From contig JAJXYC010000002.1 in NCBI GenBank assembly GCA_021780815.1, forward strand, positions 55,257-119,256: 64,000 nt of DNA. The letters are read 5' to 3'. Origin of the DNA: Bacteroidota bacterium. GTDB lineage: Bacteria; Bacteroidota; Ignavibacteria; Kapaibacteriales; UBA2268. The position numbers and the translations under genes were made by a program. Shown piece by piece: positions 1 to 64,000 of this stretch. The first letter of the stretch is position 1. Each line of letters begins with the position of its first letter. The notes under the pieces were generated by a model that saw only the letters and a program-made list of their open reading frames with translations, had not been told where the DNA came from and searched no databases.

Positions 1-199
1 CTGTGCCACCAACTAAATTACCATTGAAGTTAGTTGCTGTTACATCACCTGTGAATGTTCCTGTTGTGCCACTTACTGTGCCACCAACTAAATTACCATT
101 GAAGTTAGTTGCTGTTACATCACCTGTGAATGTTCCTGTTGTGCCACTTACTGTGCCACCAACTAAATTACCATTGAAGTTAGTTGCTGTTACATCACC
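1..199. repeat. Perfect 75-bp tandem repeat inside the giant surface-protein gene
   Basis: Bases 1-75 and 76-150 are identical, and 151-199 is a third partial copy. The unit encodes 25 residues (GTTGTFTGDVTATNFNGNLV plus GGTVS). The array continues past the left edge. The segment 124-223 recurs almost base for base at 1081-1180. A second block at about 377-510 recurs at about 1859-1992 with few differences. Identity at the DNA level points to recent duplication rather than protein-level constraint alone. Confidence 0.9.
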
Positions 200-3100
200 T
201 GTTACACCTAAATCACCAGCAACAGTTGCATTTGCATCCATTGTTACATCACCTTGCAAATCACTTGTTCCAGTAACAGTTAAATCTGTGAAAGTAACTG
301 AACCAGCTGATAAAGTACCTGCAACAGATACATTACCACTAAATGTACCATTTGTTCCAGTTAAACCGCCATTGAAGTTTTGAACTGCTGTCCAAGTGTT
401 TGAATAAGCAGGGTCAATAGCAAATGTAGCATTTGCAGCATTATTAAATGTACCACCAGTTAAACCATTACCAGCAGTAACACCATATTGCAAATTACCA
501 TTGAATTGAGCAGCAGCGGCTGTTCCAGTTAAAGTAGCATTAATACCTGAGAATGAAGAAGCGGCAACATTACCAGAGAAAGTAGCACTAGTACCATTTA
601 AGTTGCCAATCACTCCTAATGTTCCACCAATAGTTGCATTTCCTGTTAAATTAGCAGTTGTACCAGATAATCCACCATTAAATGTTTGAGTACCAGTCCA
701 AGTATTTGGATTAGCAGTATTAATGCGAATCTTATCAGCGTTAGTACCATTACCTAACATTGTAGTTCCATCAGTTGCAACTGAAGCACTAATTGTTAAT
801 GTATTACCAGCAATAGCAGTAGTAATATTAGTACCACCAGCAATTGTTAAAGCATGTGAACCATTAGTTAATGAAACTGAACCAGCATCAGCTGATAAAG
901 CTAAGAATTCAGTAGCATTATTAATTTCAGTTGTTCCAACAACACCAGGATTTAATTGAACATTTAATGTATTATAAGTACCAGTAACTGTTGCATCTGA
1001 AGCAAGAACATTAGCAAAGTTTGTACTAGCATCTAATACAGCATTACCATTTTGTGTAAATGATAAAGCCCCTACATTACCTGTGAATGTTCCTGTTGTG
1101 CCACTTACTGTGCCACCAACTAAATTACCATTGAAGTTAGTTGCTGTTACATCACCTGTTACACCTAAATCACCAGCAACACTTGCATCAGCACCCATAG
1201 TTACGTTACCGTCTAATGCACTTGTCCCAGTTACGTGTAAATTTGAAAAAGTAACAGAACCTGAAGTAATTGAGTTTGCAACTACATCACCAGTATTATT
1301 TACTGAGAATGTTGGACTAGCAAAAGCACCATTGAACATATAAATAGCACCAGCATGTGTTGTAGTATTATAGAACATTCCAACACCTTTTTGTGAAGCT
1401 AATTCACCAGTTCCAACCATCCAATTATCTGCAATTGTAGCAGGAAGACCAGGAAAATCAACACTTGAAAGATTAGTCATTGAAGCATACCAGTTACCTG
1501 AAGGTCCTACAGAAACAGCACCATTGTTACCATTACCAGTCGAACCAAGAGTTACTAAAGTATTTGTTCCAGTTGGATCATAAGTTTTCAAATAACCTTC
1601 ATCTGAAGCACCAGCTCCAGTAGCAACAATTGTATTATTAATTGAATTTTTAACTGTAACTGATGTACCTGTATAAGTTCCACCTGTGAATGTTGCAGCA
1701 GATACATCGCCTAATGTTGAGAAGTTAGCTGCATCAACGTTTCCACTAAAAGTACCAGTTGTTGCGGAAACTGTTCCACCAACTAAATTACCATTGAAAT
1801 TAGTTGCTGTTACATCACCACTAAATGTACCTGTTGTTCCTGTTAAACCACCATTAAAGTTTTGAACTGCTGTCCAAGTGTTTGAATAAGCAGGGTCAAT
1901 AGCAAATGCAGCATTTGCAGCATTATTAAATGTACCACCAGTTAAACCATTACCAGCAGTAATACCATATTGCAAGTTACCATTGAATTGAGCGGCAGTT
2001 ATATTGCCAGTAGCAGTAACTGAACCAGTAGAAGCATCAATACCAACAGCGTTAGCACCAATATTAAATAAACCTTGTCCAGTTGCAGCATCAAACGAAA
2101 TAGTTGGAGTTACTGAATTATCAAAGTTCATAATACCTTTAACAAGAACTTCGTCAGATGCATCATCGCCTAAATAAGCATTATCTTTAACTGTTAAATC
2201 ATGATTTACAGTTGCAAAATCAGTAGTAAAGTTGATAACATTTAATGTATTAATATCCATTTGACCAGTTACTTTTACATCACCAAGAACTTCAAGTTCA
2301 TAAGTTCCACCAGGAACATCAAGAGGAGTTCCGTGAATAACAACATTAGCATCAAAGCCAGGAGTACCATAAATATCAAGTGCACCACCAGCAACAGTTG
2401 GAGGAACTAAATTATAATATAATGAACCTGTTGGGTTACCAACATAAACGTGTTCAGTACCAACAACAGCGTTAGCAATTAAACCACTGTTAGTAACGAT
2501 ATCACCATAAGTTTTTAAAGCGATTTTACCATCAAATCCTGGGAAAGGATTTGTTGAAGCAGTAGTATTGTTAATAACCATAGTAGCTTCATCAGCATCA
2601 CTAACATCAGCAGGAGAAGCATAAGGCCAAGTTGTTGGAGTATTGGATTCTGTATAGAAAGCACGTCCAGCACCAGCGTTAATATTTTTAACAGCGGCAA
2701 CGTATTCACCAATAGCAGAAGTGTTCTTTTCAGCTAAGAATGAATAACCACTACCATTTGTTCTTGCATATAAAGCGGCGTCTGGATTTGAACTGCCATT
2801 AATAAATTGACCAGCATTTCCACCAGTACCATTATTAATTGCAACAATAATATCATCAGTACCGTTAGTGCGAGTTAAAGTGAACATATCACCAGGATCG
2901 CCATAAGATTGATTGAAAGGAATTGTAAAGGCATCTGGTTGCCAAGTAGCATTACCAGCACCATCAGCTTTCAATACATAAGTAGCAGGAGCAGTTCCAG
3001 AAGTAATTTCAGTAGCAGAAACAGCACCAGCTTGAATTTGTAAGTTGTCATAAGTTCCCATAACATCACCACCAAAAGAAGTGGCAGTAGTAAGAACAGG

Positions 3101-4648
3101 ATTACCACCTTGTGATAATGTTGTGAAATCCCAACCAGCAGCGCCTAAGTTAACATTAATAGGAAGAATAGTTCCATTTGCGATATCAGCACTTACAATT
3201 GTTCCATCTAAAATTTTATCAGTTGTAATAGCGTCTGCTGCAATTTTTTGATTATTTACAGCGCCATCAGCTAATTTATTAGTTGTAACACCTAAATCTT
3301 GAATTTGCAACCAATTATTTGTTGGGTCAACTTGTAAAGTAGAATTGTCAACATTAACATTAAATGTAATATTACCAGCATTATTGAAAGTACCACCAGA
3401 TAAAGCAGTCCCAGCAGTAACACCATATTGTAACATACCATTAAATTGAGCGGCAGTTACATTACCAGTAAAATTACCAGTAGTTGCATTAACAGCAGTT
3501 GCATAAAGGTTAGTTCCGTGAATATCATTAGTAATATAAGCATTGTCAGCATAAAGGTCGCCAGTAGTAGTAATATCTTGGAAACCGAAGTCAGGATGAA
3601 TTTTTGTACCTTGGATAGCAGCATTTGCATTAACATCTTCATCTAATATAGTATTGTTAGCAATTTCGAGAGTAGTAACAACACCAGGTTGAATTTTTAA
3701 GTTATTGTAAGGACCAGCAACATCGCCAGCAGCGTTTGTTGGAATCCATGCATTAGCAGTTTCGCTATACATATAAACTTGACCATCCATAGTAGCAGCA
3801 CCAGATAAAGGAATATTATAAAATCCAACAACATTTGGATTAGGTAATTGTCCATTAAGATCGCCACCCATAGTTTTAACTTCTGAATTTAAATCAGCAA
3901 GCATAATACTATTATCAATAATATTATCAGTACCAACAGCGTTGGAAGCTAATTTTTCATTAGTAACAGCTCCATCAGCAATACGGTCAGTCTTTACAGC
4001 ACCTTTTGCGATTAACGGGTCAGGATAAGTACCTGATAAATCGCCACTTGCTTTTCCTGAAGGAGGGAAAGTAACGTCAGCACCTAAATATTTTTGTGTA
4101 ATTGAACCTGGTGTTAAGTTAGCTAAAGCAGCACCTGGTTTAAGTGTTGGAGCTGGGTATGTACCTTGTAAATCGCCACCAGCAACTATTTCTGAAGGAA
4201 CGAATTTTTTCCAAGTTAAAACGCTATCAACAACATTCAAAGCAGATTGTGCAGTATCAGCAGTGATAGAATAAAGAGCTTGGATAGAATAAGGAGTAGC
4301 ACCAAGTTTAGTTCTTGCATAAGGAGTGCCACCAGCAATAGTAATTTGTAAATAAAGTTGTTTAGTGAAATCAACGTTATTAAGTGGATTAACATCACCT
4401 AACATAACGTTCATATAACCATTTACAAAGTTAACAGATTGGTTAGAAATCCAAACAGGTGAACCACCAGTTGGAGTATCATACAATTCGAAAGTAACAG
4501 AGTAAACACCATTCAAAGGTTTTCCACCTTGCTGGTCATCCAATACATTTGCTTGATAAGGTATCAATTGCGGAACTGCGGCAAATGTCATAGATGCAGC
4601 GAGTAGAAATACCACTGCGAGAGAAGTAAGAAATGAAAATCTCTTCAT
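1..4648 (-). CDS. Giant secreted repeat protein (phage tail-fibre-like/adhesin-like), C-terminus beyond left edge
   Basis: An open frame runs from the ATG at 4648 to the left edge without a stop, about 1549 codons. The start follows an AGGAG site (acaggagtttatctt-ATG). Residues 1-23 form a Sec signal peptide (MKRFSFLTSLAVVFLLAASM..A). Next comes a domain of about 100 residues (YQANVLDDQQGGKPLNG.., then ATPYSIQALYS) of the type found at the N-terminus of many tail-fibre-like surface proteins in this phylum. The rest is low-complexity Gly/Thr/Asn repeats such as GTFTGDVTATNFNGNLVGG and QFNGNLQYGVTAGNGLTGG, probably a beta-rich fibre. Toward the left edge the repeats become perfect 75-bp (25-aa) tandem copies. 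The family often ends in a peptidase S74 or T9SS sorting domain, but that end is not visible. The T9SS gene lies 70 bp upstream, so the two may be cotranscribed. The function is probably surface or adhesive, which is inference. Confidence 0.8.
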   Translation of the reverse strand, partial: MKRFSFLTSLAVVFLLAASMTFAAVPQLIPYQANVLDDQQGGKPLNGVYSVTFELYDTPTGGSPVWISNQSVNFVNGYMNVMLGDVNPLNNVDFTKQLYLQITIAGGTPYARTKLGATPYSIQALYSITADTAQSALNVVDSVLTWKKFVPSEIVAGGDLQGTYPAPTLKPGAALANLTPGSITQKYLGADVTFPPSGKASGDLSGTYPDPLIAKGAVKTDRIADGAVTNEKLASNAVGTDNIIDNSIMLADLNSEVKTMGGDLNGQLPNPNVVGFYNIPLSGAATMDGQVYMYSETANAWIPTNAAGDVAGPYNNLKIQPGVVTTLEIANNTILDEDVNANAAIQGTKIHPDFGFQDITTTGDLYADNAYITNDIHGTNLYATAVNATTGNFTGNVTAAQFNGMLQYGVTAGTALSGGTFNNAGNITFNVNVDNSTLQVDPTNNWLQIQDLGVTTNKLADGAVNNQKIAADAITTDKILDGTIVSADIANGTILPINVNLGAAGWDFTTLSQGGNPVLTTATSFGGDVMGTYDNLQIQAGAVSATEITSGTAPATYVLKADGAGNATWQPDAFTIPFNQSYGDPGDMFTLTRTNGTDDIIVAINNGTGGNAGQFINGSSNPDAALYARTNGSGYSFLAEKNTSAIGEYVAAVKNINAGAGRAFYTESNTPTTWPYASPADVSDADEATMVINNTTASTNPFPGFDGKIALKTYGDIVTNSGLIANAVVGTEHVYVGNPTGSLYYNLVPPTVAGGALDIYGTPGFDANVVIHGTPLDVPGGTYELEVLGDVKVTGQMDINTLNVINFTTDFATVNHDLTVKDNAYLGDDASDEVLVKGIMNFDNSVTPTISFDAATGQGLFNIGANAVGIDASTGSVTATGNITAAQFNGNLQYGITAGNGLTGGTFNNAANAAFAIDPAYSNTWTAVQNFNGGLTGTTGTFSGDVTATNFNGNLVGGTVSATTGTFSGNVDAANFSTLGDVSAATFTGGTYTGTSVTVKNSINNTIVATGAGASDEGYLKTYDPTGTNTLVTLGSTGNGNNGAVSVGPSGNWYASMTNLSSVDFPGLPATIADNWMVGTGELASQKGVGMFYNTTTHAGAIYMFNGAFASPTFSVNNTGDVVANSITSGSVTFSNLHVTGTSALDGNVTMGADASVAGDLGVTGDVTATNFNGNLVGGTVSGTTGTFTGNVGALSFTQNGNAVLDASTNFANVLASDATVTGTYNTLNVQLNPGVVGTTEINNATEFLALSADAGSVSLTNGSHALTIAGGTNITTAIAGNTLTISASVATDGTTMLGNGTNADKIRINTANPNTWTGTQTFNGGLSGTTANLTGNATIGGTLGVIGNLNGTSATFSGNVAASSFSGINATLTGTAAAAQFNGNLQYGVTAGNGLTGGTFNNAANATFAIDPAYSNTWTAVQNFNGGLTGTNGTFSGNVSVAGTLSAGSVTFTDLTVTGTSDLQGDVTMDANATVAGDLGVTGDVTATNFNGNLVGGTVSGTTGTFTGDVTATNFNGNLVGGTVSGTTGTFTGDVTATNFNGNLVGGT

Positions 4649-4718
4649 AAGATAAACTCCTGTAATTGTTTTAAATATATTTGTTATAAAATTCATTTTA
4701 AAAATTGTTTAGTAAAAA

Positions 4719-5315
4719 TTATCTAACTATAACCATAACGTTTCTTAGCAAATAAGGCTGGAAAGCATTGCTTCCTGCCATATCAGTAGGATTTACGTTT
4801 AATTCATATATATAGGAACCCGAAGCAAGTGGCATTCCTGATGAATTCCTCGTGTCGTAAAGAACTTCTTGTTGTCCAGCGTTTTGATAACCCTCGTAAA
4901 TTGAAGCAACTTGGTTTCCGACCATATCATAAACCTTTATGGCAACATAAGCCGGTGATTTTAGTTCATATTTAATAGTTGTTGAATTTGTAACGGGGTT
5001 TGGAAAGTTAGATATACCCTTGTTGTATGTGATTGGGTTGTCATTAACATCTGTCCCATAAAATGGAGCAGGAACCCAAAAGCCTTGGTATAAAGAATAT
5101 TTTACACCATTAATTGGTGATGTAGCATCTTGTTTAAAGATTACACTCTCCCCGAGCATTCCGGACATCCTTATGCCGTCATTGTTCGTCTCATTGAGCA
5201 TTCCACCGCCACCAATTACTTGTTTGTTAATTTTACCTGTTTGGGCTTCACTTGTCAAAGTGAGTAACGGCAAAACTAAAAATAGCGCAAGTAAATACTT
5301 CATAATTAACTTCAT
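4719..5315 (-). CDS. Small secreted protein with T9SS type A sorting domain
   Basis: This 198-residue protein starts at the ATG at 5315 (MKLIMKYLLALFLVLPLL), chosen because an AGGAG lies 6-7 bases upstream and the signal peptide then begins correctly. The frame is open 19 codons further but without a better site. After signal cleavage (near SEA-QTG) there is a Gly-rich segment (QVIGGGGMLNE) and a GFW motif typical of small secreted FCB proteins. The last 85 residues match a T9SS C-terminal domain: FPNPVTNSTTIKYEL, a KVYDMVGNQV strand, and a Gly-x-Y-x-Y-like final strand. The predicted fate is outer-membrane translocation and surface attachment by T9SS. It is the likely first gene of a pair with the giant repeat protein. 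The function beyond secretion is unknown. Confidence 0.82.
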   Translation of the reverse strand: MKLIMKYLLALFLVLPLLTLTSEAQTGKINKQVIGGGGMLNETNNDGIRMSGMLGESVIFKQDATSPINGVKYSLYQGFWVPAPFYGTDVNDNPITYNKGISNFPNPVTNSTTIKYELKSPAYVAIKVYDMVGNQVASIYEGYQNAGQQEVLYDTRNSSGMPLASGSYIYELNVNPTDMAGSNAFQPYLLRNVMVIVR

Positions 5316-5832
5316 TAAGTTACTCCTATATTTTAATACTTGAATTTCCGTTTTTATTTCCTTTTTTTTCATTGAATTAACAAATTTTATTTCAATTTTT
5401 ATGCCAAAAATTGAAACTTACACTTTTCTATAAAAGCAAATTTATAAAGATTTATTAAACTTACAAAATTTATTTTTCATTTTTTTTCAACAAATATTTT
5501 ATTCCCTTTTTTCTATGTTGTTCTTATATTTCTTTAAATTCCTTTAAATATCAATCATTTACTATTTTTATACGATTTATCTTTTTTTTTTGCAATAATT
5601 TGGCTAAAAAAAAGCAAAAAAAAGTATGTAAAAAACATTACACACTGCTTACAACATTACACATTTTTCCCGTAAGAAAAATGAAATAAATTAATTTTTC
5701 AATAATTATACCTATCCTTTGATTTAATTCAACCATTCTCAACTTTTCTACTTTCTTCTTTTTAACTGCAATAACAAAATTAAGCAATAAACAGCAAATA
5801 AACAATATATTTTTCATAAAAATTTTATAATT
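5316..5832. other. AT-rich intergenic region, no gene seen
   Basis: These 517 bases hold long A and T runs and no convincing reading frame. The region should contain the promoter of the T9SS gene and the end of the pgi transcript. A weak hairpin (CATTTTTC at 5662-5669 with GAAAAATG at 5676-5683) could help end the pgi transcript. A short direct repeat, AACATTACAC, occurs twice around 5634-5662. Nothing else is supportable. Confidence 0.5.
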
Positions 5833-7464
5833 TTAATTTTTCTTGTTGTTTTTGTAGTAATTAATCAATAAATTTGTAGAACTATCATGCGAATTAGCAT
5901 CAAAATCCGTCGATATATCGTTAAATATCTTTTTAGATAATTGCTTACCAAGTTCAACACCCCATTGGTCAAAAGAGTTAATTTGCAATAATACACCCTC
6001 AACAAAAACTTTATGTTCATAGATTGCTATTAGTTTTCCCAAAGTATGTGGAGTTAATTTATTAAACAACATAGTATTTGAAGGTCTATTACCGTCAAAA
6101 ACTTTATGTGGCAATAATTTATCAATATCGAAAGAGCTAATCTTTGAATTAATCAATTCTTCCCGGACCTCTTCTTCACTTTTACCAATCATTAAAGCTT
6201 CGGCTTGAGCAAACATATTACTCATTAACCAGTCGTGGTGTCCATTAATCTTAAAATTAGGATTAATGAACCCAATGAAATCAACAGGAATAATATCAGT
6301 TCCTTGATGAAGCAATTGGAAGAATGAATGTTGCGAATTAGTCCCAACTTCACCCCAAATTACTTGCCCAGTTTTATAATAAATTTTTTCAGATATTCGA
6401 TTAACAGATTTACCATTGCTTTCCATCTCTAATTGTTGTAAAAATTCGGGGAACATTGCCAAATAATGAGAATATGGAATAATAGCCTTAGATGGGAATT
6501 TCCAAAACCTTCTATACCAAAAATCAATAAAAGCAGAAATAACAGGAATATTTTTTTGGAAAGGCGCAGAACGGAAATGTCTGTCAATTTCATAAGCACC
6601 GAGTAACATCTCTTTGAAGTTATCCCAACCTATGGCAAGGGCAGTAGAAAGACCGATTGCCGACCAAATTGAATAACGACCTCCAACCCAATCCCAAAAA
6701 GCAAACATATTTTGCGGATTTATACCAAATTCTTGACAAGATTTCTCATTCGTTGATAAAGCAATAAAATGTTTAGCAACATCACTTTCTCTACGAGCAA
6801 ATTTTTTCAAAAACCAATCCTTTGCAGTATAAGCATTTTTCATAGTTTCAAGTGTTGTAAAAGTTTTAGAAGCAATTATAAATAAAGTAGTCGCTGGATT
6901 CACTTTTGAAAGAACTTCGTTAATATCTTCACCATCAATATTTGAAACATAATGCACTTTTAATCCAGTATAATTATATACAGATAAAGCACGTGTAGCC
7001 ATAGCAGGACCTAAATGTGAACCACCAATACCAATATTTACAATATCAGTAAATTTCTCTCCTGTTGCACCACACCATTCCCCCGAATAAACCTGTTGAA
7101 CGAAATTCTTCATTTGTTCTCTTACTGCTATAATTTGTGGCATCACATCAAGACCATCAACATATATTGGGTTCTTAGAAAAATTCCTTAATGCTGTATG
7201 AAGTACAGCACGATTTTCAGTAAAATTGATTTTTTCGCCTTGAAACATTTGCTCAATCATTGTTTTTAAATTCACCTTTTCAGCGTATTCTGATAGCAAA
7301 TTTAATGTATCTTGAACTATAAAGTTTTTTGAAAAATCAAAGAAAATATCTTCGTATTGTATTGTATAACGCTCGGCTCTATTGATGTCTTTTGCAAATA
7401 ATTGATTTAATTTGATTTGCGAGAAATTTTCTTGATGCTTGGTTAATTTTTCTAAAATTTCCAT
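5833..7464 (-). CDS. pgi: Glucose-6-phosphate isomerase
   Basis: Reversibly converts glucose-6-phosphate to fructose-6-phosphate in the cytoplasm, serving glycolysis, gluconeogenesis and sugar-nucleotide supply. At 543 residues it has the length of the large bacterial/eukaryotic PGI type. Visible motifs are the sugar-phosphate-binding NIGIGGSHLGP, the SKTFTTLETM segment, the signature WDWVGGRYSIWSAIG, and VGTNSQHSFFQLLHQG, which carries catalytic-region residues. The ATG at 7464 is preceded by a GGAG (atggagcaaat-ATG). It lies downstream of coaX on the same strand with an 87-base gap. The mannose-1-phosphate guanylyltransferase at 10263 may use fructose-6-phosphate-derived sugars. No oddities were seen. 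Confidence 0.97.
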   Translation of the reverse strand: MEILEKLTKHQENFSQIKLNQLFAKDINRAERYTIQYEDIFFDFSKNFIVQDTLNLLSEYAEKVNLKTMIEQMFQGEKINFTENRAVLHTALRNFSKNPIYVDGLDVMPQIIAVREQMKNFVQQVYSGEWCGATGEKFTDIVNIGIGGSHLGPAMATRALSVYNYTGLKVHYVSNIDGEDINEVLSKVNPATTLFIIASKTFTTLETMKNAYTAKDWFLKKFARRESDVAKHFIALSTNEKSCQEFGINPQNMFAFWDWVGGRYSIWSAIGLSTALAIGWDNFKEMLLGAYEIDRHFRSAPFQKNIPVISAFIDFWYRRFWKFPSKAIIPYSHYLAMFPEFLQQLEMESNGKSVNRISEKIYYKTGQVIWGEVGTNSQHSFFQLLHQGTDIIPVDFIGFINPNFKINGHHDWLMSNMFAQAEALMIGKSEEEVREELINSKISSFDIDKLLPHKVFDGNRPSNTMLFNKLTPHTLGKLIAIYEHKVFVEGVLLQINSFDQWGVELGKQLSKKIFNDISTDFDANSHDSSTNLLINYYKNNKKN

Positions 7465-7551
7465 ATTTGCTCCATTTTTTCAACTATTTAACTATGTAAA
7501 ATTAAGCAATAATAATTAATATTTTTTATAAAATAGATGAATTAAAATAAA

Positions 7552-8337
7552 TTATTGAAAATAATTTTTTGCTAACTTCACTATACCTTCTAAAACAAGA
7601 TTAGGTTTTTCATAAATTTCGTTTGATTTAAGCATTAGTGCATCATATACCCAACGAGCATTACCACCTGTTACAAATACTTTAATTGTATTGTCTTTGA
7701 ACTGGCACCGCAAATTATTAATAAAGAACAATATTGTCCCAAGCATACCATTTATTATACCACTACTAACAGCCGAATTAGTATCCATTCCTAATATCTC
7801 GGTCGGCGATTCTAATTTAATCCTTTTTAATGCCGCAGTATTTTCTACAAGAGATCGCAACTGGGTGAAAATTCCTGGCAAAATTGCACCACCCAAACAT
7901 TCATAATCGGCATTGACAAAATTAATTGTAGTTGCTGTTCCTAAATCAACAGTAATAAAAGGAGGGTCAGAATAAGTCGTTGCCGCAATTAATCCTAATT
8001 TCCTGTCGTTACCGATATTTTGAACTTTTTTGAAAGAGATTATCTTTTGCGTAAGGAACATCTCATCAACTTTGATGATTTTATGGAAAATATTTAAATC
8101 AATAAGAGAAGAAAAGTAGTTGTATTTTTCAGAATTGACCGAAGACACAACAAAAAGAACAATTTGGTTTGAAAGACTACCCAGAAGCAATTTTATTTCT
8201 TTTTCCCAATTGCTTTTGTATGAATAAAAGAATTTGTTATAATTACTATAAAGTTTAATGGCACTATTACCAATATCCACAGCAAATAATGTTGCAATTT
8301 GCCCACTAACTGAGACTATATCTAATTGAATCCCCAT
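7552..8337 (-). CDS. coaX: Type III pantothenate kinase
   Basis: Phosphorylates pantothenate in the first step of coenzyme A synthesis; type III enzymes are ASKHA-fold kinases. At 261 residues it has the usual length. The N-terminal phosphate-1 motif is AVDIGNSAIKLY (around residue 19), the central motif is TVDLGTATTINFV, and GGAILPGI follows. The ATG start gives about 17 extra residues before the first motif and overlaps the 3' end of birA by 32 bases, so a shorter start cannot be excluded, although no other ATG precedes the motif. Adjacency of birA and coaX is common in bacteria, where they are often cotranscribed. Confidence 0.93.
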   Translation of the reverse strand: MGIQLDIVSVSGQIATLFAVDIGNSAIKLYSNYNKFFYSYKSNWEKEIKLLLGSLSNQIVLFVVSSVNSEKYNYFSSLIDLNIFHKIIKVDEMFLTQKIISFKKVQNIGNDRKLGLIAATTYSDPPFITVDLGTATTINFVNADYECLGGAILPGIFTQLRSLVENTAALKRIKLESPTEILGMDTNSAVSSGIINGMLGTILFFINNLRCQFKDNTIKVFVTGGNARWVYDALMLKSNEIYEKPNLVLEGIVKLAKNYFQ

Positions 8338-9055
8338 TATCTATTATTTTCTTTTCATTATTCAGTGTATTTATTAGTTCCAGTCTTCCATCTATTAAAA
8401 CTTTATTAGCAATGTAAGTAAAATTATCATTCAAAACTTTTACTGATTTACCAATAATATCTAATTCATCAACCCAAAGCGTAAAAATTTCTTGGGTATT
8501 TAAATTAATAATTTTAGAGAATTCATTTAAAACAATCTCTTGAAATTTATTAATATCACTTTGGCAGTCAATTTTTAGCAATGAAGTAACATTATCAACA
8601 ATATCAGGATGAAATAGTTGTTCATTGACATTTACACCAATTCCAACAATTGAATAGGAGCAAAATGAGCCTGCAAAACCGTGTTCGACAAGAATTCCTG
8701 AAATTTTTTTAAATTCACCGTCTTGAACATAAATATCATTTGGGTATTTGATTTTAAAAGTTTTATTAGGACAACACTTCAATAGTGCATATTTAACAGA
8801 TAAAGCCCCGATTGCTTGAAAAGAAGCAATTTCTTCTGCTGTTAGCACTTCATTATGTCTTATACCAATTGATAAATATAAGTTATTGCCATAAGAACCA
8901 TACCAATGGTTAGTGTTTCGCCCTTTACCTTCTGTTTGGAAGAGAGCAGTAACAATTACTATTTTATTATTAGTAATTAATTCTCGAGCAAAATCATTTG
9001 TCGACGTTACTGTATCAAAATTATAAACTACTGATTTAGTAAAATCATATTTCAT
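8306..9055 (-). CDS. birA: Biotin--[acetyl-CoA-carboxylase] ligase
   Basis: Activates biotin to biotinyl-AMP and transfers it to the biotin carboxyl carrier of carboxylases. The protein has 249 residues and lacks the N-terminal helix-turn-helix of E. coli BirA, so it is a group I ligase without repressor function. Diagnostic motifs are the biotin-binding loop QTEGKGRNTNHW (the GRGRxxxxW equivalent), KIKYPNDIYV (the KWPND equivalent) and KKISGILVEHG. It begins 41 bases downstream of the J-protein gene and overlaps coaX, suggesting a J-protein/birA/coaX/pgi transcription unit. Confidence 0.95.
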   Translation of the reverse strand: MKYDFTKSVVYNFDTVTSTNDFARELITNNKIVIVTALFQTEGKGRNTNHWYGSYGNNLYLSIGIRHNEVLTAEEIASFQAIGALSVKYALLKCCPNKTFKIKYPNDIYVQDGEFKKISGILVEHGFAGSFCSYSIVGIGVNVNEQLFHPDIVDNVTSLLKIDCQSDINKFQEIVLNEFSKIINLNTQEIFTLWVDELDIIGKSVKVLNDNFTYIANKVLIDGRLELINTLNNEKKIIDNGDSIRYSLS

Positions 9056-9096
9056 TAGACTTGTAATTTTATATAGTTGTTTCTGTTTTTAATTTG

Positions 9097-10059
9097 TTAA
9101 TTTGTTATTTTGCTATTTTGTAATTCTTTTAATTTTTTGATTAAATTAATCTGTTCATCAGTCAAATGTTCAGGAAGTTTTGCAATTAATTTAATATACA
9201 AATCCCCCTTTTTATTTTCGTACTCTGACGGCATCCCCAATCCAGATAATTTCATAATTTTATTATTTTGAGATTGAGGCGGAATATTAATTTTAACTTT
9301 ACCACTAAAAGTTCTTAATTTGGCTGTTCCACCTAACAAAAGAGTAAACAAATCAATTGGAACATCAACAAATAAATCGTCCCCCTTTCGTTCAATTTTG
9401 CTATGTAATTTTATTGTTACTTTAACAAATAAATCTCCGTTTTCACCACCATTTTTTCCCGGAGCACCAAATCCAGTTAATTTTAAAATCTGATTATCTT
9501 GAATTCCTTGTTTAAACTTAACTTCAACTTTTTTATCGTTAATGTTCAATATCCGAACAGTACCTTTATACGCTTCTTCTAATGAAATTTCAACAGAAGT
9601 TTCAATATCTTCACCACGAACAGGAGTTTTAGCATATCCTTGATTTTGGCTAAATCTGCCTGTGTAATTTCCTCCAAATATTTTATCAAAAAAATCGGAT
9701 AAACCTTCTCCGTTTGCAAAGAAATCTCCAAAATTTTTAAAATTAGTTTTTTTAGATGAACTTGTCTTCCTCGCATTTGTATTGTACCACTTCATCCAGT
9801 CAAAATCTTCGCCTGTACCTCCTGTCCTTTGATGTGTATTCCAGTTTTGCCCCAAATTATCATATTTTGCTTTTTTTTCGCTATCGCTTAATACTTGATA
9901 TGCTTCATTAATTTCTTTGAATTTTTCTTCTGCATCTTTATCAGTTTTGTTCTTATCAGGATGGTATTTAGTTGCAAGTTTCCTATATGCAGTTTTAATT
10001 TCATCAGCTGTTGCTGTTTTAGAAACCCCTAATATTTTATAATAATCTTTGAATTCCAT
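9097..10059 (-). CDS. CbpA/DnaJ-type co-chaperone (type II J protein)
   Basis: An Hsp70 co-chaperone of 320 residues. The N-terminal J domain (residues 4-69) contains the YHPDKN motif needed to stimulate the DnaK ATPase. A Gly/Phe-poor linker with [12 protein letters not shown] and [15 protein letters not shown] follows. The two beta-rich C-terminal substrate-binding domains occupy about residues 140-310 ([38 protein letters not shown]). The four CxxCxGxG zinc repeats of true DnaJ are absent, so this is CbpA-like rather than DnaJ. It is divergent from the sugar-nucleotide genes across a 203-base gap. Confidence 0.93.
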
Positions 10060-10225
10060 AATTGCAAATAATTAATGTTAAAAATTATTTATCTTTATAA
10101 CGAAAAATCAACAACTATAATTTTAATTTATATTAATTTCATACTTAAAAATACAAAAAATATATTTTAATGACTATTTTTTAATAGAAAACAAAATCAA
10201 GAGCGTTTAATTTAAATATAATTAT

Positions 10226-10233
10226 TATTTTTG
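10226..10233 (+). promoter_or_regulatory. Candidate Bacteroidota -7 box (TATTTTTG) for the manC-like gene
   Basis: The octamer matches the TAnnTTTG element recognised by the primary sigma factor of Bacteroidota. It lies 29 bases before the TTG start codon. No clear -33 TTG was seen at the expected distance, so support is modest in such AT-rich DNA. Confidence 0.35.
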
Positions 10234-10262
10234 TGAATAACTAATAAGTAAGAGAAAGAAAT

Positions 10263-11351
10263 TTGAAACGAATAGCATTAATGTTGGCGGGTGGATATGG
10301 TTCAAGACTTTGGCCTATAAGTACAGAAAAATCGCCAAAGCAATTTGGTTATTATTATGGCGAAGGCTCAATGATTTTAAATACTTACAACAGATTACTT
10401 GAAATTTTTGACAAAGAAGATATTTACATTGTTACTCAAACTTTCTTTTTTGATAAAATCATTGACCAATTGCCTGATTTTAACACTAACAACTTAATAT
10501 TAGAACCTTATGTTCGAAGCACAAGTGCGGCACTTGCATTTGCAAATATTCATTTACGCAGAATATATTCAAATGATAGTGTTTTGTTTGCATTTCCTTC
10601 CGACCAAAAAATTTCTAATATGTATGAGTTCCGCAATAGTTTGGAAGTTGCAGAATCTGCCGCTATTCGATTAAATTCAATTTTAACTCTGGGAATTATA
10701 CCTACACACCCGGAAACTCAATTCGGATATATTCAAATTGATGAAGGGAAATTTAATGAATACGATCTATATGACAAAGGTGTCCGCTATGTTCGCTCTT
10801 TTGCAGAAAAACCTGATATTGGAACTGCTGAACGATTCATTAAAGCAGGGGATTTCGTCTGGAATAGTGGTATCTTTATTGTTCAATTAAATGTGATAGA
10901 AGAATCCTTAAAAAAATATTTACCGAAACATTACACTGCTTTTGAAAACTTGTCTTTGTATTATAACAAAATTGACTTTGCAAGTAAATTGGATTTTACT
11001 TACAGAAGTCTGTCCCCTATTTCTTTTGATTACGGTGTTTTAGAAAAGTCTAACAATGTTTTTTGTTCCCTTTCAAATTTTAATTGGAGCGATTTAGGAA
11101 CTTGGGACGAAGTTTACCGCCAGTCTATTAAAGATACAAAAGAAAATTTTATTAATGGTGAAGTAATTGCAATTGATACACGAAATTCTATGATTATTGG
11201 AAAAGATAGATTAATTGCTACTATTGGAGTGAAAGATTTGCTCATTATTGAATCTGATAAGGCAACTTTAATTTGCAAACGGGGGGAAAGCCCAAAAGTT
11301 AAACAAATTATTGAATATTTAAGAAGTAAAGGAATAAAAAACTTTCTATAA
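10263..11351 (+). CDS. manC: Mannose-1-phosphate guanylyltransferase-like nucleotidyltransferase
   Basis: Predicted to make GDP-mannose from mannose-1-phosphate and GTP for surface polysaccharide. The 362-residue protein starts at a TTG. The next ATG (10281) would delete half of the nucleotide-binding strand, so TTG is preferred; a purine-rich gagaaagaa lies upstream. Motifs: LMLAGGYGSRLWP with PKQF (GGxGxRLWPxSxxxxPKQF signature), FAEKPD, and FVWNSGIFI. It lacks the phosphomannose isomerase domain of bifunctional enzymes. An rfbC-like gene follows within 15 bases. Related sugar-1-phosphate transferases are possible alternatives. Confidence 0.87.
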   Translation: MKRIALMLAGGYGSRLWPISTEKSPKQFGYYYGEGSMILNTYNRLLEIFDKEDIYIVTQTFFFDKIIDQLPDFNTNNLILEPYVRSTSAALAFANIHLRRIYSNDSVLFAFPSDQKISNMYEFRNSLEVAESAAIRLNSILTLGIIPTHPETQFGYIQIDEGKFNEYDLYDKGVRYVRSFAEKPDIGTAERFIKAGDFVWNSGIFIVQLNVIEESLKKYLPKHYTAFENLSLYYNKIDFASKLDFTYRSLSPISFDYGVLEKSNNVFCSLSNFNWSDLGTWDEVYRQSIKDTKENFINGEVIAIDTRNSMIIGKDRLIATIGVKDLLIIESDKATLICKRGESPKVKQIIEYLRSKGIKNFL

Positions 11352-11365
11352 TTTTGGATTGTAAT

Positions 11366-11902
11366 ATGAAATTAATTGTGGAACTATTAAACGGATTAAA
11401 ACTTTTTGCTTTAAATCCTTATTTTGATGAACGTGGTAACTTTTGTGAAACATTTCGTGAAAGTGAACTTCAATTATTTGGTATAAGCGATTCCTTCCCA
11501 CAAGAGAACCAATCAATTTCTCAAAAGGATGTATTACGTGGCTTACATTATCAATTATCTCCTGCTCAAGGCAAATTAATTCGCGTAATTCAAGGAAAAG
11601 CACAATTTATTGAATTAGACATTCGACAAAGTTCGGAAACTCTCGGACAATTCGCTGAAATAGTTATTGATGCCGAAGATTTTAATATTCTTTGGGTGCC
11701 ACCTGGCTTTGCTAATGGGTTTCTTGCTTTAACTGATAATTTAATAGTTAGTTACAAAGTAACTAATTATTGGAATCCTTTAACAGAACAAACAATTTTA
11801 TACAATGACCCAGATTTGCAATTTCCTTGGCTTATTAATAATCCAATCGTCTCAAAAAAAGACAAACAAGGAAGTCCCTTCAAATCGGCAATTTTATTGT
11901 AA
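11366..11902 (+). CDS. rfbC: dTDP-4-dehydrorhamnose 3,5-epimerase family protein
   Basis: A cupin-fold epimerase of the dTDP-rhamnose pathway, 178 residues from the ATG at 11366; an in-frame TTG at 11354 is an alternative. Visible elements are DERGNFCETFR near the N-terminus, DVLRGLHYQ with the catalytic-base His, KLIRVIQGKAQF, the substrate Tyr in VSYKVTNYW, and NDPDLQFPW. The usual AHGF segment reads FANGF, so one active-site-lining His is Asn. Epimerase-like proteins with altered specificity exist, so the exact sugar product is uncertain. It forms a pair with the upstream guanylyltransferase, although rfbA, rfbB and rfbD are not in the window. Confidence 0.85.
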   Translation: MKLIVELLNGLKLFALNPYFDERGNFCETFRESELQLFGISDSFPQENQSISQKDVLRGLHYQLSPAQGKLIRVIQGKAQFIELDIRQSSETLGQFAEIVIDAEDFNILWVPPGFANGFLALTDNLIVSYKVTNYWNPLTEQTILYNDPDLQFPWLINNPIVSKKDKQGSPFKSAILL

Positions 11903-12194
11903 CATCATATTATAATAAAAATATTATAGCACATTATAGAACACGTAAATTATAAATAAATTTATCCACAATTGATTTACTTAATAATTATTTTAAGTTA
12001 TTATTTCATCAATTTTATATACATAATCTTAATTCTATTTCTATTTTTATCATAGACATTATTACCTATTTTTAAAAACAATTTATACTAAATAACTAAA
12101 GCAAAATTTATTTACTTTTCATCAACATACCTTCAAGTTAGTTTCGCACTTGTCATTTTTTATAATTATTAAATTTTAAATTGAAGAGGTCGTT
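11903..12194. other. AT-rich spacer before the phage-like block
   Basis: No gene or clear hairpin was recognised in these 292 bases. The only strong element is the AAGAGG ribosome-binding site (ttgaagaggtcgtt) just before the ATG at 12195. The region must hold the promoter of the phage-like operon unless it reads through from rfbC. No att-like direct repeat against the far end of the block was seen. Confidence 0.4.
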
Positions 12195-13097
12195 ATGTGG
12201 ATTGAAGTATTCAAAACTGGCGAACACACTGATTCAAACGGGAACATCTTTACTTACACAGCCGAAGATTTAACAAGAATTTCAAATCAATATAATGCAC
12301 AAGTTCAAACATCTCCTAATTCAAAAGCGCCACTTGTTTTAGGTCATCCCGAGTCAAATGAACCAGCCTACGGTTGGATTGAAATGCTTGTACGTCGTGG
12401 GAATTACTTACTTGCAAAAATATCTAATGTGTCTTCTGAAATGGCAGAAGCAATCAAAAATCACAATTTCACAAAAGTTTCAATTTCTCTTTCTCCAAAT
12501 TTGGAATTACAACACGTCGGTCTGCTTGGTGCTGTAAATCCTGCAATTAAAAACTTAAATCCAAATTTTTTTGAAATGGATTATTCCCCTACTTCTGATT
12601 TTCAAGAAAGCAATTTTAACGATGAAACTGATAATTCAGAAGAAAATTCAAACATTGAATATTTAAATGAATTAATTAATGAGAATACCTATCTTAAATC
12701 TAAATTACAAGAATTTATTGAAGAAAATAGAAATCGTAACTTTTCTCAATTTGTTCAAGATTTACAATCTATGGGAAAAATTTCCAAATTAAATTCCCAA
12801 AATGTATTGTCTGCACTTCATTATTTTCAAACAATAGACATTGAAACAAATGAAAAGTACTCAGCCACTGTGTATTTTATGAATTTTATGAAAACAATGG
12901 GGAACAATTCCTATAAAAGTGAGTTTGCACGAAAAGAAGATGCTTTGACCATACATTCTACAAATTCTATGATAAATTCAAAAAATTTAAACCCTGAACG
13001 GAAGGAATTGCATGAAAAAGTTTTGCGTTATATGGAAAATGATACATCTCTTTCTTATGAACAAGCACTTGCTAAAATAATTAGTAATGAATCTTAA
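12195..13097 (+). CDS. Phage Mu I-like prohead protease/scaffold protein
   Basis: Predicted capsid maturation protease fused to a scaffold, 300 residues. The N-terminal 130 residues carry the family pattern: a substrate-loop LVLGHPESNEPAYGWIE with a candidate catalytic His (H51), KVSISLSPNLE with candidate Ser residues (S96/S98), and HVGLLGAVNPAIKNL, which closely matches the end of the Mu gpI protease domain. Residues 150-185 (LNELINENTYLKSKLQEFIEENRNR) look like a coiled-coil scaffold, and the C-terminal part is helical and charged. The capsid gene follows after 47 bases, the classic protease-scaffold-capsid order. The family call is confident; the catalytic residues are inferred from position only. 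Confidence 0.82.
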   Translation: MWIEVFKTGEHTDSNGNIFTYTAEDLTRISNQYNAQVQTSPNSKAPLVLGHPESNEPAYGWIEMLVRRGNYLLAKISNVSSEMAEAIKNHNFTKVSISLSPNLELQHVGLLGAVNPAIKNLNPNFFEMDYSPTSDFQESNFNDETDNSEENSNIEYLNELINENTYLKSKLQEFIEENRNRNFSQFVQDLQSMGKISKLNSQNVLSALHYFQTIDIETNEKYSATVYFMNFMKTMGNNSYKSEFARKEDALTIHSTNSMINSKNLNPERKELHEKVLRYMENDTSLSYEQALAKIISNES

Positions 13098-13144
13098 TTA
13101 AAATTTAAATTAATTTATAAAACAAATAAAACTAAAGGTGTCCT

Positions 13145-14077
13145 ATGGTTGAAAGTCGTTTAGATACATTGAGAATAGTTGACCCTGTTCTTACAAATCT
13201 TGCTTTAGGTTATTCGCCTAATTATATGATTGGAAATCAAATATTTCCAACAATCAAAGTAAAATCACAAAAAGGACGTATTCCTATTTTTGGACGTGAT
13301 TCTTTTGTTTTAAGAAATTCACAAAGAGCAATAAGAATTACTTCTAACAGAATACCTACAATGGATTTTGAAACAATAGAATTTAATTTGCAAGAACGTG
13401 ATTTGGAAATTGCAATGGATTACTTGGAAGAAAGCGAAACTTATGATTTACTTAAATATGAACAAAAACTAACAACAGATTTGCTTAATTTATTAGCACT
13501 CGAAAAAGAAAAAGCCATTGCAGATTATGTCCAAAATCCAAATAACTTTACTTCTGATATGAAATTAGAATTGCCTCCAGACACAGATTTCACAAGTTCC
13601 GAAGAAATTATTAATATAATTAAAACAGGTATATCTGCCGTAAGAAAAAATATTTCCCAAAATCCAAACTTAATTGTAATGGGAACAGAAACATTGAATC
13701 AGTTGCTGCAAAATTCATTTATTTTATCTAAAACTCCGTTTACTAATAATTTGGGAGTTACATTAAACTTACTTAAAGGGATATTAGATTTTGAAAATAT
13801 AGTAATTGGCGTAAGTACTTATTCAGAAGATAGCAGGATATTTAATGATATTTGGGGTAACAATATAATTATTGCTTATGTGGACAAATCCGATGAAACA
13901 GAGCGTTCTCAATATAACCCAAGTTACGGATATATTTTTGAGAAAGACGGAATGCCCGAAATAGATTCATATTACGAAAACGGCGGTAAAATCAAAATCA
14001 TTCGTGCAACAGACAATTGGTCTATGAAAGTCGTTTGTCCAGAAGCGGCATATTTAATCAAAACATCAATATCTTAA
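13145..14077 (+). CDS. Phage major capsid protein (HK97-fold type)
   Basis: A 310-residue shell protein preceded by AAGGTG. The N-terminus IVDPVLTNLALGYSPNYMIG followed by QIFPTIKVKSQKGRIPIFGRD is the pattern seen in many phage major capsid proteins (conserved Pro-rich strand, then a FGRDSF-type loop). It continues with NRIPTMDFETIEFNLQERDLEI and a peripheral helical segment. The C-terminus WSMKVVCPEAAYLIKTSIS fits the final A-domain strand of this family. Its place after the protease/scaffold and before the decoration gene supports the assignment. No stop or frameshift was seen, so the gene appears functional. Confidence 0.85.
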   Translation: MVESRLDTLRIVDPVLTNLALGYSPNYMIGNQIFPTIKVKSQKGRIPIFGRDSFVLRNSQRAIRITSNRIPTMDFETIEFNLQERDLEIAMDYLEESETYDLLKYEQKLTTDLLNLLALEKEKAIADYVQNPNNFTSDMKLELPPDTDFTSSEEIINIIKTGISAVRKNISQNPNLIVMGTETLNQLLQNSFILSKTPFTNNLGVTLNLLKGILDFENIVIGVSTYSEDSRIFNDIWGNNIIIAYVDKSDETERSQYNPSYGYIFEKDGMPEIDSYYENGGKIKIIRATDNWSMKVVCPEAAYLIKTSIS

Positions 14078-14112
14078 ATTCAAACATTTTAATTAATAAA
14101 AGGAGATAAGTC

Positions 14113-14451
14113 ATGACACCTAATTTAAGTTATCAACCAGTATTAAGGTTAACAATAAAAGCAGCAGAAGATATACCCGCTTACAGATTAGTTGATTTTA
14201 CGGGACATTTATCTACCACCAACGGGAACATTCTTGGAGTCTCTGATTATCCTGCTTTAGCAGGTGAATTAATTTCTTTAATTGTATTAGGAACTGCTAT
14301 TGTAAGTACAAGTAGTACACTTAACGTGGGAGATGGAATTATTCCCGACGGCACTGGACAAGCAACTATGGCAAGTTTAAGCGACACTCCAGATGGAACT
14401 GTGATAAATTCCAGTGTAAATTATTCTGAAATTTTATTATATCATAAATAG
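14113..14451 (+). CDS. Capsid decoration/cement-like protein
   Basis: A small beta-rich protein of 112 residues with a strong AGGAGA site. The sequence reads like DUF2190-type decoration proteins: AAEDIPAYRLVDF, then a turn with NGNILGVSDYPALAGELISLIVLGTA, then LNVGDGIIPDGTGQATMA. This alternation of short strands with Gly-Asp turns and an ALAGE segment is typical. It sits directly behind the major capsid gene, where such proteins are encoded. The predicted role is stabilising the mature capsid. The call rests on pattern and position, so a general head protein is possible. Confidence 0.66.
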   Translation: MTPNLSYQPVLRLTIKAAEDIPAYRLVDFTGHLSTTNGNILGVSDYPALAGELISLIVLGTAIVSTSSTLNVGDGIIPDGTGQATMASLSDTPDGTVINSSVNYSEILLYHK

Positions 14452-14462
14452 TTGAGGAAAAA

Positions 14463-14756
14463 ATGCTTGAAAATATCAAAAGTTTTTTATTGAGAAATGG
14501 TCTCTGGGTTTCTCTTGGTATTATTGCCTTTGCAATCTTAAATCCAGGAATGACTGAAATTCGCACACTGCTGTTTCTGATTTTAATTGAAATTTTAGCA
14601 CTTGGATTGGCTAGTTTATCAACATTTATCTATACAAATATCTATACAAAATTAGACTTTATCAAAGAACAGTCAATCCAAACTTTAGGCCTCATATTTT
14701 TAGGAGTTCATTTTTTAATTGGATTAAGTGTAATCGGGATTTATTATGTCATATAA
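14463..14756 (+). CDS. Small three-TM membrane protein, possible holin
   Basis: A 97-residue protein with three predicted membrane segments (about residues 13-30, 34-56, 73-95) and a short charged N-terminus. It starts 11 bases after the decoration gene with a GAGGA site. It precedes the endolysin gene by 11 bases, where holins are usually encoded, and size and topology fit a class I holin. There is no family-specific motif, so the holin role is inferred from topology and position. Confidence 0.55.
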   Translation: MLENIKSFLLRNGLWVSLGIIAFAILNPGMTEIRTLLFLILIEILALGLASLSTFIYTNIYTKLDFIKEQSIQTLGLIFLGVHFLIGLSVIGIYYVI

Positions 14757-14767
14757 GGAGAATTAAA

Positions 14768-15352
14768 ATGAAAAAGATAATTTTATATTTGGTTTTCCCA
14801 TTGCTTTTTATTTCAACTGAACTTTACGCTCAAGAAAAATACAATTTGGAAGCAAAAAAGATTGTACTTAATCAATCCCGAGAAATTGGTCTGCAACAAG
14901 TGGGAATAACTGAAAAAACTAACCATAACGATGGATTAGTTGTAAAATATCTGATTCCCTTCGGTTTACCCGAAGGGAATCCTTACTGTGCAGCTGGAAT
15001 TTATTGGACTTTTTTAATCGCTGTGCAAAACCTAAATTTATCTCCAAGCGATATCCCTATTCCTAAAACTCCATTGGCAAATCAAATTTTTAATTATGCT
15101 AAGAATAAAGGCAAAAAAGTAAAGTTTTCTCCGAAAATAAATGATTTAATTATTTGGCGTAAATCAAATACTCCTTTTGGTCATATTGAACGAATTATGA
15201 CTATTGAAGATAGACATTGGGTTATTACACTTGCTTTTAATGTAAAAAGTGAAATAACTAGAAAAGAAGGTGTTTGTCTCAAAAGAAGAAATATTCTTCA
15301 TCCACTTGGCAGATTGTCTATTCGTGGTCTTGTTGGTTTTCAGGAGCTATAA
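14768..15352 (+). CDS. Signal-peptide-bearing CHAP-like endolysin/peptidoglycan hydrolase
   Basis: A predicted wall hydrolase of 194 residues. Residues 1-21 are a Sec signal peptide (MKKIILYLVFPLLFISTELYA). The catalytic domain shows the CHAP/NlpC-like pattern: REIGLQQVGITEKTNHNDG, the catalytic Cys in PYCAAGIYW, the His in FGHIERI, and EGVCLKRRN near the end. The signal peptide implies export without needing a holin, as in signal-arrest-release or Sec-dependent endolysins. The AAGGAGA site is strong. The stop codon overlaps the next start in a TAATG, suggesting translational coupling. A cellular hydrolase is conceivable, but the context favours lysis. Confidence 0.75.
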   Translation: MKKIILYLVFPLLFISTELYAQEKYNLEAKKIVLNQSREIGLQQVGITEKTNHNDGLVVKYLIPFGLPEGNPYCAAGIYWTFLIAVQNLNLSPSDIPIPKTPLANQIFNYAKNKGKKVKFSPKINDLIIWRKSNTPFGHIERIMTIEDRHWVITLAFNVKSEITRKEGVCLKRRNILHPLGRLSIRGLVGFQEL

Positions 15353-15801
15353 TGAACACAAATACGAAAGTTATATCTGGAATAATATTATTCATTGCAT
15401 TGCTAATACTTTTCTTTTGGTTGAACAATAATTTGAAATATGACAAATATATTGCAAATATTGAAAAATCATCTAACGATATAATTTATGATACAATTTA
15501 CAAATATGAACGACCTAAAATAATTGAAATACAACAAGCAAAACCAAAAATCAAATATATTAGAGATACGATAATTACAACAAAACCTTTTATCGCTCAA
15601 ATTGATACTATTGTTAAAAAAGACACAGTTCAAATATTTTACACATATCCAGAAAATTTACTATCAATGAAAATAAATCAAACTAACGATTCAACAATGA
15701 TTATAAAGCAAATTGATTATAGAGAAAAAGAGCGAAGTTGGTGGGAAACACCTGCATTAATCATTTCTGGTATTTTAGTTGGTTATATTATTACTAAATA
15801 A
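15352..15801 (+). CDS. Small membrane-anchored protein, possible spanin or lysis accessory
   Basis: A 149-residue protein starting at the ATG of a TAATG overlap with the endolysin; AGGAG lies 6 bases upstream, so this start is preferred over the longer frame from 15274. An N-terminal TM segment (VISGIILFIALLILFFWL) is followed by a Lys/Ile/Thr-rich periplasmic-type stretch with repeated DTI/DTV elements (IYDTIYKY, IRDTIITT, KDTVQIFY) and a C-terminal hydrophobic segment (ALIISGILVGYIIT). Its position after an endolysin resembles Rz-type spanins or small Bacteroidota phage proteins with DTV repeats. No family is recognised with confidence. Confidence 0.55.
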   Translation: MNTNTKVISGIILFIALLILFFWLNNNLKYDKYIANIEKSSNDIIYDTIYKYERPKIIEIQQAKPKIKYIRDTIITTKPFIAQIDTIVKKDTVQIFYTYPENLLSMKINQTNDSTMIIKQIDYREKERSWWETPALIISGILVGYIITK

Positions 15802-15819
15802 TAAATAAGAAGGTGCAAA

Positions 15820-16890
15820 ATGATTGGAACAAATTATGAAGATATACTCGGTAGCACACCACTTTTAACAACTGAACTTGTTAGTCGGGATAATTCGCTT
15901 ACTTTCCATAAATTTATTGGCATATTGCCCAATCCCAATCAAGTAATTACAGAACAGGGAAGTATTAGCAAAGCTTTTGCTAACTTAAAAAATGACCCTC
16001 ACGTTTGGAGCTGCGTTCAATCACGGAAAACAGGAGTTTCGGCATTATCTTATGAAATCACTAATCAATCTACCGAAACCAATATACATACTTTCATCTC
16101 TCAAATTTTTGCGGAATTGGATTTATATAATTTCATATCTAATATATTGGAGGCAATTTTTACGGGATTCCAAGTCCTTGAAATAATTTGGAGTGAAAAT
16201 GATGAAGGATACTTAATTCCTGCTGAAATTATTGCCAAACCTTTAGACTGGTTTTATTTTGATATGAATAATCAATTGAGATTCCGTAAAAAAGGTGAGA
16301 CTACCGGATTATTATTGCCTGAAAACAAATTTTTAATCCCACGACATAACCCAAGTTTTGAAAATCCTTATGGTGAAGCCTTACTTTCTAAATGTTTTTG
16401 GGCTGTTACAACGAAAAATATGGGCTTCCGTTTTTGGATGAACTTCTTAGAAAAATATGGTATGCCTCTTGTTATTGGGCAATATACTTATCCACCTACT
16501 GCCGAAGAATTGCAAAATTTAAGCTTACGATTAAAAGACTTGATTGATAGTCAAACTATTGCCGCTCCATCTGATATTTCTATTGATATTAAGGATTTAG
16601 GTGCTTCCAAATCAGTAGATTTATATTCCCAATTAATTAAAATGGCTAATTCAGAAATTTCCAAAGTATTACTTTCTGAAACACTCACAACAGAAATGGA
16701 TTCGGGTTCTTATGCCGCTTCCATTACACATTTTAAAGTTAAGCAAGAAGTTGCATTAAGTGATGTTAAATTAGTGGAAAATACTTTAAATATTTTAATT
16801 AATATGATTTTAAATGTCAATAATTTAGAAAGTAAAATTAAAGTATCATCTATACCAAGATTCAAACTCAAAACAAACACAATGCAATAA
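15820..16890 (+). CDS. Mu-like portal protein (DUF935/gp29 family)
   Basis: The portal forms the ring through which DNA enters a capsid. This 356-residue protein shows family features: SISKAFANLKNDPHVWSCVQSRK, ISNILEAIFTGFQVLEIIW, IIAKPLDWFYFD followed by NNQLRFRKKGE, and NPYGEALLSKCFWAVTTKNM with FWMNFLEKYGMP. It ends in a helical segment with LLSETLTTEMDSGSYAASITH, where a Gly-Ser-Tyr-Ala motif is typical. It is shorter than Mu gp29 (around 500 residues), lacking extra C-terminal sequence. It has a GAAGGTG site and lies after the lysis genes rather than before the protease, an unusual order. Confidence 0.85.
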   Translation: MIGTNYEDILGSTPLLTTELVSRDNSLTFHKFIGILPNPNQVITEQGSISKAFANLKNDPHVWSCVQSRKTGVSALSYEITNQSTETNIHTFISQIFAELDLYNFISNILEAIFTGFQVLEIIWSENDEGYLIPAEIIAKPLDWFYFDMNNQLRFRKKGETTGLLLPENKFLIPRHNPSFENPYGEALLSKCFWAVTTKNMGFRFWMNFLEKYGMPLVIGQYTYPPTAEELQNLSLRLKDLIDSQTIAAPSDISIDIKDLGASKSVDLYSQLIKMANSEISKVLLSETLTTEMDSGSYAASITHFKVKQEVALSDVKLVENTLNILINMILNVNNLESKIKVSSIPRFKLKTNTMQ

Positions 16891-16970
16891 AATTATAACT
16901 TCAAATAGCAACTAATATCAATAATTGAAAATATTTCCAAACATTTTTAAAGTCGCTCTTACACAAAGAA

Positions 16971-17000
16971 AAATCCGATGATTTCGCAATCATCGGATTT
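16971..17000. terminator. Bidirectional hairpin terminator
   Basis: AAATCCGATGATT (16971-16983) and AATCATCGGATTT (16988-17000) form a perfect 13-bp stem with a TCGC loop. On the minus strand it is followed by ATTTTTC, so it can end the convergent transcript from 17458; on the plus strand it follows the portal gene by 80 bases. It marks the right limit of the phage-like block. Confidence 0.75.
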
Positions 17001-17016
17001 GATATTTAAAATTTTT

Positions 17017-17075
17017 AATTTAACAAATTTATTCAATATAACAACAATGAAAAGGCTAAAAAATTTCACTTAAAA
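17017..17075. repeat. 59-bp direct repeat, copy A
   Basis: Starts with AATTTAACAAATTTATTCAA and is identical to 18841-18899, including the five preceding T bases. The two copies flank a segment with two minus-strand genes and repeat element 1. Diverged relatives sharing AATTTAACAAATT occur at about 20884, 21174 and 23721. Confidence 0.9.
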
Positions 17076-17110
17076 CAACATTCAATTGTATAATAATAAA
17101 TAAAATCTCT

Positions 17111-17458
17111 TTACCGTTTAAATATCAATCTGTTCAAAATAATTATAGAAATTATATGTATTATTGTAACAGCTATCTTTTTTAAAACACTTGTATATTT
17201 AAAATTTAATAAAAAACTTTGCTCGTAATTTACATTTTTTCTAAGGTAATTAAGTTTATTAAAAGGAAAAAGAATTAATTGCAAATAGAAAAAATCATGG
17301 ATTACTCCCTTTTCTCTCAGCATATCCATATCGTAATAATCAATAATTTTAAAATAATAAAAGAAAGTATAGACAAACAAATATACTGCGGCTGTGATAA
17401 TTATATTATACACAATTATTTTAACTAATATTGAATCTTCTTTGACTAAATAACCCAT
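17111..17458 (-). CDS. Hypothetical small membrane protein
   Basis: A 115-residue protein with three likely membrane segments (about residues 11-35, 56-66 as a weaker one, and 92-112), very rich in Ile, Tyr and Phe. It is preceded by GGAAGG on its strand. I do not recognise a family. It lies downstream of the lipoprotein gene at 17550 (91-base gap) and ends near the hairpin at 16971. It sits between two copies of an identical 59-bp repeat and may belong to the same cassette as the lipoprotein. Confidence 0.6.
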   Translation of the reverse strand: MGYLVKEDSILVKIIVYNIIITAAVYLFVYTFFYYFKIIDYYDMDMLREKGVIHDFFYLQLILFPFNKLNYLRKNVNYEQSFLLNFKYTSVLKKIAVTIIHIISIIILNRLIFKR

Positions 17459-17549
17459 AAAAATAACCTTCCACTTTTCTATTAAAAAAAATTCTTTTTA
17501 TAATCAATACAAACTGATAGTGTTCGTAGTTTTATTTATCTCTATGTTT

Positions 17550-18404
17550 TTATGCTGGCTGATACCAACCATTTTTTTGGATTTCCCGTAACCTTTTTAA
17601 AGAAGTCCAAGCACCTTCTATGGCAGCAGCAGTTACTCCTTCTATGCCAAGACCAGTTAATATTCCCCAACCAGCACTAAAAGATTTTAAAGAATTCCGA
17701 AATCCTTCCGCATCATGCTCCATCAAATCTTTGTTAAGAGCCTCAGTAGATGTACATAGAATTCCAATATTATCCTTTGGGTTAAGTCGAATTTTACTAG
17801 AATTTGGCAAATTATATTGCTCCCAAAAATTGGAACTATATCTTGCAAGATAAACTTGAATTTTTAGTATTTTCTTTTCATCACAAGATATACTCATTGT
17901 GTCAATAGCACGTCCAAAAACACTGAGTCCATTTATTCTTTGAATACTAGTCTCTAATTGATTAATACTATCTATTTTATAATGAGCCAGACGATATTCA
18001 ATTGATAAATTATAGGTATCAAAAAAGTCTAAATGACTATCAGAATCTCCTGGTATTAATTCTGGGAATTGTCCCTCATCTATTAAACCAATGAACTGAG
18101 GTTTTAAATAATCAATAAAACAATTTAACATTGAATCGTTGTATAATGTTTTTGCATATGAACAAATTGAATCCATCAATATTCTTGGTTCATCAGCTAT
18201 TACTAATGCCGTATCAAATTGAGCAAAATGATACACAATTAAGTTGTGTGTTTCACCTAACCACTCATATTGATTATTAATTGCACCTGGTATATAACTA
18301 TAAGTTACTTCATTCTTATACGGATTACTTATTTCATTCTGTTGACAAGAATTGAATAATATGAATATTAAAAAAATTATCGTTAAAACTATATTTTTCA
18401 TCAT
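17550..18404 (-). CDS. Hypothetical lipoprotein with Gly/Ala-rich C-terminal tail
   Basis: A 284-residue protein with a type II signal peptide: hydrophobic stretch IVLTIIFLIFILFN then lipobox Cys (NSCQQNE). An AAAGGAAT site precedes the ATG at 18404; a second Met follows immediately. The mature part has acidic, Tyr-rich helices (SYIPGAINNQYEWLGETHN) and ends with a hydrophobic small-residue segment, GWGILTGLGIEGVTAAAIEG, before a basic tail. The lipoprotein at 19591 has the same design, which recurs in uncharacterised FCB lipoproteins. It lies just downstream of repeat element 1. The function is unknown. Confidence 0.72.
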   Translation of the reverse strand: MMKNIVLTIIFLIFILFNSCQQNEISNPYKNEVTYSYIPGAINNQYEWLGETHNLIVYHFAQFDTALVIADEPRILMDSICSYAKTLYNDSMLNCFIDYLKPQFIGLIDEGQFPELIPGDSDSHLDFFDTYNLSIEYRLAHYKIDSINQLETSIQRINGLSVFGRAIDTMSISCDEKKILKIQVYLARYSSNFWEQYNLPNSSKIRLNPKDNIGILCTSTEALNKDLMEHDAEGFRNSLKSFSAGWGILTGLGIEGVTAAAIEGAWTSLKRLREIQKNGWYQPA

Positions 18405-18474
18405 TTTTTTATTCCTTTAAAATTAAATTTACAAATTAAGAAAAATTAATTTTTTCTCCCTCTATCTCACCGGT

Positions 18475-18770
18475 TCGGGAGCAACCGCTTGTGGTAACAA
18501 CGCTAGCGCAAAAACGCTACAAAGCAGAGCGGAACTACCACACCTCCCGCAATTGCTTTGTAGCACTGTCGCAATAAATTTCCACTCGCAGTTGTATTTA
18601 AATAATTTTTCTCGGCAAAATTTATTTGAACAAGATAATTCCTTTTTCTTTGGAATATTTGCACTAATCGCTGTTTCAATACAATAAAAATAAATTTGAA
18701 GCGTCCCCATAAAGCCATAAAGCCATAAAGCCATAAAGCCATAAAGCCCATCTTATGCCCTTTTCCCTAC
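18475..18770 (-). repeat. Dispersed repeat element, copy 1 (chimeric 5' part)
   Basis: The segment 18571-18770 is homologous to parts of copies at 20483-20806 and 23341-23648: it starts with GCAATAAATTTCCACTCGCA and ends with an array of five CCATAAAG units followed by atgccctttt. The 18475-18570 part is not shared with the others and contains inverted GCTACAAAGCA/TGCTTTGTAGC arms; a related stretch occurs at about 21122. The element lies about 60 bases upstream of the lipoprotein start at 18404. Confidence 0.8.
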
Positions 18771-18840
18771 TTCCCTCTTTCCCTGTATTTTTATTGTATT
18801 TAAGAATCATTTTTTCTTTTTTGCTTCCTACACTTTTTTT

Positions 18841-18899
18841 AATTTAACAAATTTATTCAATATAACAACAATGAAAAGGCTAAAAAATTTCACTTAAAA
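18841..18899. repeat. 59-bp direct repeat, copy B
   Basis: Identical to 17017-17075. Together the copies bracket 1.77 kb that includes the genes at 17111 and 17550 and repeat element 1, as a duplicated boundary of an inserted cassette might. Confidence 0.9.
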
Positions 18900-18961
18900 T
18901 AGTTCTTTTGTAAATTCTTATACTATATTAAATTAAACTTATAAATTTAAAAATTAAAGGC

Positions 18962-18994
18962 AATAGAGACGAATAAAATTGATTCGTCTCTATT
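18962..18994. terminator. Hairpin terminator
   Basis: AATAGAGACGAAT (18962-18974) pairs perfectly with ATTCGTCTCTATT (18982-18994), loop of 7. T-rich runs flank both sides. The likely user is the minus-strand gene ending at 19034. Confidence 0.75.
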
Positions 18995-19033
18995 TCTTTT
19001 TTTTGATTTAGCATCATTAACCAATTACGAAAT

Positions 19034-19561
19034 TTATAATGCTAATGAAACTTTTATCAAATCTAAATCAAAATTCGTATTTGGAAGCATAATAATACCA
19101 TGCCCAAATGAAAAACTAATCATATCGTAGCTAATACCAAATAATAGCTTTGAACTAATACCACTTTTTAAGGTACTTATATTTGATAACTTACATAAAG
19201 CGTAACCAGATTCTATATCGGCAAAGATTTTTGTACGTTTCCCTCCAAACAAATTTAATCTTAACCCCGCATTACCTTCAAATAAATAATTATTTTTGGC
19301 GTTTGAAAGACCATAATCTAACGAAACATCAAATAAAACTGATAGAAACTTGGACGGAATTAAAAACTGGTCAGCAGTCAATCCTATATTAATCATTGAA
19401 TAGTTACCATCTGAATTATTGGCATAACCCGCATATAAGTAACCTTGTGGTTGATTTGAATAATTCGTTTTTACCGTATCATCTTGTGAATACGAAGTTA
19501 AAGATGTAATAACAAATATTGACATTACAATATTCATTATAATTACTATTTTTTTTAACAT
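19034..19561 (-). CDS. Small outer-membrane beta-barrel-like protein
   Basis: A 175-residue protein from the ATG at 19561, preceded by GGAGATATA; the longer frame upstream runs into the neighbouring lipoprotein and has no ribosome-binding site. A signal peptide (MLKKIVIIMNIVMSIFVITS, cleaved near SYSQ) is followed by alternating amphipathic strands (GYLYAGYANNSDGNYSMINI, FLSVLFDVSLDYGLS, EGNAGLRLNLFG, IFADIESGYALC, KLLFGISYDMISFSFGHG). This suggests an eight-stranded barrel. No specific family is recognised. It lies 29 bases downstream of the lipoprotein gene, so the two are probably one operon ending at the hairpin near 18980. Confidence 0.68.
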   Translation of the reverse strand: MLKKIVIIMNIVMSIFVITSLTSYSQDDTVKTNYSNQPQGYLYAGYANNSDGNYSMINIGLTADQFLIPSKFLSVLFDVSLDYGLSNAKNNYLFEGNAGLRLNLFGGKRTKIFADIESGYALCKLSNISTLKSGISSKLLFGISYDMISFSFGHGIIMLPNTNFDLDLIKVSLAL

Positions 19562-19590
19562 ATTATATCTCCATTTATTATTTGGGAATT

Positions 19591-20445
19591 TCATTTTGAA
19601 CTTGAAAAAACTATTACCGCCGTTACAGCGGACGAAACAATAGCTCCAATATAACCAAATTTTGCCGCTCCTGCTGCATCTGATATAGCAACACATAAGA
19701 GTTTATACCATAAAGAATAAGAACTAAAATCAGTTCCCAAGAACTGTATATTAGGACTATTATGATCTTTTAATTTTATTTTCCCTCCTTGACACCCCGC
19801 CAATACTTGGTTCCATGGATTACTGCCAGAATTGGCGATAGTCCACCAATAATATAAAGAATATCTAGCAACTGACCCAAACTGCAAGAGTTGTTCTTTC
19901 TCATTACTATTTATATTATTATCATTAATTATAGTATTTTCCCAATTTTTTATTAATATGATATATGAACTATAATTAGTTGTATCTGAATTATTTTTCA
20001 AAGTTTGAATAATATTATTTAATTTAAATTTGACATTTGATGACAAATTATAATAATTTAAAATTGAATCCATGAAACAATAACCCTGATTGCTATCAAT
20101 AAAATTTGCAAGTGAATCAGATAAATTGGTTATTTCAGTAGAATCCTCACAGGGAAAATTAGAAAGAATATAACTACTTGAATAATAACCAATATTGCTA
20201 GTATAATTTTCACAAGATATATTTTGAATATTGTTTTCTATGTATAGTAAGCCATTATTATGTATAATCCCAATAGTATCATAACTGTTTAACGGATTTG
20301 AAATAGCAAGTGTATCATATAAAGATTCATATGGACGTGATTTGGCATTGCTAATATTCTGCTCCGTACAACTATAGATAAACATAGCAATAATGATTAC
20401 GAACACAATAGCCAATCTTTTTGCATATACTTTTCTTTTACTCAT
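19591..20445 (-). CDS. Hypothetical lipoprotein with Ala/Gly-rich hydrophobic tail
   Basis: A 284-residue protein. The basic N-terminus MSKRKVYAKR, hydrophobic LAIVFVIIIAMFI and lipobox YSC-TEQ indicate a lipoprotein. After the anchor, SYDTIGIIHNNGLLYIENNI resembles the HN-x-x-L motif seen in many uncharacterised Bacteroidota lipoproteins. The middle is Asn/Ser-rich. The C-terminus AISDAAGAAKFGYIGAIVSS is hydrophobic and rich in small residues, like the tail of the lipoprotein at 17550. It lies about 40 bases downstream of repeat element 2. The function is unknown; the tail could be membrane-active, which is speculation. Confidence 0.7.
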   Translation of the reverse strand: MSKRKVYAKRLAIVFVIIIAMFIYSCTEQNISNAKSRPYESLYDTLAISNPLNSYDTIGIIHNNGLLYIENNIQNISCENYTSNIGYYSSSYILSNFPCEDSTEITNLSDSLANFIDSNQGYCFMDSILNYYNLSSNVKFKLNNIIQTLKNNSDTTNYSSYIILIKNWENTIINDNNINSNEKEQLLQFGSVARYSLYYWWTIANSGSNPWNQVLAGCQGGKIKLKDHNSPNIQFLGTDFSSYSLWYKLLCVAISDAAGAAKFGYIGAIVSSAVTAVIVFSSSK

Positions 20446-20482
20446 TTTACATTACCTTTTTTTTACTTAAAATTATTTAATT

Positions 20483-20806
20483 TTTCGGGCATTACTGCAC
20501 AATTCTAGACTTTCGCCCTACCCAATAGAACTGCGGGCGGTTTGTGCGGACCTTTGCTCATTGCCAAAACAAACCATATTGTTTCGGGAAAATAGCACCA
20601 GTCCGCTATTCGCAATGAATTTCCACTCGCAGTTTTGTATAAATAATTTTTCTCTACAAAATTTATTTGAACAAAGTAATTTCTCTTTCTTTGGAATATT
20701 TGAATAAATCGCAGTTTTAATACAATAAAAATATTTTTGAAGCGCCCACATAAAGCCATAAAGCCATAAAGCCATAAAGCCATAAAGCCCACTCTATGCC
20801 CTTTTC
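20483..20806 (-). repeat. Dispersed repeat element, copy 2
   Basis: Starts TTTCGGGCATTACTGCAC and matches copy 3 (23341) with only about four differences over the first 150 bases. Inner segments GCGGGCGGTTTGTGCGGACC and CAATGAATTTCCACTCGCAG are identical. It ends in five CATAAAGC units and ctatgcccttttc. Its G+C is visibly higher than the surroundings in the first half. It lies about 40 bases before the lipoprotein start at 20445. Confidence 0.9.
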
Positions 20807-20962
20807 TGAACTCCCCTCTTTTCTCTCTATGTATCCCTTTATTTCTATCATACTTTTTACATTCTTGCAAAAACTTTCTTTTCTAATTTAACAAATTCTT
20901 TATATATAAAGAGTGTTTTTTTCGAAAAAAGTTACAGTCAGATGCAAAAAAAATTTTTCTGC

Positions 20963-21108
20963 CATTGCGAGCGAAGCGAAGCAATCTCTTGCACCTTTGA
21001 GATTGCTTCGTCGCTAACGCTCCTCGCAATGACAACTTCCGAGCGGTCATTCTGATGGAGTAAAATATGCTGAAGATTTTTTGGATTCTTCACTACATTC
21101 AGAATGAC
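20963..21108. repeat. REP-like inverted repeats (two hairpins)
   Basis: The first: CATTGCGAGCGAAGCGAAGC (20963 on) faces GATTGCTTCGTCGCTAACGC..CTCGCAATG (to 21031), an imperfect long stem. The second: GTCATTCTGA (21046-21055) faces TCAGAATGAC (21099-21108). Both resemble palindromic elements dispersed in many bacterial genomes. Confidence 0.75.
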
Positions 21109-21232
21109 TAAATTTAGAAAACCAAAAACGCTGCAAAACTACAAAGCGGTGTGGAACTAAGAAATTTTTCTAATTTAACAAATTTATTAAATATAACAAT
21201 AATCAAAATGCTAAAAATATATCTTCCATAAT

Positions 21233-22744
21233 TTATTCTTTTATTTTATATTCTATTATACTTAATTCATTTTTATCATTTATTCCAGCCGTATAAATAA
21301 TATCTTCATTTAAATAAAAAGGAATAACATTTACAGGAAAAGAGTATTCTTTTTCTTCCATTGTTTTTAAATTTAACAAATGTAAAAAATAATATTGTTC
21401 ATAAACAAATCCAGGAAAATCTGGATTAATATCTTTATAATTATAAAATACTAATCCTATTTTATCATTACTTTTACTATCAATTATAATATGATGATTG
21501 AATGAATAATTTGCTCTAATATACTTCCAAGTTGAATCATTTAATTTGTTGGGGATATTATCTTCATTATTATGATAATTATTAAAAAAACGTATTGAAA
21601 TCACATTTTTCAATTGCCCAGAAGTGTCATATATTCGTATTTTTTTTGTGAAAGATTGCCAAGAAAGAATTTTATTGTTATCTATAATTTTAACAAAATC
21701 GCTAAATAGCCCAGAAATTGCCTTGTTAAAAAATAAGCTATCCGCATTTCCGAATGAATTAATGAATTTCCCGTATTTGTCATAAACAAAAATTGTTTTG
21801 TCATTATTTGTAAAATATTTTGTATTTCTTGTTGGCATTCTCTTTCCAAAAAAGTATTTATCATCCTTTGTTGATGAGAAAGGAAAATTGTATGCAAAAT
21901 TTGTAGGAGGAAATATATCAGTAGCAGTATAATAAAAATTTTGCAGATTAAATCTTATGACTGAATATAAACCATTTCTTTTATTATCAAAAATATGTAA
22001 GATAGAATCTTGTCCTTCCAATTCAACATCATAATTATCAACAGTCCCAATGTTTTTAATATCTGACGAATCAAAAACACATTTCGTAATACCTTGCATA
22101 TTCGATTGATAAATCGAAGCATTTCTATTTTTATTAAAATAAAAATTGCTGTCATTTTCAGAAAATGTAAACCGCCTATATTTGTCCCCAAGAAGCGGCA
22201 TATTGTTTTCAAATAAACTTATTCTCTTAATTTCTTCTATCTGAGAAAGTTTATTATTTTGCTTACCACTATTGTCTAATAATTTACTTATTTCTTTATC
22301 ATTAATTGTTGAGCCTTCTATTTTATTTTGATAAAGAATTTTGCCATTTTTATCAATTAAATAAAAAAATGATAGTTTCTTGATTTTAAATAAGTTTGTA
22401 TATGTGCTAAGTCTGTCTAAAATGTAAGTGCAGTTTCTCCCAATTTCATTTCTATATTGGTCCTCTTTATTTTCATCTTTTGAATTATAAAAAATTACAA
22501 TTTTTATATTTTTCTTTTCTTGAAAATATGTTACCAATTTTTTTAATGAAATATCACAAATAAAACAATTAGATTCAGCAACAAAACAATATAAATAACC
22601 ATTTACTTCAGCAGAAGGTTTTTCAATTAATTCTAATGTATCTCCAATTTTATGTGAAGTATAATCAGAAAAATTTCCCGATAATAATATTTTATTTGAT
22701 ATAATTAAAACAATAAAAATTAATATAGTTTTTTGTACTCTCAT
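21233..22744 (-). CDS. Secreted protein: thioredoxin-like N-terminus plus beta-propeller-like C-terminus
   Basis: A 503-residue protein starting at the ATG at 22744, preceded by AAGGGGATAAA; the frame extends 22 codons further without a better site. A signal peptide (QKTILIFIVLIISNKILLSG) is followed by a thioredoxin-like region: YLYCFVAESNCFICDIS with a C-x-x-C pair, KIVIFYNSKDE, and LSFFYLIDKNGKILYQNKIEG, the last like the cis-Pro/strand region of TlpA-type proteins. From about residue 200 repeated strands (FVYDKYGKFINSFGNADSLF; IRIYDTSGQLKNV) suggest a six-bladed beta-propeller. Such proteins occur beside small secreted peptides in Bacteroidota. The redox role is inference. Confidence 0.68.
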   Translation of the reverse strand: MRVQKTILIFIVLIISNKILLSGNFSDYTSHKIGDTLELIEKPSAEVNGYLYCFVAESNCFICDISLKKLVTYFQEKKNIKIVIFYNSKDENKEDQYRNEIGRNCTYILDRLSTYTNLFKIKKLSFFYLIDKNGKILYQNKIEGSTINDKEISKLLDNSGKQNNKLSQIEEIKRISLFENNMPLLGDKYRRFTFSENDSNFYFNKNRNASIYQSNMQGITKCVFDSSDIKNIGTVDNYDVELEGQDSILHIFDNKRNGLYSVIRFNLQNFYYTATDIFPPTNFAYNFPFSSTKDDKYFFGKRMPTRNTKYFTNNDKTIFVYDKYGKFINSFGNADSLFFNKAISGLFSDFVKIIDNNKILSWQSFTKKIRIYDTSGQLKNVISIRFFNNYHNNEDNIPNKLNDSTWKYIRANYSFNHHIIIDSKSNDKIGLVFYNYKDINPDFPGFVYEQYYFLHLLNLKTMEEKEYSFPVNVIPFYLNEDIIYTAGINDKNELSIIEYKIKE

Positions 22745-22763
22745 TTTATCCCCTTTAATAATG

Positions 22764-22794
22764 AATCCATAATAATGAACAATTATTATGGATT
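22764..22794. terminator. Intercistronic AT-rich hairpin
   Basis: AATCCATAATAAT (22764-22776) pairs with ATTATTATGGATT (22782-22794). It lies between the small secreted protein gene and the propeller gene on the minus strand, just before the latter's ribosome-binding site. It could attenuate or protect the transcript; it has no clear U-run. Confidence 0.45.
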
Positions 22795-22819
22795 GTATAA
22801 TTAAGTTCAATATATCTTA

Positions 22820-23299
22820 TTATGGTTGGACTGGTATATAAACTGTGTAATGCCCTTGTGCGTCAGTAATTATACCATTTAAATTTACTTCAACTCCATT
22901 AAGTTGCGGATACTCGTCACAGCTAATAATATGAACAAAATCATCTTGATTAAATCTATGGTAACTTTTTACTCTTTGTATATGTTGTATACTTCCATCA
23001 TCCTCTTTTATATTTAAGTTAACAGTTCCGTCACTTATTGCTGCTTGCAACAGAAATCCATTATTGTATATTGAAAAATATCCAATTTCTTCTTTATATA
23101 TAATCTCCACGTCGCAGGCATTTCCATTGTCCCAACAATCTACAACATCGTCGTAATATAAGTAACGGAAACATGAATCATTACCACCTTTATTTAAATT
23201 ATATAAGTAACCGATTATTTCTGATTTCGCATTAGAACTTATAAATATTGCTATAAAGAAAATTAACAAGAATTTTCCAAGATTATTTTTTGTTAGCAT
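22820..23299 (-). CDS. Hypothetical secreted protein, Cys- and Tyr-rich
   Basis: A 159-residue protein with a Sec signal peptide (NLGKFLLIFFIAIFISSNAKS). The mature part has four Cys (DSCFRYLYYDDVVDCWDNGNAC and IISCDEYP), suggesting disulphides. The C-terminal NGIITDAQGHYTVYIPVQP resembles a beta-strand end. No family is recognised. It lies 75 bases upstream of the thioredoxin-like/propeller gene on the same strand and may be its partner. It starts about 40 bases downstream of repeat element 3. Confidence 0.65.
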   Translation of the reverse strand: MLTKNNLGKFLLIFFIAIFISSNAKSEIIGYLYNLNKGGNDSCFRYLYYDDVVDCWDNGNACDVEIIYKEEIGYFSIYNNGFLLQAAISDGTVNLNIKEDDGSIQHIQRVKSYHRFNQDDFVHIISCDEYPQLNGVEVNLNGIITDAQGHYTVYIPVQP

Positions 23300-23340
23300 T
23301 TTAAATTACTCTTTTTTAATTTACAAAATTTATTTATTTT

Positions 23341-23648
23341 TTTCGGGCATTACTGCACAGTTCCAAACTTTCGCCCTGCCCAATAGAACTGCGGGCGGTT
23401 TGTGCGGACCTTTGCTCATTGCCAAAACAAACCATATTGTTTCGGGAAAATAGCACCAGTCCGCTATTCGCAATGAATTTCCACTCGCAGTTGTAAATAA
23501 ATAATTTTTCTCGGCAAAATTTATTTGAACAAAGTAATTTCTCTTTCTTTGGAAAATTTGCACTATTCGCAGTTTCAATACAATAAAAATATTTTTGAAG
23601 CATCTCCATAAAGCCATAAAGCCATAAAGCCCACTCTATGCCCTTTTT
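23341..23648 (-). repeat. Dispersed repeat element, copy 3
   Basis: Nearly identical to copy 2 over its first 150 bases. The 8-bp CCATAAAG array has only three units here against five in copies 1 and 2, so it behaves like a variable-number tandem repeat. It lies about 40 bases upstream of the secreted-protein start at 23299, in the same orientation as the other copies relative to their genes. Confidence 0.9.
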
Positions 23649-23840
23649 CCTCTTTCCCGCCTTCTCTTTATTTTTATTTCCTTCTTGCATTTATTTTTTC
23701 TATTTGCAAATTATACTTTTTCTAATTTAACAAATTCTTTTTTATATAATAACACAAATTTTTGAAAAAAATTACAGTCAGATGCAAAAAAATTTTAATT
23801 TTTTTTTGCATTCCCATTTTTTTCCTTGTCATTTCCGTGT

Positions 23841-23946
23841 TGTAGGGGTTCAAAATATTGAACCCCTACATTTCCCCTGTCATTCCCGTGTAAACGGGAA
23901 TCTACCCCGTCATTCTTCGCAAATGGATTCCCTCTTGCGAGGGAAT
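23841..23946. repeat. Chain of three perfect hairpins
   Basis: TGTAGGGGTTCAA/TTGAACCCCTACA (23841-23870, 13-bp stem), ATTCCCGT/ACGGGAAT (23882-23901) and ATTCCCTC/GAGGGAAT (23927-23946), each with a four-base loop. The GTCATTCCCG-type units resemble known dispersed palindromes. They lie downstream of the DHOD-like gene, reading on the minus strand. Confidence 0.8.
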
Positions 23947-23987
23947 GACTTAAAAAATAAAAACAACCAAGAAGATACTTATCACTC

Positions 23988-24983
23988 TTAAATAATATCT
24001 TCTCGATCTCCAAAATATTTCATAAATTGAATTCTTTCTAAAAATGCAGGGTCATAAACTTTTGAATTATTTGCCAATCCTCTAAATTCATCAATTGTTG
24101 AGAAATTTTTATTTTCCATCCAAGCAATTAATCCATCAAGCATTTTTTCTATATAAAAAGGTCCGTGTTTATATAAAGCAGATACAACTTGCGTAGTTTT
24201 TGCCCCGGCCAAAAGCATTTTAATTACTTCCGTGTCTGAATGAATTCCAGTTGAAGCAGATAAATCAATCTTAATTCTACCCGACATTAAAGCAATCCAT
24301 CGCAAAGGCAACAAATATTCATATTCAGAGCTAAATATTTTAGATGGAATTAATTTCAAATCATCAATATCAATATCAGGATTAAAGGTGCGATTAAATA
24401 GGACTATCCCTTTAATTCCAGTATTAGCGAACTTTTCAATAGTATTTGCAAGTGCTGAAAAATAAGTGCCAATCTTTAAAGCAATAGGAATTTTAATATA
24501 TTTCAAAACATTTTGAATAATATCAAAGTAAAGTTGTTCAATTTCTTGGCTTGTTTGCTCAATTTTGGAAGGTAACAAAAAAGCATTAATTTCTAGTGCA
24601 TCAGCACCTGCTTCTTCTAATTTAATAGCAAAGCTTGCCCATTCCTTCGGACTAACGGCATTAATACTTGCAATAACAGGAATATCCGTTTCATTTTTTG
24701 CGATATGTATTACATTAGCATATTTTTCTAAATTTTGCTCTTTGATTTTATAGTCAAAATAATCGTAATACTCAAAGCTTTCGTGTCCTTGGACTTCTTT
24801 TGCAATTGTATGCTCAAATTCATGTGCAATTTCTTCTTCAAATATAGATTTAAGCACAATAGCTCCGGTCTGAGCTTCTTCCAATCTCTTTATTTGAATT
24901 GGAGTTGTAGTAAGCCCTGAACTTCCTACAATTAGCGGGTTCTTTAAAGTTAGACCCAAATACTTTGTTTCCAGATTAACCAT
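23988..24983 (-). CDS. Dihydroorotate dehydrogenase-like flavoprotein
   Basis: A TIM-barrel, probably FMN-binding protein of 331 residues. It begins METKYLGLTLKNPLIVGSSGLT-like (the typical DHOD start, here MVNLETKYLGL) and has IPVIASINAVSPKEWASFA, PIALKIGTYFS, GIKGIVLFNRTF, and DLSASTGIHSDTEVIKMLLAGA, the phosphate-binding loop region. The position where class 1 DHODs carry the NxSCPN-type catalytic loop reads EINAFLLPSKIEQTSQE, so the usual Cys/Ser base is missing. This is the widespread Bacteroidota 'DHOD-like' group of unproven substrate, not necessarily pyrimidine synthesis. It is a single gene. Confidence 0.83.
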   Translation of the reverse strand: MVNLETKYLGLTLKNPLIVGSSGLTTTPIQIKRLEEAQTGAIVLKSIFEEEIAHEFEHTIAKEVQGHESFEYYDYFDYKIKEQNLEKYANVIHIAKNETDIPVIASINAVSPKEWASFAIKLEEAGADALEINAFLLPSKIEQTSQEIEQLYFDIIQNVLKYIKIPIALKIGTYFSALANTIEKFANTGIKGIVLFNRTFNPDIDIDDLKLIPSKIFSSEYEYLLPLRWIALMSGRIKIDLSASTGIHSDTEVIKMLLAGAKTTQVVSALYKHGPFYIEKMLDGLIAWMENKNFSTIDEFRGLANNSKVYDPAFLERIQFMKYFGDREDII

Positions 24984-25092
24984 AATTCTATACCGTTTTA
25001 TTATTACAAAATTGTAATTTAATATTTTTTTATTAACGAACGAATTTACAATATTTTAATTTGCAATTAAACTGTTTTACAAAACAAAAAAT

Positions 25093-26496
25093 TTAATGCT
25101 TATATCTAACACCAATTAGTTTCTCGTAGATTAACAATAAAAAGATAGCAAAAACACCAATTCCAGCGAAAATGAGCCAAAACTCTTGTGGATGAGCATA
25201 TTGTAATATTTCATCACGAGGAATGCCATTTTTACTTGCTAATTCAATCAATTGATTAACTTTCATATTTTGAGGAATTAAGTTATTTTTCCCCAATGCA
25301 GAAAATTGTAGTCTCACAAAATCAATCATAGGATTATCTAAAAGTTTCACATAAAGAAAAGCACCTAAAATGCCACCAATAGCAGAACCGAAGACACCAT
25401 AAAGAAAACCAAATCCCATATATGTTGCTTTTTTATCTGCTGGGGCAATATCCCCTAAATATGAAATATATTTCGGGTGAGCGATCATCTCACCAAATGA
25501 AAATACAACAATTCCAGTAACTAATACCCAAATATTGCTACTTATTGCTAAAATTGTCATTCCCGCTGTTCCGAACAGCAAACCAACAATTATTGTTGGA
25601 AAAGCTTTGTATTTTTTTGCAATATTTGAAACAAATAATTGCAAAGCAATTATTGTCAAAGCATTGATTACAGTTATATGTTCAACATCAAATTTCCAAT
25701 TTGTATGGAAAATACTATTGACAAAATTGTTCAACGGAGTAGCATCAACAAAAGTCTGAAAATACCAAAGCACACTATCAAACATTTGAAAATATAAAAT
25801 CCAAAATAGCGAATAAATAAAAATAAACAAGATAAATCGCCAATTTAAAGCTACATCAATAACTTTTTTGAGAATTTGATAAATTGAAGAAAAAACAGAA
25901 TCTTTCGCTTCAATGTTCCTGGAAGGTTCTTTGAAGATAAAAAGAGCAGGGATGATCATCAGCCCCGTACTTAATGCAGAAGCAAGCATAACGTATCGCC
26001 AATCAATGCTTTTCAAAATAGGGACAATAATTAAAGGGAATAAAAATGCTCCAAAATTAATAGACCAATAATAAATCCCAAATCCTAAAGTAGAATTTTG
26101 TTCATTTGTCAATTTAGCAATTGTGCCAGAAATAATCGGCTTAAATGTGCCAGCCCCAATTCCCATAACAACCAGTGAAATAAACACTGCGGCATAGTTA
26201 GTCATTTGACTTGTAAGAAAATATCCAGATCCCAGAAAACCAAAAGCAAAAAGTAAAGTTTTACGGTAACCCATTTTATCTGCAATTGCCCCTGTAAGTA
26301 TTGGTAAAAAGTAAAGCAAAGGTTGTATAGTACTTTTTATCACACCGACACTTTCTTTTGAAAATCCCAAAATCTCGGTTAAATATATAGAAAGCACGCT
26401 CATCATTCCATAATAAGCACCACGTTCAAAAAATTCAAATATTACGACAATCCAAAATTGGAAATTAAATTGTTTGTAGCTGTTTGTATTTGGCAT
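25093..26496 (-). CDS. MFS transporter, POT/PTR-like
   Basis: A 467-residue inner-membrane protein with about twelve hydrophobic segments. The N-terminal EFFERGAYYGMMSVLSIYLT matches the ExxERxxYY motif of proton-coupled oligopeptide transporters. GAIADKMGYRKTLLFAFG is the loop 2-3 MFS motif, and GAGTFKPIISGTIAKL resembles the POT GTGGIKP segment. Peptide uptake is the likely role, but the substrate cannot be fixed by reading. It is divergent from ftsY across 180 bases. Confidence 0.82.
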   Translation of the reverse strand: MPNTNSYKQFNFQFWIVVIFEFFERGAYYGMMSVLSIYLTEILGFSKESVGVIKSTIQPLLYFLPILTGAIADKMGYRKTLLFAFGFLGSGYFLTSQMTNYAAVFISLVVMGIGAGTFKPIISGTIAKLTNEQNSTLGFGIYYWSINFGAFLFPLIIVPILKSIDWRYVMLASALSTGLMIIPALFIFKEPSRNIEAKDSVFSSIYQILKKVIDVALNWRFILFIFIYSLFWILYFQMFDSVLWYFQTFVDATPLNNFVNSIFHTNWKFDVEHITVINALTIIALQLFVSNIAKKYKAFPTIIVGLLFGTAGMTILAISSNIWVLVTGIVVFSFGEMIAHPKYISYLGDIAPADKKATYMGFGFLYGVFGSAIGGILGAFLYVKLLDNPMIDFVRLQFSALGKNNLIPQNMKVNQLIELASKNGIPRDEILQYAHPQEFWLIFAGIGVFAIFLLLIYEKLIGVRYKH

Positions 26497-26631
26497 CTCT
26501 TTTATTGTTATTTGTTATATATTACTTGTTTTTTTAATCTTTAAATTACAAAGTTAATAATTAATTTAGAAATAATAAAAAAATAATTAATTAAATCATA
26601 TTTAATATACAAGAAACAAATAAATAATTCG

Positions 26632-26639
26632 TAATTTTG
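26632..26639 (+). promoter_or_regulatory. Candidate -7 box (TAATTTTG) for ftsY
   Basis: Matches TAnnTTTG and lies 37 bases before the ftsY ATG. No -33 TTG stands at the expected spacing. Confidence 0.4.
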
Positions 26640-26676
26640 TAATTATTTAAAATATAATAATCTTAAAACAAGAATT

Positions 26677-27672
26677 ATGGGATTTTTTAGTGGATTAAAA
26701 GAAAAACTTTCTTCTTTTACAGAAAAAGCAACCGAAGCATTAAGTTTCAAGAAAATTCAAGATGGATTAGAAAAAACTAGAAGAAGTTTTATTTCTAACT
26801 TGCAATCTTTGTTAGGTAGTGGACGTAAAATTGATGAAAGTTTGTTAGAAGAAATAGAAACCATTTTATTAACTTCTGATTTAGGTTATGCAACTACTGA
26901 AAAAATAATAGAAAAATTAAAACAGAGAGTAAAACAAGAAAAATATGAAAATTCGGAAGATTTATTTAATATTTTGAAAGAAGAGATATTAAATTTACTT
27001 TATGAAGAAAATCCGACGAATGAAAATATATATGAATTAAGTAATGCACCGAAACCTTATGTAATATTGGTAGTTGGTGTAAATGGAGTTGGGAAAACAA
27101 CAACAATAGGTAAATTAGCCTATAATTTCAAAAACGCAGGTAAAGATGTAGTAATCGGTGCCGCAGATACTTTCCGTGCCGCCGCTAATGAACAATTAGA
27201 AATTTGGGCAGAACGTGCTAATGTTGATATTGTCAAACAAGGTCAAGGAGCAGACCCTGCCGCTGTTACTTTTGATACTCTTAAATCCGCTATTGCCAAA
27301 AATAAAGATGTTGTTATTATTGATACGGCTGGAAGATTACATACAAAAGGCAATTTAATGCAAGAACTTGAAAAAATTACCCGTGTTATTAAAAAATTAA
27401 AAGTTGATGCACCTGATGAAGTTTATTTAGTCTTAGACGCTACAACAGGACAAAATGCTATTATTCAAGCAAAAGAATTTATGAAAGTTTCCAAAGTTAC
27501 AGGTATTATCCTAACTAAACTTGATGGCACAGCAAAAGGTGGAGTAGTTATCCCAATTGTTGATGAATTAAGAATACCTGTCCGATTTATTGGTGTTGGT
27601 GAAAAAATTGATGATTTACAAGTTTTTAACCCAATTGAATTTGTAGAAGCTTTATTTGTAAGTAAATCTTGA
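26677..27672 (+). CDS. ftsY: Signal recognition particle receptor FtsY
   Basis: SRP-GTPase that docks ribosome-SRP complexes at the membrane. It has 331 residues with a short N-terminal amphipathic segment (GFFSGLKEKLSSFTEKATEAL) in place of the long acidic A domain. The N domain spans about 30-115. The G domain has GVNGVGKTTTIGKLA, AADTFRAAANEQL, IDTAGRLHTKGNLMQEL, TKLDGTAKGG and FIGVGEKIDDLQVF. The tsaC-like gene starts within a few bases of its stop. Confidence 0.97.
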   Translation: MGFFSGLKEKLSSFTEKATEALSFKKIQDGLEKTRRSFISNLQSLLGSGRKIDESLLEEIETILLTSDLGYATTEKIIEKLKQRVKQEKYENSEDLFNILKEEILNLLYEENPTNENIYELSNAPKPYVILVVGVNGVGKTTTIGKLAYNFKNAGKDVVIGAADTFRAAANEQLEIWAERANVDIVKQGQGADPAAVTFDTLKSAIAKNKDVVIIDTAGRLHTKGNLMQELEKITRVIKKLKVDAPDEVYLVLDATTGQNAIIQAKEFMKVSKVTGIILTKLDGTAKGGVVIPIVDELRIPVRFIGVGEKIDDLQVFNPIEFVEALFVSKS

Positions 27673-27677
27673 TTTTT

Positions 27678-28316
27678 ATGCAAACTGAAATTGTTAGTTT
27701 CACATCTAATCCTAAACTATCTTTATTTAAAGCAATAAATGCTCTTCAACAAAATTCTATTTTTGTTTTTCCAACTGATACAGTTTATGGTATTGGTTGT
27801 TTATACGATAATATAGATGGCGTTCAAGAAATCTTTAAATTAAAAACTCGTTCATTTAATAAACCTTTGTCGGCTTATTTTTCAAACATTGAAATGGCAA
27901 TGGATTATATTCAAGAGCCTAATTTCTTGCTAAAAATAATTGCTGACCAATATTTACCTGGTGGATTAACTATCGTAGTACCAAAAAACAACAAAATTAA
28001 TAATTTAATTACTGGCAATGCTCAAACAATTGGTATACGTATTCCAAAGAACAACTTCGTTTTAGAATTAGTTGAAAAAATTGGGAAACCGCTTGTTGGC
28101 ACTTCGGCAAATATATCCAATCAACCTTCGGCAAAAACTTCAAAAGAAACTGCTGATTATTTCAATGGGTTGCTCCCTTTAATTATTAGTGATGACCAAA
28201 GCATACAAGGGATTGAATCAACAGTAATTTCATTAAATAATTCAGACCTAAAACTTTTGCGTGAAGGAGCAATTCCTTTTAAGAAAATTCAAGATTATAT
28301 TAAATCATTCCAATAA
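27678..28316 (+). CDS. tsaC: L-threonylcarbamoyladenylate synthase (TsaC/Sua5 family)
   Basis: Makes threonylcarbamoyl-AMP for the t6A modification of tRNAs. 212 residues from the ATG at 27678; a TTG at 27669 overlapping the ftsY stop is an alternative. YrdC-fold motifs: FVFPTDTVYGIGC, KTRSFNKPLSAYF (KxR..K motif), LPGGLTIVVPKN, IGIRIPKN, and PLVGTSANISNQPSA (SAN motif). It has no C-terminal Sua5 domain, matching short TsaC/YwlC proteins. Its end overlaps the convergent pgeF gene by 17 bases. Confidence 0.92.
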   Translation: MQTEIVSFTSNPKLSLFKAINALQQNSIFVFPTDTVYGIGCLYDNIDGVQEIFKLKTRSFNKPLSAYFSNIEMAMDYIQEPNFLLKIIADQYLPGGLTIVVPKNNKINNLITGNAQTIGIRIPKNNFVLELVEKIGKPLVGTSANISNQPSAKTSKETADYFNGLLPLIISDDQSIQGIESTVISLNNSDLKLLREGAIPFKKIQDYIKSFQ

Positions 28317-29025
28317 AAGCTGCCATACGTCCAGATTTGTCTTTATCACGACGAAAAGAATGAAATTTTAAATCTGAAATTGTAGATTCAATTGATATTT
28401 CAATATTATTTTTATTAATTCCAACTTGAATCAATTGAGTAAAAATAGCCCGTTTTAAGTCAAGTAAATATTTATCTTGTTTTAATGGCATAATAAAATT
28501 GGGAAAATACCGGGCAACATCAGCCCCTACTTCATAATCCTCTTTTCCTGCACAAGGTGTTATCCAAACTAATATATCTCCAGAATTAGATTGAAATTCA
28601 GATTTCATCAATTCTATTCCTTTGCGGACAATATTTTGTTTTGTCCCCTTCCAACCTGAATGAAAAGCACCAATCACTTTTTGCTCCCTATCGTAAACCA
28701 ATATTCCACAACAATCTGCAAGCGAAAGGCATAAAAAAATTCCTTCCTCATTTGTAAGCATTCCGTCTGTTTCATAAATCGGCGTATTCTTTTTGACAAT
28801 TTGCACAACATCGCTATGTATTTGCTTCTGAAAAACTATGCTTTCTCTTTTTATATTTAATGCTTTTGCAAGTTCTACTTTATTCGCTTCTATTTCTTCT
28901 TCTGTAAACAACTCTGCCTGAGAAATGCTAAACCCAAAAGGGAATTTATCCGATATTGTTCTTAAAGTTATTCCAGAAATAATTTCATTTTGCGGGAAAA
29001 GATTTGGACTTAAAAATTTTATCAT
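28300..29025 (-). CDS. pgeF: Multicopper polyphenol oxidase-fold protein (YfiH/PgeF)
   Basis: A family credited with peptidoglycan-editing and purine-nucleoside phosphorylase activities. It has 241 residues. Zinc/active-site motifs: KQIHSDVVQIV, LADCCGILVYD, IGAFHSGWKGT and WITPCAGKEDYEVG, plus a final FHSFRRDKDKSGRMAAFIGM that matches the typical C-terminus. It converges with tsaC, overlapping at the 3' ends, and has no operon partner. Confidence 0.92.
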   Translation of the reverse strand: MIKFLSPNLFPQNEIISGITLRTISDKFPFGFSISQAELFTEEEIEANKVELAKALNIKRESIVFQKQIHSDVVQIVKKNTPIYETDGMLTNEEGIFLCLSLADCCGILVYDREQKVIGAFHSGWKGTKQNIVRKGIELMKSEFQSNSGDILVWITPCAGKEDYEVGADVARYFPNFIMPLKQDKYLLDLKRAIFTQLIQVGINKNNIEISIESTISDLKFHSFRRDKDKSGRMAAFIGMI

Positions 29026-29112
29026 AAAATTTTCAAATAATTAAAAAAATTTTGTAATTTGTTTTTTTATTTTTTTAAACTACTTTATAAATAATTGGCT
29101 CAATACTATACT

Positions 29113-30936
29113 ATGAAAAATTTTAATATATATGAATTAGAAAACAAGCCTAAAGAAGAATTAATCCAAATAATATTACAACAATCAGAAGACTACACTT
29201 CATCGGAAAGTATTACTAATAAATTAAACCAAAATAATGATGAATTCAATAAAAGTGATTTTTCAAAAACAATAATAGAAAACAAAGAATACCTATTAAA
29301 TTTAATTAATTTAGCTGAAGACATAATTTGCATCAAAGACGATAAAGGCAGATGGTTGCTTGCAAACAGTTCAGTTTTAAAAATGTTTGTATTGGAAAAT
29401 ATTGATTATGTTGGGAAAACGGATTTGGAATTGTCAGAACTTACCGACCCTGTTTTCAAAGAGATCTTTAAAACTTGTCGAATTACTGATGAAGATGCTT
29501 GGCAAAAAAGAACAGCCTCACGGAACGACGAATTAATACCAAGTCTTGATGGAAAAATAAAAATATATGATATAATTAAACAACCCACATTTAATCCTGA
29601 TGGAACACGCAAAAGTTTAATAGTAGTTGGTCGTAATGTTACTAAAGAAAGGCAGGTTTTAGAATTAGAAAGATTTTTACATAATCAAAATAGAATTTTA
29701 AAAGATATTGCTATTGCTTTGCTGGAACTTGATTCGGCAGATGCCATTTATGATTATATAACAAAAGTAATTGCTGAAATTACCCGTAGTTCGTTAGTAG
29801 TTTCGACTGCTTATCAAGAAAATTCAAATGTTTTGGAAATGAAAGCCGTGCACCCGTCAAAAATTGTAGACTTTGTAAAAAAACAATTCTCTTCAATATT
29901 AGATAAAATAAAGATTGAAATTAACGGCGATTACAGGCAACACACAGTAAATTTATATAAAAATATTTATAAATTAAATTTTGATTTGTATGAATTGACT
30001 TTCCATCAAATGCCTAAATATTTTACAGATTTTTTTAATAGATATAGTAAATTCAAAACGTCGTATACACTTGGCTATATTTTTGAAGATGAAGTTTTTG
30101 GATATTTGTCTATAATGTTGAAAAACGGCGAAGATATACCAGACAAAGAATTTTTAGAAACAATCGTTTATTTAGCTTCTATTTCAATAAAACGATTGCA
30201 AATTTACGGTGAATTAATCAAATCAAAAAATGAATTAGAATTAAGCAATTTATCAAAAGAGAAATTCTTTTCAATTCTTGCCAGAGACGTGGAAAAGCCT
30301 TTTCATAATATTTTTAGACAAACTTATTATTTAACTGAAAATTATAACAAAATTCCACTTAAAGAATTAAATGCAAAATTGTTCGAATATAAAGTTAGCT
30401 TGACCGAAGCAAATTATTTGCTTGAAAATATATTTGAATGGTCAAAGCTTGAAATGAATTTAATCAATATTGAAAGACAGATTTACCCTATTACACATTT
30501 TTATGATATAGATGAAAAGTTCATTTTGAAAAATTCTTCCGAAAAAGAAATAAAAGTAATTAATGAATTAAATCCAAACCACAAAGTCTTTGCAGATGAA
30601 AGACTAACTGAAATAATATGCCGAAATATTTTTTATAATTCCATTAAATTTACACAAAAAGGGGGAACAATTACGTTAAGGTCTAATGAAATTGAGAATT
30701 TTATTGAAGTAAGCATAATTGATAATGGCAGAGGAATTCCTGAAAGTATATTGCCGAAGTTGTTTTTAAAGGAATATAAATTTTCGACGCTTGGAACAAC
30801 AGGTGAAGAAGGTACAGGATTAGGTCTTTTAATTGCCAAATCTTTTGTAAATTTACAAAATGGACAAATTGAAATTATAAGCAAATTCCATTATGGCACA
30901 ACTGTAAAATTTACTTTACCAAAAGCTGATATGTAG
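29113..30936 (+). CDS. PAS/GAF sensor histidine kinase-like protein lacking the usual phospho-acceptor His
   Basis: A soluble 607-residue signalling protein starting at the ATG at 29113 (an in-frame TTG is 18 bases upstream). Order: PAS domain about 60-180 (LAEDIICIKDDKGRWLLANS), GAF-like domain about 195-360, a dimerisation helix at about 380-450, and an HATPase at about 480-600 with N-box FYNSIKFTQKGG, G1 DNGRGIP and G2 TTGEEGTGLGL. The HisKA motif normally reads F-S-I-x-A-H-D-L; here it is FFSILARDVEKPFHN, with Arg (codon 30283-30285) in place of His. The ATP site looks intact. It may be a pseudokinase regulator or use the nearby His. There is no adjacent response regulator. Confidence 0.85.
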   Translation: MKNFNIYELENKPKEELIQIILQQSEDYTSSESITNKLNQNNDEFNKSDFSKTIIENKEYLLNLINLAEDIICIKDDKGRWLLANSSVLKMFVLENIDYVGKTDLELSELTDPVFKEIFKTCRITDEDAWQKRTASRNDELIPSLDGKIKIYDIIKQPTFNPDGTRKSLIVVGRNVTKERQVLELERFLHNQNRILKDIAIALLELDSADAIYDYITKVIAEITRSSLVVSTAYQENSNVLEMKAVHPSKIVDFVKKQFSSILDKIKIEINGDYRQHTVNLYKNIYKLNFDLYELTFHQMPKYFTDFFNRYSKFKTSYTLGYIFEDEVFGYLSIMLKNGEDIPDKEFLETIVYLASISIKRLQIYGELIKSKNELELSNLSKEKFFSILARDVEKPFHNIFRQTYYLTENYNKIPLKELNAKLFEYKVSLTEANYLLENIFEWSKLEMNLINIERQIYPITHFYDIDEKFILKNSSEKEIKVINELNPNHKVFADERLTEIICRNIFYNSIKFTQKGGTITLRSNEIENFIEVSIIDNGRGIPESILPKLFLKEYKFSTLGTTGEEGTGLGLLIAKSFVNLQNGQIEIISKFHYGTTVKFTLPKADM

Positions 30937-30960
30937 AAATTTATTATTTTAACTTTTACA

Positions 30961-30990
30961 TTGAAACCAAAAAAAATATAATTAATTTTG
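30961..30990 (+). promoter_or_regulatory. Bacteroidota-type promoter for the YchF-family gene
   Basis: TTG at 30961-30963, a 19-base spacer, then TAATTTTG at 30983-30990. This matches the -33 TTG/-7 TAnnTTTG arrangement. The ATG is 33 bases downstream. Confidence 0.55.
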
Positions 30991-31023
30991 TATTTATTAT
31001 AACAACCGAAGGGAATAAAATTT

Positions 31024-32109
31024 ATGCAAATTGGAATTATTGGTTATCCATATTCAGGTAAGACAACACTTTTTCAAACTATTAGTCAAATACATATTGA
31101 TTTGTCATCAACAAACAAAAAAGATGCAAACCAAGCTATAGTAAAAGTACCGGACGAAAGATTAGATAAATTAACAGATATTTTCAATCCCAAAAAGAAA
31201 GTAAATGCTACTATTGATTTTGTAGATTTTGCAGGGTTCCAAAATGTTGAACACAAAGGCGGAATATTTAATACTCAATTTTTAACAAAAGCTAAGACTA
31301 TGGACGCAATTGTCCACGTTGTTAGAGGCTTCCAGGATGATTCTATACCACATATTTTAGAAAATATTAATTTAGAGCGAGATATTCAAAACCTTGAAGA
31401 TGAATTTATCCTTGCCGATTTAGCATTTGTAGAAACACGCTTAGAAAAATTAAGCAAAGATTTGATGAAACAAAAAAGCAAAGATGAGGCTGAAAAAGAA
31501 ATTGCTGAAATGAATCGCTGGAAAGATAATTTAGAAAATAATACACCTTTAAGGAATTTAACGTTTGATGAGAACAATTTGAAATTTCTTAAGAATTATC
31601 AGCCGCTTTCAGCAAAACCTCTTCTTATTGCTTTAAATCTTGCTGAACAAGACGTCAAAAACAAAGAAGAAATATTAAAGAACATATCTGCAAAATTTAA
31701 AACAGATGCAATTGATATTGTTCTTTTCTTTGCTAAAATTGAATTGGAATTATCCCAATTAGAAGCAGAAGAAAAAGAACTTTTTATGCAAGATTATGGA
31801 TTAGAAGGTTCACCTTTAGGAAGATTAATCCAAAGTGCGTACAATTTGCTTGGATTACAATCATTTTTCACAGTCGGAGAGGACGAAACAAGAAGTTGGA
31901 CAATCAAAAAGGGAATGACAGCACAAGAAAGCGCCGGTGTTATTCATACTGATTTTTACAACAAATTCATTCGTGCCGAAGTTGTTTCCTACGAAGATTT
32001 TATTCGTGAAGGTTCTATGGCTAAATGCAAAGAAAAAGGATTATTCCGTTTAGAAGGCAAAGAATACATCGTCCACGATGGCGATATTTTAAATATCAGA
32101 CATAGCTAA
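31024..32109 (+). CDS. YchF/Obg-like GTPase-fold ATPase (DUF933 C-terminus)
   Basis: A translation-linked P-loop NTPase of the OLA1/YchF family, 361 residues as usual. The G1 loop reads IIGYPYSGKTTLFQT rather than the common LPNVGKSTLF, so it is a divergent branch. G3 is DFVDFAGFQ, and G4 is LNLAEQD, with the Asn-x-x-Glu that gives YchF proteins ATP preference. A coiled-coil insert spans about 130-175 (AFVETRLEKLSKDLMKQKSK). The C-terminal TGS-like DUF933 domain has SFFTVGEDETRSWTIKKG, VIHTDFYNKFIRAEV and YIVHDGDILNIRHS. The GAAGGG site is good. A canonical ychF may exist elsewhere. Confidence 0.87.
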   Translation: MQIGIIGYPYSGKTTLFQTISQIHIDLSSTNKKDANQAIVKVPDERLDKLTDIFNPKKKVNATIDFVDFAGFQNVEHKGGIFNTQFLTKAKTMDAIVHVVRGFQDDSIPHILENINLERDIQNLEDEFILADLAFVETRLEKLSKDLMKQKSKDEAEKEIAEMNRWKDNLENNTPLRNLTFDENNLKFLKNYQPLSAKPLLIALNLAEQDVKNKEEILKNISAKFKTDAIDIVLFFAKIELELSQLEAEEKELFMQDYGLEGSPLGRLIQSAYNLLGLQSFFTVGEDETRSWTIKKGMTAQESAGVIHTDFYNKFIRAEVVSYEDFIREGSMAKCKEKGLFRLEGKEYIVHDGDILNIRHS

Positions 32110-32135
32110 TTTAATTTATTTTTATAGAGGTATTT

Positions 32136-32921
32136 ATGGATGAGAATACTCAAAATCCTAATCCACTAAATTTTAACAAATCAAATAAAGTTAAAATTGA
32201 AAACAATAGTAATTCAGGTGGTGCATTTTTACTTATGGTTGGAATAATAGTTGCGGCTATTATTCTCTCTTATGGAATGAAAAATATAAAAGAAAAAGGC
32301 GAATCAATTACCGTTAAAGGTTACGCTGAAATGACTATTAAAAGCGATTTGGCTGTTTGGAGAATTACAATTAATTCACGTAAAACAGCACTTTCAGAAT
32401 CTTATAATAATCTTGTTAGTTCCAAAGGCAAAATTAGAGAATACCTTGCTCAAAATGGAATAAGCGATAAAGTCATTACCGAATCATCGCTTTCATCTTA
32501 TACAATTTATGACAATATTAATGGTGCAGAAACAAGCAATGTTAAAGGTTATAACATGAGTCAATCCATTATTATAACTACAAATGATATTCAAAAAGTT
32601 ACTCAATTATCTTTGAAAATAAATGAATTGCTTTCAGCAGGGATTGAATTTAATTCTAATCCACCTGAATATTACGTTTCTGACATAGGGAAGTATAAGA
32701 TGCAGATGCTCGGTGAAGCTTTAAAAGATGCTCAAAAAAGGGCGGAAGTTATTGCTAAAAGCGTAGAAAATTCAATTTCTGGTATTAAATACGCAAAACA
32801 AGGTATTTTTCAAATCACACCATTGAACTCCACTGAAATTTCAGATTGGGGAGTCAATGATGTAAGTTCTATTGAAAAATCAATCAAATCAGTTGTTGAT
32901 GCAGCATTTTATATTAAATAA
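32136..32921 (+). CDS. SIMPL-domain (DUF541) membrane-anchored protein
   Basis: A 261-residue protein with one N-terminal TM segment (GAFLLMVGIIVAAIILSYGM, about 29-48) and a periplasmic SIMPL domain: GESITVKGYAEMTIKSDLAVW, then an alternating alpha/beta pattern with AQNGISDKVITESSLSSYTIY, NVKGYNMSQSIIITT and ALKDAQKRAEVIAKS. SIMPL/YggE-like proteins are linked to oxidative-stress tolerance, but their biochemistry is not settled. It lies 26 bases after the YchF-family gene and may be cotranscribed. Confidence 0.85.
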   Translation: MDENTQNPNPLNFNKSNKVKIENNSNSGGAFLLMVGIIVAAIILSYGMKNIKEKGESITVKGYAEMTIKSDLAVWRITINSRKTALSESYNNLVSSKGKIREYLAQNGISDKVITESSLSSYTIYDNINGAETSNVKGYNMSQSIIITTNDIQKVTQLSLKINELLSAGIEFNSNPPEYYVSDIGKYKMQMLGEALKDAQKRAEVIAKSVENSISGIKYAKQGIFQITPLNSTEISDWGVNDVSSIEKSIKSVVDAAFYIK

Positions 32922-32946
32922 AATAGACTTTATTGAATATTCATAC

Positions 32947-33612
32947 TTATGATTTGCTTTTTTTAGTTTTTATGAATTCACCTTCCACAATATAAATTAC
33001 ATCTTCGGCAATGTTCGTTGCAAGGTCAGCAATTCTTTCGATATTACGTGTTATTCTTTCTATACTTTGCGACTTTTGGATTAAAGCACTATCTTCAATC
33101 ATTAAAATGAGCAATTCTCTTGAAATATGCGACCTATATTTATCAACTATATCATCTCTTTCACAAACATCATAAGCAAGCTGTACATTATGCGTAGTAA
33201 AAGAAGTAATACTATCTTTAAGCATAGATATCGTTGCTTCAAGCATTTTGGGAACATCTTGAAATGGCTTTAATGGAGGTTCATCCATTAATAATAAAAT
33301 ACTTTTTGCTATTTTACTGCTTTTTTTAGCAATTCTTTCAAAATCACCATTGATTTTGTAAATCATCATAATTGAACGCAAATCACCTGCTTCTGGTTGG
33401 AATCGTGCAATTAATTGGATTATCATCTCGTTAATTTCAATCACCAATGAATTAACTTTTGCTTCATCTCCATCTATTATTTCTTGCAATAGATTTGTAT
33501 CTTTATTAATTAAAGCATTGATAATTTTCTTTATCATTTGCTCTACAATAGTTGCTTCTTCAATGATGTTATCATTAAGAATAGATTGCCGTTCTTGAAA
33601 AATGTGTGTCAT
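32947..33612 (-). CDS. phoU: Phosphate-specific transport regulator PhoU
   Basis: A helical-bundle regulator that couples the Pst transporter to phosphate signalling; 221 residues, two tandem three-helix repeats. Visible family segments are VNSLVIEINEMIIQLIARFQP, MMIYKINGDFERIAKKSSKIAKS and IERITRNIERIADLATNIAEDVIYIVEG (the conserved E-R-x-x-D metal-binding motif). It is the last gene of the pst operon, 52 bases after pstB. No phoR/phoB pair lies nearby. Confidence 0.95.
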   Translation of the reverse strand: MTHIFQERQSILNDNIIEEATIVEQMIKKIINALINKDTNLLQEIIDGDEAKVNSLVIEINEMIIQLIARFQPEAGDLRSIMMIYKINGDFERIAKKSSKIAKSILLLMDEPPLKPFQDVPKMLEATISMLKDSITSFTTHNVQLAYDVCERDDIVDKYRSHISRELLILMIEDSALIQKSQSIERITRNIERIADLATNIAEDVIYIVEGEFIKTKKSKS

Positions 33613-33664
33613 AATTTTTTTTCGTTTTAATATTTATCTAAAATTTTTAATTTAAAAATTCAAT

Positions 33665-34444
33665 TTAACTAATTTTCCCTGTTAAAAACTTTTCTGTTTG
33701 GAGATTTTTAGGATTTGTAAAAATAGTATCCGTTAATCCATATTCAATTAAATCCCCAAGATAAAGAAAAGCCACAAAATCTGATACACGACCAGCTTGA
33801 CCAACGTTATGAGTAACAATTATTATCGTAACAGTTTTTTGAAGTTCAACGATTAAATCTTCAATTCTTTGAGTAGAGATTGGGTCAAGCGCAGAAGTAG
33901 GTTCATCTAATAGCAAAACATCAGGTTCCATTGCTAAAGCACGTGCAATACATAATCTTTGCTGTTGCCCTCCTGAAAGGAATGTCCCATGTTTTTTTAG
34001 ATTGTCTTTTACTTCATCCCAAAGTGCTACTAAATTTAAATGCTTCTCCACAATTTCATCTGCTTCTTGTTTTTTTAATTTAATTCCGTTAAGCAAATAT
34101 CCCGCCAACACATTTTGATAAATCGTTAGATTTGGAAAAGGATTTGGACGTTGAAAAACCATACCAATTCTTCTACGTACTAAAATGGGGTCAGTGGAAT
34201 TTAATTCCATAAAATTATCATTTAAATTAGTGCTTTCCAAAAGAATCTTACCTGATACTTTTGCATTTGGAGTAAGTTCGTGCATTCTGTTTAAGCATCG
34301 CAACAAAGTTGTTTTACCGCATCCTGATGGACCCATTATTGCCGTAATTTTGTTTTTTTGAAACTCTAAATTGATATTTTGAATAATTACCTTATCATCA
34401 TAAGATGCTGATAGATTTTCTATTTTTAATATGCTATTTATCAT
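33665..34444 (-). CDS. pstB: Phosphate ABC transporter ATP-binding protein
   Basis: ATPase of the high-affinity phosphate importer. 259 residues with Walker [11 protein letters not shown]-loop region [15 protein letters not shown] (the PstB-typical FQxPNPFP), ABC signature [16 protein letters not shown], Walker [14 protein letters not shown] and H-loop [11 protein letters not shown]. It overlaps pstA by 4 bases, indicating translational coupling. Confidence 0.97.
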
Positions 34445-35271
34445 ATTTTTTTATATAAAATTCTTGTTAATATGTTTAAAATTAAAATAAAAATTACAAT
34501 AAGAAAAGAAATACCCCACGCTTTTGCCCACCATGCTTGATAAGGACTTATAGAATAATTAAAAATAAGCAAGGGCAAAGAAGAAATTGGCTTAAAAATA
34601 TTAATATTAAAGAAGCTATCGCCAAATGCTGTAAAAAGCAGAGGAGCAGTTTCGCCTGATATTCTTGCAATACCTGTTAATGCTCCTGTTAATATTCCGC
34701 TTAAACTTGCAGGGATAATCACCTTTAAAATTGAGCGATAATACGGAACACCAAGTGAAAGTGATGCTTCTTTAATATCAGCGGGGACAAGTTTTACCAT
34801 CTCCTCTGTTGATTTAATTATCATAGGCAGCAAAATTAATGCTAACGCAAAACTACCTGATAATGCCGAAAAATGCCCCATTGGCTTTACTAACCAAAAA
34901 TACGCAATTATACCTACAACAATTGAAGGAACACCTTGAAATATTTCAGATACAATCCGAACAGAATTAGAAAGTAAATTGTTTGGATATTCTGCAAGAT
35001 AAACGCCAGTAATAATGCCAATTGGTATTGCTATAATTGTTGCTATAATGATTAAAATACCTGTTCCAATTAACCCATTTATTATTCCACCACCATTTTC
35101 ACCTATCGGCTTCGGTAAAGAAGTTAAAAATTCCCAATTTATTACTGCTATTCCATTTTTGATGACGAAAAATAATATAAGCAAAAAAGGAACTGTTGAT
35201 ATTATAGTTAATAAAATCAGACCTAATTTGTAAGTATCGTTTTTTATACGACGGAATGATGTTTTATTCAT
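34441..35271 (-). CDS. pstA: Phosphate ABC transporter permease PstA
   Basis: Inner-membrane channel subunit, 276 residues with about six TM segments. Family segments are [45 protein letters not shown], the coupling-helix [19 protein letters not shown], and a C-terminal [19 protein letters not shown]. It is 3 bases from pstC and overlaps pstB. Confidence 0.95.
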
Positions 35272-35274
35272 AGT

Positions 35275-36156
35275 TTAATGATTAATTTGAATTTTTTTCA
35301 ATATATATTTACCTAATAAGTTAATCAACGCAGTGATTAAAAATAATACAAGAGCAAGATAAATTAATGAGGATAAATATAAATCACCAGTTGCTTCGGT
35401 GAATTCATTAGCAATAACACTTGCAATTGTATTACCTGGTGAAAATAAGTTTTTGGGAATAAAATGAGAATTACCAATCACCATTGTAACGGTCATAGTT
35501 TCACCTAATGCCCGACCTAATGCAAGAAGAATTCCTGCAACAATGCCCGATCTTGAATAAGGTATCATCACCTGCTTAATCACTTCCCAACGTGTTGCAC
35601 CTAACGAATAAGCCGCTTCTTTCAAATCTTTTGGGACTAATCGCATAGCATCTTTTGCTATTGATGCCGCATAAGGTATTATCATAAATGCTAAAAGTAA
35701 AGAAGCTGTAAAAATACCTACTCCATAAGGTTGCAATCCAAATGTAATTTGAAAAAATCTCACTGCAGGAACTAAAAAGAATAATCCCCAAAGACCTATA
35801 ACCACCGAAGGAATTGAACTAATGAGCTCGGTAAGATAACGTAATACTTCGCTAATGAAGCCTTTTGTAAAGTATTCTCCTAAAACAACCATAATAGCAA
35901 AAGTAAATGGAAATGCTATTAATAGCGATAAAAAAGAAGTTAGCAAAGTGCCAACAATAAATGGCAACGCCCCAAATTTTTCAAAAACTGGGTCCCAATC
36001 TGTGCTCGTAAAAAATTTAAAACCAAATTTTGAAATCGATGAAGTTGATTCTAATATTAATGTAATAAAAAAAGCCACTCCGATTAGTAGAACTATCGAA
36101 GTGGTTATTATTAAAATGTTCTTAAATACTTTATCGTTTAATAATTTTAATTTCAT
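35275..36156 (-). CDS. pstC: Phosphate ABC transporter permease PstC
   Basis: Second channel subunit, 293 residues and about six TM segments. Features are FGFKFFTSTDWDPVFEKFGALPFI (typical of PstC), ELISSIPSVVIGLWGLFFLVP, the coupling motif AMRLVPKDLKEAAYSLGATRWE, and ALGRALGETMTVTMVIGNS. Its ATG overlaps the pstS stop by 4 bases. Confidence 0.95.
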   Translation of the reverse strand: MKLKLLNDKVFKNILIITTSIVLLIGVAFFITLILESTSSISKFGFKFFTSTDWDPVFEKFGALPFIVGTLLTSFLSLLIAFPFTFAIMVVLGEYFTKGFISEVLRYLTELISSIPSVVIGLWGLFFLVPAVRFFQITFGLQPYGVGIFTASLLLAFMIIPYAASIAKDAMRLVPKDLKEAAYSLGATRWEVIKQVMIPYSRSGIVAGILLALGRALGETMTVTMVIGNSHFIPKNLFSPGNTIASVIANEFTEATGDLYLSSLIYLALVLFLITALINLLGKYILKKIQINH

Positions 36157-37238
36157 TTTAAAATATTTTTACCGTTATACTGAATTGATTTAATTACATC
36201 CTCAGCTAATTTCACTACTTTCGGATCTAACGGGGCATAATTTAATGCAGATGCATATTGTTGTCCGTCATGAATCATCCACCATAAAAGATTAACTAAT
36301 GCTTGTGCACGTTCTTCAGACCTATTGTTATAATTTTGTTCTTGGTAAACAAGAAGCCAAGTGAAACTACTGATTGGATAACCATCTGATGCTTCTGTAT
36401 TAGTAATAGATACTCGTGTATCAGTAGGAATTTGTGTATCGGCGGCTTTTGTTATTGCACTTAATTCCGGACTTACGAAATTGCCCGATTTATTTTTAAT
36501 TGTTGCAACTGGCAATCCATTTTGCTTTGCATAAATAACTTCAACATATCCAATTCCACCAGGCGTTTGGCGAACTAATCCTGTTACTCCTTCATTTCCT
36601 TTTCCACCTAATCCAAGTGGCCAATTTACAGAAGTACCACGACCTATTTTTGTTTGCCATTCATCTGATACTTTACATAAATAATCTACAAAACCAAAAG
36701 TTGTTCCACTTCCATCTGAACGGTGTACAACATTAATTGCTAAATTTGGAAATTTTACATCTGGATTTAATGCTTTAATTTGTGGGTCATTCCATTTCTT
36801 AATTTTACCCAAATATATGTCTGTAATTATTTCGGGAGTCATTTTTAATTGCGGATTATCTGGTAAATTGTAAGTTATGGCAATTGCTCCAAGACACATC
36901 GGAATATGAAGAATAGGAGCATTGAAATCTTTTAGTTGCTCGTCTGATAAAAATGCATCTGATGCACCAAAATCAACTGTCTTCTCTTTGATTTGTCTAA
37001 TTCCACCACCAGAACCAATAGATTGGTAATTTACTTTCATTCCTGTCTTTTGATGATATACATCAAACATCTTTGAGTATAGAACATAAGGGAATGTAGC
37101 TCCACCACCCAAAAGTTCTGTTACTTTATCTGTTGTCGCTTTTTCCCCTTTTTGGCATGACTGTAAAAACATACCAAAAAGCCCGATACTCAATACTGCC
37201 AAAATTGCTATTTTGTTTAACTTTGACATTCTTTTCAT
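36153..37238 (-). CDS. pstS: Phosphate-binding lipoprotein PstS
   Basis: Periplasmic phosphate receptor of 361 residues. The signal peptide (LNKIAILAVLSIGLFGMFLQ) ends at a lipobox SC-QKG, so it is membrane-anchored. Phosphate-binding segments are GGGATFPYVLYSKMFDVY, SIGSGGGIRQIKEKTVDFGA, HRSDGSGTTFGFVDYL and QTPGGIGYVEVIYA. An AAGGA lies 6 bases before the ATG at 37238. It is the first gene of the pst operon, divergent from nuoD. Confidence 0.96.
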   Translation of the reverse strand: MKRMSKLNKIAILAVLSIGLFGMFLQSCQKGEKATTDKVTELLGGGATFPYVLYSKMFDVYHQKTGMKVNYQSIGSGGGIRQIKEKTVDFGASDAFLSDEQLKDFNAPILHIPMCLGAIAITYNLPDNPQLKMTPEIITDIYLGKIKKWNDPQIKALNPDVKFPNLAINVVHRSDGSGTTFGFVDYLCKVSDEWQTKIGRGTSVNWPLGLGGKGNEGVTGLVRQTPGGIGYVEVIYAKQNGLPVATIKNKSGNFVSPELSAITKAADTQIPTDTRVSITNTEASDGYPISSFTWLLVYQEQNYNNRSEERAQALVNLLWWMIHDGQQYASALNYAPLDPKVVKLAEDVIKSIQYNGKNILK

Positions 37239-37569
37239 AATAAATCCTTATTAATTTTGTAAAACATTTTTTTTGATAAAACAAAATTAAGCCTATAAAA
37301 TTAAGATAATGTTAAGAAAGAGTGAAGTGTAAATGAAGTATAAAATTATTTACAAAAAAGAATCAAGTTCGTTGCTAATTCGTTTCTTTGTAAGAATTTG
37401 CAATATACAACCGAATTAAAATAATGTGATGTAAATATAGATTTTGTTTTTCAAGTTTGAATAATCAAAAACTGGACATAATAAAAAAGGAAAAAGAACT
37501 TATTTTTTTGCAATTTGATAAAATTTAGTTAATTTACATATTTGAGATTGTAATTTTTGGAGAAAATTG
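37239..37569. other. Divergent promoter region pstS/nuoD
   Basis: A 331-base AT-rich gap that must hold promoters in both directions. On the minus strand a TAATTTTG box occurs at 37282-37289 (44 bases from the pstS start) without a matching TTG. GGAG (ttttggagaaaattg) precedes the nuoD ATG. No obvious repeated Pho-box-like motif was recognised. Confidence 0.4.
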
Positions 37570-38844
37570 ATGAATGTAACATCAAAATCGCAAATTGAAG
37601 AAATCAATAGAATTAGAAATCATAAATTATATAAAGAATTGATGAGTCAGGATGTATCGTTATATATGAACGATGCATTAGAAAATGACTTAATATTAAA
37701 TATGGGACCGCAACACCCTGCAACACACGGTGTGTTGAGAGTAGTTTTACGACTTGATGGTGAAACAATAATCAATGCCGTTCCTGAATTAGGTTATTTA
37801 CATCGTGGTTACGAAAAACTTGCTGAGAATGCAACTTATCATGAGTTTATACCGCATACCGATAGATTAGATTATATATCACCAATGTCAAATAATGTAG
37901 CAATAGCACTGGCTATAGAGAATGCACTTGGAATTGAAGCTCCACCACGCGCCCAATGGATCCGCACACTTGTAGCAGAGATGGCACGTATTTCATCGCA
38001 TCTAATGGCAATTGGGTCGACTTGCTTAGATTTAGGAGCGATGACTGTATTCCTTTGGACCTTTATTGAAAGAGAAAAATTGTATGATTTATTTCAAGAG
38101 ATTTGCGGCGCAAGATTTACAACAAGTTATTCAAGAATAGGCGGAGTAGCAAACGATATTCCTGACAATGTGATTAATGGTATTAGAAAATGGCTTGATG
38201 AATTCCCCGCACTTCTTAAAAAAGCAGAAGCATTAGTTGACCGAAACCGTATATTCATTGATAGAATGGCAGGTGTTGGTTATTTATCCAAAGAACGTGC
38301 TATTGCATTAGGTGCTTCTGGACCAACTTTAAGAGGTTCTGGCGTACCAAGAGATTTAAGAAAAGACAATCCATATTTAGTTTATGAACAAATTGACTTT
38401 AATATTATTACCTTAAACGATGGAGATACACTTGCTAGATATATGGTTAGAGTAAAGGAAATGTATGAGAGTGCAAAAATTCTACATCAAATCCTTGATA
38501 AATTACCACAAGGAGAAGTTAAGTTAAATCAACCTAAAAAAGTACTTCCTAATAAAAGTGAAATTTATACTAAAATGGAAGAACTTATTCATGACTTTAT
38601 GTTGATTAACTATGGCGCCGCACCTGAAAAAGGTGAAACCTATACAGCAATAGAATCACCAAAAGGTGAATTAGGTTTCTTTATCGTTTCAGATGGCACT
38701 GGGCAACCTTGGAAATTAAAAATACATTCACCATCTGCAACTAATTTGCAAACTTTATCTGAAATGGCTCGTGGTTCTATGATTGCTGATATGGTTGTTA
38801 TTATTGGTTCAGTCGACCCTATTATGGGGGAAGCTGACAAGTAA
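37570..38844 (+). CDS. nuoD: NADH-quinone oxidoreductase subunit D
   Basis: The 49-kDa peripheral-arm subunit of respiratory complex I that lines the quinone site; 424 residues from the ATG at 37570 (GGAG upstream; an overlapping TTG is ignored). Motifs are NMGPQHPATHGVLRVVLRLDGE, ELGYLHRGYEKLAE, RLDYISPMSNN, RISSHLMAIGS, RIGGVANDIP, LRGSGVPRDLRKDNPY, and a C-terminal ESPKGELGFFIVSDGTGQPW with SVDPIMGEADK. The usual nuoABC and nuoE neighbours are absent. It is followed 38 bases later by a HIT gene. Confidence 0.96.
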   Translation: MNVTSKSQIEEINRIRNHKLYKELMSQDVSLYMNDALENDLILNMGPQHPATHGVLRVVLRLDGETIINAVPELGYLHRGYEKLAENATYHEFIPHTDRLDYISPMSNNVAIALAIENALGIEAPPRAQWIRTLVAEMARISSHLMAIGSTCLDLGAMTVFLWTFIEREKLYDLFQEICGARFTTSYSRIGGVANDIPDNVINGIRKWLDEFPALLKKAEALVDRNRIFIDRMAGVGYLSKERAIALGASGPTLRGSGVPRDLRKDNPYLVYEQIDFNIITLNDGDTLARYMVRVKEMYESAKILHQILDKLPQGEVKLNQPKKVLPNKSEIYTKMEELIHDFMLINYGAAPEKGETYTAIESPKGELGFFIVSDGTGQPWKLKIHSPSATNLQTLSEMARGSMIADMVVIIGSVDPIMGEADK

Positions 38845-38882
38845 TTCATTTTTATTATTTTGTTACAATTAAATTTATTCTT

Positions 38883-39377
38883 ATGGATTTCCTTTGGTCA
38901 CCTTGGCGTTCTTCTTATATAGATGGATTTAAAGAAGAACAAAAAGAAATGCAAAAGTCTTGCTTTTTTTGTGATGCTATAAAAAGTATTAATGAAGATG
39001 ATGAGCGATTAATTATTGCTAAAAAAGAAAGCTACATAATCCTTTTAAATAAATTTCCATATACAAGTGGACATATTTTAATTGCACCTATAAGGCATAT
39101 TGCCGATTATACTGAATTAAACAATAATGAATTATGCGATATTTCGATTGCCATAAAGGAAAGTATATATAATTTGAAAAAAGTAATGAAGCCGAAAGGT
39201 TTCAATATCGGCGTGAATATTGGTGAAGTTGCAGGAGCAGGTTTACCGGGCCATATTCATTACCATATTGTACCACGCTGGCAAGGTGATAAAAACTTTA
39301 TGTATGTTACAGGTGAAACAAATGTTATTTCTTTCGCTAATGAAGATTTACTCTTAAAACTTCGTCCTTTATTTTAA
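38883..39377 (+). CDS. HIT-family nucleotide hydrolase/transferase
   Basis: A 164-residue protein with the histidine triad HIHYHIVPRW near residue 131 and the N-terminal LWSPWRSSYI, CFFCDAI, LLNKFPYTSGHILIAP and PIRHIADY segments of the Ap4A phosphorylase-like (actinobacterial/FCB) HIT branch. It likely acts on dinucleoside polyphosphates or nucleotidyl-AMP adducts. Cys residues in C-F-F-C could form part of a zinc site. It may be cotranscribed with nuoD. Confidence 0.9.
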   Translation: MDFLWSPWRSSYIDGFKEEQKEMQKSCFFCDAIKSINEDDERLIIAKKESYIILLNKFPYTSGHILIAPIRHIADYTELNNNELCDISIAIKESIYNLKKVMKPKGFNIGVNIGEVAGAGLPGHIHYHIVPRWQGDKNFMYVTGETNVISFANEDLLLKLRPLF

Positions 39378-39420
39378 AATAATAACTTGTATTCTTCTTG
39401 ATAATATTACCATTTTGGAA

Positions 39421-40041
39421 TTATTTCCCTATATTATTCTTTTTCTTCTTGTTATACATATATTTAACAATAAAAAAAACAATAATCGCAACAATTACAA
39501 TAAATACAACATTGCCATAAGATTCAATTTTAGTATAAATTTCTTTCCAATTTTTTGAAAATTCCATCCCTACAAAAATTAAAATAAAATTCCAAACCAA
39601 AGCACTCACTGCCGATAAAATTGTAGTTTTTCTAACTCTCAAATTGGACATACCTGCAAAAAATGAAACTACCGCTCTTGTCCCTGAAAGAAAACGATTT
39701 GCGACAATTACCCAATATCCCCACTTTTGAAACCAATTCTCTACTTTTAGAACAGCATCTATTGGGATATATTTAAACTTTCGTGTCTCAATTACACTGC
39801 GTTCAAATTTTAAACCGACACCAAACATTATTAAAAAACCAACAACAGAGCCTAATGTAGAAAATATCAGCAATCCAGCAAAATGAACATTACCCGAAGG
39901 TATTAATGTTGCCGAAAATACAATCACTGTGTCACTTGGCGATGGAGGAAAAAGATTTTCAATTAAAGAAAATGCAAATGCAATCAGCAAGACATAAATA
40001 CCCGGCAGATGTTGTATGAAATTTAGTATATTTTCAAGCAT
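39421..40041 (-). CDS. DedA-family inner-membrane protein
   Basis: A 206-residue polytopic protein with an N-terminal re-entrant hydrophobic segment (LPGIYVLLIAFAFSLIENLFPPSPSD), where E and the PPSPSD motif fit DedA, then FQKWGYWVIVANRFLSGTRAVVSFFAGMSNLR, with the conserved Arg-x-x-x-x-x-R and F-x-G-x motifs. It ends in a Lys-rich tail. DedA proteins include lipid flippases for undecaprenyl phosphate and phosphatidylethanolamine; the exact substrate is unknown. Single gene. Confidence 0.88.
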   Translation of the reverse strand: MLENILNFIQHLPGIYVLLIAFAFSLIENLFPPSPSDTVIVFSATLIPSGNVHFAGLLIFSTLGSVVGFLIMFGVGLKFERSVIETRKFKYIPIDAVLKVENWFQKWGYWVIVANRFLSGTRAVVSFFAGMSNLRVRKTTILSAVSALVWNFILIFVGMEFSKNWKEIYTKIESYGNVVFIVIVAIIVFFIVKYMYNKKKKNNIGK

Positions 40042-40168
40042 TATGTTGTTATCTTTTTTACAAAATTAATCTAAAATTTTTATTCTATAAGATTTTTTAC
40101 ACCAATAATGAAAAAAATTAAAAAATATTTCTTAATTTGTAACTTTTTATAAAATTTAAGCGTCTTTA

Positions 40169-40199
40169 TTGAATTAAAACAAAAATAGTTTTAATTTTG
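40169..40199 (+). promoter_or_regulatory. Bacteroidota-type promoter for the T9SS cargo gene
   Basis: TTG at 40169-40171, a 20-base spacer, TAATTTTG at 40192-40199. The ATG is 55 bases downstream with AAAGGAGTTC before it. Confidence 0.55.
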
Positions 40200-40254
40200 T
40201 ATATATTAATATGTGAATATTAAATAATTTTTTTTAATTTAAAGGAGTTCTATA

Positions 40255-41646
40255 ATGAAAAAATTACTTTTACTAATTGGAATAACATTTTTAATTGCAA
40301 CATCAAGTTATTCCCAAACTGTCAGAGTTGAAAACTTACCAGTTATGATTGGCTCTGGTATGGCAGCACAAGCACAAATGGCAAATGTGCAAAATGCACA
40401 AGCCCCACAACTTCAACAATTGCCATTTTACAATTTACCAGCAAACAATGGCTTAAATAAAGCATTGTTTTTATCAGACGTTTTGCAAAATGAACCACGT
40501 GCTTTTAGCACAAGATTACAACCTTTCCCAACAGATTCAAATGAAATTGATACGGCAAGAGTAATATACGACGTTAACGACTCAACAAATCAAAATAATT
40601 ATTTCTATATTGGGGACACTCAAATGCCAACAAACGTAGTTGACCAAAATGGAAATAGTGTATTTAAATTAAATGGCTATGTTCAAATTCTACCATCACT
40701 AAGCTGGTATATTCCATCATTAACAAATGGGACATTTACTATTGACTCTGTTAAATTTTGGCTGTATTCATTCCCTAATTCACCAGTAACGTCTGGTTAT
40801 CTCTTTACATTATTCAATGCTTCAACTTTAAATATGCCTAATTTTGGTTCATCAACTTTTAATCCATCTACATTTGAATTGGATTACAACGCTGCTATTT
40901 ATAATAATTTAACTGCCGCATATAGCGTTGATGCCAGTTATATCAATAGTAGAATACAAAAGCAAGGAACAGGATATACTATTCAACCATCTACTATCAG
41001 TTTTAATAATGCAGATTTAACTCCTGTAAGAGATTGGTCAAATAGCGATAGAATTATGGTCATATTAGCAAAAGATAATTTAAATGATTTACAAGATACA
41101 ACTGATTTAATTGGTGCTTGGGAATGGATAGCTCCTTATCAACAAACTTTCGCTGCAGCAGTTAGACATTATTCACAAGGTGTTGATTCTTTAAGTTTTC
41201 TTTCATCAACTATTCTTCCAATGAAACCAGCAACAACAAGTCCATATTACAATCAATGGTTACAAATGTATCCAACTTATATGAAAGAAAAAGAAGTCCG
41301 CAAAGATTATAGATTTGTAATCTATGGTCGCTATTCAGGAGATTATAATCCAAATTCGGTGAAAGAAGTAGAAAATGCGGCAGAAGCATTTGACCTTTCC
41401 CAAAATTATCCAAATCCTGTAAATACAAAAACTACTATTTCATTTTCAATTAAAGGAAATGGTCTAGTTACACTTGATATTTACAATAGTTTAGGTGAAA
41501 AAGTTGCAAATCTTGTAAATCAAAATATGAGTATTGGGACATATACTGCTGATTTTGACGCAAGCAACCTTCCATCTGGAACATATTATTATACTTTAAC
41601 TGCTGGTCAATATAGCAAAACTTTACCAATGGTTATTGTTAAATAA
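40255..41646 (+). CDS. Secreted protein with T9SS type A sorting domain
   Basis: A 463-residue protein with signal peptide MKKLLLLIGITFLIATSSYS. The N-terminal region is Gln/Ala-rich (MAAQAQMANVQNAQAPQLQQ). The central part (FTIDSVKFWLYSFPNSPVTS) looks like a beta-sandwich without a recognised enzymatic motif. The last 80 residues are a clear T9SS sorting domain: DLSQNYPNPVNTKTTISFSI, VTLDIYNSLGEKV, LPSGTYYYTLTAG. It has its own promoter and terminator, so it is monocistronic. Confidence 0.9.
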   Translation: MKKLLLLIGITFLIATSSYSQTVRVENLPVMIGSGMAAQAQMANVQNAQAPQLQQLPFYNLPANNGLNKALFLSDVLQNEPRAFSTRLQPFPTDSNEIDTARVIYDVNDSTNQNNYFYIGDTQMPTNVVDQNGNSVFKLNGYVQILPSLSWYIPSLTNGTFTIDSVKFWLYSFPNSPVTSGYLFTLFNASTLNMPNFGSSTFNPSTFELDYNAAIYNNLTAAYSVDASYINSRIQKQGTGYTIQPSTISFNNADLTPVRDWSNSDRIMVILAKDNLNDLQDTTDLIGAWEWIAPYQQTFAAAVRHYSQGVDSLSFLSSTILPMKPATTSPYYNQWLQMYPTYMKEKEVRKDYRFVIYGRYSGDYNPNSVKEVENAAEAFDLSQNYPNPVNTKTTISFSIKGNGLVTLDIYNSLGEKVANLVNQNMSIGTYTADFDASNLPSGTYYYTLTAGQYSKTLPMVIVK

Positions 41647-41663
41647 ATAATAAATCAACTATC

Positions 41664-41699
41664 AAAAAAAATGGGGCTTATTTACAGCCCCATTTTTTT
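41664..41699. terminator. Strong intrinsic terminator
   Basis: ATGGGGCT (41671-41678) pairs with AGCCCCAT (41686-41693), extended by A and T runs on both sides, with a seven-base loop and a seven-T tail. It ends the T9SS cargo transcript. Confidence 0.9.
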
Positions 41700-41897
41700 G
41701 TTTATAATACACTTTTTCCCATACTTTTTTCTCATACTTATTAATATTTAAATCTTCTGAAAACTGAATTAGCAAAACATTTAATAATCAAAACTTTATT
41801 TTCTGATTTATTTTCTGATTTATTTTCTGATTTTAATATTATTAAATAATGAATATATTAAAAGAAATAGTTAATTTGCAATGATATTTGGGTTAAT

Positions 41898-42806
41898 ATG
41901 GAAAAAATTTTACTTTTTGAAAATCAAAACAAGCCCGAAGCAATAAAATGGGCAACCATTACCGCAAAAATGTTGTGTGAGAAGAATATACTTTGCTTTG
42001 CGGGAACAGAACTATACAAAAATTTTCCTAATGAATTAAAAAGTTGTGTTGGACAAATATCTATTAATGAAATAGAAAAATTAACAGATATAGTAATGAC
42101 TTTTGGAGGAGATGGAACAATTTTATCAGCAGTACGCATTGTTGCAAAAAGTGAAATCCCAATAATGGGTATTAATGTAGGAAAGCTTGGTTTTCTTGCG
42201 GAATATCAAAATGACAAAATAGAATCAGCTATTGAAACATTAATTTCAGGGAATTATAGAGTGGTTGACCGCTTAATGCTTTCCACTACAATAGACAATG
42301 AAGAAATATTTGCAGTAAACGACTTTGTCATAGAAAAAGTTATGTCATCGAGGATGATAACAATTCATACTTATTCAAATGACCATTATGTAGCATCATA
42401 TCGGGCAGATGGACTAATAATAACAACGCCAACAGGCTCGACTGCTTATTCTTTGTCAAGTGGAGGACCAATTTTAGCACCATCGTCCAAAGTGATATGT
42501 ATAACTCCTATTTCACCACATTCTTTAACATTTCGTCCTTTGGTACTTCCTGATGAAAATACAATTAAATTAATTGTTGAAGCTCCAAGCGGCGAAGCAA
42601 AACTTGTCGCAGATGGACAAATTGAAAAAATCTTAAAAAATGGTGATGAAGTTTCTATATCAACGGCTAAACATAAAGTTAAACTTATTAAACCAGTGAA
42701 AAGTTCATATTACGATGTTCTACGGGCAAAACTATTGTGGGCAGCTGACCCAACAGCCCGGAAAAATTGTGATGATGAAAATAATAATATTCATTTTACT
42801 GAATAA
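41898..42806 (+). CDS. nadK: NAD kinase
   Basis: Phosphorylates NAD to NADP. 302 residues with TFGGDGTILSAVR (catalytic GGDGT), GINVGKLGFLAEY, the substrate-binding VNDFVIEKV, and the conserved TPTGSTAYSLSSGGPI and ISPHSLTFRPLVLP. The gene is not closely coupled to nuoF, which starts 126 bases later. Confidence 0.96.
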   Translation: MEKILLFENQNKPEAIKWATITAKMLCEKNILCFAGTELYKNFPNELKSCVGQISINEIEKLTDIVMTFGGDGTILSAVRIVAKSEIPIMGINVGKLGFLAEYQNDKIESAIETLISGNYRVVDRLMLSTTIDNEEIFAVNDFVIEKVMSSRMITIHTYSNDHYVASYRADGLIITTPTGSTAYSLSSGGPILAPSSKVICITPISPHSLTFRPLVLPDENTIKLIVEAPSGEAKLVADGQIEKILKNGDEVSISTAKHKVKLIKPVKSSYYDVLRAKLLWAADPTARKNCDDENNNIHFTE

Positions 42807-42931
42807 TTTAATTGAATAATTTCAATTATTAAATCAGTTTATTTTTAATCCGCTTTTATTTAAATAATATTTCGTAAATTAGTCTTTATAAAAATTACAA
42901 AATCTAATTTTTTATCAAAAAAGAATTTGTT

Positions 42932-44266
42932 ATGAATATGAATTTTCCAAAACTCGTTTTACCTGATATAGTAGATTTATCTAATATAGATGTATATATT
43001 GCTAATGGTGGATATGAAATGTATCGCCAAATTATCAAACTCACACCGGACGAAGTAACAAACGAAGTAAAGAAATCCCGTCTTCGTGGTCGTGGAGGTG
43101 CAGGCTTTCCAACAGGTTTAAAATGGACTTTTATGCCTAAAGGTAATGATAAACCTAAATATCTTGCGGTCAATGGAGATGAATCGGAACCTGGTTCTTT
43201 TAAAGATAGACAAATTTTTGAGCATAATCCTCATCAATTAATTGAAGGAATTCTTATTGCAGGCTATGCAATGGGAATGAAAGCGGCATATATATATATT
43301 CGTGGTGAATACCATCGTTGGGTAAAATTAATGCAAAAAGCAATTGACGATGCTTATTCAAGAGGTTTCATTGGCACAAAAATGAAAGATACTTTTGGTA
43401 ATGAATATACGATGGATATTTATGTCCATAAAGGTGCAGGAGCATATATATGTGGGGAAGAAACTTCATTGATGAATTCTATTGAAGGATGGCGTGGTTA
43501 TCCACGTTATAAACCTCCTTTCCCAGCACAATTTGGACTTTGGGGCATGCCAACTACTGTAAACAATGTTGAAACAATTACCAATGTCCCTGCAATATTT
43601 AAAATTACTGCTGACGAATATTTGAAAATAGGAGCAACAACGCATCCGGGCACATTACTTTTCGGTGTTAGCGGTCATATTAATAAACCGGGAGTTTATG
43701 AATTACCTACTGGCACACCATTAAAAGAAATTATTTATAATGTTTGCGACGGCGTATTAAATGGTAAAAAAATTAAAGCAGTCATCCCAGGCGGTTCTTC
43801 AATGCCACCTCTCACAGCGGAAGAAGTTGAAGTCGCTTTAATGGACGAAGACAGCCTTGCCAAAATGGGAACACATATTGGAACTGGTGGCATTATGGTT
43901 ATGGATGAAGATACGGATTTAGTAAAAATTACAAAACGTATTGCTCACTTTTATCACCATGAATCTTGCGGTCAATGTACTCCTTGTCGTGAAGGTACTG
44001 GCTGGATGGAAAAAATCCTTGACAGAATATTAAAAAGCGAAGCTACCAGTAAAGATTTAGATTTGCTTGTATCAGTTGCTAATAATATTGAAGGAAGAAC
44101 TATATGCGCTCTTGGTGATGCAGCAGCATGGCCTGTTCGTGGCTTCGTCACTAAATTCCGTGATGAATTTGAAAAAAGAATTAAGCCTGACCACTCTTTT
44201 GTTGCTCCTAATGTAGTACACGGTCGCAGAAATACTGCTTCTACATTAGTCTTTAAAGAAATTTAA
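42932..44266 (+). CDS. nuoF: NADH-quinone oxidoreductase subunit F
   Basis: The NADH-oxidising, FMN- and N3-cluster-bearing subunit of complex I; 444 residues. Motifs are SRLRGRGGAGFPTGLKW (NADH), VNGDESEPGSFKDR (FMN), GAGAYICGEETSLMNSIEG, PTTVNNVET, and the cluster motif ESCGQCTPCREGTGWM with a fourth Cys in TICALGDAAAWP. It stands alone 4.1 kb from nuoD, without nuoE or nuoG beside it. The bidirectional-hydrogenase or formate-dehydrogenase homologue HoxF is less likely because of length and sequence. Confidence 0.94.
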   Translation: MNMNFPKLVLPDIVDLSNIDVYIANGGYEMYRQIIKLTPDEVTNEVKKSRLRGRGGAGFPTGLKWTFMPKGNDKPKYLAVNGDESEPGSFKDRQIFEHNPHQLIEGILIAGYAMGMKAAYIYIRGEYHRWVKLMQKAIDDAYSRGFIGTKMKDTFGNEYTMDIYVHKGAGAYICGEETSLMNSIEGWRGYPRYKPPFPAQFGLWGMPTTVNNVETITNVPAIFKITADEYLKIGATTHPGTLLFGVSGHINKPGVYELPTGTPLKEIIYNVCDGVLNGKKIKAVIPGGSSMPPLTAEEVEVALMDEDSLAKMGTHIGTGGIMVMDEDTDLVKITKRIAHFYHHESCGQCTPCREGTGWMEKILDRILKSEATSKDLDLLVSVANNIEGRTICALGDAAAWPVRGFVTKFRDEFEKRIKPDHSFVAPNVVHGRRNTASTLVFKEI

Positions 44267-44323
44267 TTCTTTATATCTTTTATAATTTTCTTCTCTGATT
44301 TTTAATTTGTTCCGAAAAAACAA

Positions 44324-44926
44324 TTAATCAATAATTTTGCTTTTTTCAATATTTTGGCGAGTATATTTTAAAATTTGCTCTACATTTTGCACAATTGGCT
44401 CACCATGCCCGGGATAAATTATTGCTGGACTTAATGAAATATATTTTTTGATTGTTTCATAATAAGCACGGGTGTAAGAACCGTTTGGATTGTTAATTGC
44501 AATTAATGTATCCCCCGAAAATAAGGCTTTAACTTTTGGAATAAAAACGGAAATAGAATCATTTGAATGACCCGGCGAGTAGTAAATAAAAGCATCGGCT
44601 TCACCTATTCTAACTCGCATACCATCGCTTATTTTAGTTGAATTCGGTATTCTATCTGAAAAAGCATAAATTACATTAGGATTGTATTTTTTAATCAGAT
44701 ACTTTAATCCAGCGGAGTGGTCAAAATGGTCGTGTGTCAAAATTATTTGCTCAACTTTATGTTTGCCCACTCCGTGATTAATTTCTTCCATTTCTTTAAT
44801 AATAAAATCATTTACCCCAACATCAATCAAAGTGTTTACATCTTCAAGAGTGTTCCAATCTCCTAAAATATAATAAACATTTGATGAGTAATCATTTTCG
44901 GGCTTCTTTAACCTTATTATTTTCAT
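44324..44926 (-). CDS. MBL-fold metallo-hydrolase
   Basis: A 200-residue zinc hydrolase with LTHDHFDHSAGL (HxHxDH), the His in SPGHSNDSISVF, the bridging Asp in ALFSGDTLI, and a final His in IYPGHGEPI. The compact form resembles glyoxalase II-like hydrolases, but the substrate is not identifiable. It lies 21 bases downstream of an NTF2-like gene and is likely cotranscribed. Confidence 0.88.
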   Translation of the reverse strand: MKIIRLKKPENDYSSNVYYILGDWNTLEDVNTLIDVGVNDFIIKEMEEINHGVGKHKVEQIILTHDHFDHSAGLKYLIKKYNPNVIYAFSDRIPNSTKISDGMRVRIGEADAFIYYSPGHSNDSISVFIPKVKALFSGDTLIAINNPNGSYTRAYYETIKKYISLSPAIIYPGHGEPIVQNVEQILKYTRQNIEKSKIID

Positions 44927-44947
44927 TTATTTTGACTTATTTTGATT

Positions 44948-45310
44948 CTATTCTACGTAAAGTTGTGAATTATCTACATAAACATCATACGTTTTGATTT
45001 TATCCCCGTCCATATCAAAAACATTGCAAAATTTTACAGGGTATTCTGTACCATTATGTCGTGTATATGTAACAACTCCCCATACAACAATTTTGTTATT
45101 ATCTTGCATAATACCGAGTTGATTATGCTTTAATGATTTTACGCTATCAAAAAAACTATTAACAAAATCTTTGATATTGCCTTTCCCTGTAACAGCAGGA
45201 AAATTTCCGAAAATAAAAGAGCCATCTTTTGCAAAAAAATTAGCAAATTTTGTAGCATCTTTTGAATCTATAGAATTAATCAATTCTTCCGACCATAAAG
45301 TAATATCCAT
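44948..45310 (-). CDS. NTF2/SnoaL-like small protein
   Basis: A 120-residue protein with the cone-shaped alpha/beta layout: WSEELINSIDSKDATKFANF, AKDGSFIFGNFPAVTGKGNI, then beta-strands NKIVVWGVVTYTRHNGTEY and KIKTYDVYVDNSQLY. Typical of ketosteroid-isomerase-like folds with diverse roles. The adjacent MBL hydrolase is probably in the same operon. The function is unknown. Confidence 0.78.
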   Translation of the reverse strand: MDITLWSEELINSIDSKDATKFANFFAKDGSFIFGNFPAVTGKGNIKDFVNSFFDSVKSLKHNQLGIMQDNNKIVVWGVVTYTRHNGTEYPVKFCNVFDMDGDKIKTYDVYVDNSQLYVE

Positions 45311-45359
45311 AATTACTCCTATATATAAATAAAAAAATAATTAATTAAAAAAAGTAAAA

Positions 45360-46424
45360 TTACTTCGTTTCTACTTTAATTATATTTGAAAACCTACTCC
45401 TTCCCTCTTTTGTTGCCGCTTGAACACGGTAAAAATATGTCTTTCCGCTTCCCAATTCAACAACTTCAATACTCGTAATATTCCCTATATCAACAGAATT
45501 ATATTCGGGAAGTATATCTTGAAATTTATCATCAGAAGCAACTTGGAGAATATAAGTTTCTGCTCCATCAGAAGCAGACCAATTTGCAGTAAATCCATTA
45601 TTGCTTATTTCACTTGCATCGGTAGCTTTCGGGGCTGGTAATGCTGTTTCTTTGTCTCTTGGGTTGTTACTATTACTTTTTGTTAAATAATTTCTACTTT
45701 CGCCAGCACCATTATATTCAAAAACTTGAAAATAGTATTTGCCTGATTTCAAATCTTTTACTTGACATCTATTAGCCGCTTTTTGACCATCAAAGATTAC
45801 AAAACTATTTTTTAATTTGGAATCAGACGAGCCATATTTTTCATTTGCTTTATAAACTTTACCATCTTCGGGGAAATCAGGTTTCCCATCTTTTTTAGCA
45901 ACAACTATACGCCCTTCCCCTGTTCCATTTTGCCAAAGCAATAACATTGAACTTTCTGTTACATTTCCAAAGGCTATGTTTGAAGCTTGCTTTTCTGGTT
46001 CTTTATCTAAAGTTGAAAATGGAAAAGATTGTACTAACTGAATTTTTGCATTATCTACTAAATAAATTTGCAAAAAATAATTTGTTTTAACATTTAAATT
46101 ATGTAAATTTAATTCAACTTTTTCCATCTTTGATTTACCAAGTAAATAAGCCTCATTTTTAACTTGCTTCAACGCTTTTATATCAATTTCAGGAGAAATT
46201 GACAATTCAACAGGCAAAGTAAAACTAATGTCTACTGGGTGAGTTGTTAAAATAAATATCTTATCTTCGTTTTTCCCTTCAACTAAAATTTTTGCGGTAT
46301 TTTCTGAAGCTTCTTGCAATTTCATAATAAAATTGCTTTTTTCTTTGCTGGGTGCGGCATTCAAAAAATTAACAACAAACATTAATAAAAAAGTAGCAAC
46401 AATTGTGTTTTGTGTGTATTTCAT
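45360..46424 (-). CDS. Secreted fibronectin type III-domain protein
   Basis: A 354-residue protein with signal peptide MKYTQNTIVATFLLMFVVNF cleaved near LNA-AP. Repeated beta-sandwich segments: NIAFGNVTESSMLLLWQNG with GKYYFQVFEYNG (about 155-245), then PKATDASEISNNGFTANWSA and GKTYFYRVQAATKEGRSRFS (about 262-350), the latter a good FN3 match. There is no T9SS sorting domain at the end, so it is perhaps periplasmic or exported by another route. The function is unknown. Confidence 0.75.
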   Translation of the reverse strand: MKYTQNTIVATFLLMFVVNFLNAAPSKEKSNFIMKLQEASENTAKILVEGKNEDKIFILTTHPVDISFTLPVELSISPEIDIKALKQVKNEAYLLGKSKMEKVELNLHNLNVKTNYFLQIYLVDNAKIQLVQSFPFSTLDKEPEKQASNIAFGNVTESSMLLLWQNGTGEGRIVVAKKDGKPDFPEDGKVYKANEKYGSSDSKLKNSFVIFDGQKAANRCQVKDLKSGKYYFQVFEYNGAGESRNYLTKSNSNNPRDKETALPAPKATDASEISNNGFTANWSASDGAETYILQVASDDKFQDILPEYNSVDIGNITSIEVVELGSGKTYFYRVQAATKEGRSRFSNIIKVETK

Positions 46425-46521
46425 TTTTTCCTCTATTTTCTAATATTTTGGTTAAATTTGATAAAATGTAAAATATAAAATTAAAGAATAAATTAAGAAT
46501 AAAAAAAAATTAGTCATTTTT

Positions 46522-47580
46522 TTAAATAAACTTTTTGACAATTGCATTAACAACAGTTTCAGGTTGAATTGACGTCATACATAAATGGTTACCAAGTGGA
46601 CACTTATGACTTCCGTGAATTTCACAAGGGCGACAATTTAAATTGTTGTTTTCAATTATTAAATCACTTGCATTTTTGGGAGCAAATCCAAAAATTGGAG
46701 AAGTCGGTCCATAAATCACTGCCACTGGCGTTCCTACCAAATTTGAAAAATGCGTAGGCGATGAATCGTTGGTTACAACAAATTTTGCTTTTGCAATTAA
46801 GTATATTGATTCTTGGATTGAAAATTCACCTGCAAAGTTTATACAATTGCTTTTAGTATCTTCTTTTAATTGATTATAGATTTTTGTACATAATTCTTTT
46901 TCATTGTTTGCACCAGATAAGACAAATTTAAACTTAAATTCTGCAAGTAATTCTATTAGTTCCACAAAATATTCATCTTTCCATCGTTTTGTTTCCCAAA
47001 TTGAACCTGGGGCAATAACAATAAATTCACTTCCAACGAATTTTTCTTGTATTAAAAAATCAATTTTCTCTTGCACCTCATTAGAAAATTGCACATCAAC
47101 ATGTGGAATAGCATTTTTAATCCCAAAATACTTTAATAAAGACAAATTCCTTTCAATTTCTGTTTGTGCTTGATGATAAGGTGCTTTATAGTCATAGACG
47201 AAAGGAGAAAGAGATGCTGTATTAAATCCAATTTTTATTTTAGATTTAATTTTTGAAACTAATTTTGAAGTACGAAAAGAACGATGAACAGAGATAACGC
47301 AATTAAATTTTTGCTTATTTAAATCATAAATAAAATTTTTTCTGCCAACTTTGGATTTATGTAAATTATACTTATCAAAAATTTTGATTTCGTCAATAGA
47401 TTGAGCAAGATTAGCAATTTCACTACCTAATGGTGTGGTTATAAAAGTAATATGGGCAGAAGGATGCACATTTTTTATTTGTTGACATAAATATAAAGAT
47501 AACGTAATATCTCCAAGAAAAGCAGTCTGAATAATGCAAAACGAATTAAATTTTTCAATATTTATTTTTCTATTTATCAT
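46522..47580 (-). CDS. Glycosyltransferase family 9 (heptosyltransferase-like)
   Basis: A 352-residue LPS-type glycosyltransferase. The ATG at 47580 is preferred since the extended frame overlaps the acyltransferase gene; the N-terminal strand then reads CIIQTAFLGDITLSLYLCQ. Motifs are TFITTPLGSEIANLA, FIVIAPGSIWETKRW, KFVVTNDSSPTHFSNLVGTP and AVIYGPTSPIFGF, ending with a Cys-rich RPCEIHGSHKCPLGNHLC tail like heptosyltransferase II. It probably adds a core sugar to LPS. It lies 10 bases after the lipid A acyltransferase gene. Confidence 0.87.
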   Translation of the reverse strand: MINRKINIEKFNSFCIIQTAFLGDITLSLYLCQQIKNVHPSAHITFITTPLGSEIANLAQSIDEIKIFDKYNLHKSKVGRKNFIYDLNKQKFNCVISVHRSFRTSKLVSKIKSKIKIGFNTASLSPFVYDYKAPYHQAQTEIERNLSLLKYFGIKNAIPHVDVQFSNEVQEKIDFLIQEKFVGSEFIVIAPGSIWETKRWKDEYFVELIELLAEFKFKFVLSGANNEKELCTKIYNQLKEDTKSNCINFAGEFSIQESIYLIAKAKFVVTNDSSPTHFSNLVGTPVAVIYGPTSPIFGFAPKNASDLIIENNNLNCRPCEIHGSHKCPLGNHLCMTSIQPETVVNAIVKKFI

Positions 47581-47590
47581 AAAAGAGCAT

Positions 47591-48481
47591 TTAATCTTTT
47601 GGTTGATGTTTCCAACGTCTATGTTGCCATACCCAGTGGTCAGGATATTGTCTAATAAATTGTTCAAGCATCTTTGTATGCCTCAATGTTAATTGATAAA
47701 CACCATCTTCGTTATCTTGCAAATCGGAATGGTCTATTTCTTTAATATCAACAATATAAGAATAATCGTTCTGACGAATAGCAAACCCAATAAGCATCGG
47801 TACATTAAATTTCAATGCAATTTGTGCCGGAGCTTTATAAGTAGCCGCTAAACGTCCAAAAAAATCAATAAACACATCTTTATCTGCTGTTGCACTTTGG
47901 TCTGCAATTAATGCAATTCCCTCTCTATTCTTAAGCACTTTTACCATCTCAAAAGCAGAATGATACATTGAGACTATCTTATTTCCACCTCTTGTTCTAA
48001 TTTTATTTAAAAATATATCCGCATATTGATTGCTTTGAGGTTTAACTATTATTGTAATTTGAGTAGAAAAATAAAGCCCCAGCGAAAATGCCGCAAGTTC
48101 CCAATTGCCAAAATGACCTGTTAAAATTACAAATCCATTACCTTTTTCTATTTTATCTTGTATGTCAGGAGAATATCTTAATTGAACATTGGATAATATC
48201 TTACGATATGGGAGTTTATACATTGCAAACAATTCTGCAAAAGTAATCCCAAGATTTTCGAAAGAACCAATACATACTTTTTTTATCCAATCTACATCTT
48301 TTTCAGGGAAAGCCTTTTGCAAATTATCAAAAGTAATAAGTCTTCTTTTTTTGCTTAAATAATAAATAGACCTTCCGAGCAATTTACCAAAGCGAGTTCT
48401 TAGTCGCCTCGTTAAAATTAATGATATAAATGTAAAAAAAAGTAGTATTACAGTTAAGAAAAGGTTTAAAAGTTTTTTCAT
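47591..48481 (-). CDS. LpxL/HtrB-type lipid A acyltransferase
   Basis: A 296-residue inner-membrane protein with an N-terminal TM anchor (LLNLFLTVILLFFTFISLIL). The catalytic HxxxxE motif is in LTGHFGNWELAAF; other family segments are VKPQSNQYADIFLNKIRTRG, NREGIALIADQSATADKDVFIDFFG and YPDHWVWQHRRWKHQP. It transfers a secondary acyl chain to lipid A. It lies in a tight run between the GWxTD gene (19 bases) and the glycosyltransferase (10 bases). Confidence 0.9.
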   Translation of the reverse strand: MKKLLNLFLTVILLFFTFISLILTRRLRTRFGKLLGRSIYYLSKKRRLITFDNLQKAFPEKDVDWIKKVCIGSFENLGITFAELFAMYKLPYRKILSNVQLRYSPDIQDKIEKGNGFVILTGHFGNWELAAFSLGLYFSTQITIIVKPQSNQYADIFLNKIRTRGGNKIVSMYHSAFEMVKVLKNREGIALIADQSATADKDVFIDFFGRLAATYKAPAQIALKFNVPMLIGFAIRQNDYSYIVDIKEIDHSDLQDNEDGVYQLTLRHTKMLEQFIRQYPDHWVWQHRRWKHQPKD

Positions 48482-48500
48482 TCTTTTGCTTGCTAAATTA

Positions 48501-49985
48501 CTATTTAATTGGATTAAATGGTGAACTATTATTGCTACCGTTAGGGTCGTATTGCTTTTGATTTTTCACATATTCATCATACCAATTTGGGTCTGCAATT
48601 TCACCAGTAGCCGTAGAATTGACGAGAATATAATTGCCATAGCCTGAAATATCAACGAACTGGAAATGGACTCCACCTTGTATTTCTCCATAGAACCAAT
48701 CTTCATAAGCTCTTTCATCACCGTTAGATGTATATCTATCTCTTTGTGTGGGATAACCATATTTTAATAATATTCTTCCTCTCTCCGTATTCCACCCATC
48801 TTTTTTGTTCCCATAAACAAAATATGTGTTCGCATAATTTACTAAATCATCATATTCTATTTTTCTCTCATTTACAATTGTTGATGTATCGGTATCTCTT
48901 ACTTTCCAAAATCTATATAAGTATCTTTGTTTGCCTTGTAATGTAGTTATTTTATCCCATTGTTCAACTTCAATTGGCTTTGCTATCACAGAAGCTTTTT
49001 TAAATTCTTTATCTACTGTCCTTAAATCCATTGTATTAAATTCACTCATCTCAAACAACTGGTCTTCGGTAAAATTGCTCATCAATTGCGGTTTAATAAA
49101 TTGATTATAATAGTAGAATTTCTTAAAAGTTTCATCTATAACTTTATATTTGCTCTCTTCGTTATAACGAACTAATGACACTCTTAAATAATAAACACCA
49201 GTTGGAAATAAATCTAATGGGACATCTAATATTTTGCTTAAATCATTTGAATCAAGCAGTAATTTCAAAGGTGTTTTCAATAGTTCTCTATTTGCACCAT
49301 CTAAAATCGAGACTACCAAACTATATTCATTTTTATTTTCATCTCTTGCATTGAATATAGTTGGATGATAAATTTCAAAATAAAATCTTAAATTAGGGTC
49401 TCTCGATGAATACTCATCTGCTGGGTTAGGGATTACATAATAATTCCCTTTCTTAAACATTTCAGCCCAATTCCTTGTCTTTTGGTTTACTTGTTCAATC
49501 ACATTGGCTAATAAAATATGCGATAATGTATATTGGTCTTTTTCAAAAGAATAAATATTCTCAGTCAAATCAGAATAATTCTTGTTTGACAAATTATTTT
49601 CATCATAAGCCACTATGTTTACTTTGTAATTACCTGTTGGTAAAATAATTTTTTCAACACCAAAAAGAGAATACATATTTAAAGAATCCCCTTTAACTTT
49701 TGTATTAATATTTTCCCAAGTATAATTTTCACTCACACCTGTTTGAAGATGCGTAAAAGTTGCTTTAAAAGCAACTTTAGATTGGACATTATTGTTATTT
49801 ACATCTTTATAAGTTAAATTAGTATCTAAAAACGAGTAATTAATTTCAAGCAAAGTAGAATCTTGTGAATAGGCAAACTGAACAAAATCATAATAAATAT
49901 CAATATTTTGAGCTTTCACATATACTGTTGCTATGTTAATAAAGCATAAACAGACCCAAACAAAATTAAAAACAATTTTTTTCAC
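48501..49985 (-). CDS. GWxTD domain-containing secreted protein
   Basis: A 494-residue protein with signal peptide (KIVFNFVWVCLCFINIATVYVKA). A long beta-rich N-terminal half (WENINTKVKGDSLNMYS, EKIILPTGNYKVNIVAYDEN) is followed by the FCB-specific GWxTD domain: the motif region YGNKKDGWNTERGRILLKYG, then PTQRDRYTSNGDERAYEDWF and HFQFVDISGYGNYILVNSTA. The domain's function is unknown; such proteins are often encoded next to envelope and T9SS genes, as here. Confidence 0.85.
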   Translation of the reverse strand: MKKIVFNFVWVCLCFINIATVYVKAQNIDIYYDFVQFAYSQDSTLLEINYSFLDTNLTYKDVNNNNVQSKVAFKATFTHLQTGVSENYTWENINTKVKGDSLNMYSLFGVEKIILPTGNYKVNIVAYDENNLSNKNYSDLTENIYSFEKDQYTLSHILLANVIEQVNQKTRNWAEMFKKGNYYVIPNPADEYSSRDPNLRFYFEIYHPTIFNARDENKNEYSLVVSILDGANRELLKTPLKLLLDSNDLSKILDVPLDLFPTGVYYLRVSLVRYNEESKYKVIDETFKKFYYYNQFIKPQLMSNFTEDQLFEMSEFNTMDLRTVDKEFKKASVIAKPIEVEQWDKITTLQGKQRYLYRFWKVRDTDTSTIVNERKIEYDDLVNYANTYFVYGNKKDGWNTERGRILLKYGYPTQRDRYTSNGDERAYEDWFYGEIQGGVHFQFVDISGYGNYILVNSTATGEIADPNWYDEYVKNQKQYDPNGSNNSSPFNPIK

Positions 49986-50041
49986 AATTTTGTCAATTTT
50001 AAATTTAATTAGAATAATAAACGAATTACTTTAAAAATAAT

Positions 50042-50072
50042 GAGGCTGTCTTGCAAAAAAACAGACAGCCTC
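50042..50072. terminator. Hairpin terminator after the PorV-like gene
   Basis: GAGGCTGTC (50042-50050) and GACAGCCTC (50064-50072) form a perfect 9-bp stem. It lies 26 bases beyond the stop of the PorV-like gene and is followed on the minus strand by ATTATTTTTA, closing the receptor/surface-protein operon. Confidence 0.85.
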
Positions 50073-50097
50073 TAATAAGTTTTTACGAAAGAACGGA

Positions 50098-51150
50098 TTA
50101 GAAAGTAAGACCAATGGAGAAACGGTTAATCAATCCTAGATCTTGAGTAGGATTAATAGAATAATCGAACTTTCCACCGAAACCATCGCCTTCGTACTTA
50201 ATACCAATACCAGTAGATAAACCGAATTGATTACCACTTGACATTTGATAACCTAACCTTAAAGAAACAAAATCACTATAAGTGTATTCAGCACCAATAG
50301 CATATTGTTCAGGTATATCAGAGAAAGTAGTAAAATCAAAAGCAGCAATCACTTTATGTTCATCTTGTTTGAAAACTTCCGATGATATGCCAGCACGGAA
50401 AATCAAAGGATAACTATAAGGATAAGCTACATAAGCAACATCGACAGGTGCTTGATTACTTGCATCTTGAATCTTTTTAAGGTCTCTTAATCCTTGCCCA
50501 TCATAAGAAGTTTCAGTACCAAGATTATGTATTGAAAATGCTACTTTAATTCCGTAAATTCCAGTATTATACATTGTTCCAATATCAAAAGCAAACCCAT
50601 TGCTTGAAACATTGTAAATTGAGTTATTTATATATTTTGCAGTTACTCCGAATGAAAATTGTTCAGTAAGATAACCCGCAAAAGTAACGCCTAAATCCAT
50701 ATCACTTACTTGGTAAGTTGCACCGCTTCCAATAGGGTCTTCAAGCGATGTAATTTGAATATCTCCGCTATTTAATGAAATAAAATGAACAGCAAGAGTA
50801 TAATCTGGACCAAGAGGAGTAGATACTGCGGCAAAGTCATGCGAATAACTTGCAAACCATTGTGTGTATGAAAAATCAGCGGCTATTGTTTTTATATCTG
50901 CTATGCCTGCTGGATTCCAATAAATTGATGATAAATCATTTGTTACGGCACCATAAGCTCCCATTCCAACTCCACGTGCTCCAACAGGTATCTTCAAAAA
51001 TTGGCTACCAGCTGTTCCTATTTTTACAGCTCCACCAGTCGAACTCCCCTGCATATTTTCATTGAATGAGAATGCCACATTACTTATTGCAAAAAATGCA
51101 ATTACTATTAATGTTATTTTTAAAATTTGTTTCATTTTAATCCTCTTCAT
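50098..51150 (-). CDS. PorV/PorQ-family outer-membrane barrel protein
   Basis: A 350-residue OmpP1/FadL-like barrel. After a signal peptide (LKITLIVIAFFAISNVAFSF), the mature N-terminus has GAVKIGTAGSQFLKIPVGAR and GVGMGAYGAVTNDLSSIYWN-PAG, the diagnostic PorV/PorQ pattern. Many amphipathic strands follow and it ends in a barrel strand (INRFSIGLTF, terminal Phe). In T9SS, PorV shuttles cargo to the sortase; this paralogue, placed after a TonB receptor and a giant cargo-like protein, may be a dedicated shuttle. That role is inference. Confidence 0.86.
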   Translation of the reverse strand: MKRIKMKQILKITLIVIAFFAISNVAFSFNENMQGSSTGGAVKIGTAGSQFLKIPVGARGVGMGAYGAVTNDLSSIYWNPAGIADIKTIAADFSYTQWFASYSHDFAAVSTPLGPDYTLAVHFISLNSGDIQITSLEDPIGSGATYQVSDMDLGVTFAGYLTEQFSFGVTAKYINNSIYNVSSNGFAFDIGTMYNTGIYGIKVAFSIHNLGTETSYDGQGLRDLKKIQDASNQAPVDVAYVAYPYSYPLIFRAGISSEVFKQDEHKVIAAFDFTTFSDIPEQYAIGAEYTYSDFVSLRLGYQMSSGNQFGLSTGIGIKYEGDGFGGKFDYSINPTQDLGLINRFSIGLTF

Positions 51151-51159
51151 TTCTATTTA

Positions 51160-54100
51160 TTACTGTTGAATTAATCTAAATCCACCAACTACTACAGAGA
51201 AATTCTTCACTGTTTGTGCTCCATCAGGAGTTGTAATTAGTGCTACAAATGCTTGGCTTTGAACTCTAATTCCATTGGAAGAAAGTAGATCCCAAGGTTC
51301 AACATATTCTTGTTGAACTTTGCTACCACCAAGGTCTTTATGGTCAATAGTTTTCACTAAATCGCCAGCAGCTGTGAAAATCTGTATCTTACATTCTGTT
51401 GGTAAGCTTGTAAAGAATATCTTTTCACTGTCGTAAGGTGATTTTTGTGCTTCTGTTGAAATGAAGTATGGATTTGGAACAACTTTAATGTTATCCATCA
51501 AATTATTAGTGTAAGTACCGTTGTTGCCTTTTGGATTGTTTATCTGGAATAATACCTTAGCACCTGGCAATGGTAAACCTAATGCACCACCATAAGTACG
51601 TAATACGATCTTATCGCCTGCTTGGAAATCAGGACCAAATGTGTAGTTTGCAACTGGTATAGGTACCCATGCTTGTGATGTCGTGTTAAATCTTCCTTTA
51701 TTTGCATAATCTAATGCAAATTGAACTCCACCTATATTCAAATTATGGTTAAAGTCAATTGTATCTTTACCATCAACTGAAATAGCAGACAAGTAATAAC
51801 GATTTTGACGGTCTAAGTAAGTTATTGGTGCACCTTGATATGGTTGATAATTTGGTCTTGCCATCTCTTTTGGTAATTGTATTGGGTTATAGTAATTTCC
51901 TGAACGTGAATTAACCCAACCATATACACCAATATTATATTTTCCTATAAAATTATTAGTTGCAGGGTCTAATCTATCTACACCATTATAACCAAGATTC
52001 CTTGGATCCGGATATAATCTATCTGGGAACCAACTTTGAGGAGTAGGTATTTGGCTAACCATTGGTAAAGTCATTGGCTGAAGTTCCGTTGGATAAGAAA
52101 CATCAACAGAATCATTTCCTACCAATGTAGGTCGTTTGTATGACATTAAATTGTGTATTTTAACATTTAAGTAATTAACAACAAAAGTATTTGAATTTGT
52201 ATTCTTAGGAGGTGCACCACCCCAAACAACATTCAAAGTATCTTGTCCACCTGGTAAAAATTCTACTTGATAAACTCCAGGACCATTATTAAACGAACCA
52301 TATACTACATAATTCGGTGCTACTGAGTAATCGAATCCCACTGGTTGAGTAGTCATAACTAAATTGGTATTTCTTACTTGTCGTTCATCACTCATATGGT
52401 CATCAATGAAATTAATTGGAGTTGTTGCATTAGTTTGATTCAGGCTTTTATCAGAAATTGTCAACGAATCAGGTCTATACATACCACCATATTGTTGGAT
52501 TGTAAAATCAAATCCAAAACCTAATGTTCCATAAGCAGGAGGAAGTGTACTCAATGTATAACATACAGCAGGGTCAGCATCTCTGAAACTTCCTGTTGTG
52601 AATTTACCTGTTCTTGTTACAATTTCTCTATTATTAGCTAATCCGAAAGTAATTTCTTTCCCGGAAACTGAATCAACAATTACAGTATCTGCAACAACAA
52701 AAGAAGCACCATTTTCGGTAAAAGCACCACGGTAAGGAACACTACATGGCTGGTCTTCAAAGCTTAATATTCCATCAAACAAAGTTTGCTGTGTTTGTTG
52801 GTCAATTAATTTTGCTCTTTGTTGATACAAGCCAAAAGTAAATATATCAGTTGCGGCCCTTCCTGGGAAGGTAATTTGTTGTTGATACCAATAAGGACTA
52901 AATGTAAGTTCAAGTGTATGTCCAGCAAAATTTTTCAATAATCTGTCTTTATCTACGGCAAACATTCGAAAATTGAATAATCCACCAATTTTTGCAGAAT
53001 CTTCCGGCGTAATAATTACTTTAATATCAGGATCGTCAGAAACAGTGTTTGCTGTTGGCTTCACTAAAGTAAAGTTTGGCAATCCATCATTTGCATCATT
53101 TACTTTTGAAGGTGTCGGTTGTTGATAATCACCTTCGTCATAAGCAAGAACTTTATAATAATAATCAACATTATTAACCAGCTGCTCGCTTTTTGTCGGG
53201 TCCGTATTTATTGTAATATGCCCATCGTGATTATCATCGCCAATATCGGTTAACGTTCGATTATTGAAATTCTTTTTCACATACGGCACAATAGCTTCGT
53301 TCCTCGCTCTCGGTGATTGTTCCCAATCTGGGAAATCAATTGTAACTTGACCTCTTTGAATATAAGAATAAAGCGAATCGAGAACTTCATCTATATGGGT
53401 TGTATCGTTCATCATTTGTAAAACTGAACGATTTGTAAGGATATCAACCACATAGCCTGATTTTCCGCTTATAATAGAACTCCTTAATGTTTTCACTAAA
53501 TAAACAGTATCGACAGTAGTTCTTACTGTATCATAAATATCTCTATGATTAACTGAATCATAATATTTATTTACAACTCTATTTCCTACAATACCATCTG
53601 GGAATTTTACTAATACACTGTCTATAAGCCAATCTCTTGAAATTTGAATTGTATTGCGACGATAGAATAATGGATTATAAGGTATTAAAGCACGGTTCAA
53701 ATGCGCAACACCTACCATAACACTATCAAAAATCTTATAATGTTTACTGTTTATCAAGTCATTGCTTATTTGAACTGCTCCTTGCGATAAATTAAAACCA
53801 TCTTCTTGAATCATTTCTTTATATATTGGCGCCCAAGGTTGGGCATATAAAGAAGTATCTATATTGCTGAGTATTGGATAATCATACCCTGTTTGTTGCA
53901 TAGCTTGTGCAGCAGTCCAGTAAATAGTACCTATTGGGCATCTTATTACTCTAATTGCCATTGTATCAAGTACTTTTCCACTTGCATCTGCATAAGGACC
54001 AACAATAAACATTTGGTCGATTAAAGGCATAGATTTATTATTTGAATCTAATCCTGCTCTATATGTAGATTTCCAGTATGGCTTTGGAATTTCAAATTGT

Positions 54101-55719
54101 GCAACTTGTTTCCAGCCAAAAGGACCTTGAACATCAGTTTGATAAGTATTGAATGTATCCAATTCAGGTCTTCTTGCACGGTAAACTTTAAATCCCAAGA
54201 AATCCAATCCTCTTTCATAAGGGTCGTAAGACATTTCAGCAGTAGAATCCCACTGAATTGTTGCGCCATGATTAAGTGATTGAACAACAGTAATTATACT
54301 TCTATCCGGAGGCGTCGGGGCACGGAAATTATTATCATAAACTTCTTGTGCAAATTTATCTTTTCTAATTAATTCAGCAACATCAGCTATTGTTCCATCA
54401 GCATCGCCACCTTTTGCTGTATTAGCTAAAATCACACCAAGTACAACTCTTACTGTATCATTTGGACGCATATTAAAAGGACCAGTTGCCATTAAAATAC
54501 GTTTATCGCCAGCTCCATTATCACCATCACGTGTTTTTGAGGACATAAAGTTATAACGTTCATCTGGTGTTTGAACATCTTCTGCGATATTCCAGTTACG
54601 GAAAGTTACAAGTCCTAATTGTTCTGAATTAGAATAAACTTTTTTATCTTTTCTTGGAAAACCATTTGCATCAACAGCGGGAGATTCCAAAAAGTCTAAG
54701 CCAAGATAACCAAAACCTTTTCCTGCTTCTCCACGGTCTCCTTGCGTCCATTGAATTGCTAAATTCAATGATGGGTCTGCATTATAAAATTCAACTCTAT
54801 CGTTTGCCGCACCAGCAGCAGTATTTGGAGATAATGCTATATCTACATCCATAACAGGCGCTAACCAACAATTTTTTAAAATTGTATTGCCATTTTTATT
54901 AACCATATTATAAGCAATAAAAATAAAGTCTTTGTAGTCACCAAATCCCCAAGAGTAAATAGTTTCTTCGTATTGAATTCTTAAAGGATAACCATCAGCA
55001 CGCATACGAGATGCACCACCTTCAAAATAGTTTAAATCAGTATCTTTAAAAGTTGCAAAAATATCTTCGCCAGAGATGAAAGCAGGTCCTTTTGGATAAA
55101 AAGTTTCTGTTCTTTCAGCTGTATTATAAATAAAGTGTCCAAAATAACGATTAGATTTAAGTGTATCTGCTGGAGAATCATCCCAAACAGGCCAATTATA
55201 TTTATCGGACGCTTGAATTGGTGAACCATCAGCTTTGAAATCAACTGAAAAACAAGTTCTATATTTGTAAATATCAGTTTGGTCAATTAAATCACCATCT
55301 TCAATTCGTCCTGGAACCATCCAAGATTTTCCTGAATTTGGATTATAACTAACTTCAACATATTTTTTCAAATCGTTTGTGTCTGTTGAACCGGGTCTTA
55401 CTTTTTCAGAACCGAACCAAATTCCGCCACCGAAAATATATTGATTAGCAGAACCACGTGGCCAGTAACCACCTCCAAGTGAATTTGCTACATCTAATCC
55501 AAAGATACCGTAATTCGAAGTATAGAATTGGAAATTACTTACGGTATTTTGTTGAACATCAAACACACCTGAATAAATCTTTTGTATTTGATTTTTTGCT
55601 TTATCTTTTTTCCCACTATTACTTTTTTGAGCATCAGGTGATAAAGCAGCGAAAATTAATCCATTAGCAACTAAAAATGTAGCTAAAATTAATATTAATA
55701 TTCTGTTTGTTCTTTTCAT
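51160..55719 (-). CDS. Large surface protein with C-terminal FlgD-like/T9SS-like domain
   Basis: A 1519-residue exported protein with signal peptide (ILILILATFLVANGLIFAA). The N-terminal section has GGGIWFGSEK and repeated DNGAGDKRILMATGPFNM-type beta segments. Around residues 480-520 an FN3-like strand pair (GATIQWDSTAEMSYDPYERG, LDFLGFKVYRARR) is visible. The end has VVPNPYFISTEAQKSPYDSE, CKIQIFTAAGDLVKTIDH and WDLLSSNGIRVQSQAFVALI, a FlgD-Ig/T9SS-type domain. It lies 9 bases before the PorV-like gene and 24 after the TonB receptor, so it is the middle gene of an operon. Ligand capture for the receptor is a possible role, by analogy with SusD, but no SusD motif is seen. Confidence 0.8.
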   Translation of the reverse strand: MKRTNRILILILATFLVANGLIFAALSPDAQKSNSGKKDKAKNQIQKIYSGVFDVQQNTVSNFQFYTSNYGIFGLDVANSLGGGYWPRGSANQYIFGGGIWFGSEKVRPGSTDTNDLKKYVEVSYNPNSGKSWMVPGRIEDGDLIDQTDIYKYRTCFSVDFKADGSPIQASDKYNWPVWDDSPADTLKSNRYFGHFIYNTAERTETFYPKGPAFISGEDIFATFKDTDLNYFEGGASRMRADGYPLRIQYEETIYSWGFGDYKDFIFIAYNMVNKNGNTILKNCWLAPVMDVDIALSPNTAAGAANDRVEFYNADPSLNLAIQWTQGDRGEAGKGFGYLGLDFLESPAVDANGFPRKDKKVYSNSEQLGLVTFRNWNIAEDVQTPDERYNFMSSKTRDGDNGAGDKRILMATGPFNMRPNDTVRVVLGVILANTAKGGDADGTIADVAELIRKDKFAQEVYDNNFRAPTPPDRSIITVVQSLNHGATIQWDSTAEMSYDPYERGLDFLGFKVYRARRPELDTFNTYQTDVQGPFGWKQVAQFEIPKPYWKSTYRAGLDSNNKSMPLIDQMFIVGPYADASGKVLDTMAIRVIRCPIGTIYWTAAQAMQQTGYDYPILSNIDTSLYAQPWAPIYKEMIQEDGFNLSQGAVQISNDLINSKHYKIFDSVMVGVAHLNRALIPYNPLFYRRNTIQISRDWLIDSVLVKFPDGIVGNRVVNKYYDSVNHRDIYDTVRTTVDTVYLVKTLRSSIISGKSGYVVDILTNRSVLQMMNDTTHIDEVLDSLYSYIQRGQVTIDFPDWEQSPRARNEAIVPYVKKNFNNRTLTDIGDDNHDGHITINTDPTKSEQLVNNVDYYYKVLAYDEGDYQQPTPSKVNDANDGLPNFTLVKPTANTVSDDPDIKVIITPEDSAKIGGLFNFRMFAVDKDRLLKNFAGHTLELTFSPYWYQQQITFPGRAATDIFTFGLYQQRAKLIDQQTQQTLFDGILSFEDQPCSVPYRGAFTENGASFVVADTVIVDSVSGKEITFGLANNREIVTRTGKFTTGSFRDADPAVCYTLSTLPPAYGTLGFGFDFTIQQYGGMYRPDSLTISDKSLNQTNATTPINFIDDHMSDERQVRNTNLVMTTQPVGFDYSVAPNYVVYGSFNNGPGVYQVEFLPGGQDTLNVVWGGAPPKNTNSNTFVVNYLNVKIHNLMSYKRPTLVGNDSVDVSYPTELQPMTLPMVSQIPTPQSWFPDRLYPDPRNLGYNGVDRLDPATNNFIGKYNIGVYGWVNSRSGNYYNPIQLPKEMARPNYQPYQGAPITYLDRQNRYYLSAISVDGKDTIDFNHNLNIGGVQFALDYANKGRFNTTSQAWVPIPVANYTFGPDFQAGDKIVLRTYGGALGLPLPGAKVLFQINNPKGNNGTYTNNLMDNIKVVPNPYFISTEAQKSPYDSEKIFFTSLPTECKIQIFTAAGDLVKTIDHKDLGGSKVQQEYVEPWDLLSSNGIRVQSQAFVALITTPDGAQTVKNFSVVVGGFRLIQQ

Positions 55720-55743
55720 ATCTTATTTCCTTAATTTCATTGA

Positions 55744-58700
55744 TTAATTAAATCTAATCATTATTCCCGCATAAACTGTACGAGGTATGGAATAATTTCC
55801 TAAAAATGATAATGCTGTTTTTGCATAATTCATGTAAGATTGGAATTTTTCAGCTTGTGTAACAACACCATTTTTGTCAAAATCAGCATTTGCATTGTAC
55901 AATCTGTTGCCAAATTTATCGTATTGGTCTGCGGTAAATGATGCAGGATTACTGTAATCAGCAGTTTTATACCAAGTGGTTGCACTGAAATCACCTATTC
56001 TTTTATCAAGTACTGTCCCATTGTCAATTGGATCACCAGTTGCGGAATAAACTGCAAGTGGCTCAGTTCTATCAAATAAGTTGTATATCTCTACAAATAA
56101 TTCAATAGAAGTATTTCCCATAGATTCACCAAACATATCCTTTAAATTAAATGACTTAGATATTTTGGTATTAACATTCCAAGCAGAAGGTTGACGTTCT
56201 GCATTATATTCACCGAGCAATTTACCATTTTTATCTGTTTTAGTATAAGGATAACCACTTCTCCATAATCCATCAAAGCCAATATTTGCATTTTGCAATA
56301 TTTTTGCTCCAAAAACTGACGGACCTTCACCGTTGCCCCAAATAAAGTTAAGATTTCCCTTTACATAATGTCTTACGTCCCAAGTTGTTGGATAAGGAGC
56401 TAATGGGAAAGCAAATTGATTAGTATAAATATCTCGTGGAGCACTAAAGTTTGACGTTGGGTCTGGTGCAGTTCCATCTGCTTTTGCATAAGTATAATTT
56501 AACTGCATATATAAGTGATCCTCTGCTGTTGGTCTTTTACGTAATTCAAATTCCACACCTCGTGTTACACCATACTCTGTTGTTGAGAACATAAAATATG
56601 GTGTCGGAACCGTAGGCACATATGTCGCACCCAACTGATTGTATTGGTCAGTATAATATGCTGTTACACTCATCGCCAACATATCACTAAATTGTTGATT
56701 ATATGATACTTGATATTGATTTGTTCTTTGGGCATCTAAATTTGGATTGCCAATTAAATTACCACTTCTTAAGATATCAACTGCGTAGTTATCGTATAAG
56801 TATTCATATTGTGGTGTCTTGAAATACAAACCATAAGCAATTGATAAAAATGAAAGTTCAGTAATTGGATAAGTTATATTAATTCTTGGGGAAACCTGGA
56901 ACTTTATATTTGCTTTTGCAAATCCAGTGTCAGAAGTAATAGGAGTCCAAGTAGCCGAAGGTAATCTATAATCAGAATTAGGATTCATCATATCAAATCT
57001 TAGACCTGGGCTTATAATAATTCCTTTATAAGAAATCTGATCTTGTACATAAGCTGATAGTTCAGTAGGAGTATGTGCTTTACTCGTTTTATCCCATACA
57101 GACTGGTTTTCAGCATAAATGTTTCCACCAAATTTATCAGTATAAATATCATAGAATGGGTTACCATCATAAGGAGTACTATTGTTATGTAATTCCAAAT
57201 CATAAAGTCTTAATTGGAAACCAGTCTTAAAAATATGAGAGAAGTCATTTGTTTGGAAAGCATCTGTATAGCTACCATCAAATTGCCAATAAGAACCTAA
57301 CCGGAAGCTTACTCCTGTTGCTGTACCTGAACTGTAAAACGCATTTTGTAATCCAAAGGGATTTGATGTACCCGAAGCATAAGCTTGTCCTTCATAATAA
57401 CCTGTCAATGGGTTTCTTACTGGTATATCACCTTCTAAATATCCGTCAGCTGTACGTCCACGGTCTGAAAGTCCGGTAAATTCATCTAAAATTTTATCAC
57501 CAATCACTCTTCCGTTTTGTTCTGTACCTTTTACTAATGTTGCACCATTAATAACATATTGGTCATGTGGTTCAAGAATATCGAAGCCAGTAAAGAAACT
57601 TGGATTATTAGTATTAACTAAATGTGTATTTGGGTCTATATTTCTTCTCCCTGTAATATTATTATTAGTTGTTCTTGAAACAGTAAATTCATAAAAACTT
57701 GAAGAAGTCAAAGTGTGGTTAATTCTTGCCATAAAGTTATTAACAATTTGATTACCAACAGGCAATTCAGCTAAATTAGTTGGGACACCATTGGATTGAC
57801 CATTAAGTACACCAGGGTCATTAGCATAGAGCCAACCCCAACTACCAAATTCAGCCGAAGTAATACCATAGTTAGTTCCAAGAATTAGACCAATATTATC
57901 ACTAATAGCAAAACGAAGACGAGCAGTAATATTTTTCATCCAAGTTCCTTGATGAGGAATTAAACCTAAGTTATTTCCTGCTGGGTCATAAATTTCATAA
58001 CTATTATTGCGATAATTTTCAGTAAAATTAGTAGCAGAAATATAGAAAGTAGAGTTCTTTAAAACTTGCAAAGGACCACCAATACCAAAATCGATAGTAT
58101 TTTCATTGCCACCTTGCAATTTAGCACCTTCACCGGAATGAACAGGAACATAACGAGTATCTTCTTGTTGCAAACCAAGTCCAAAAGCTTGTCTGCCATA
58201 AAGCGAAGGCAAATCCGTACGCCATCTCAAAAGTCCTTCATAGCGGTCTGTACGTCCAGTTTTAACAACTGTATTAACAATACCACCTTGTGCTTGACCG
58301 TATTCAGCAGAAAAACCACCTGTAAGAACTTGAACTTCTTCTGTTCCAAAGGCAGAAACCATTGGATAATATGTAGTTCCACCAAATCCCATTCCACCAG
58401 CAAATTGGTCACTTACATCAAGACCATCAACACGCACTTGTGTCTCAGAAGACCTTGCACCACGAATATTAAATCCGTCACCATTATTTCTTACACCTGC
58501 ACTCAAACTAACAACAGAATTAACACCTTCGGCAGACGTCCCTGTAATTTGACTTCCACCATAAGCTGTCTGAGTACCAATAACATCTTTTTGAACCATC
58601 GTCCTTTTATCTGCTGTAACTGTAATTGTTTGACCCATTACCGATTCATCTTCTAATGTAACATCTAAATTTGTTACATCATCAGCAGAAATTCTTATTT

Positions 58701-58959
58701 TTTTAATTGTTTCTTTTTTACCAACTGCTCGAATCAATACATCATAAGAACCTGATGTAATATTCGCTATGGTAAATGTTCCATTTTTACCAACAGCGGC
58801 ACCTAATGTTGTTCCTTGGACACGAACGGTCGCACCAATTACTGGTTTACCATCTGTATCCACAATTTTCCCCTTCAATATCCCATAGATACTTGCAAAA
58901 GTAGCTATCGGAAAAAGGAGCGCTAAAATTAAACTTAAATTGAGGATTCGTCTTAACAT
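55744..58959 (-). CDS. TonB-dependent receptor with CarboxypepD-reg-like N-terminus
   Basis: A 1071-residue outer-membrane receptor. Signal peptide, then a carboxypeptidase-regulatory-like domain (27-105: YGILKGKIVDTDGKPVIGAT), a plug (IGTQTAYGGSQITGTSAEGV; VRVDGLDVSDQFAGG; GTEEVQVLTGGFSAEYGQAQ with GGIVNTVVKTG) and a long barrel ending RTVYAGIMIRFN. A TonB box was not recognised. It heads the operon with the 1519-aa protein and the PorV-like protein. The substrate is unknown. Confidence 0.93.
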   Translation of the reverse strand: MLRRILNLSLILALLFPIATFASIYGILKGKIVDTDGKPVIGATVRVQGTTLGAAVGKNGTFTIANITSGSYDVLIRAVGKKETIKKIRISADDVTNLDVTLEDESVMGQTITVTADKRTMVQKDVIGTQTAYGGSQITGTSAEGVNSVVSLSAGVRNNGDGFNIRGARSSETQVRVDGLDVSDQFAGGMGFGGTTYYPMVSAFGTEEVQVLTGGFSAEYGQAQGGIVNTVVKTGRTDRYEGLLRWRTDLPSLYGRQAFGLGLQQEDTRYVPVHSGEGAKLQGGNENTIDFGIGGPLQVLKNSTFYISATNFTENYRNNSYEIYDPAGNNLGLIPHQGTWMKNITARLRFAISDNIGLILGTNYGITSAEFGSWGWLYANDPGVLNGQSNGVPTNLAELPVGNQIVNNFMARINHTLTSSSFYEFTVSRTTNNNITGRRNIDPNTHLVNTNNPSFFTGFDILEPHDQYVINGATLVKGTEQNGRVIGDKILDEFTGLSDRGRTADGYLEGDIPVRNPLTGYYEGQAYASGTSNPFGLQNAFYSSGTATGVSFRLGSYWQFDGSYTDAFQTNDFSHIFKTGFQLRLYDLELHNNSTPYDGNPFYDIYTDKFGGNIYAENQSVWDKTSKAHTPTELSAYVQDQISYKGIIISPGLRFDMMNPNSDYRLPSATWTPITSDTGFAKANIKFQVSPRINITYPITELSFLSIAYGLYFKTPQYEYLYDNYAVDILRSGNLIGNPNLDAQRTNQYQVSYNQQFSDMLAMSVTAYYTDQYNQLGATYVPTVPTPYFMFSTTEYGVTRGVEFELRKRPTAEDHLYMQLNYTYAKADGTAPDPTSNFSAPRDIYTNQFAFPLAPYPTTWDVRHYVKGNLNFIWGNGEGPSVFGAKILQNANIGFDGLWRSGYPYTKTDKNGKLLGEYNAERQPSAWNVNTKISKSFNLKDMFGESMGNTSIELFVEIYNLFDRTEPLAVYSATGDPIDNGTVLDKRIGDFSATTWYKTADYSNPASFTADQYDKFGNRLYNANADFDKNGVVTQAEKFQSYMNYAKTALSFLGNYSIPRTVYAGIMIRFN

Positions 58960-59035
58960 TTGACAACCTTTGTTTTATTCATATTAATTTTTTAATTTAA
59001 TTACAATCTTCAAGAAAAATACTTTTAAGTAATTA

Positions 59036-60994
59036 TTACTTAACTACATTAATTAATTTAGTAATGTTGTTACTTCCATCTTTTAAATTGATATAATAAG
59101 CACCGCTGAGCAAATTAGTTGTATTAATATTTACGGAATGTTGTCCTGCATTTAAAAAACCATTGTATGCTTCGCTAACCACATTGCCTAACAAATCAGT
59201 AATTACAACTCGAACTTGTCCATCATTGGAAGTATTAAATTCCATCGTAGAAATATCATTAGATGGATTGGGGAATATTTTTGTTATTGTAGTGTTGCTT
59301 GGTGTAGAATGATCTTCAACACTATTAATATTGCCATCAAAATGACCAACTGCAACATGTTGTTTTCTTAAATAAGACAATGCCGCAGTATAATAAGCTG
59401 AACCACTATCTTCGCCAGGTTGAAGTATAGTATGCAACATTAATATTGGTATATTAACTAAATTGTTTGGCAATATTGTTGGAATAAATGTATCACGTTC
59501 ATATATATTACTTTGAGTAATATTTGCAGGAGCAGACCAACTTGAAGAACTAAAGGTATAAGCTGAAACAAAAATATCACTTGTTGAGAAAGTATAATGG
59601 CTTGCATCAGACCAACTTACTCCAACTAAATCTACCCATTTAACTAATAATTGTTTTTCATCAACAGTTTTTGAAATTTGGATTTCAAAATCAACTCCAC
59701 TTGCAACTTGAGCTCCCGTATCATCCAAATAATTTAACCATACTCCTGTCACATCTGCAATTTTTGTCAAAGACCAGCTATCAGTTGCAGATTCGTATTT
59801 AATAACAAGAATTTGATGAGTATTATAAGCAAAATCTTTTGAGGCATCTGATTCTGTAAAATATACTGCAAAATATACATCGCCATTGCTAAGAACAGTG
59901 AAATCTTTGGAAGAATAGCCTAAACTACAACTGTCAGGATTTAATCCTAAATTTGATGCGTAATCTTTAATAATATTTAAAGGCATAATTTTGAAGTTAT
60001 TCCAAGTATCGCCGTTATCATTGGAAGTTGAAAATCCAATCTTTATTCCTCTCAGACCAGTATTATCAATAAAATCACCGGCAACTGCCAAATACATAGT
60101 TCCATCACCTTTTTGGCGCATACCAATTAATTCATTATCTCTATATGCAACAGAATCAACAGGATAGAATACACTGCTACTCCAAGCGGCAGGTATTACT
60201 ATTTTTGATGGGTCTAATTCAATTGTTTTTCTGTATCCAATGTTAGAATTATCAGTAAGGCTACCGCCTGCAGTTGGAGTTAAAGCATCAGCGGCAACAA
60301 TATAAAAGTTACCTTTGTTGTCTGTTCCTGAAAGAACTCCTGCGTCGGCAACAGCCCAATCATAAGATGTTCCATTAACAACAGCTTTATTGTCAATTAT
60401 GTTTGCCGCACCTCCTTGACTTGCACTAAAAAATCCAGTTAAATATCCATTCCAAGTGCTTTGTGCTTCAAATACTAATGAAGAAGTATAACCAAATGCT
60501 ATTTCATTACCATAATTGAAAGAGGATAAGGAAGGATATCTTGAACCACCATATACATCAACGTATTGATTGTATAATAAATAAATTGTTGGGTCCCAAG
60601 TATTACCTAAATCTGTAGATAATCTTAAAAATAAATTATCTTTTGTATTATTTGCATTAACACCAGATTCGTCTGGATTGTATGAACCACGTTTAATTGT
60701 AGCAAGAACGTTAAATTCAGGATTCCAAATAAAAGGTGTTGTTTGACGTGTATGATAGGAAAGTGAGTTTGCTAGTGAATCAAAAATTACAAAATTTACA
60801 CTTTGTACCTTATTTTGTGAAACCTTTCCATAGAGTTTTTCGTAATTAAAGTCATTGTTACCTATGCAAACCGGCATATTAGTTAATACTGGATGTGCAA
60901 CTATAGGTTCGTAATTTTTTGAATGCGAGTAAGCACTTGTAATTACTACAAATAGTGCTAAAATGGTTATCGAAAGTTGTTTAACTTTACTCAT
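59036..60994 (-). CDS. Secreted protein with T9SS type A sorting domain (sialidase-like repeats)
   Basis: A 652-residue protein with signal peptide (QLSITILALFVVITSAYS). Segments such as LRLSTDLGNTWDPTIYLLYN and IGFSTSNDNGDTWNNFKIMP are Asp-box-like (S-x-D-x-G-x-T-W) turns of sialidase/BNR propellers. The last 80 residues are a T9SS sorting domain: KIFPNPSNDISTMEFNT, VRVVITDLLGNVV, LLSGAYYINLKDG. No catalytic Arg triad was identified, so it may be a structural propeller cargo rather than an enzyme. Confidence 0.85.
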   Translation of the reverse strand: MSKVKQLSITILALFVVITSAYSHSKNYEPIVAHPVLTNMPVCIGNNDFNYEKLYGKVSQNKVQSVNFVIFDSLANSLSYHTRQTTPFIWNPEFNVLATIKRGSYNPDESGVNANNTKDNLFLRLSTDLGNTWDPTIYLLYNQYVDVYGGSRYPSLSSFNYGNEIAFGYTSSLVFEAQSTWNGYLTGFFSASQGGAANIIDNKAVVNGTSYDWAVADAGVLSGTDNKGNFYIVAADALTPTAGGSLTDNSNIGYRKTIELDPSKIVIPAAWSSSVFYPVDSVAYRDNELIGMRQKGDGTMYLAVAGDFIDNTGLRGIKIGFSTSNDNGDTWNNFKIMPLNIIKDYASNLGLNPDSCSLGYSSKDFTVLSNGDVYFAVYFTESDASKDFAYNTHQILVIKYESATDSWSLTKIADVTGVWLNYLDDTGAQVASGVDFEIQISKTVDEKQLLVKWVDLVGVSWSDASHYTFSTSDIFVSAYTFSSSSWSAPANITQSNIYERDTFIPTILPNNLVNIPILMLHTILQPGEDSGSAYYTAALSYLRKQHVAVGHFDGNINSVEDHSTPSNTTITKIFPNPSNDISTMEFNTSNDGQVRVVITDLLGNVVSEAYNGFLNAGQHSVNINTTNLLSGAYYINLKDGSNNITKLINVVK

Positions 60995-61108
60995 TTTTAT
61001 ACCTTTTTTTTATTAATAAAATTATGTTTTTTACTTTTTGTTTTATTTAAACTTGTAATTTAACAAATTTTGATTACTTAAAAAAATAATTGAATTTAAT
61101 AAATTCCT

Positions 61109-62479
61109 TTATAAAGAAATCCTCATTCCATAAATCAATGATATTGTTGAGCTAACATTTGAATTAGCAGGAGAAAACGTCGCACCCCCGGTAAACATTT
61201 TTGCATCGGCTCCTATTAATATATCTATCGCTTTTGAAATTGAATATTTGGATACAAATTTTAATGAACTGACAAAACCTATATCACTTGCTCCAATACT
61301 TAATCTTGAACTTAAAGTAAAATTATTATAATTTAAAAAGTTCCTTTCATAGAATACCCCAGCCCAAAATAAATTTTGTTCAGCAAGCGATACACCAGAT
61401 GTTCTTATTAATATGCTACCATTATTATCTGAATTTTCAATTTTTATAGTTGAGCCGCTCAAAGGACCTTCGTTGATTGTTACGTATTTATCTTGCGATA
61501 TTGAAAAATTCATATATCCAGTTTCTAAACCAATCTTTGAATCATTATCTATTGAAGCACCTACGCTTTGGGTAAATGAGTTTATGAGGTGAGTGCTTTT
61601 ATTTACTCCAAAACAAACAAAATCATTACCCAAAAATGAATTTAATTCCAAAACACTTAAATGAACTTTTGAAAAGTTTGTATTAAAGTTTGGTGAATAT
61701 TTGCTACCTGATAAAAGATTAGTATAATCATTGGTTAAAGAGACTTTTTGAACATTATCATACTCTTTATTATTTCTATTATTATTATTATTATTTAAAC
61801 TTAAGTCCTGTCCAGGAGAGTTTTTAATATTTGAAGGTTGAACTACTGAAATCTCGTGGTTTGATTCTGATATGCTACTATTAGGTTCATTTAGTAATTC
61901 ATTGGAAGATGTCTTTTCATTTTGTGTCAAACTTGAAAAATCTATATTATTTTTTTCTGTGTTATCAATACCTTTTTGAATATTAGAGTTTGTATTTGTT
62001 TCCTTTACAGAAACAATAGATTGAATTTGATTATGAGCAGAGATTTTGTTTATTTTACTTTGCTCGCTATTTGTTATTTGATTATTCATCATATAAGAAT
62101 TTTGATTAGCCGTATAAACTTTGTTTAATTTGGTAAATTGATTACCAAAATGGTCAATATTCAAAAGTAAAGCAAAGAATATTAAAATAGAAGCGGCTAT
62201 AGAATATTGAAAAAATACCACCTTGCGATTTTTTTTGTTATTAGAAAGATAAGCATCTTCTTGCATACGTGAAACAATTGATTTTTCTACCGAATTGAAG
62301 AAATTTTCAGGATATGCGATATCGTCATTTGCTTTTTGAATTTCATAATCAATTTCAACAAATGACTGAAAATCATTTTTCAACTCAGAATCTTGATTAA
62401 TCATATCACGCAACAAGTTATCTTCTTCCCGAGTAATTTCGCCATCGAGATAGCGAAAAATTAACTTATGCTGTTTCAT
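61109..62479 (-). CDS. Membrane anti-sigma-like protein with C-terminal barrel-like domain
   Basis: A 456-residue protein. The N-terminal 70 residues (LIFRYLDGEITREEDNLLRD followed by MINQDSELKNDFQSF) are typical of anti-sigma domains in this phylum, without Zn-binding HCC residues. One TM segment follows (VVFFQYSIAASILIFFALLL, about 87-107), then an Asn/Ser-rich linker (NNNNNNRNNKEYDN) and from about 265 a beta-rich region with repeated alternating strands (KIGLETGYMNFSIS, NFTLSSRLSIGASDIG, STISLIYGMRISL) resembling an outer-membrane barrel. The start overlaps the sigma gene by 14 bases, so they are coupled. The barrel fusion is unusual. Confidence 0.75.
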   Translation of the reverse strand: MKQHKLIFRYLDGEITREEDNLLRDMINQDSELKNDFQSFVEIDYEIQKANDDIAYPENFFNSVEKSIVSRMQEDAYLSNNKKNRKVVFFQYSIAASILIFFALLLNIDHFGNQFTKLNKVYTANQNSYMMNNQITNSEQSKINKISAHNQIQSIVSVKETNTNSNIQKGIDNTEKNNIDFSSLTQNEKTSSNELLNEPNSSISESNHEISVVQPSNIKNSPGQDLSLNNNNNNRNNKEYDNVQKVSLTNDYTNLLSGSKYSPNFNTNFSKVHLSVLELNSFLGNDFVCFGVNKSTHLINSFTQSVGASIDNDSKIGLETGYMNFSISQDKYVTINEGPLSGSTIKIENSDNNGSILIRTSGVSLAEQNLFWAGVFYERNFLNYNNFTLSSRLSIGASDIGFVSSLKFVSKYSISKAIDILIGADAKMFTGGATFSPANSNVSSTISLIYGMRISL

Positions 62480-63038
62480 TTAATTCCCTCATTAAAGGTT
62501 CAAGAGTTTCTTTTAATTTAAGACGAGCACGATGAACACGGACTTTAGCTAGCGATAAATCAATATCCAAAATTTCGGCAATTTCTTTATATGAAAAATC
62601 TTCCATATCCCGCAACACAACAGCTTCACGTAAAGATAAAGGTAATTTTGCAAGTTGCAACTCAATGTATTCTTTCATTCCTATCTTTAAATAATTTTTA
62701 GGAGCAAAACCATAATCCAACTCTGTAATTGCTTGCGTATTCTTTCTTTTACGAATAAAATTGATGCATGTGTTTCTTGCTGTAATAAAGAGCCAACTTT
62801 CAAAATTACCACCGTTAAATGTGCTTATCCTTTCATACACTCTGATGAAAGTTTCTTGGAATGCATCTTGTGCTGACGCTTCATCACCCAAAATCCTTAA
62901 ACAAAATCGGTATATTGCTTTTTTAAAATAAGAAAATAAATAATTAAAAGATTGTATATCACCTTTTTTAAAATCCAAGGCTGCTTGGTTTATCTTTGTG
63001 TGGTTAATATCTTTTTTACTTATTCCCATATTCCGCAC
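62466..63038 (-). CDS. ECF-family RNA polymerase sigma factor
   Basis: A 190-residue sigma-70-family protein. Region 2: FKKAIYRFCLRILGDEASAQ, DAFQETFIRVYERISTF, SWLFITARNTCINFIRKRK. Region 4: LPLSLREAVVLRDMEDFSYK and EIAEILDIDLSLAKVRVHRA, with the helix-turn-helix. Overlap with the downstream membrane protein gene fits a sigma/anti-sigma pair responding to an envelope signal. A TAATTTTG box on the minus strand (63132-63139) lies about 94 bases upstream of the start. Confidence 0.92.
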   Translation of the reverse strand: MRNMGISKKDINHTKINQAALDFKKGDIQSFNYLFSYFKKAIYRFCLRILGDEASAQDAFQETFIRVYERISTFNGGNFESWLFITARNTCINFIRKRKNTQAITELDYGFAPKNYLKIGMKEYIELQLAKLPLSLREAVVLRDMEDFSYKEIAEILDIDLSLAKVRVHRARLKLKETLEPLMRELNETA

Positions 63039-63209
63039 TTGTCTTAAATATAATTACAATTGAAATAGCCAAAAAGTTACAATTCTTATATTTTTTTTTA
63101 ATAATTTTAAAATTACAATCTACATAACTTACAAAATTAAGAAATAATTAGAGATTTTTTTGAGAGTTTTTTTTATGTTAATTTTTGAAAAGGAATTTAA
63201 GCAATTTGT

Positions 63210-64000
63210 TTAAAGTAAGTTAAATTTGTTTATAATAATGTTTCCCACTTCGTCCAGTGTTTTGCCGAATACTATTATTCCTTCACGGTGTCCACCCATT
63301 ACTATAAATTTTTCATTAAACAAGTAGTTTTTCCTTTGGAATATTTTTTTTATTTCATTTGCCATTTCAGTCGTTCCATAGCCGATATTGCTGTTTGTTG
63401 TGGGGGCTTTATTTATAAATTTTTCCCATAACTTCAAATTATGAATATGAATAACTGCATTAGTTTCAGGAGATATTTCATAAATAATTGCATGAGATAA
63501 AGATTCCGATGACGCTTTTATTGGACCGACACAATCAACTATATTTTCTTGAATATTGTAATTATTAACTAAAGTGTAATGTTGATTGTCTAAATTTTTC
63601 AAATTTCCCGTTGCTGAACCAGTAATAATGAATTCATTATTTTTTTGCCTAATGCTAATATTCCCGAAACCAATCCCATTTGGATAAGCACCAATTAAAC
63701 CTAAATTATAAAGTTTATTCCTCCATTTATTTATTTCTGTTATATTTTCATTTGATAATGGCTCTGATTTTGTCCAGTTACAAATAAATTTAATATAACC
63801 TTCTTCATAAGTTTTTTTTCGTTCAGGGAATAAATTAAAAATATCTTTTTCATTAGGTTTGCAAATTCCTCTTTCCGTAATAAGACCTGTGAGCAACTTT
63901 GCAGGCGTAATATCAAAGCCAAAATTAATAGCAGGACTTTCTTTTGGAGTAATTAGCATATTTTCTATTTGTCCATTAACTATCCCGTCCACGTATTTCA
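63210..64000 (-). CDS. Fusion: end of MtnA-like isomerase plus class II aldolase (MtnB-like); 5' end beyond right edge
   Basis: An open frame enters from the right edge and ends at 63210 (about 263 visible residues). The first 50 residues (ESPAINFGFDITPAKLLTGL, ITERGI) match the C-terminus of methylthioribose-1-phosphate isomerase (pattern FDVTPAELITxxITExG). After a short linker a class II aldolase/adducin domain begins: WRNKLYNLGLIGAYPNGIGF with GNISIR, AVIHIHNLKLWEKF (the HxH zinc pair) and VMGGHREGIIVFG (third His). MtnB dehydrates methylthioribulose-1-phosphate, MtnA's product; DHAP-shunt aldolases use the same fold. A GTG at 63992 or an ATG at the very edge could instead be a start, making the N-terminal part a remnant. 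Confidence 0.72.
   Translation of the reverse strand, partial: KYVDGIVNGQIENMLITPKESPAINFGFDITPAKLLTGLITERGICKPNEKDIFNLFPERKKTYEEGYIKFICNWTKSEPLSNENITEINKWRNKLYNLGLIGAYPNGIGFGNISIRQKNNEFIITGSATGNLKNLDNQHYTLVNNYNIQENIVDCVGPIKASSESLSHAIIYEISPETNAVIHIHNLKLWEKFINKAPTTNSNIGYGTTEMANEIKKIFQRKNYLFNEKFIVMGGHREGIIVFGKTLDEVGNIIINKFNLL

What the first reader, a model, noticed from the sequence alone, without database searches (positions are those of the whole stretch)
12195..16890. Terminase-less, tail-less capsid and lysis operon (GTA-like or domesticated capsid)
Seven intact genes encode a protease/scaffold, capsid, decoration protein, possible holin, endolysin, two-TM protein and Mu-type portal. No terminase, head-tail connector, tail, integrase, transposase or repressor gene is present here, and the flanks are ordinary chromosomal genes. 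The order is also unusual, with lysis genes between capsid and portal genes. Intact reading frames with good ribosome-binding sites argue against simple decay. A split-locus gene transfer agent, a satellite that borrows DNA packaging from a helper, or a domesticated nanocompartment with lysis release would all fit.
Basis: partly seen in the sequence, partly recalled or inferred. Interest (0 to 1): 0.82.

Follow-up and report, generated by a model that had tools for sequence, protein, structure and literature searches.

The report
Tail-less domesticated phage head, probable GTA
A family of uncultured Bacteroidota (Kapabacteria-type) has kept, as a conserved chromosomal gene set, a phage head, a cell-lysis cassette and a DNA-packaging motor that sits elsewhere in the genome, with no detectable tail; this looks like a so far undescribed gene transfer agent, a particle made by the bacterium from an old virus to move pieces of its own DNA.

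Summary
In detail: 12195-16890 is one tight seven-gene operon (protease, capsid, cement, holin-like, CHAP hydrolase, two-TM protein, Mu-type portal) between ordinary genes, with its own promoter and terminator. It is not a remnant. Operon genes occur in 32 of 36 genomes of the host's family, normally once, under strong purifying selection (dN/dS 0.02-0.05 capsid, 0.04-0.08 portal), at fixed sites in close relatives, and absent from nine sister families. "Terminase-less" is wrong genome-wide: one intact stand-alone terminase lies 29.5 kb away on the same contig, and such lone terminases recur across the family. In one congener, and in an IMG/VR contig of the same lineage, the terminase abuts the operon. 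In capsid, portal and terminase trees all phages fall on one side of a single branch, so the pieces probably share one domestication. True Mu-like prophages of related hosts explain the odd order: their late operon runs head-lysis-tail, with terminase and portal divergent. MuF, sheath and tape-measure genes are confined to prophages. Most relatives keep the Gp36 adaptor and a jelly-roll gene, some a variable fibre; this genus lost all three. Best reading: a new, independently evolved, split-locus, tail-less gene transfer agent. DNA packaging and transfer are inferred, not shown.

The parts
12111..12148 (+). conserved operon promoter TTTACTTTT-N19-TAGTTTCGCA, 46 nt before the protease start
   Evidence: Motif found in operon upstream regions across the family; the second box resembles the Bacteroidota TAnnTTTG element (own knowledge)
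12195..13097 (+). head maturation protease (300 aa)
   Evidence: phrog_976 3.9e-46; dN/dS about 0.10-0.12 in related copies
13145..14077 (+). major capsid protein (310 aa)
   Evidence: phrog_1005 1.8e-68; profile matches PDB 3bjq 8e-48; dN/dS 0.016-0.047
14113..14451 (+). capsid cement/decoration protein (112 aa)
   Evidence: PF09956 1.1e-4, phrog_673 3e-12
14463..14756 (+). holin-like membrane protein (97 aa)
   Evidence: no family match; homologue precedes the CHAP gene in true prophages L182, L251, L268
14768..15352 (+). CHAP-domain cell-wall hydrolase with signal-peptide-like start (endolysin, 194 aa)
   Evidence: PF05257 0.001, below the Pfam cut-off; conserved in 29 loci
15352..15801 (+). 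two-TM protein in spanin position (149 aa from the ATG that overlaps the CHAP stop)
   Evidence: no family match; homologue follows CHAP in prophages; conserved in 28 loci
15820..16890 (+). Mu-type portal (356 aa), lacking roughly the last 100-140 residues of phage portals
   Evidence: PF06074 1.3e-73; Foldseek best hits JBD30 and Mu neck portals; ends at about residue 344 of the 483-aa portal of prophage L182
16971..17000 (.). hairpin terminator at the operon end (13-bp stem), readable on both strands
   Evidence: fold z-score -3.0

Best explanation
A vertically inherited, independently domesticated gene transfer agent of a Kapabacteria-type family. Proposed mechanism: under some condition a few cells transcribe the operon and the unlinked terminase gene. 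Protease, capsid and cement build a procapsid on the portal; the stand-alone terminase (no phage genome is left) threads chromosomal DNA through the portal until the head is full. Holin, CHAP hydrolase and the spanin-position protein then lyse the producer and release the heads. In most relatives the Gp36 adaptor closes the portal, and the jelly-roll and variable fibre proteins would give attachment. In this genus, which lost all three, delivery would rest on the bare head and perhaps on DNA uptake by the recipient. Shown: gene content, conservation, selection, common origin, unlinked terminase, lack of detected tail genes. Inferred: particle formation, random packaging, regulated lysis, transfer.
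For: Operon genes in 32 of 36 family genomes and none of 24 genomes of nine sister families, where two portal hits are phage-sized. One terminase in the own genome; lone terminases in 20 fetched loci with different neighbours, catalytic motifs conserved. Terminase directly upstream of the protease in G002, L200 and L282. Phages form one side of a single branch in capsid (99), portal (97) and terminase (91) trees. dN/dS 0.016-0.047 capsid, 0.04-0.08 portal, 0.03-0.06 terminase. Operon and terminase trees follow the RpoB tree (Mantel r 0.70, 0/5000; 0.67, 2/5000). Shared flanks among close relatives. MuF, sheath and tape measure are absent from the own genome and found elsewhere only on prophage-type contigs. 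Own promoter and terminator.
Against: No experimental evidence of particles, packaged DNA or transfer. Tail searches used two families (sheath, one tape-measure family) plus MuF; a divergent tail locus is not excluded. Tree congruence is carried mostly by the own genus and its sister; deeper branches are unresolved. The operon site changes between genera and even within the own genus. A promoter shared by operon and terminase is only weakly supported (p = 0.016). Two copies look damaged (G013, G028). The own genus lacks adaptor and fibre, so its delivery is unexplained.
Confidence: 0.74

Rival explanations
1. Capsid-forming satellite that packages its own small genome and borrows tails from a helper phage.
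For: Head, portal, protease and terminase without a tail is what capsid-forming satellites carry (own knowledge); Mu-like prophages exist in some relatives.
Against: No integrase, replication gene, regulator or att repeats; near-universal in the family; terminase usually far from the operon; a lysis cassette is included; many carriers, the own genome among them, have no recognisable helper tail genes.
Confidence: 0.07
2. DNA-free shell (nanocompartment, or lysis-released protein particle) in which portal and terminase are passengers.
For: No tail; in the own genus adaptor and fibre were lost while the capsid is kept.
Against: Portal and terminase are under purifying selection as strong as the capsid's, and terminase ATPase and nuclease motifs are conserved.
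Confidence: 0.06
3. A tailed gene transfer agent whose tail genes lie in a further, unrecognised locus.
For: Known GTAs are often split over loci; Gp36, a head-tail adaptor, is kept in most relatives; FpGTA has a second locus with baseplate and lysis genes (PMC12946183).
Against: No sheath, tape measure or MuF outside prophage-type contigs in the 36 to 60 genomes searched.
Confidence: 0.1
4. Remnant of a transposable prophage in decay.
For: Homology to complete Mu-like prophages with the same front half of the late operon.
Against: Intact frames, low dN/dS, conserved promoter, family-wide presence of the same gene subset.
Confidence: 0.03

Closest known systems
FpGTA of Faecalibacterium (PMC12946183)
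   Same: Compact head operon without long-tail genes, lysis genes, particles without visible tails, two separated loci
   Different: Bacillota host; terminase lies in the head operon there; lysis genes lie in a second locus with baseplate and fibre; here lysis is in the head operon and the terminase stands alone. Homology between the two was not tested.
BhGTA / VSH-1 of Brachyspira (Brachygtaviriformidae, PMC9662315)
   Same: A single conserved terminase gene outside the structural cluster; co-diversification with the host genus
   Different: BhGTA has a non-contractile tail and a 16.3-kb cluster; different host phylum; homology of its proteins to the present set was not tested
RcGTA-type GTAs (Rhodogtaviriformidae)
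   Same: Domesticated phage head set, endogenised, under selection
   Different: RcGTA is tailed; the RcGTA neck portal is only a distant structural match (rank 46)
Mu-like prophages of Bacteroidota and other phyla (L182 in the Ch6 genome, L251, L268; Mu and JBD30 portals)
   Same: Homologous protease, capsid, cement, Gp36, holin, CHAP, two-TM protein, portal, terminase; same head-to-lysis order
   Different: Phages have divergent terminase-portal-MuF genes and further genes after the lysis cassette; portals of about 460-550 aa; separate side of all three trees

Membership tests
Gene transfer agent (definition in PMC9662315) | Particle proteins derived from tailed phages | tested here: met
   Protease, capsid, cement, portal, terminase homologous to phage families
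Gene transfer agent (definition in PMC9662315) | Packages mostly random host DNA | not testable with these tools
   Needs sequencing of encapsidated DNA; no cultured producer was available here
Gene transfer agent (definition in PMC9662315) | Fully endogenised, often in several loci | tested here: met
   Operon and terminase are separate chromosomal loci in almost all family genomes; the operon itself is split after cement in G027 and relatives
Gene transfer agent (definition in PMC9662315) | Own genes not fully packaged because the head is too small | not testable with these tools
   Head capacity unknown; the own loci span about 35 kb of chromosome
Gene transfer agent (definition in PMC9662315) | Vertical inheritance and co-diversification with host | tested here: met
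   Mantel r 0.70 with RpoB (0/5000) and shared flanks in close relatives; deep branches unresolved, so met at shallow depth only
Gene transfer agent (definition in PMC9662315) | Delivers packaged DNA to other cells | not testable with these tools
   Experiment needed; adaptor and fibre are missing in this genus
Capsid-forming phage satellite | Integrase and attachment sites, scattered distribution | tested here: not met
   No phage gene neighbours around about 30 operon loci, no flanking direct repeats at the own operon, 32 of 36 genomes carry it
Encapsulin-type nanocompartment | Phage-type shell used without portal or packaging motor | tested here: not met
   Portal and terminase conserved and under selection
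Intact prophage | Complete head, tail and replication genes in one block | tested here: not met
   No sheath, tape measure or MuF in the own genome

The most novel reading that the evidence does not exclude
A truly tail-less gene transfer agent, inherited by a whole bacterial family, in which DNA-filled heads released by programmed lysis hand over DNA without any phage injection machine (in this genus without even an adaptor or fibre), for example through recipient DNA uptake; its terminase has become an independent host gene.
Probability: 0.4. Interest if true: 0.88.

Novelty: new variant of a known kind. Interest (0 to 1): 0.76.

Why it matters
Experimentally established gene transfer agents are few and mostly in Alphaproteobacteria. 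A further independent origin in Bacteroidota, family-wide and with linked-terminase forms still present, would show how a phage head is turned into a host device step by step (tail lost, portal shortened and moved, terminase set free, operon split). It also raises a testable question: how a particle without tail genes hands over DNA, and why selection keeps a lysis-and-packaging set in an uncultured group.

Tried and rejected
Single-sequence search of IMG/VR with the capsid found nothing; alignment queries were needed. Structure of the jelly-roll gene (c8, pLDDT 88.7) gave only generic carbohydrate-binding and ephrin-receptor-like folds. A common promoter for operon and terminase: clear for the operon, weak for the terminase. 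No flanking att-type direct repeats at the operon ends. No Rfam family, no PADLOC defence family, no NCBIfam family for the operon proteins. Deep host-tree congruence was not resolved with RpoB alone. The MAG labelled Desulfobulbaceae (L163) shares flanks and a 97% identical capsid with an Ignavibacteriae MAG (L162), so it is probably a misbinned contig rather than spread to another phylum. Recipient competence genes and a small terminase subunit were not searched for.

Full report
WHAT IS IN THE WINDOW. Seven intact frames run head to tail from 12195 to 16890 on the + strand. Profiles identify a head maturation protease, a major capsid protein, a cement protein, a weak CHAP hydrolase and a Mu-type portal; the 97-aa and 149-aa membrane proteins match no family. 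A promoter of the form TTTACTTT-N19-TAnTTTTGC lies 46 nt before the protease and recurs upstream of the operon in relatives, and a 13-bp hairpin terminator follows the portal. Upstream are DnaJ, a sugar nucleotidyltransferase and RmlC. In three congeners RmlC is followed at once by another gene, so the site is empty there.

THE TERMINASE. The own genome has exactly one match to each terminase domain, at contig C17:36580-37974 on the other strand, 29.5 kb from the operon and outside the window. Terminase domains were found in 35 of 36 genomes of the family; 20 loci were fetched, and in each the gene stands alone among different neighbours. Walker A (PPRHGKS), Walker B (IDDP) and the C-terminal nuclease acidic residues are conserved. 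In congener G002 the terminase lies about 110 bp upstream of the protease on the same strand. In G001, 85-90% identical in DNA, the terminase region continues with other genes just after the terminase stop and the operon lies on another contig. The IMG/VR contigs L200 (same lineage as G002) and L282 (a deeper branch) also have the terminase upstream of the operon.

DISTRIBUTION. Named records place the group in Kapabacteria/Ignavibacteria MAGs of Bacteroidota. Operon genes are in 32 of 36 genomes sampled in the family, about 26 genera, normally once. None of 24 genomes of nine sister families has the operon; two have phage-size portals only. A phylum-wide sample of 395 genomes gives few further portals, most of phage size. 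Family-wide gene order: protease, capsid, cement, [Gp36], holin, CHAP, [jelly-roll], [variable fibre-like gene], [coiled-coil TM gene], two-TM protein, portal. Gp36, jelly-roll and fibre are missing from the own genus and its sister genus. The fibre-type N-terminus was recognised in 10 of 26 operons that could be judged. In G027, L161 and L167 the operon is cut after cement.

ONE ORIGIN, AND WHERE IT CAME FROM. In trees of capsid, portal and terminase all phage sequences lie on one side of one branch (support 99, 97, 91); these are quick trees, and some rows are long. The nearest phages are the prophage in the complete Ch6 genome (L182) and IMG/VR contigs L260 and L268. In these the late operon runs protease, capsid, cement, Gp36, two small genes, holin, CHAP, two-TM protein and on to further genes, while portal and terminase run divergently. 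The present operon is therefore the front half of that late operon, with what followed lost, a shortened portal placed at the end and the terminase set apart. Portals here are 336-405 aa, against a median of 487 aa in phages, and end near residue 340-385 of the 483-aa prophage portal in most cases. The predicted portal fold matches the JBD30 and Mu neck portals best, although the model is only moderately confident (pLDDT 66).

SELECTION AND INHERITANCE. Pairwise dN/dS in related copies: capsid 0.016-0.047, portal 0.042-0.080, lone terminase 0.03-0.06, protease 0.10-0.12, CHAP mostly 0.10-0.15. Operon tree against RpoB: Mantel r 0.70 (0 of 5000 permutations as high), quartet agreement 0.65 against 0.34 at random; terminase against RpoB: 0.67 (2 of 5000), 0.88; operon against terminase: 0.54 (0 of 5000). 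Without the own genus and its sister, the agreement with RpoB is not significant, so deep co-diversification is open. Close relatives share flanking genes (L171-L174; L146, L148, L152, L193; L161 and L167; L162 and L163; L156 and L159), so the operon stays in place over short times, though it moves over longer ones and even within the own genus.

NO TAIL FOUND. Sheath genes occur in 2 of 36 family genomes (not the own one), tape-measure genes mostly on contigs that also carry phage-size portals, and MuF only in genomes with prophage-type loci; the own genome has none of the three. This rests on single family profiles and does not exclude a divergent tail.

HOW IT PROBABLY WORKS. Shown: a conserved, selected, single-origin set of head, lysis and terminase genes without detected tail or replication genes. 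Inferred: it builds heads, fills them with host DNA through the portal, and lyses the producer. This fits the sequence-testable parts of the published definition of gene transfer agents (phage-derived proteins, endogenised over several loci, vertical inheritance; PMC9662315); the experimental parts (random host DNA, limited head size, delivery) could not be tested. It differs from RcGTA and BhGTA by the missing tail. It resembles the recently described FpGTA in having split loci and no long-tail genes (PMC12946183), and BhGTA in its lone terminase. No paper on gene transfer agents in Kapabacteria or Ignavibacteria was found in the library searched; absence there does not prove novelty.

Noticed in passing
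window 18569-18780, 20610-20821, 23468-23679 (and 20457-20756 / 23315-23614): A dispersed repeat of about 200-300 bp in three copies (77-90% identical) just right of the operon; its frames read as repeated MALWLYGFMALW peptides and are unlikely to be genes.
   Followed up: partly
L282 1-8175 and L201 1-4862 (IMG/VR): A deeper-branching form of the same set without the CHAP cassette; in L282 terminase, protease, capsid, cement, Gp36, jelly-roll and short portal are contiguous, with what looks like another cell-wall peptidase gene after the terminase and an IS200-like transposase upstream.
   Followed up: partly
L093 (G028) portal; L092 (G013) CHAP and portal: Operon copies that look damaged: a split portal frame in G028 (the closely related contig L163 has it whole), truncated CHAP and portal in G013.
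   Followed up: no
L376 (G344), portal near the middle of the 20-kb locus: A lone 354-aa short portal with no capsid or terminase nearby in a complete genome of another family of the class.
   Followed up: no
L379-L383 (five genomes of family f29): Related portals of 419-456 aa next to a roughly 470-525-aa protein recur in five fetched genomes in phage-like blocks, most of one genus (g102); possibly another recurrent element.
   Followed up: no
L163 (record labelled Desulfobulbaceae): Contig probably misbinned: shares flanks and a 97% identical capsid with an Ignavibacteriae MAG.
   Followed up: yes
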